This document shows positions 1-11,099 of a DNA stretch of 11,099 nucleotides, piece after piece. Made by a program: the position numbers and the translations under genes. The notes under the pieces were generated by a model. The model saw only the letters and a program-made list of their open reading frames with translations. It ran no database searches and was not told where the DNA came from. Source of the stretch: Candidatus Roizmanbacteria bacterium CG06_land_8_20_14_3_00_34_14 (GTDB lineage: Bacteria > Patescibacteriota > Microgenomatia > UBA1406 > GWC2-37-13); assembly GCA_002779665.1 (NCBI GenBank), contig PEVZ01000063.1, forward strand, positions 1-11,099, written 5' to 3'. Numbering within the stretch: position 1 is the stretch's first letter; the number at the start of each line of letters is the position of its first letter.

Positions 1-124
1 AAGAAAAACAGAAGTTATTTAGGAAAATAAAAGTTAATCCTGTTGATTTTTAAAACTTGATTTCATGCTCATTATTGGATTAGAAAATACTCTTCTTGTC
101 AAACGATTTTGGGCATCGTAGTAG
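1..124. other. Left flank, mostly non-coding; possible 3' end of an upstream gene
   Basis: Two plus-strand frames are open from the window edge: one reads a short tail ending KKNRSYLGK with a stop at 28-30, the other ends KVNPVDF with a stop at 51-53. Either could be the C-terminus of an upstream gene, but too little is visible to choose. I see no further gene, RNA or clear terminator between about 54 and 124. Confidence 0.3.
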
Positions 125-144
125 TGGAATGATTCATCATTCCA
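125..144. repeat. 20-bp perfect palindrome upstream of the first toxin-antitoxin promoter
   Basis: Nine-base arms (TGGAATGAT and ATCATTCCA) flank a 2-nt centre, TC. It lies about 30 bp upstream of the -35 box of the first module and touches the tandem 10-mers. It could be an antitoxin-binding operator, a hairpin closing the upstream transcript (though no T-run follows), or a relative of the GTCATTCC palindromic repeats elsewhere in the window. The symmetry is seen directly; the role is not known. Confidence 0.6.
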
Positions 145-173
145 AAATAATTCAAAATAATTCAAAATAATTC
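144..173 (+). repeat. Three perfect tandem copies of AAAATAATTC
   Basis: The 10-bp unit occurs at 144-153, 154-163 and 164-173 without mismatch and ends 2 bp before the -35 box (176-181). A period of one helical turn puts each A/T block on the same DNA face, so this may act as a bent or UP-like promoter-enhancing element, or as repeated antitoxin half-sites. It is too short to be a CRISPR array. Confidence 0.75.
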
Positions 174-175
174 AT

Positions 176-204
176 TTGACAAAGTTTACAAAGTTTGCTA
201 AATT
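176..204 (+). promoter_or_regulatory. Promoter of first Phd/VapC module, predicted leaderless
   Basis: A perfect TTGACA (-35, 176-181) is separated by 17 bp from TAAATT (-10, 199-204; 4 of 6 consensus bases). The expected transcription start, about 7 nt past the -10, coincides with the A of the ATG at 211, which would make the mRNA leaderless. No Shine-Dalgarno precedes that ATG. Confidence 0.65.
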
Positions 205-210
205 ATAACT

Positions 211-510
211 ATGCAAAATTTACAATCAATTTCTACTAAAGAATTAAGGGATAATTTGGCAGAAATATTAGAAAGAGTGGCTATAGGACAGCAATCATTT
301 GAAGTATATAAATTTGGGACAATTAAGGCAGTCATAAATCCTCCTCAAATAAAAACAAAAGAAAAAAGGAAAGTAATTTATTTTAGAAAGTTGCCAGCTT
401 TTGGTATGTGGAAAGATAGAGATGATATGAAGGATTCTGCCAAATGGGTTAGACAACTTCGAAAAAAAGAGAGTATGCGCTCCTATTCATTATATGCAAA
501 ATCAAAATAA
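211..510 (+). CDS. Phd/YefM-type antitoxin
   Basis: This 99-residue protein begins with the pattern typical of Phd/YefM antitoxins: residues 6-45 contain 'STKELRDNLAEILERV', then a short strand segment ending 'IKAVINP'. This N-terminal fold normally dimerises and binds operator DNA, while the C-terminal half (about 50-99, rich in Lys and Arg, with a Trp pair) would wrap around and block the toxin. The gene overlaps the downstream vapC by 17 nt, which supports translational coupling. The ATG at 211 is favoured because the promoter predicts transcription starting at that base. The family call rests on the N-terminal pattern; the C-terminal part I do not recognise. It is probably autoregulated, since a palindrome and tandem repeats lie just upstream. 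Confidence 0.75.
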   Translation: MQNLQSISTKELRDNLAEILERVAIGQQSFEVYKFGTIKAVINPPQIKTKEKRKVIYFRKLPAFGMWKDRDDMKDSAKWVRQLRKKESMRSYSLYAKSK

Positions 511-877
511 ATATCTTTTTGACTCAAATGTAATCATCGATTATCTTCGAGGTAATGAGAGAGCGGTAAGTCTTATTGAAAAAACGGAATTGTTAACCAT
601 ATCAGTTGTTACAGTTGGCGAAGTTTATCAGGGAGTTTTGAATAATAAAGAACTTCAAAGAATTAGAGAGGTTTTAAAAAGCTTTAAGGTTATTAATATT
701 ATCGAATCAATTTCGAAAAACGCAGTTAAACTCGTGGAAAACTATCACTTGACTTCAGGTTTATATTTTCTCGATGCTCTTATTGCCGCTACAGCCTTAG
801 AAAACAATCTTACTTTATTAACAAGTAATACAAAACATTTTCTTAAGATAAAGGAAATAAGGGTTGAAAAATGGTAA
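494..877 (+). CDS. vapC: VapC-family PIN-domain ribonuclease toxin
   Basis: The 127-residue protein is a complete PIN domain, the fold of VapC toxins that cut tRNA, rRNA or mRNA with Mg2+. Visible acidic residues are D10 in 'FDSNVIIDYL', E43 in 'VGEVYQG' and D94 in 'LDALIAATAL'. The fourth motif reads 'TSNTKHF', with Asn112 where many relatives have Asp or Asn, so the active site looks intact. Length is typical of the family. It overlaps the antitoxin gene by 17 nt and ends 60 nt before the next module. It is a paralogue of the second VapC at 3722-4114, sharing the 'DSNxIIDxL' and 'LIAATAL' blocks. A Phd-type antitoxin paired with a VapC toxin is a known mixed arrangement. Target RNA cannot be read from the sequence. 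Confidence 0.88.
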   Translation: MQNQNKYLFDSNVIIDYLRGNERAVSLIEKTELLTISVVTVGEVYQGVLNNKELQRIREVLKSFKVINIIESISKNAVKLVENYHLTSGLYFLDALIAATALENNLTLLTSNTKHFLKIKEIRVEKW

Positions 878-900
878 TTACAACTTGGGAGTAGAGAGGC

Positions 901-929
901 TTGACAAATAAAATATCTTCCATTATCCT
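901..929 (+). promoter_or_regulatory. Promoter of AbiE-like module, near-leaderless
   Basis: TTGACA (901-906), a 17-bp spacer and TATCCT (924-929) form a strong promoter. Transcription would start near 935-937, leaving at most about 3 nt before the ATG at 938. The -10 box forms part of the inverted repeat at 924-949. Confidence 0.75.
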
Positions 930-949
930 GTACACATATGTACAGGATA
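924..949. promoter_or_regulatory. 26-bp inverted repeat over -10 box and start codon: likely AbiEi operator
   Basis: The arms TATCCTGTACA (924-934) and TGTACAGGATA (939-949) are perfect reverse complements around a 4-bp centre. The left arm contains the whole -10 box and the right arm holds the last two bases of the start codon and the following codons. AbiEi antitoxins are known to repress their own promoter by binding inverted repeats, so a protein bound here would block RNA polymerase. In a transcript starting near 936 only the right arm would be transcribed, which argues for a DNA operator rather than an RNA hairpin. Confidence 0.75.
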
Positions 950-1468
950 GACACACTATTAAAGCTAAAAGAAAAGTTATTTCATACCAATGATATGGCT
1001 TTATTGTGGGGGATAAATAATAAAAATACCCTTTATACGACGATAAAACGATATGTTCAAAAGGGAATTTTAATCCCTATTCATAAAGGATTTTATTCAA
1101 CTATTTCCTTGGATCAAATAGATCCGTTTAAGCTGGCCGTCGGTTATCTTCACCGGTTTGCATACGTCAGTTGCGAAACAGTTCTAATCCGCGAAGGAAT
1201 TATTTTTCAAAAAGAAAATTATTTAACTCTGATTTCCAGTGTTTCTAAAAAATTTACAATATCAAATCGTCCATATTTGGTTCGCCAACTCAAAGATAGT
1301 TATCTATATTACGATCGTGGCATAGATAGAATAGATGGTGTGTTGACGGCTAATGTTGAGCGGTCTGTAGCCGATCTGTTATATTTCAATTCTAATTATT
1401 ACTTTGACAACGAGAAGAAAATTGATTGGAAAGAAGTTAGAGAAATACGAAAAGTTATCAGTTATTAG
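938..1468 (+). CDS. abiEi: AbiEi-like antitoxin with winged-helix DNA-binding domain
   Basis: The 176-residue protein resembles AbiEi antitoxins of type IV toxin-antitoxin/abortive-infection systems. Residues 1-55 look like the winged-helix domain ('NDMALLWGINNKNTLYTTI', then 'KGILIPIHKGFYS'). The rest carries family-like segments: 'SCETVLIREGII' near 78-89 and 'ERSVADLLYF' with 'YYFD' near 141-157. It is followed by the matching nucleotidyltransferase toxin. AbiEi both counteracts the toxin and represses the operon; here a 26-bp palindrome overlaps its -10 box and start codon. The start at 938 fits a near-leaderless transcript. Its final codons lie inside the heptamer repeats at 1454-1481. 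Confidence 0.8.
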   Translation: MYRIDTLLKLKEKLFHTNDMALLWGINNKNTLYTTIKRYVQKGILIPIHKGFYSTISLDQIDPFKLAVGYLHRFAYVSCETVLIREGIIFQKENYLTLISSVSKKFTISNRPYLVRQLKDSYLYYDRGIDRIDGVLTANVERSVADLLYFNSNYYFDNEKKIDWKEVREIRKVISY

Positions 1469-1481
1469 TTATTGGTTATTA
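1454..1481 (+). repeat. Four tandem GTTAT(C/T)(A/G) heptamers at the antitoxin/toxin junction
   Basis: Units GTTATCA, GTTATTA, GTTATTG and GTTATTA lie head to tail. The first two supply the last codons and part of the stop of abiEi, and the array ends 8 nt before the proposed abiEii ATG at 1490. A 7-bp unit is not a multiple of three, so gain or loss of a copy would change the antitoxin's last residues and the spacing to the toxin. Confidence 0.75.
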
Positions 1482-1489
1482 GAAAAACT

Positions 1490-2224
1490 ATGATTTTGCC
1501 AAAAAGAGAAGACGTTTATCATAAAGTTCAACTTTTTCGGTTATTAACTGAAATCTTAGATAGTCCGATTGCAAAAGATGTTTATTTTAAAGGTGGCAGT
1601 GCCACCACAATGCTTGGTTTTTTAGACCGATTTTCAGTTGATTTAGACTTCGATTTGAAACTGAAAGCTGACAAAAAAGTTATTGATAAAAATTTGAGAA
1701 AAATTTTTCAAGAGCTTGATTTAAAAATTAGTCAAAAAAGCAATAGGTCGTTCTTTTACCTTCTTAAATATCCGGCGAAACTATGCTCAAGAAATACAAT
1801 TAAACTAAGTTTTATTGATACGGCTTTAAAATCAAATACTTACTCTTCTTTTTACCTGGCAGAGATTGACAGGTTTGCCTTTTGTCAGACTTCAGATACG
1901 ATGTTTGCCAATAAACTTGTTGCCGTGACGGACCGTTATAAAAAACACAAAATGATCGCCGGACGTGATATTTATGATATACATCATTTTTTCTTGTCAG
2001 GTTTTAAATATAACGAGGCAGTTATTAAAGAAAGAACGGGTAAACAACCTATTAAATATTTTCAAGATTTGATTAAGTTTATCGATACTAAAGTGACTGA
2101 TAAAATAGTTAGTGAAGATTTAAGTTTTTTACTGACGCACGAAAAATTTCTGTCGATACGAAAGGTTTTAAAAAGAGAAACTTTGATGTTTTTAAAAGAT
2201 GAAGTTAAAAGAACCTTAGAATAG
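1490..2224 (+). CDS. abiEii: AbiEii/AbiGii-family nucleotidyltransferase toxin
   Basis: The protein (244 residues from the ATG at 1490) shows the DNA polymerase beta-like nucleotidyltransferase motifs of AbiEii toxins. These are 'FKGGSA' (GGS at 35-37) with 'DRFSVDLDFDL' (acidic pair D51, D53), a lysine in 'TMFANKLVAVTDR' (K142), and 'GRDIYDIHHF' (R159, D160, D163). Members of this family modify RNA with nucleotides; some block tRNAs by adding bases to the 3' end. It follows the cognate antitoxin by 21 nt. An in-frame TTG at 1472 would add six residues, but it sits inside the heptamer repeats and ATG is the better start. No Shine-Dalgarno is visible. An intrinsic terminator follows. Confidence 0.85.
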   Translation: MILPKREDVYHKVQLFRLLTEILDSPIAKDVYFKGGSATTMLGFLDRFSVDLDFDLKLKADKKVIDKNLRKIFQELDLKISQKSNRSFFYLLKYPAKLCSRNTIKLSFIDTALKSNTYSSFYLAEIDRFAFCQTSDTMFANKLVAVTDRYKKHKMIAGRDIYDIHHFFLSGFKYNEAVIKERTGKQPIKYFQDLIKFIDTKVTDKIVSEDLSFLLTHEKFLSIRKVLKRETLMFLKDEVKRTLE

Positions 2225-2268
2225 TAAGCCCATAATTTCCTTTCTAACGCTCTTCACCAAGTGTGTTG

Positions 2269-2313
2269 AAAAAAATGTTACACCGTAATATTAGAGTGTA
2301 ACATCATTTTTTT
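2269..2313 (+). terminator. Intrinsic terminator after abiEii, possibly bidirectional
   Basis: A perfect 9-bp stem (ATGTTACAC at 2275-2283 with GTGTAACAT at 2296-2304) with a 12-nt loop is followed by seven T residues at 2307-2313. An A-run (2269-2275) on the other side would act as a T-run on the minus strand, so the minus-strand gene at 2437-2637 could also end here. Confidence 0.8.
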
Positions 2314-2342
2314 GTCATCCTCGCAATGATAGGGATAAATTC
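2314..2342 (+). repeat. Degenerate GTCATTCC-type palindromic repeat
   Basis: The stretch begins GTCATCCTCGC and continues to AGGGATAAA, matching with mismatches the outline GTCATTCCCG...CGGGAAT seen more cleanly at 9197-9226. A short imperfect stem is still possible. It is probably a decayed copy of a dispersed palindromic element. Confidence 0.4.
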
Positions 2343-2361
2343 TTTAATTATGTTATTAAAA

Positions 2362-2386
2362 AATTTCCGCTTCTGCAGGAATGACA
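2362..2386 (-). repeat. Degenerate GTCATTCC-type palindromic repeat, opposite orientation
   Basis: Read on the minus strand this is GTCATTCCTGC, AGAA, GCGGAAAT: a TTCC...GC/GC...GGAA stem with one bulged T and a 4-nt loop. It faces the copy at 2314-2342. The remainder, 2387-2436, contains only a small GCTAC-GGG-GTAGC hairpin at 2411-2423. Confidence 0.45.
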
Positions 2387-2436
2387 TAATACAGATATCC
2401 TGACTGCTTGGCTACGGGGTAGCTCATTTACAACAC

Positions 2437-2637
2437 TTATGAGGAGCGACTATTTATTGGATTTTTTAGGCAATTGGCTTCGTGAAGCGTGATTTGTTCT
2501 GAAGCATCCATAAGGGCAAATAGTCTTGAATTTAAAAAATTTGATCCAACAATATATGTTGTACTTACAGAAAAACCACAATATTTGCACTTTTGATTAA
2601 TGGTTTTTATTTCTAGAGTTTTTTCATATTTTTCCAT
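2437..2637 (-). CDS. Small hypothetical protein with CxxC...HxxxC zinc-binding pattern
   Basis: This 66-residue minus-strand ORF is the only gene-like content between abiEii and brnT. It carries C17 and C20 in 'KCKYCGF' and H52 and C56 in 'HEANC', the spacing expected of a C-C-H-C zinc site, inside an otherwise mixed, non-repetitive sequence. The ATG at 2637 lies exactly 7 nt past a TAAAAT hexamer (2649-2644, minus strand), the same leaderless geometry seen for the other genes here. I do not recognise the family. It could be a free-standing small regulator or a chance ORF; the cysteine/histidine pattern is the main support. It would end convergent to abiEii. Confidence 0.45.
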   Translation of the reverse strand: MEKYEKTLEIKTINQKCKYCGFSVSTTYIVGSNFLNSRLFALMDASEQITLHEANCLKNPINSRSS

Positions 2638-2643
2638 TTTTAT

Positions 2644-2669
2644 ATTTTACTTCTTCTTCTTCTTATCAA
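2644..2669 (-). promoter_or_regulatory. Possible promoter of the small minus-strand gene
   Basis: On the minus strand TTGATA (2669-2664) is followed after 14 bp by TAAAAT (2649-2644); the spacing is too short for a normal promoter, so the -35 assignment is weak. The intervening bases are GAA repeats. The -10 places transcription start at the ATG. Confidence 0.3.
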
Positions 2670-2708
2670 GGGTATTTGGACGGCACAACAGGCTAATCGA
2701 TTTCTGTG

Positions 2709-2769
2709 TCATCCCCGTGTTTTGCCGGCCGTAGCCTTGTGCGAAGACTGGAAGACGGGGATCAAGACT
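2709..2769 (+). repeat. Palindromic repeat copy with an enlarged loop
   Basis: Arms ATCCCCGT (2711-2718) and ACGGGGAT (2755-2762) are perfect complements, preceded by GTC and followed by CAAGAC, as in the repeat at 9197-9226. The loop is 36 nt rather than 4 and is GC-rich compared with its surroundings. It looks like the same element carrying about 31 extra bases between GTG and AAGAC. It lies just upstream of the brnT promoter. Confidence 0.55.
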
Positions 2770-2791
2770 AAAATTACCCATTATTTATCCC

Positions 2792-2820
2792 TTGACTTTG
2801 TATCAGACAGTATATACACT
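2792..2820 (+). promoter_or_regulatory. Promoter of BrnT/BrnA-like module, predicted leaderless
   Basis: TTGACT (2792-2797), a 17-bp spacer and TACACT (2815-2820) place the transcription start at or beside 2827, which is an in-frame GTG. A small palindrome, GTATATAC (2810-2817), overlaps the -10 and could be an operator half. Confidence 0.6.
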
Positions 2821-2826
2821 AATAAA

Positions 2827-3123
2827 GTGAAGATTATTGAAAAGAGTATAGAATTTGAGTGGGACAGGGGAAATATTGACAAAAATTGGTTGAAGCATAG
2901 AGTAACCAATAAGGAATCAGAAGAATCGTTTTTTGATAAAAATAAAATAATATATAAAGATATATTTCACTCAAATAAAGAAAAAAGATACATTTTACTC
3001 GGAAGAGCAAAAAATTATAAGTTGCTTTATATAGTATTTACTATTAGAAATGAAAAAATAAGAATAATTTCGAGTCGTAAAACTGATAAAAAGGAGGAAA
3101 AAATATATGAAAAAAATTCTTAA
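2827..3123 (+). CDS. brnT: BrnT-family ribonuclease toxin
   Basis: From the GTG at 2827 this is a 98-residue protein with the BrnT layout: 'IEFEWD' (8-13), 'NWLKHRVT' near 20-27, 'DIFHSNKEKRYILLGR' near 45-60, and 'KIRIISSRK' near 77-85 followed by acidic/basic residues and 'EKIYEK'. BrnT toxins are RelE-like ribonucleases that stop translation. The reading frame is open further upstream to a TTG at 2722, but those residues (TTG 2722 to 2826) run through a palindromic repeat and the promoter, and family members start shortly before FEWD. The GTG coincides with the predicted transcription start. The antitoxin gene overlaps its 3' end by 17 nt, with toxin first as usual for this family. Confidence 0.85.
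   Translation: MKIIEKSIEFEWDRGNIDKNWLKHRVTNKESEESFFDKNKIIYKDIFHSNKEKRYILLGRAKNYKLLYIVFTIRNEKIRIISSRKTDKKEEKIYEKNS
3091..3097 (+). promoter_or_regulatory. Strong Shine-Dalgarno for brnA
   Basis: AAGGAGG lies 9 nt before the ATG at 3107, inside the end of brnT. It is the only canonical ribosome-binding site I see in the window, and would let the antitoxin be translated in excess of the leaderless, GTG-started toxin. Confidence 0.8.
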
Positions 3124-3373
3124 ACTGCCAAAATTTAAAAATGAAGACGAAGAGCGTGATTTTTGGGCAAAGATTGACTTGACTGATTATTTTGATGCAG
3201 ATGATTTCGAAGAAGTCAGCTTTCCAAATTTAAAACCGACTACCCGTTCAATTTCAATCAGAATTCCGGAATATTTATTGGGACATCTTAAAGAAAAGGC
3301 CAATGCTCTGATGATCCCATACCAAAGCCTGATTAAAATATATATTCAAAAGGGGTTGGGGTTTGATAAGTAA
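3107..3373 (+). CDS. brnA: BrnA/CopG-type ribbon-helix-helix antitoxin
   Basis: The 88-residue protein has an acidic N-terminal half with 'DFWAKIDLTDYFD' (18-30), expected to contact the toxin. Its C-terminal half (about 45-86) fits a ribbon-helix-helix domain: strand 'RSISIRI', helix 'PEYLLGHLKEKANAL', turn 'MIPYQSL', helix 'IKIYIQKGL'. This order matches CopG-type antitoxins found behind BrnT-like toxins. It overlaps brnT by 17 nt and has the strongest ribosome-binding site in the window. By analogy it should bind the brnT promoter as a dimer, alone or with the toxin. No terminator is obvious in the 81 nt before the next module's start. Confidence 0.8.
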   Translation: MKKILKLPKFKNEDEERDFWAKIDLTDYFDADDFEEVSFPNLKPTTRSISIRIPEYLLGHLKEKANALMIPYQSLIKIYIQKGLGFDK

Positions 3374-3418
3374 AAAAATTCCAGTGATGATGGAGTGAGA
3401 GTGAGGAAAACGTACATA

Positions 3419-3446
3419 TTGACAAAATGACACTTTCTGTTAAAAT
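3419..3446 (+). promoter_or_regulatory. Promoter of second Phd/VapC module, near-leaderless
   Basis: TTGACA (3419-3424), a 16-bp spacer and TAAAAT (3441-3446) put the start of transcription around 3453, 0-3 nt before the ATG at 3455. A direct repeat TACATAT lies at 3413-3419 and 3450-3456, flanking the promoter and possibly binding the antitoxin. Confidence 0.7.
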
Positions 3447-3454
3447 AATTACAT

Positions 3455-3712
3455 ATGAACAACATTGTCAATGTTTCTGATTTCAGAAATAATATTTCCG
3501 ATTATATAAACAGAGTGAGATATAACAAAGACTCTTTTTTATTGAAAAAAGGGAAGTCAATCGTAGCTAAAGTCGTTGTTTATAAAGAGCAGAAAGAACT
3601 TTTAACCGAGGATAAAATAAAAAAATACGTCGGTATTCTTAGTGATGGTGAAGCAAAGAACATGAAAAAACACATGAGAAAATTCCGCAAAAACTTTAAG
3701 ATTATAAAATAA
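3455..3712 (+). CDS. Phd/YefM-type antitoxin (second module)
   Basis: An 85-residue protein beginning 'NIVNVSDFRNNISDYINRV' and continuing with a Lys-rich strand 'SFLLKKGKSIVAKVVV', the N-terminal pattern of Phd/YefM antitoxins. The basic C-terminus (about 66-85, 'KNMKKHMRKFRKNF') is expected to bind the toxin. The paired vapC starts 9 nt after its stop. It shares the general pattern but little direct identity with the antitoxin at 211-510, so the modules are probably not interchangeable. No Shine-Dalgarno is present; translation would start from the near-leaderless 5' end. Confidence 0.75.
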   Translation: MNNIVNVSDFRNNISDYINRVRYNKDSFLLKKGKSIVAKVVVYKEQKELLTEDKIKKYVGILSDGEAKNMKKHMRKFRKNFKIIK

Positions 3713-3721
3713 ACTTGGGTT

Positions 3722-4114
3722 ATGGGTATATTGATAGACTCGAACATAATTATTGATTTTTTAAATAATCAAGACTCTGCGGTCGACTTCTTTAAAAATA
3801 AATCCCAAAATAAGGATCTCTTTATAAGTATTATTTCTTGGGCTGAAGTAGTCTATGGTTTTAGGAAAAATAAATCGCATAAAAAAGTGCAATTATTTAA
3901 AGACTTTTTGCAAGAAAATAACATTTTTATTATTTCGATAGATCAAAAAGTAGCTGAAAAATATCTTGATATTAAAATTGACTTGGAAATTAAAAGAATT
4001 CCGTTGGATGAATTTGATCTTTTGATAGCCGCAACTGCATTAGCTAATAATTTATCTCTATCAACTAGAAACGTAAAGCATTTTAAAAGAATAAATAATT
4101 TAATTTTACTTTAA
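3722..4114 (+). CDS. vapC: VapC-family PIN-domain ribonuclease toxin (second module)
   Basis: This 130-residue PIN protein shows D6 in 'IDSNIIIDFL', E42 in 'WAEVVYG', D99 in 'FDLLIAATAL' and the end motif 'STRNVKHF' (114-121), closer to the usual family form than the first VapC. It is expected to be an Mg2+-dependent RNase inhibited by the preceding antitoxin. The class IV aminotransferase gene begins only 4 nt after its stop, with no terminator between, so the aminotransferase is probably transcribed from the toxin-antitoxin promoter. Confidence 0.88.
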   Translation: MGILIDSNIIIDFLNNQDSAVDFFKNKSQNKDLFISIISWAEVVYGFRKNKSHKKVQLFKDFLQENNIFIISIDQKVAEKYLDIKIDLEIKRIPLDEFDLLIAATALANNLSLSTRNVKHFKRINNLILL

Positions 4115-4118
4115 ATTT

Positions 4119-4967
4119 ATGGACTTTAAACACTTTTCTCAAAACGGAAAGATCCTACCAATCGAAAAGGCAGTCATTCCGCTTTCTAATATTGAATATT
4201 CTTACGGTTACGGAGTTTATGAAAGTCTGCGGGTAAATAACGGAATGGTCTATTTCATTGATGATCATATTAAAAGATTGATAGAATCGGCAAAAATAAT
4301 CGGGATAAATCATCTGTTTGATGAAGATTTTGTAAAAAAAAGCATTTTGGATTTGGTTGCGGATTATCAAATAGAAACTTTTAATCTGAAAATACTTTTA
4401 ATCGGCGGAGCGACGAAAGAAAGAGCTGTCTTAAATATTTTTTGTCTTAATCCATTTTTTCCCGACCGTAAATTGTATCATCAGGGAGCAGAATTTATTA
4501 CTTACGAATATGAAAGGGCTTTTCCTCACGCAAAAACTTTAAATATGCTACAAAGTTATCTTGCCTACAAAAAAGCCAAGGAATCGGGGTCGTACGATGC
4601 TCTTTTGGTCAATCAGAATGGGTATGTCACTGAAGGAACAAGGACGAACTTTTTTTGTATAAAAAGAAAAACAATTTACACTCCTTTTAAAAAAGATATT
4701 TTGCTGGGAGTAATGAGAAAAGCAATGCTAAAAGTGGCATTAAGCAACGACTATAAAATAGTTGAAACTAATATAAAACTTGATGATGTTAAATCATATG
4801 ATGGTGCTTTTGTGACAAGTACTTCTTCAAAAATAATGCCGATAAAATCAATTAATGGAATAGTTTTTAATATTCCTGCTTCATTAAAAGAGTTGATGAG
4901 TTTGCTTAATAAATTTTTGGAAATAAATTTCCCATTTGCAATAAAAATTATTTCCTGTATAATTTAA
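4119..4967 (+). CDS. Class IV PLP-dependent aminotransferase (IlvE/Dat/PabC superfamily)
   Basis: A 282-residue fold-type IV PLP enzyme. Visible signatures are 'EYSYGYGVYESLRV' (26-39), an Arg in 'DDHIKRL' (R53), the PLP lysine K139 in 'HAKTLN', the cofactor-binding glutamate E172 in 'VTEGTRTNFF', and 'STSSKIMPI' (244-252). The superfamily includes branched-chain aminotransferase, D-amino-acid aminotransferase and aminodeoxychorismate lyase. The sequence alone does not decide. Its position before the chorismate operon makes aminodeoxychorismate lyase or an amino-acid transaminase attractive, but that is inference. It starts 4 nt after vapC without a Shine-Dalgarno. Its last codons double as the promoter of the aromatic operon, which may explain the divergent 'FPFAIKIISCII' tail. 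Confidence 0.8.
   Translation: MDFKHFSQNGKILPIEKAVIPLSNIEYSYGYGVYESLRVNNGMVYFIDDHIKRLIESAKIIGINHLFDEDFVKKSILDLVADYQIETFNLKILLIGGATKERAVLNIFCLNPFFPDRKLYHQGAEFITYEYERAFPHAKTLNMLQSYLAYKKAKESGSYDALLVNQNGYVTEGTRTNFFCIKRKTIYTPFKKDILLGVMRKAMLKVALSNDYKIVETNIKLDDVKSYDGAFVTSTSSKIMPIKSINGIVFNIPASLKELMSLLNKFLEINFPFAIKIISCII
4936..4963 (+). promoter_or_regulatory. Promoter of the aromatic (aro) operon
   Basis: A perfect TATAAT (4958-4963) is preceded after 16 bp by TTGCAA (4936-4941, 4 of 6 matches) and directly by TG. It lies inside the 3' end of the aminotransferase gene. Transcription would begin near 4970, 3 nt before the leader-peptide ATG. Confidence 0.7.
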
Positions 4968-4972
4968 TAACC

Positions 4973-5041
4973 ATGAAAATTATAGCGACTCAAAATTTTT
5001 ATTTTTACTTTGACCCACCTTGCGGTGGTTGTAATTGTTAA
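4973..5041 (+). CDS. Phe/Tyr-rich leader peptide of the aro operon
   Basis: A 22-codon ORF, too short for usual gene calling, starts 9 nt after a perfect -10 box. Codons 9-13 are TTT TAT TTT TAC TTT (Phe-Tyr-Phe-Tyr-Phe, 4997-5011), followed by Asp-Pro-Pro and a Cys/Gly-rich end. The peptide has no Trp. Its likely role is not the product but the act of translation: ribosomes stall at the five aromatic codons when charged Phe- or Tyr-tRNA is scarce. The codons overlap the first arm of a competing RNA structure, and a terminator follows 20 nt after the stop. AT-rich DNA readily encodes Phe and Tyr by chance, so the case rests on the combined arrangement. pheL of enterobacteria is a functional analogue. 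Confidence 0.78.
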   Translation: MKIIATQNFYFYFDPPCGGCNC

Positions 5042-5087
5042 AGTAAAAAACAATAAAACGACCCCCGCACAAGCGGGGTTTTTTTTT
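5002..5087 (+). promoter_or_regulatory. Ribosome-mediated transcription attenuator of the aro operon
   Basis: Three mutually exclusive pairings are visible. (1:2) 5002-5014 pairs with 5037-5049 (13 bp, one G-U) and stacks outside a 5-bp hairpin 5015-5019/5024-5028. (2:3) 5019-5030 pairs with 5060-5073: CUUG/CAAG, two bulged bases, then CGG/CCG, one mismatch and GGUU/GACC. (3:4) is the terminator stem 5063-5068/5073-5078. A ribosome stalled on the Phe/Tyr codons would occupy segment 1, free segment 2 to form 2:3 and prevent termination. A ribosome reaching the stop at 5039-5041 would cover segment 2 and let the terminator form. This is the logic of the trp and phe attenuators. Confidence 0.75.
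5061..5087 (+). terminator. Intrinsic terminator of the attenuator
   Basis: CCCCGC (5063-5068) and GCGGGG (5073-5078) form a 6-bp GC-rich stem with an ACAA loop, followed by nine T residues (5079-5087). It lies 15 nt before the DAHP synthase ATG and would also stop read-through from the aminotransferase gene. Confidence 0.88.
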
Positions 5088-5102
5088 GGATTTTAAAAAA
5101 AT

Positions 5103-5870
5103 ATGAAAACAAAACAAAAAATTATCATTGCCGGACCTTGCGCAGCCGAATCAGAAGAGCAGGTCATCAATTGTGCCAAAGAATTAAAAAAAAGAGATAT
5201 TAAAATCATGCGGGCCAGTCTTTGGAAGCCACGGACCAGTCCTGGGTTTGAGGGGGTGGGAGAAAAAGGAATTGACTGGTTTGCTCAAGTGACAAAAATG
5301 GGAATAACAGTTGCCACCGAAGTTTTATTTCCTGATCAAGTTACCCAAGTACTGAAGATTATCAAAAAAAAAGGTAATCCCAATAAAATTCTCTTTTGGA
5401 TTGGTTCGCGCAATCAGAATCATTATTTGCAAAGGGAAATCGCTCGAAAAATTAAAGATGAAGCACCAAAATCAGTCAAACTATTAATCAAAAACCAACC
5501 GTGGCGAGAGGAAAGGCATTGGTTGGGGATAGTTGACCATATTTTTAGTTCCGGTCTGGCTAAAGAAAGAATTATTCTCAATCATAGGGGATTTTCGCCG
5601 AAAGGAGAAAACCCTTTTGGACTTCGTAATTTACCTGATTTTGAAATGGCAATGAAAGTAAAAAACTTAACTGGATTGCCAATGATTATTGACCCTTCTC
5701 ATATTGGTGGAACTGTGGAAAATGTATTTTTAATCATGGAAAAAGCCAAACAATACAATTTTGATGGAGCAATGATTGAAGTTCATCCAGAACCAAAAAT
5801 AGCAAAGTCAGATGCAAAGCAACAGTTAACATTTAAGGAATTAGATAAAATTTTAAAAATAGTTAAATAA
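5103..5870 (+). CDS. aroF: 3-deoxy-7-phosphoheptulonate (DAHP) synthase
   Basis: Catalyses the first shikimate step: PEP plus erythrose-4-phosphate to DAHP. The 255-residue protein is a single type I (KDO8P-synthase-like) barrel. Motifs are 'GPCAAES' with metal ligand C13, 'KPRTS' (42-46), 'GSRNQN' (101-106), 'IKNQPWREERHW' near 129-140, 'HRGF' (161-164), 'DPSH' with H200, 'EVHPEP' with E226, and D237 in 'SDAKQQL'. The Cys, His, Glu and Asp metal ligands are all present. The 'KNQPW...HRGF' form, rather than 'KRG...ERG', resembles the DAHP synthase part of the bifunctional DAHP synthase/chorismate mutase known from Bacteroidetes, but no mutase domain or ACT-type regulatory domain is attached, so feedback inhibition by those means is unlikely. 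It follows the attenuator, lacks a Shine-Dalgarno, and is 1 nt from aroB. The gene symbol is by function. Confidence 0.93.
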   Translation: MKTKQKIIIAGPCAAESEEQVINCAKELKKRDIKIMRASLWKPRTSPGFEGVGEKGIDWFAQVTKMGITVATEVLFPDQVTQVLKIIKKKGNPNKILFWIGSRNQNHYLQREIARKIKDEAPKSVKLLIKNQPWREERHWLGIVDHIFSSGLAKERIILNHRGFSPKGENPFGLRNLPDFEMAMKVKNLTGLPMIIDPSHIGGTVENVFLIMEKAKQYNFDGAMIEVHPEPKIAKSDAKQQLTFKELDKILKIVK

Positions 5871-5871
5871 T

Positions 5872-6924
5872 ATGGGGAAAATAATAATTGGAAAAAAATT
5901 GTTAGAAAAAATCAATATTTTGTTTGATTTTTCAAGATTTTCAAAAATCGCCGTCTTAACTGACGAGAATATTCCTAAATCATTTATTGATAAAATCGAA
6001 AAATCATTCAATAAAAAACTTATAAAAATAATTATTTCGGCTGGAGAAAAAGAAAAGAACATTGAAACTGTCAAAAAAATTTGGGAAAAAATGTTTGATG
6101 AAGGTCTTGATCGTCGGTCACTACTAATTAATTTAGGTGGGGGAGTGGTTTGTGATATGGGTGGATTTGCCGCCGGAACATTTATGCGTGGTATTGATTT
6201 TTTAAATATTCCCACGACTTTACTTTCACAAGTTGATGCCGGGATTGGCGGAAAAACCGGAATTGATTTTATTGATATAAAAAACGGAATAGGGATTTTT
6301 AAAGAGCCGATTGGAACAGTGATAGATGTTGAGACGTTGAAAACTTTACCAAAAAGAGAATTTATTTCAGCATTTGGAGAAATTATCAAACATGGAGTTA
6401 TTTCCGGACGTGAATATTTTGACTTTGTTACTTCAAAAAAACCGAAAGAATTTGATCAAAACGAACTGATTAAAATAATTAAAGGGTCTGTGAATATCAA
6501 ATCAAATATTGTCAAAAAAGATCCGAAAGAGGAAGGACTTCGAAAAGTTCTTAATTTTAGCCACACGATCGGGCACGCAATTGAGTCCTTGAGTTGGAGG
6601 ACGGGCAAACCATTACTTCACGGCGAAGCGGTCGCGGTAGGTATGATCGTAGAGAGTCATTTAGCCTTTCTTTGCCATCCGATTCTGACCTCCGAGGTCA
6701 GAATAAGCTTGGCAGGACAAATTAAAAAAGCTGTCGTGAACGCAGGTTTGCCGACGAAAATTAGTAACATTAAATCGGAAGATATTTTGAAAAAAATTTT
6801 ATCTGACAAAAAAAATTTTTCAGGAAAAATCAATTGGAGTTTACCGAAAAGAATTGGAAGAGTTAACGTAAATGTTAAAGTTCCAAACGAATTAGTAGTT
6901 AAAGCAATTAAATCAATAATATGA
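5872..6924 (+). CDS. aroB: 3-dehydroquinate synthase
   Basis: Converts DAHP to 3-dehydroquinate with NAD and a divalent metal. The 350-residue length is normal. Motifs in order: 'NLGGGVVCDMGGF' (G89-G91, D95), 'IPTTLLSQVDAGIGGKTGID' (113-132), 'GEIIKHG' (E170, K173), 'HTIGHAIE' (H231, H235) and 'LLHGEAVAVGM' (H250). The metal ligands are therefore intact. The segment around 270-285 ('CHPILTSEVRISL') is encoded by a perfect 10-bp inverted repeat (6682-6704) and appears a few residues longer than usual. The gene starts 1 nt after the DAHP synthase stop and overlaps aroQ by ATGA, so it is translationally coupled within the operon. Confidence 0.96.
   Translation: MGKIIIGKKLLEKINILFDFSRFSKIAVLTDENIPKSFIDKIEKSFNKKLIKIIISAGEKEKNIETVKKIWEKMFDEGLDRRSLLINLGGGVVCDMGGFAAGTFMRGIDFLNIPTTLLSQVDAGIGGKTGIDFIDIKNGIGIFKEPIGTVIDVETLKTLPKREFISAFGEIIKHGVISGREYFDFVTSKKPKEFDQNELIKIIKGSVNIKSNIVKKDPKEEGLRKVLNFSHTIGHAIESLSWRTGKPLLHGEAVAVGMIVESHLAFLCHPILTSEVRISLAGQIKKAVVNAGLPTKISNIKSEDILKKILSDKKNFSGKINWSLPKRIGRVNVNVKVPNELVVKAIKSII
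6682..6704. repeat. Perfect 10-bp inverted repeat inside aroB
   Basis: ATTCTGACCT (6682-6691) and AGGTCAGAAT (6695-6704) flank a 3-nt centre, CCG. The arms are more GC-rich than the surrounding coding sequence. The repeat stays in frame and encodes 'ILTSEVRI'. It may be a small palindromic element that inserted in the gene and was tolerated, or a chance structure. Confidence 0.6.
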
Positions 6925-7364
6925 AAATTTTAGTGATAAATGGACCAAATTTGAACATATTGGGAAAAAGGGACCCACAAAAATACGGGACGGTTACTCT
7001 ATTGGAAATAAATGAATCGTTAAAAAAGATAGCCTGTGAATTAGATTGCCAATTGGAATTTTTTCAATCAAATCACGAAGGGGCAATTATTGATTTTTTA
7101 CAGAAAGAGTCATCGCAAGAGGCTGATGGAGTTTTGGTAAATCCTGGAGCTTTGATCCGTTATGCCTTTTGTTTTCGCCAGGCATTAGTCGATTTGGATA
7201 AACCGGTCATGGAAATTCATATGTCAGATATTAATAAAACCGGAGTCAATAAAAAAATTAACGTTTTAGAGGATATTAGAATAGGTCAAATAACCGGATT
7301 AAAAGAAGGAAGTTATTTTGAAGGATTAAAGCAATTAATAAATTTTATTAAAAATAGAGTATGA
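6921..7364 (+). CDS. aroQ: Type II 3-dehydroquinate dehydratase, divergent
   Basis: Dehydrates 3-dehydroquinate to 3-dehydroshikimate; type II enzymes are small dodecamers. The 147-residue protein has 'NGPNLNILGKRDP' (7-19) with R17, the catalytic Tyr22 in 'KYG', 'FFQSNHEGAIIDF' (47-59), 'VNPGAL' with N74, and 'EIHMS' with H100 and S102. Two usually conserved substrate-contact features are changed: the His after the NPGA motif is Arg80 ('ALIRYAF'), and the 'RExFR' stretch after the EVHLSN motif is replaced by 'INKTGVNKK'. The enzyme may be active with altered substrate contacts, since the Arg/Tyr catalytic pair is kept. It overlaps aroB and aroA by 4 nt on each side. Confidence 0.9.
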   Translation: MKILVINGPNLNILGKRDPQKYGTVTLLEINESLKKIACELDCQLEFFQSNHEGAIIDFLQKESSQEADGVLVNPGALIRYAFCFRQALVDLDKPVMEIHMSDINKTGVNKKINVLEDIRIGQITGLKEGSYFEGLKQLINFIKNRV

Positions 7365-8662
7365 GATTTTTAAAAGTCAAAAAAAGTCAAAATTTAACTG
7401 GCACAATTTCCATGCCAGCCTCAAAAACCCATTCATTTCGGGCGTTGGTTTTGGGCGCATTAGCTGATGGAACTTCAGTAATCAGAGAGCCAAAATTGAG
7501 TCCCGATTGGGATGAAGGGGTCAAAGCGATGAAAATGTACGGTGCAAAAATCGAAGAAATAGAAAAAAATGTTTTTCAGATTAAAGGTGTGGCAGGAAAG
7601 CTACAAACACCGGAAGATGTGATTAATGTTAATAATTCCGGAACGATGTTGGCTTTTATTGTTGGGATCGCTGCCGCTTGCGAAGGATGGTCGATCATTA
7701 CCGGTGATGAATCAATCCGTACTTTAAGGAAAGTATCAAAGAATTTATTTAAGCCTTTTGAAGAGCTGGGTGTCAAAATTATTTCCACCAAAAATGATGG
7801 AATGGCGCCTTTGATAATAAGGGGCAAAGTCAATGGAGGAGTCGCTCATATGGATGGCACAGGTTGTCAGCCGGTTTTCAGCGTTCTCATCGCTTCGGCG
7901 CTGTCTGAAAAACCGGTTGAAATCTTTGTTGATAACCCTGGAGAAACGGCTTATATAGATTTGTTGCTATTTTGGTTTGATAAAGTTGGACTAAAGTACA
8001 AAAATGACCAACACAAACATTATTCTTTTCCTGGTAATAAGCCACCCAAGTCGTTTGATGCTAAAATTCCTTTTGAGTGGTCGGCACAAGGCTACCCGCT
8101 ATTGTCAGCGATCATCACTGAGAATTCGGAAATAAAAGTTGAAGGAATGGATTTGAAAGATCCATACGGAGATAAACAAGTAATTGATATTTTGCAAAAA
8201 ATGGGAGCGCACTTAACCATTGAAGGAAATTGTTTGACAGCCCATTCGAGTCAATTACATGGAATAGAAATTGATATGAATAAGTTACCTGATCAAGTGC
8301 CGACGATTGCCGTAGCTGCTTGTTTTGCCCGTGGAAAAACGGTTATTAAAAATGCTTTGACAGCCCGTTGGAAAGAGTGTGACCGGATAACCGCCGTCTG
8401 TACAGAATTAAAAAAAATGGGAGCAAAAATAACGGAAAAAGAAGATGGACTAATTATTCATCAGGACGGTAGTTGGAAATTAAAAGGAGCCAAGGTTAAT
8501 GGTTATTATGATCATCGAATGGTGATGGTTTTTGCCGTCGCCGGTTTGGCCAGTGAAGGAGAAACGATTATTTCCGACGCCCAAATGGTAGAGAAATCAT
8601 TTGATAGTTATATTCCGGAAATGAAAAGAGCCGGAGCAAATTATGAATTGATTGAAAAATAA
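7361..8662 (+). CDS. aroA: 3-phosphoshikimate 1-carboxyvinyltransferase (EPSP synthase), divergent
   Basis: Joins shikimate-3-phosphate and PEP to give EPSP. The 433-residue length fits the two-domain family. Seen: 'MPASKTHSFRAL' (K22, R27) in place of the classical PGDKSxSHR form, 'NNSGTM' (91-96), 'GDESI' (115-119), 'DMNKLPDQ' (305-312, D311), 'ARWKECDR' (335-342), 'YYDHRMVMVFAVAGL' (382-396) and 'VEKSF' (410-414). Differences from the common form: the 'RPM' after GDxS is 'LRK', and the usual SSQ of the phosphate-binding loop is 'GCQ' (168-170). The C-terminal half is much more canonical. It overlaps aroQ by 4 nt and precedes aroK by 2 nt. I am sure of the family; glyphosate sensitivity cannot be predicted. 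Confidence 0.93.
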   Translation: MRFLKVKKSQNLTGTISMPASKTHSFRALVLGALADGTSVIREPKLSPDWDEGVKAMKMYGAKIEEIEKNVFQIKGVAGKLQTPEDVINVNNSGTMLAFIVGIAAACEGWSIITGDESIRTLRKVSKNLFKPFEELGVKIISTKNDGMAPLIIRGKVNGGVAHMDGTGCQPVFSVLIASALSEKPVEIFVDNPGETAYIDLLLFWFDKVGLKYKNDQHKHYSFPGNKPPKSFDAKIPFEWSAQGYPLLSAIITENSEIKVEGMDLKDPYGDKQVIDILQKMGAHLTIEGNCLTAHSSQLHGIEIDMNKLPDQVPTIAVAACFARGKTVIKNALTARWKECDRITAVCTELKKMGAKITEKEDGLIIHQDGSWKLKGAKVNGYYDHRMVMVFAVAGLASEGETIISDAQMVEKSFDSYIPEMKRAGANYELIEK

Positions 8663-8664
8663 AT

Positions 8665-9231
8665 ATGAAAAACATTATTTTAATCGGTATGAAAGCCTGT
8701 GGAAAAAGTACGGTCGGTAAAATTTTGGCACAAAAATTGGGAATAGATTTTGTTGAACTTGATATCGAAATCGAGAAAGCTCATTTATTGTCCAAGAAAG
8801 AAAGTTTAAACTTTCGGGAAATATTTAAAAAACATGGATCGGTTTATTTCCGTCAGTTAGAATCAAAAGTTTTAAAAGATATTTTCAAAGAAAAAAAGAT
8901 AAAAGAGTTTGTTTTAAGCTGTGGTGGAGGAACTCCGCTTAACGAAAATAATCAAGAAACTATCAAAAGCATAGGCGAAGTAATATTTTTGGATGCTGAT
9001 AAAAAAGTTTTATTGCCGCGAATTATAAAACACGGAATCCCGGCGTTTTTTCCATTCCAAAATGATCCGGAAAAATCACTTGACGAACTTTTAGAAAAAA
9101 GAAAACCTATTTATGAAAAAGTAGCTGACAAAACAATTTCTTTTACAAAAGAAACTCCCCAACAATTGATGGAGAGGATTATAAATTTTTTTTCGCGTCA
9201 TTCCCGTGAAGACGGGAATCCAGACGATTAA
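8665..9231 (+). CDS. aroK: Shikimate kinase with repeat-derived C-terminal tail
   Basis: Phosphorylates shikimate with ATP. The 188-residue protein shows the P-loop 'GMKACGKST' (8-16), D33 in 'ELDIEIE', R63 in 'YFRQLE', the 'CGGGTPL' loop (86-92) and 'EKRKPIYEKVAD' (144-155) with the adenine-side Arg. Family members generally end near residue 170-175. Here the last 11-12 residues, 'SRHSREDGNPDD', are encoded by a palindromic repeat (9197-9226), a tail known from many unrelated proteins where such repeats invade gene ends. It is probably a neutral extension. The gene starts 2 nt after aroA and ends 4 nt before aroE. Confidence 0.94.
   Translation: MKNIILIGMKACGKSTVGKILAQKLGIDFVELDIEIEKAHLLSKKESLNFREIFKKHGSVYFRQLESKVLKDIFKEKKIKEFVLSCGGGTPLNENNQETIKSIGEVIFLDADKKVLLPRIIKHGIPAFFPFQNDPEKSLDELLEKRKPIYEKVADKTISFTKETPQQLMERIINFFSRHSREDGNPDD
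9197..9226 (+). repeat. GTCATTCCCG-type palindromic repeat at the aroK/aroE junction
   Basis: ATTCCCGT (9200-9207), loop GAAG and ACGGGAAT (9212-9219) form a perfect 8-bp stem-loop, flanked by GTC and CCAGAC. It supplies the last codons of aroK and lies 10 nt before the aroE start. It is the cleanest of four related copies in the window. In mRNA the hairpin could affect stability or aroE translation. Confidence 0.8.
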
Positions 9232-9235
9232 CATT

Positions 9236-10054
9236 ATGAAAATAAATGGAGAAACAAAATTGATCGGTTTTTTCGGATCAACTTTTAGAACAAGCAAAAT
9301 GTATGTAATGTACAATTCAGTTTTTGAAAATTTAAGACTTAATTATGTCTATGTTCCTTTTGTGGTTGAAGATGTAAAAAAAGGAGTCGAGGCGATGAGA
9401 AATCTTGGTATTCATGCCGTTGGAGTAACCATTCCATATAAAGTGAGTATTGTTAAGTATCTGGATGAACTTGATGCGGACGCAAAAAAAATCGGTGCGG
9501 TTAATGCGGTAATTAATGTTAATGGAAAATTAATTGGCAGTAATACCGACGGCCATGGAGGAGTAAGAGCTCTTAAAGAAAAAACTGTTATTAAAGGAAA
9601 AAAAGTGATTTTACTTGGTGCTGGTGGAGCAGCCAGAGCATTAGCTTTTGCTGTCAAAGATGAAAGTGGAGAGTTGACAATATTAAATCGAACCGTCGAT
9701 GAAGCTGAACAGTTAGCAAAAGCAGTCGGTTGTAAGTTTGATGGATTGGAAAAAATATTAGATTTAATACCAACTACGAATATTTTAATAAATAGCACGT
9801 CTGTTGGTATGGCGCCTGAAATCAATCAATCTCTTGTTAACGAAAAACTTTTGCATAAAGGATTAACTGTAATGGATATTGTCAGTAATCCAAGAGAAAC
9901 AAAACTATTAAGAGAAGCTAAGAAAGCTGGCTGTCAGATTGTTTTTGCTGATAGGATGTTGCTTTGGCAAGGCGTCTTGAAGTTTGAACTGTATACTGGA
10001 ACTAAACCACCAATAAAAATTATGGAAAAACAATTACAAATTACTAATCTATAA
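9236..10054 (+). CDS. aroE: Shikimate dehydrogenase, divergent shikimate-binding motif
   Basis: Reduces 3-dehydroshikimate to shikimate, usually with NADPH. From the ATG at 9236 it is 272 residues. Present: 'GVTIPYK' with catalytic K69, 'AVNAV' with N90, 'SNTDGHGG' with D105, the dinucleotide loop 'GAGGAARA' (128-135), 'NRT' (151-153), 'STSVGM' (187-192) and 'MLLWQG' with Q245. The classical substrate motif 'SxSPxxHN' is 'SKMYVMYN' (20-27), so one serine, the Pro and the His are lost. A GTG at 9206 would add ten residues, but they come from the palindromic repeat and overlap aroK, so ATG is preferred. The NRT form of the cofactor loop fits NADP use. Confidence 0.92.
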   Translation: MKINGETKLIGFFGSTFRTSKMYVMYNSVFENLRLNYVYVPFVVEDVKKGVEAMRNLGIHAVGVTIPYKVSIVKYLDELDADAKKIGAVNAVINVNGKLIGSNTDGHGGVRALKEKTVIKGKKVILLGAGGAARALAFAVKDESGELTILNRTVDEAEQLAKAVGCKFDGLEKILDLIPTTNILINSTSVGMAPEINQSLVNEKLLHKGLTVMDIVSNPRETKLLREAKKAGCQIVFADRMLLWQGVLKFELYTGTKPPIKIMEKQLQITNL

Positions 10055-10071
10055 ATAAAAGCTTGATATCA

Positions 10072-10107
10072 AATTTTTTATCGGAAAACAACAAACCGAA
10101 AAAAATT
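10072..10107 (+). repeat. Imperfect inverted repeat in the aroE-aroC gap
   Basis: AATTTTTT-a-TCGG pairs with CCGAAAAAAATT: 12 bp with one bulged A (10080) and an 11-nt loop. No T-run follows, so it is not a normal terminator. The 79-nt gap is the only sizeable one in the operon. A TATAAA at 10124-10129 lies just before aroC, but I see no matching -35. The hairpin may be a processing or stability element. Confidence 0.4.
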
Positions 10108-10133
10108 CAATATCTTCGCTTTTTATAAATCCT

Positions 10134-11099
10134 ATGGCGGGCAATACATTCGGAAAATTGTTTCAAGTGACGACTTTCGGCGAATCCCATGGCGGGGCAG
10201 TTGGTTGTGTGGTTGACGGTTGTCCTCCGGGGTTAGAAATTTCAACAGAAGATATTCAAAAGGATCTGGATCGAAGGAAACCCGGGCAAAGCAAAATTAC
10301 AAGCCCTCGTCAGGAAGAGGACAAAATCATAATTCTATCAGGTGTATTTGAAGGAAAGACAACTGGTACTCCGATTATGATGATGGCAAAAAATAAAAAT
10401 GCCAGACCGGAAGACTATGAAAAGTTAAAAAACATTTTTCGACCGGGCCATGCTGATTTTACTTTCCAAAAAAAATTTGGGATCCGTGACTGGCGGGGAA
10501 GCGGTCGTTCTTCAGCTAGAGAAACCTTAGCACGGGTGGCTGCTGGTGCAATAGCCAAAAAATTCTTGAACGAAAAATTAGAAATGGAATTTATTGCATC
10601 TATCGAGGAAGTTGCCGGAGTAAAAATAAAATCGAATGAGGAAACGATAAAAATAATTGAAACCGCAAAAAAAGATGGGGATTCGGTTGGTGGGGTTATC
10701 AAAGGAGTGATTAAAAACGTTCCAATCGGTCTGGGTGAGCCGGTTTTTGATAAGTTATCCGCCGATTTAGGGAAAGCAATGTTGTCAATTCCGGCCGTTA
10801 AGGGATTTGAGATTGGATCAGGATTTGCAGGAGCTAAAATGAGAGGGAGCGAGCATAACGATTCGTTCTTTACTGATGAAAAAGGCAGAATTAGAACTAA
10901 AACGAATTTTTCCGGGGGAATTCAGGGTGGGATTTCCAACGGAGAAGATATTTATTTCCGGGTGGCTTTTAAACCGGTGTCAACGATTAGAAAAGAACAG
11001 GATACGGTTAATTTAAAAGGTCAAAATGTGAAGATAGAAGCAACAGGAAGGCACGATCCTTGTGTTTTACCAAGAGCGGTTCCGATCATAGAGGCAATG
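10134..11099 (+). CDS. aroC: Chorismate synthase, 3' end beyond the window
   Basis: Converts EPSP to chorismate using reduced FMN, the last common step of aromatic synthesis. The ORF starts at ATG 10134 and is open for 322 codons to the window edge. Motifs are the N-terminal '[16 protein letters not shown]' (H19), '[17 protein letters not shown]' (49-65), '[10 protein letters not shown]' near 101-110, '[14 protein letters not shown]' near 118-131, '[20 protein letters not shown]' near 262-281, and '[18 protein letters not shown]' at the window edge. Only about the last 30-60 residues are missing. It looks fully canonical, unlike the AroQ, AroA and AroE of the same operon. It lies 79 nt after aroE, probably in the same transcript. 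Confidence 0.96.

Follow-up and report, generated by a model that had tools for sequence, protein, structure and literature searches.

Positions 4935 to 5087 of the DNA analyzed here, an 11,099-nucleotide stretch (the window) from a Candidatus Roizmanbacteria genome, very probably constitute a ribosome-mediated transcription attenuator through which the levels of charged tRNA-Phe and tRNA-Tyr control the shikimate operon downstream.

All parts of the element lie on the forward strand. The promoter (4935 to 4963) consists of a perfect TATAAT at 4958 to 4963 and, in a promoter scan, a -35-like TTTGCA or TTGCAA located 17 or 16 bases 5' of it. The promoter sits within the 3' end of an upstream aminotransferase-like ORF, the stop codon of which ends at 4967. 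The leader ORF, MKIIATQNFYFYFDPPCGGCNC*, spans 4973 to 5041 (22 codons plus TAA, with the stop codon at 5039 to 5041), and its control codons (4997 to 5011) read Phe9-Tyr10-Phe11-Tyr12-Phe13; relatives carry FYFYF or other aromatic runs. The 1:2 (protector) helix at 5002 to 5049 has an outer stem of 13 bp (5002–5014/5037–5049) and an inner stem of 5 bp (5015–5019/5024–5028) in two folds, and 12 plus 5 bp when a slightly different stretch was folded. Segment 2, GCGGUGGUUGU (5022–5032), is complementary with one mismatch to segment 3, ACGACCCCCGC (5058–5068). When folded with a ribosome on Phe11, the RNA is predicted to form the 2:3 antiterminator at 5021 to 5069 (5021–5025/5065–5069 and 5027–5032/5058–5063), with an inner hairpin (5034–5039/5049–5054) lengthening the pairing. 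The 3:4 stem-loop, CCCCGC ACAA GCGGGG with a 6-bp stem (5063–5078), is an intrinsic terminator followed directly by nine T (5079–5087), and 15 bases separate the T run from the DAHP synthase ATG at 5103. A sequence-only reading of this region had described the promoter, the 22-codon ORF, both helices, and the terminator with nine Ts; we recovered each at the position it gave, with the same counts. The thermodynamic fold that it had proposed as a check was also favorable: none of 200 dinucleotide shuffles folds as well as 4966 to 5102 (z −3.4). The window carries a single attenuator rather than a tandem pair.

We infer transcription start, leader translation, stalling, and the regulation itself from this arrangement. 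Given the usual spacing between a -10 box and a start site, RNA polymerase would start near 4970, about 3 bases 5' of the leader ATG. With Phe and Tyr plentiful, the ribosome would pass FYFYF to the stop codon (5039–5041) and mask segment 2 (5022–5032), in which case the terminator (5063–5078) would form and transcription would stop in the T run. With charged tRNA scarce, the ribosome would stall on FYFYF and mask segment 1, so that segment 2 would pair with segment 3 (5058–5068) and allow read-through into DAHP synthase and the rest of the operon. If the leader were untranslated, the 1:2 helix would fold, resulting in termination.

The earlier reading also had the leader control seven chorismate steps, and profile matches place DAHP synthase and then the other chorismate enzymes, seven in all, downstream on the same strand: DAHP synthase (3-deoxy-7-phosphoheptulonate synthase, 5103–5870; TIGR01361, 7e-41), aroB (3-dehydroquinate synthase, 5872–6924; TIGR01357, over the cut-off), aroQ (type II 3-dehydroquinate dehydratase, 6921–7364; NF003807 just over the cut-off, TIGR01088 below it), aroA (EPSP synthase, 7361–8662; TIGR01356, over the cut-off), aroK (shikimate kinase, 8665–9231; best match NF010552, 7e-34), aroE (shikimate dehydrogenase, 9236–10054; TIGR00507, over the cut-off, with an ATG start chosen in an ORF open from GTG 9206), and aroC (chorismate synthase, 10134–11099, truncated where the contig ends). 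The NCBIfam model matches of DAHP synthase and shikimate kinase are clear, yet under the curated cut-offs. Intergenic gaps range from −4 to +4 bases among the first six genes, and 79 bases precede aroC. The operon may be longer than seven genes, for in two relatives it continues to PheA. Beyond AroC, the operon of G004 encodes chorismate mutase, a class I aminotransferase, a TyrA-PheA fusion, and then TyrS, and that of G035 encodes chorismate mutase, an aminotransferase, and separate TyrA and PheA ORFs; both bear tandem FYFYF leaders. G035 has a type I dehydroquinate dehydratase, unlike the window, and no dehydroquinate dehydratase was seen in G004 among ORFs of at least 120 residues. Because the operon in these two relatives runs on to chorismate mutase, an aminotransferase, TyrA, and PheA, a leader with Phe and Tyr codons and no Trp codon fits. 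The unit is probably the entire Phe/Tyr route, which for the window genome would mean that the contig ends before the last part.

Neither prephenate dehydratase nor prephenate dehydrogenase was found in the window genome (785 kb in 72 contigs, estimated to be 82.6% complete), and pheA and tyrA may be truly absent from it. This absence at first seemed to be a mismatch with a Phe/Tyr leader; the two relatives have both genes shortly after aroC, where the window contig ends. Prephenate dehydratase was present in 6 of 12 relatives tested and prephenate dehydrogenase in 6 of 13 genomes, the window's included. TrpA is encoded on another contig of the window genome, and we saw no Trp leader, by scan or by eye, in the approximately 330 bases upstream of its trp operon. 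The closest named relatives of the DAHP synthase belong to Candidatus Roizmanbacteria (80% identity), which NCBI places in Microgenomates, Patescibacteria.

The sequence-only reading had pointed to the region upstream of DAHP synthase in relatives as a place to look for the aromatic run, and we made this comparison with loci picked by DAHP synthase homology alone. A protein search matched DAHP synthase in 33 of 116 genomes, the window's included, and gave at least 30 loci, one of them from the window itself; three of the remaining 29 (L008, L009, and L031), cut too near the gene, were left out, and 26 with 1.3 to 1.5 kb of upstream DNA were kept. To count as a leader, an ORF had to be short, lie 5' of DAHP synthase in the same orientation, include a six-codon stretch with four or more aromatic codons, and have a hairpin and T run after it. 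An aromatic leader with a terminator is kept in 22 of these 26 loci, which are not all independent (the leaders of L004 and L005 are identical), and the scan found none in the remaining four (L015, L022, L026, and L028). The runs include FYFYF, YFWYFF (L011), and FWFSYFY (L016). The leader lies about 1 kb upstream in L018 and L025, ahead of a transaldolase and a PfkB-cluster gene, while in L012 and L013 the aromatic codons form the tail of a prephenate-dehydrogenase gene just 5' of DAHP synthase. Folding did not predict a switch for the gene-tail leader of L012 and predicted one for a single stall site in L013.

These counts bear on whether the hairpin in the window merely terminates transcription of the upstream aminotransferase-like gene, with the ORF arising by chance and DAHP synthase having its own promoter. 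The element does lie directly 3' of that ORF (stop ending at 4967). Against the 22 of 26 leaders with terminators, however, stand none in 26 opposite strands and none in 520 dinucleotide shuffles, and the promoter scan of the window listed no site between the terminator and DAHP synthase. A chance ORF or plain terminator was rejected on the shuffles and opposite strands, and we give this explanation almost no weight.

Attenuators were then collected with models of the element itself. R1, a covariance model built from 12 elements with 5 base pairs, matched in 124 of 185 genomes at E ≤ 0.05, with plain terminators among the weak matches. Among 30 loci retrieved with R1, 28 carry an aromatic leader and two lack one; nine of the 30 contain training elements or a copy identical to one. 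Aromatic leaders were found by scan in 13 of 20 further stretches, with one more identified by eye (L076), and in 13 of 40 additional stretches, in L138 away from the match that had brought it in. The 80 scanned records were reduced to 69 elements by dropping 10 that were non-aromatic and one overlapping ORF in L027 (#22); because 12 of these served to train a model used for part of the collecting, the set is not fully independent. Downstream of these elements (with annotation of one member of each similarity cluster, and tandem pairs before one gene counted twice) are DAHP synthase (30), PheS (3), TyrRS (1), prephenate dehydrogenase (2), prephenate dehydratase (2), class I/II aminotransferase (2), ADTH-synthase-type aldolase (2), transaldolase (2), and beta-eliminating lyase (1), so that 45 of 69 fit aromatic metabolism or its supply. 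The rest precede PfkB (4), GNAT (1), PrgI (1), genes with no Pfam family or unscanned (16), or no gene left on the stretch (2). Six of the 69 were omitted from alignment A4. R2, a model from 63 elements with no base pairs, matched in 139 of 379 genomes of a phylum-wide sample. Among 30 loci returned with R2, 15 have an aromatic leader (eight outside the window's class), two have a leader rich in Ile, Leu, and Val (ILV), and 13 have none. Hairpins followed by a T run are, on this count, frequent in these genomes, which favors, to that extent, the plain-terminator explanation. Consensus folding yields only the terminator for the first 12 elements and for seven second-type elements, and the terminator and an inner hairpin without the 1:2 helix for five first-type elements.

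A terminator and antiterminator alone do not reveal what decides between them, and an RNA-binding protein, a small-molecule riboswitch, or a tRNA-binding T-box could in principle govern such a terminator. We consider this highly unlikely. The window matches no Rfam family at the gathering score, including Phe_leader RF01859 and the T-box models. Six of eight relatives, searched at E up to 1, match Rfam families, all below threshold, and these families are leader-peptide attenuators: Phe_leader RF01859 in L004, L006, L010, L011, and L017 (E 0.007–0.88; 27.7–37.2 bits, compared to a gathering score of 55) and Thr_leader in L007. No T-box match was obtained in the eight relatives at E up to 1, and known T-boxes and riboswitches were rejected on these scans of the window and relatives. 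Moreover, the codon run is the recurring part of the element, and codon identity tracks the target (Phe with PheS, ILV with class IV aminotransferase, and His with HisS). By a different route, a free amino acid might bind and make the leader peptide itself arrest the ribosome, as in TnaC. The sequence alone is compatible with this idea, but beyond the aromatic run the peptides differ greatly, unlike what is expected of an arrest peptide, and we regard it as barely credible.

Segments 2 and 3 that have evolved as partners within an element should pair better with each other than with segments swapped in from another. We compared the pairing energy of segment partners from the same element with that of partners permuted between elements. 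For the 2:3 pairing of the 69 elements, own partners had a mean of −17.54 kcal/mol compared to −13.43 (sd 0.31) for permuted partners, and none of 20,000 permutations reached the own value. The result persisted within each terminator core (CCCCGC, n = 32, 0 of 20,000; CCCGCC, n = 17, 8 of 20,000) and for 50 dissimilar elements (0 of 20,000). The window's 2:3 energy of −18.1 ranks third and fourth of 69 in the two directions. A smaller effect was observed for the 1:2 pairing (−11.75 compared to −10.47, 0 of 20,000), in which the window ranks 20th. Of the helices that the sequence-only reading had suggested testing for covariation, 2:3 covaries, and both the 2:3 and the 1:2 pairing are specific to each element. 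The match between segments 2 and 3 further argues against a plain terminator.

We modeled the switch by equilibrium folding with an assumed footprint (12 bases shielded), ignoring kinetics. When the first aromatic codon occupied the A site, the predicted probability of the terminator, P(terminator), was below 0.5 in 59 of 69 elements (median 0.005), antitermination not being favored in the other 10, compared to a median of 0.97 and 2.3% below 0.5 for controls in which the middle segment was shuffled (n = 2,070). With the A site at the stop, P(terminator) exceeded 0.5 in all 69. Stalling with the last aromatic codon in the A site brought it under 0.5 in only 21 of 69, and it exceeded 0.5 in only 34 of 69 untranslated leaders. 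For the window, P(terminator) at the five codons was 0.03, 0.60, 0.21, 0.69, and 0.86 with a footprint of 12 bases, and 0.99 both at the stop and untranslated. A footprint of 8 kept it low through Tyr12, while with a footprint of 16 it was at least 0.62 at all five codons and no stall site favored antitermination. The contrast between 0.03 at Phe9 and 0.99 at the stop agrees in direction with the attenuation mechanism proposed earlier from the sequence, with the sensitivity to footprint noted above. The model supports the predicted direction of the switch in the window, and later stall sites and the larger footprint weaken it.

Among readings that keep the same RNA switch, it is possible, though rather unlikely, that the element effectively senses Phe only and that the Tyr codons are passengers or ribosome spacers. 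The strongest predicted antitermination in the window is at Phe9, Phe-only runs precede PheS in two relatives (L085 and L132), and the operon behind the Phe-Tyr-Phe leader AroR of Corynebacterium glutamicum is described in PMC11802643 as answering Phe limitation, with no effect of Tyr. On the other hand, many relatives show F/Y alternation before DAHP synthase, and two have an operon for the synthesis of both amino acids, one of these operons being followed by TyrS. We favor sensing of both tRNA-Phe and tRNA-Tyr.

Many of the leaders appear to start nearly at their own ATG. A -10 box (at least 5 of 6 bases) ends 5 to 14 bases before the ATG in 50 of 61 first-in-line leaders compared to 7.2% of 7,972 ATGs in the same loci, and a -10 plus a -35 box occurs in 37 of 61 compared to 2.2% of control ATGs, counts that are asymmetric in that alternative in-frame starts were allowed for leaders and not for control ATGs. 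In the window, 9 bases lie between the -10 box and the leader ATG, an arrangement that would leave a 5' UTR of approximately 3 bases. By scan, two aromatic leaders occur within 450 bases in L004, L010, L017, L027, L047, L066, and L077, and by the same -10 measure none of the seven second leaders has its own promoter; #23 of L027, which alone among eight nominal second leaders does have one, was not counted, as it ranked second only through the overlapping ORF #22. An earlier scan gave two leaders in L006, where the T run behind the first is weak. If the survey of relatives holds, the tandem and near-leaderless leaders raise questions, open to experiment, about how translation and transcription are coupled.

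Leader-peptide attenuation looks common in Patescibacteria and may also cover branched-chain and histidine genes. ILV-rich leaders precede class IV aminotransferases (L075 and L112) and pyruvate kinase (L109), and in the window genome a leader, MKINALKNLHHHPA*, with a terminator precedes a CntK-like gene (below the family cut-off) and HisS; these are individual candidate cases. We think it rather probable that Patescibacteria generally control amino acid genes by leader-peptide attenuation, with aromatic, branched-chain, and histidine leaders across the phylum, many of them nearly leaderless, some in tandem or made from the tail of the upstream gene, placed before biosynthetic, synthetase, and precursor-supply genes, and with codons that predict the roles of unknown genes. 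Most Patescibacteria have not been cultured, and the phylum is generally regarded as poor in regulators. For a small genome, a switch that acts in cis and requires nothing beyond the ribosome would be a plausible means of pathway regulation, and leader codons offer functional hints for genes that no Pfam family recognizes. This broader pattern is more interesting than the single element. If the survey holds, it extends leader-peptide attenuation to a phylum for which we found no report of it in the open-licence literature (searched as Patescibacteria, CPR, Microgenomates, and Parcubacteria; a report elsewhere is possible). In PMC7143001, which concerns Patescibacteria and Microgenomates, "leader peptides" are bacteriocin precursors.

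A 2010 paper stated that only Proteobacteria and Actinobacteria were known to have leader-peptide systems, and itself added bacilli (PMC2965389). The systems outside Proteobacteria described in excerpts of PMC1262725 and PMC2965389, in Actinobacteria (trp, leuS, and ilvB) and Bacillus (hisS/hisZ), concern other amino acids and other phyla. Two features of the Patescibacteria elements have counterparts elsewhere. In Sinorhizobium meliloti, the trpL transcript begins at the leader ATG and is leaderless (PMC7298713, in part), comparable to the approximately 3-base 5' UTR predicted in the window, although trpL has Trp codons, precedes trpE(G), and belongs to the Alphaproteobacteria. Salmonella mgtCBR has two leader-ORF attenuators in one leader that respond to different signals, ATP and proline (PMC3641672, in part), whereas both leaders are aromatic in the tandem relatives and the window has one. 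Escherichia coli pheA (pheL) and pheST likewise use leader-peptide attenuation, which answers Phe-tRNA (PMC11802643, in part); they represent another phylum and target a branch gene or a synthetase, whereas the window's element precedes the common pathway. Rfam Phe_leader RF01859 falls below threshold in five of eight relatives and does not match the window at threshold. The closest known case is AroR of C. glutamicum, a Phe-Tyr-Phe leader ORF before the DAHP synthase (aroF) operon, where stalling raises transcription (PMC11802643, in part). Compared by description, AroR differs in phylum, while the window has the run FYFYF and an operon with all seven chorismate genes, and some relatives have tandem leaders. 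The mixed Phe/Tyr leader is, with this precedent, less unusual than the sequence-only reading had proposed. An aromatic leader before DAHP synthase is already known in kind.

The predicted promoter of the attenuator sits within the 3' end of a class IV aminotransferase-like gene (window 4119-4967), which lies immediately upstream. Elsewhere in the window, ORF translations inspected by eye revealed two adjacent-gene pairs (211-877 and 3455-4114) that look like an antitoxin with a PIN-domain toxin.

Loci in the surveyed genomes (L-numbers, with their own coordinates) extended the range of putative leaders. At L012 (1364-1469, + strand) and L013 (2349-2464, - strand), the aromatic tail of prephenate dehydrogenase, FSYFKFDPGG*, precedes DAHP synthase and may also serve as the attenuator leader, with the switch at L012 being poorly supported by folding. 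Four further proteins (L047, 172-1074, -; L056, 311-1483, -; L078, 1546-2994, +; and L099, 719-2410, +) gave no family match in a Pfam search even at E 0.01; because the leaders preceding them are Phe- or Tyr-rich, we suggest that these proteins are tied to aromatic amino acids. Other leaders carry different codons. In the window's own genome, a His leader, MKINALKNLHHHPA*, is followed by a terminator (L174, 1474-1569, +, on contig C7) and, downstream, by a CntK-like gene, whose match to the histidine racemase family falls under the cut-off, and HisS. ORFs rich in Ile, Leu, and Val codons, each with a terminator, are candidate branched-chain attenuators before class IV aminotransferases (L075, 1856-1975, +; L112, 557-680, +), pyruvate kinase (L109, 7134-7248, +), and a gene whose product falls in no Pfam family (L138, 3949-4056, -).

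A dispersed two-hairpin RNA element, absent from the window itself, was first noticed between the tandem attenuators (two successive aromatic leaders) of some relatives. Copies (L175-L204, all outside the window; for example, L176, 1501-1617, -; L190, 1501-1608, +; and L196, 1501-1619, +) lie after attenuator terminators and, at several loci, after tRNA 3' CCA ends. Matches (E ≤ 0.01) occurred in 63 of 116 genomes, with up to 13 copies per genome and five in the window's own. No Rfam match was found at these elements. Folding z-scores were -3.7 to -8.7 for four copies, and in a comparison of five copies 9 of the 22 base pairs showed compensatory changes. The element may act as a structured RNA, or it may be a small mobile repeat.
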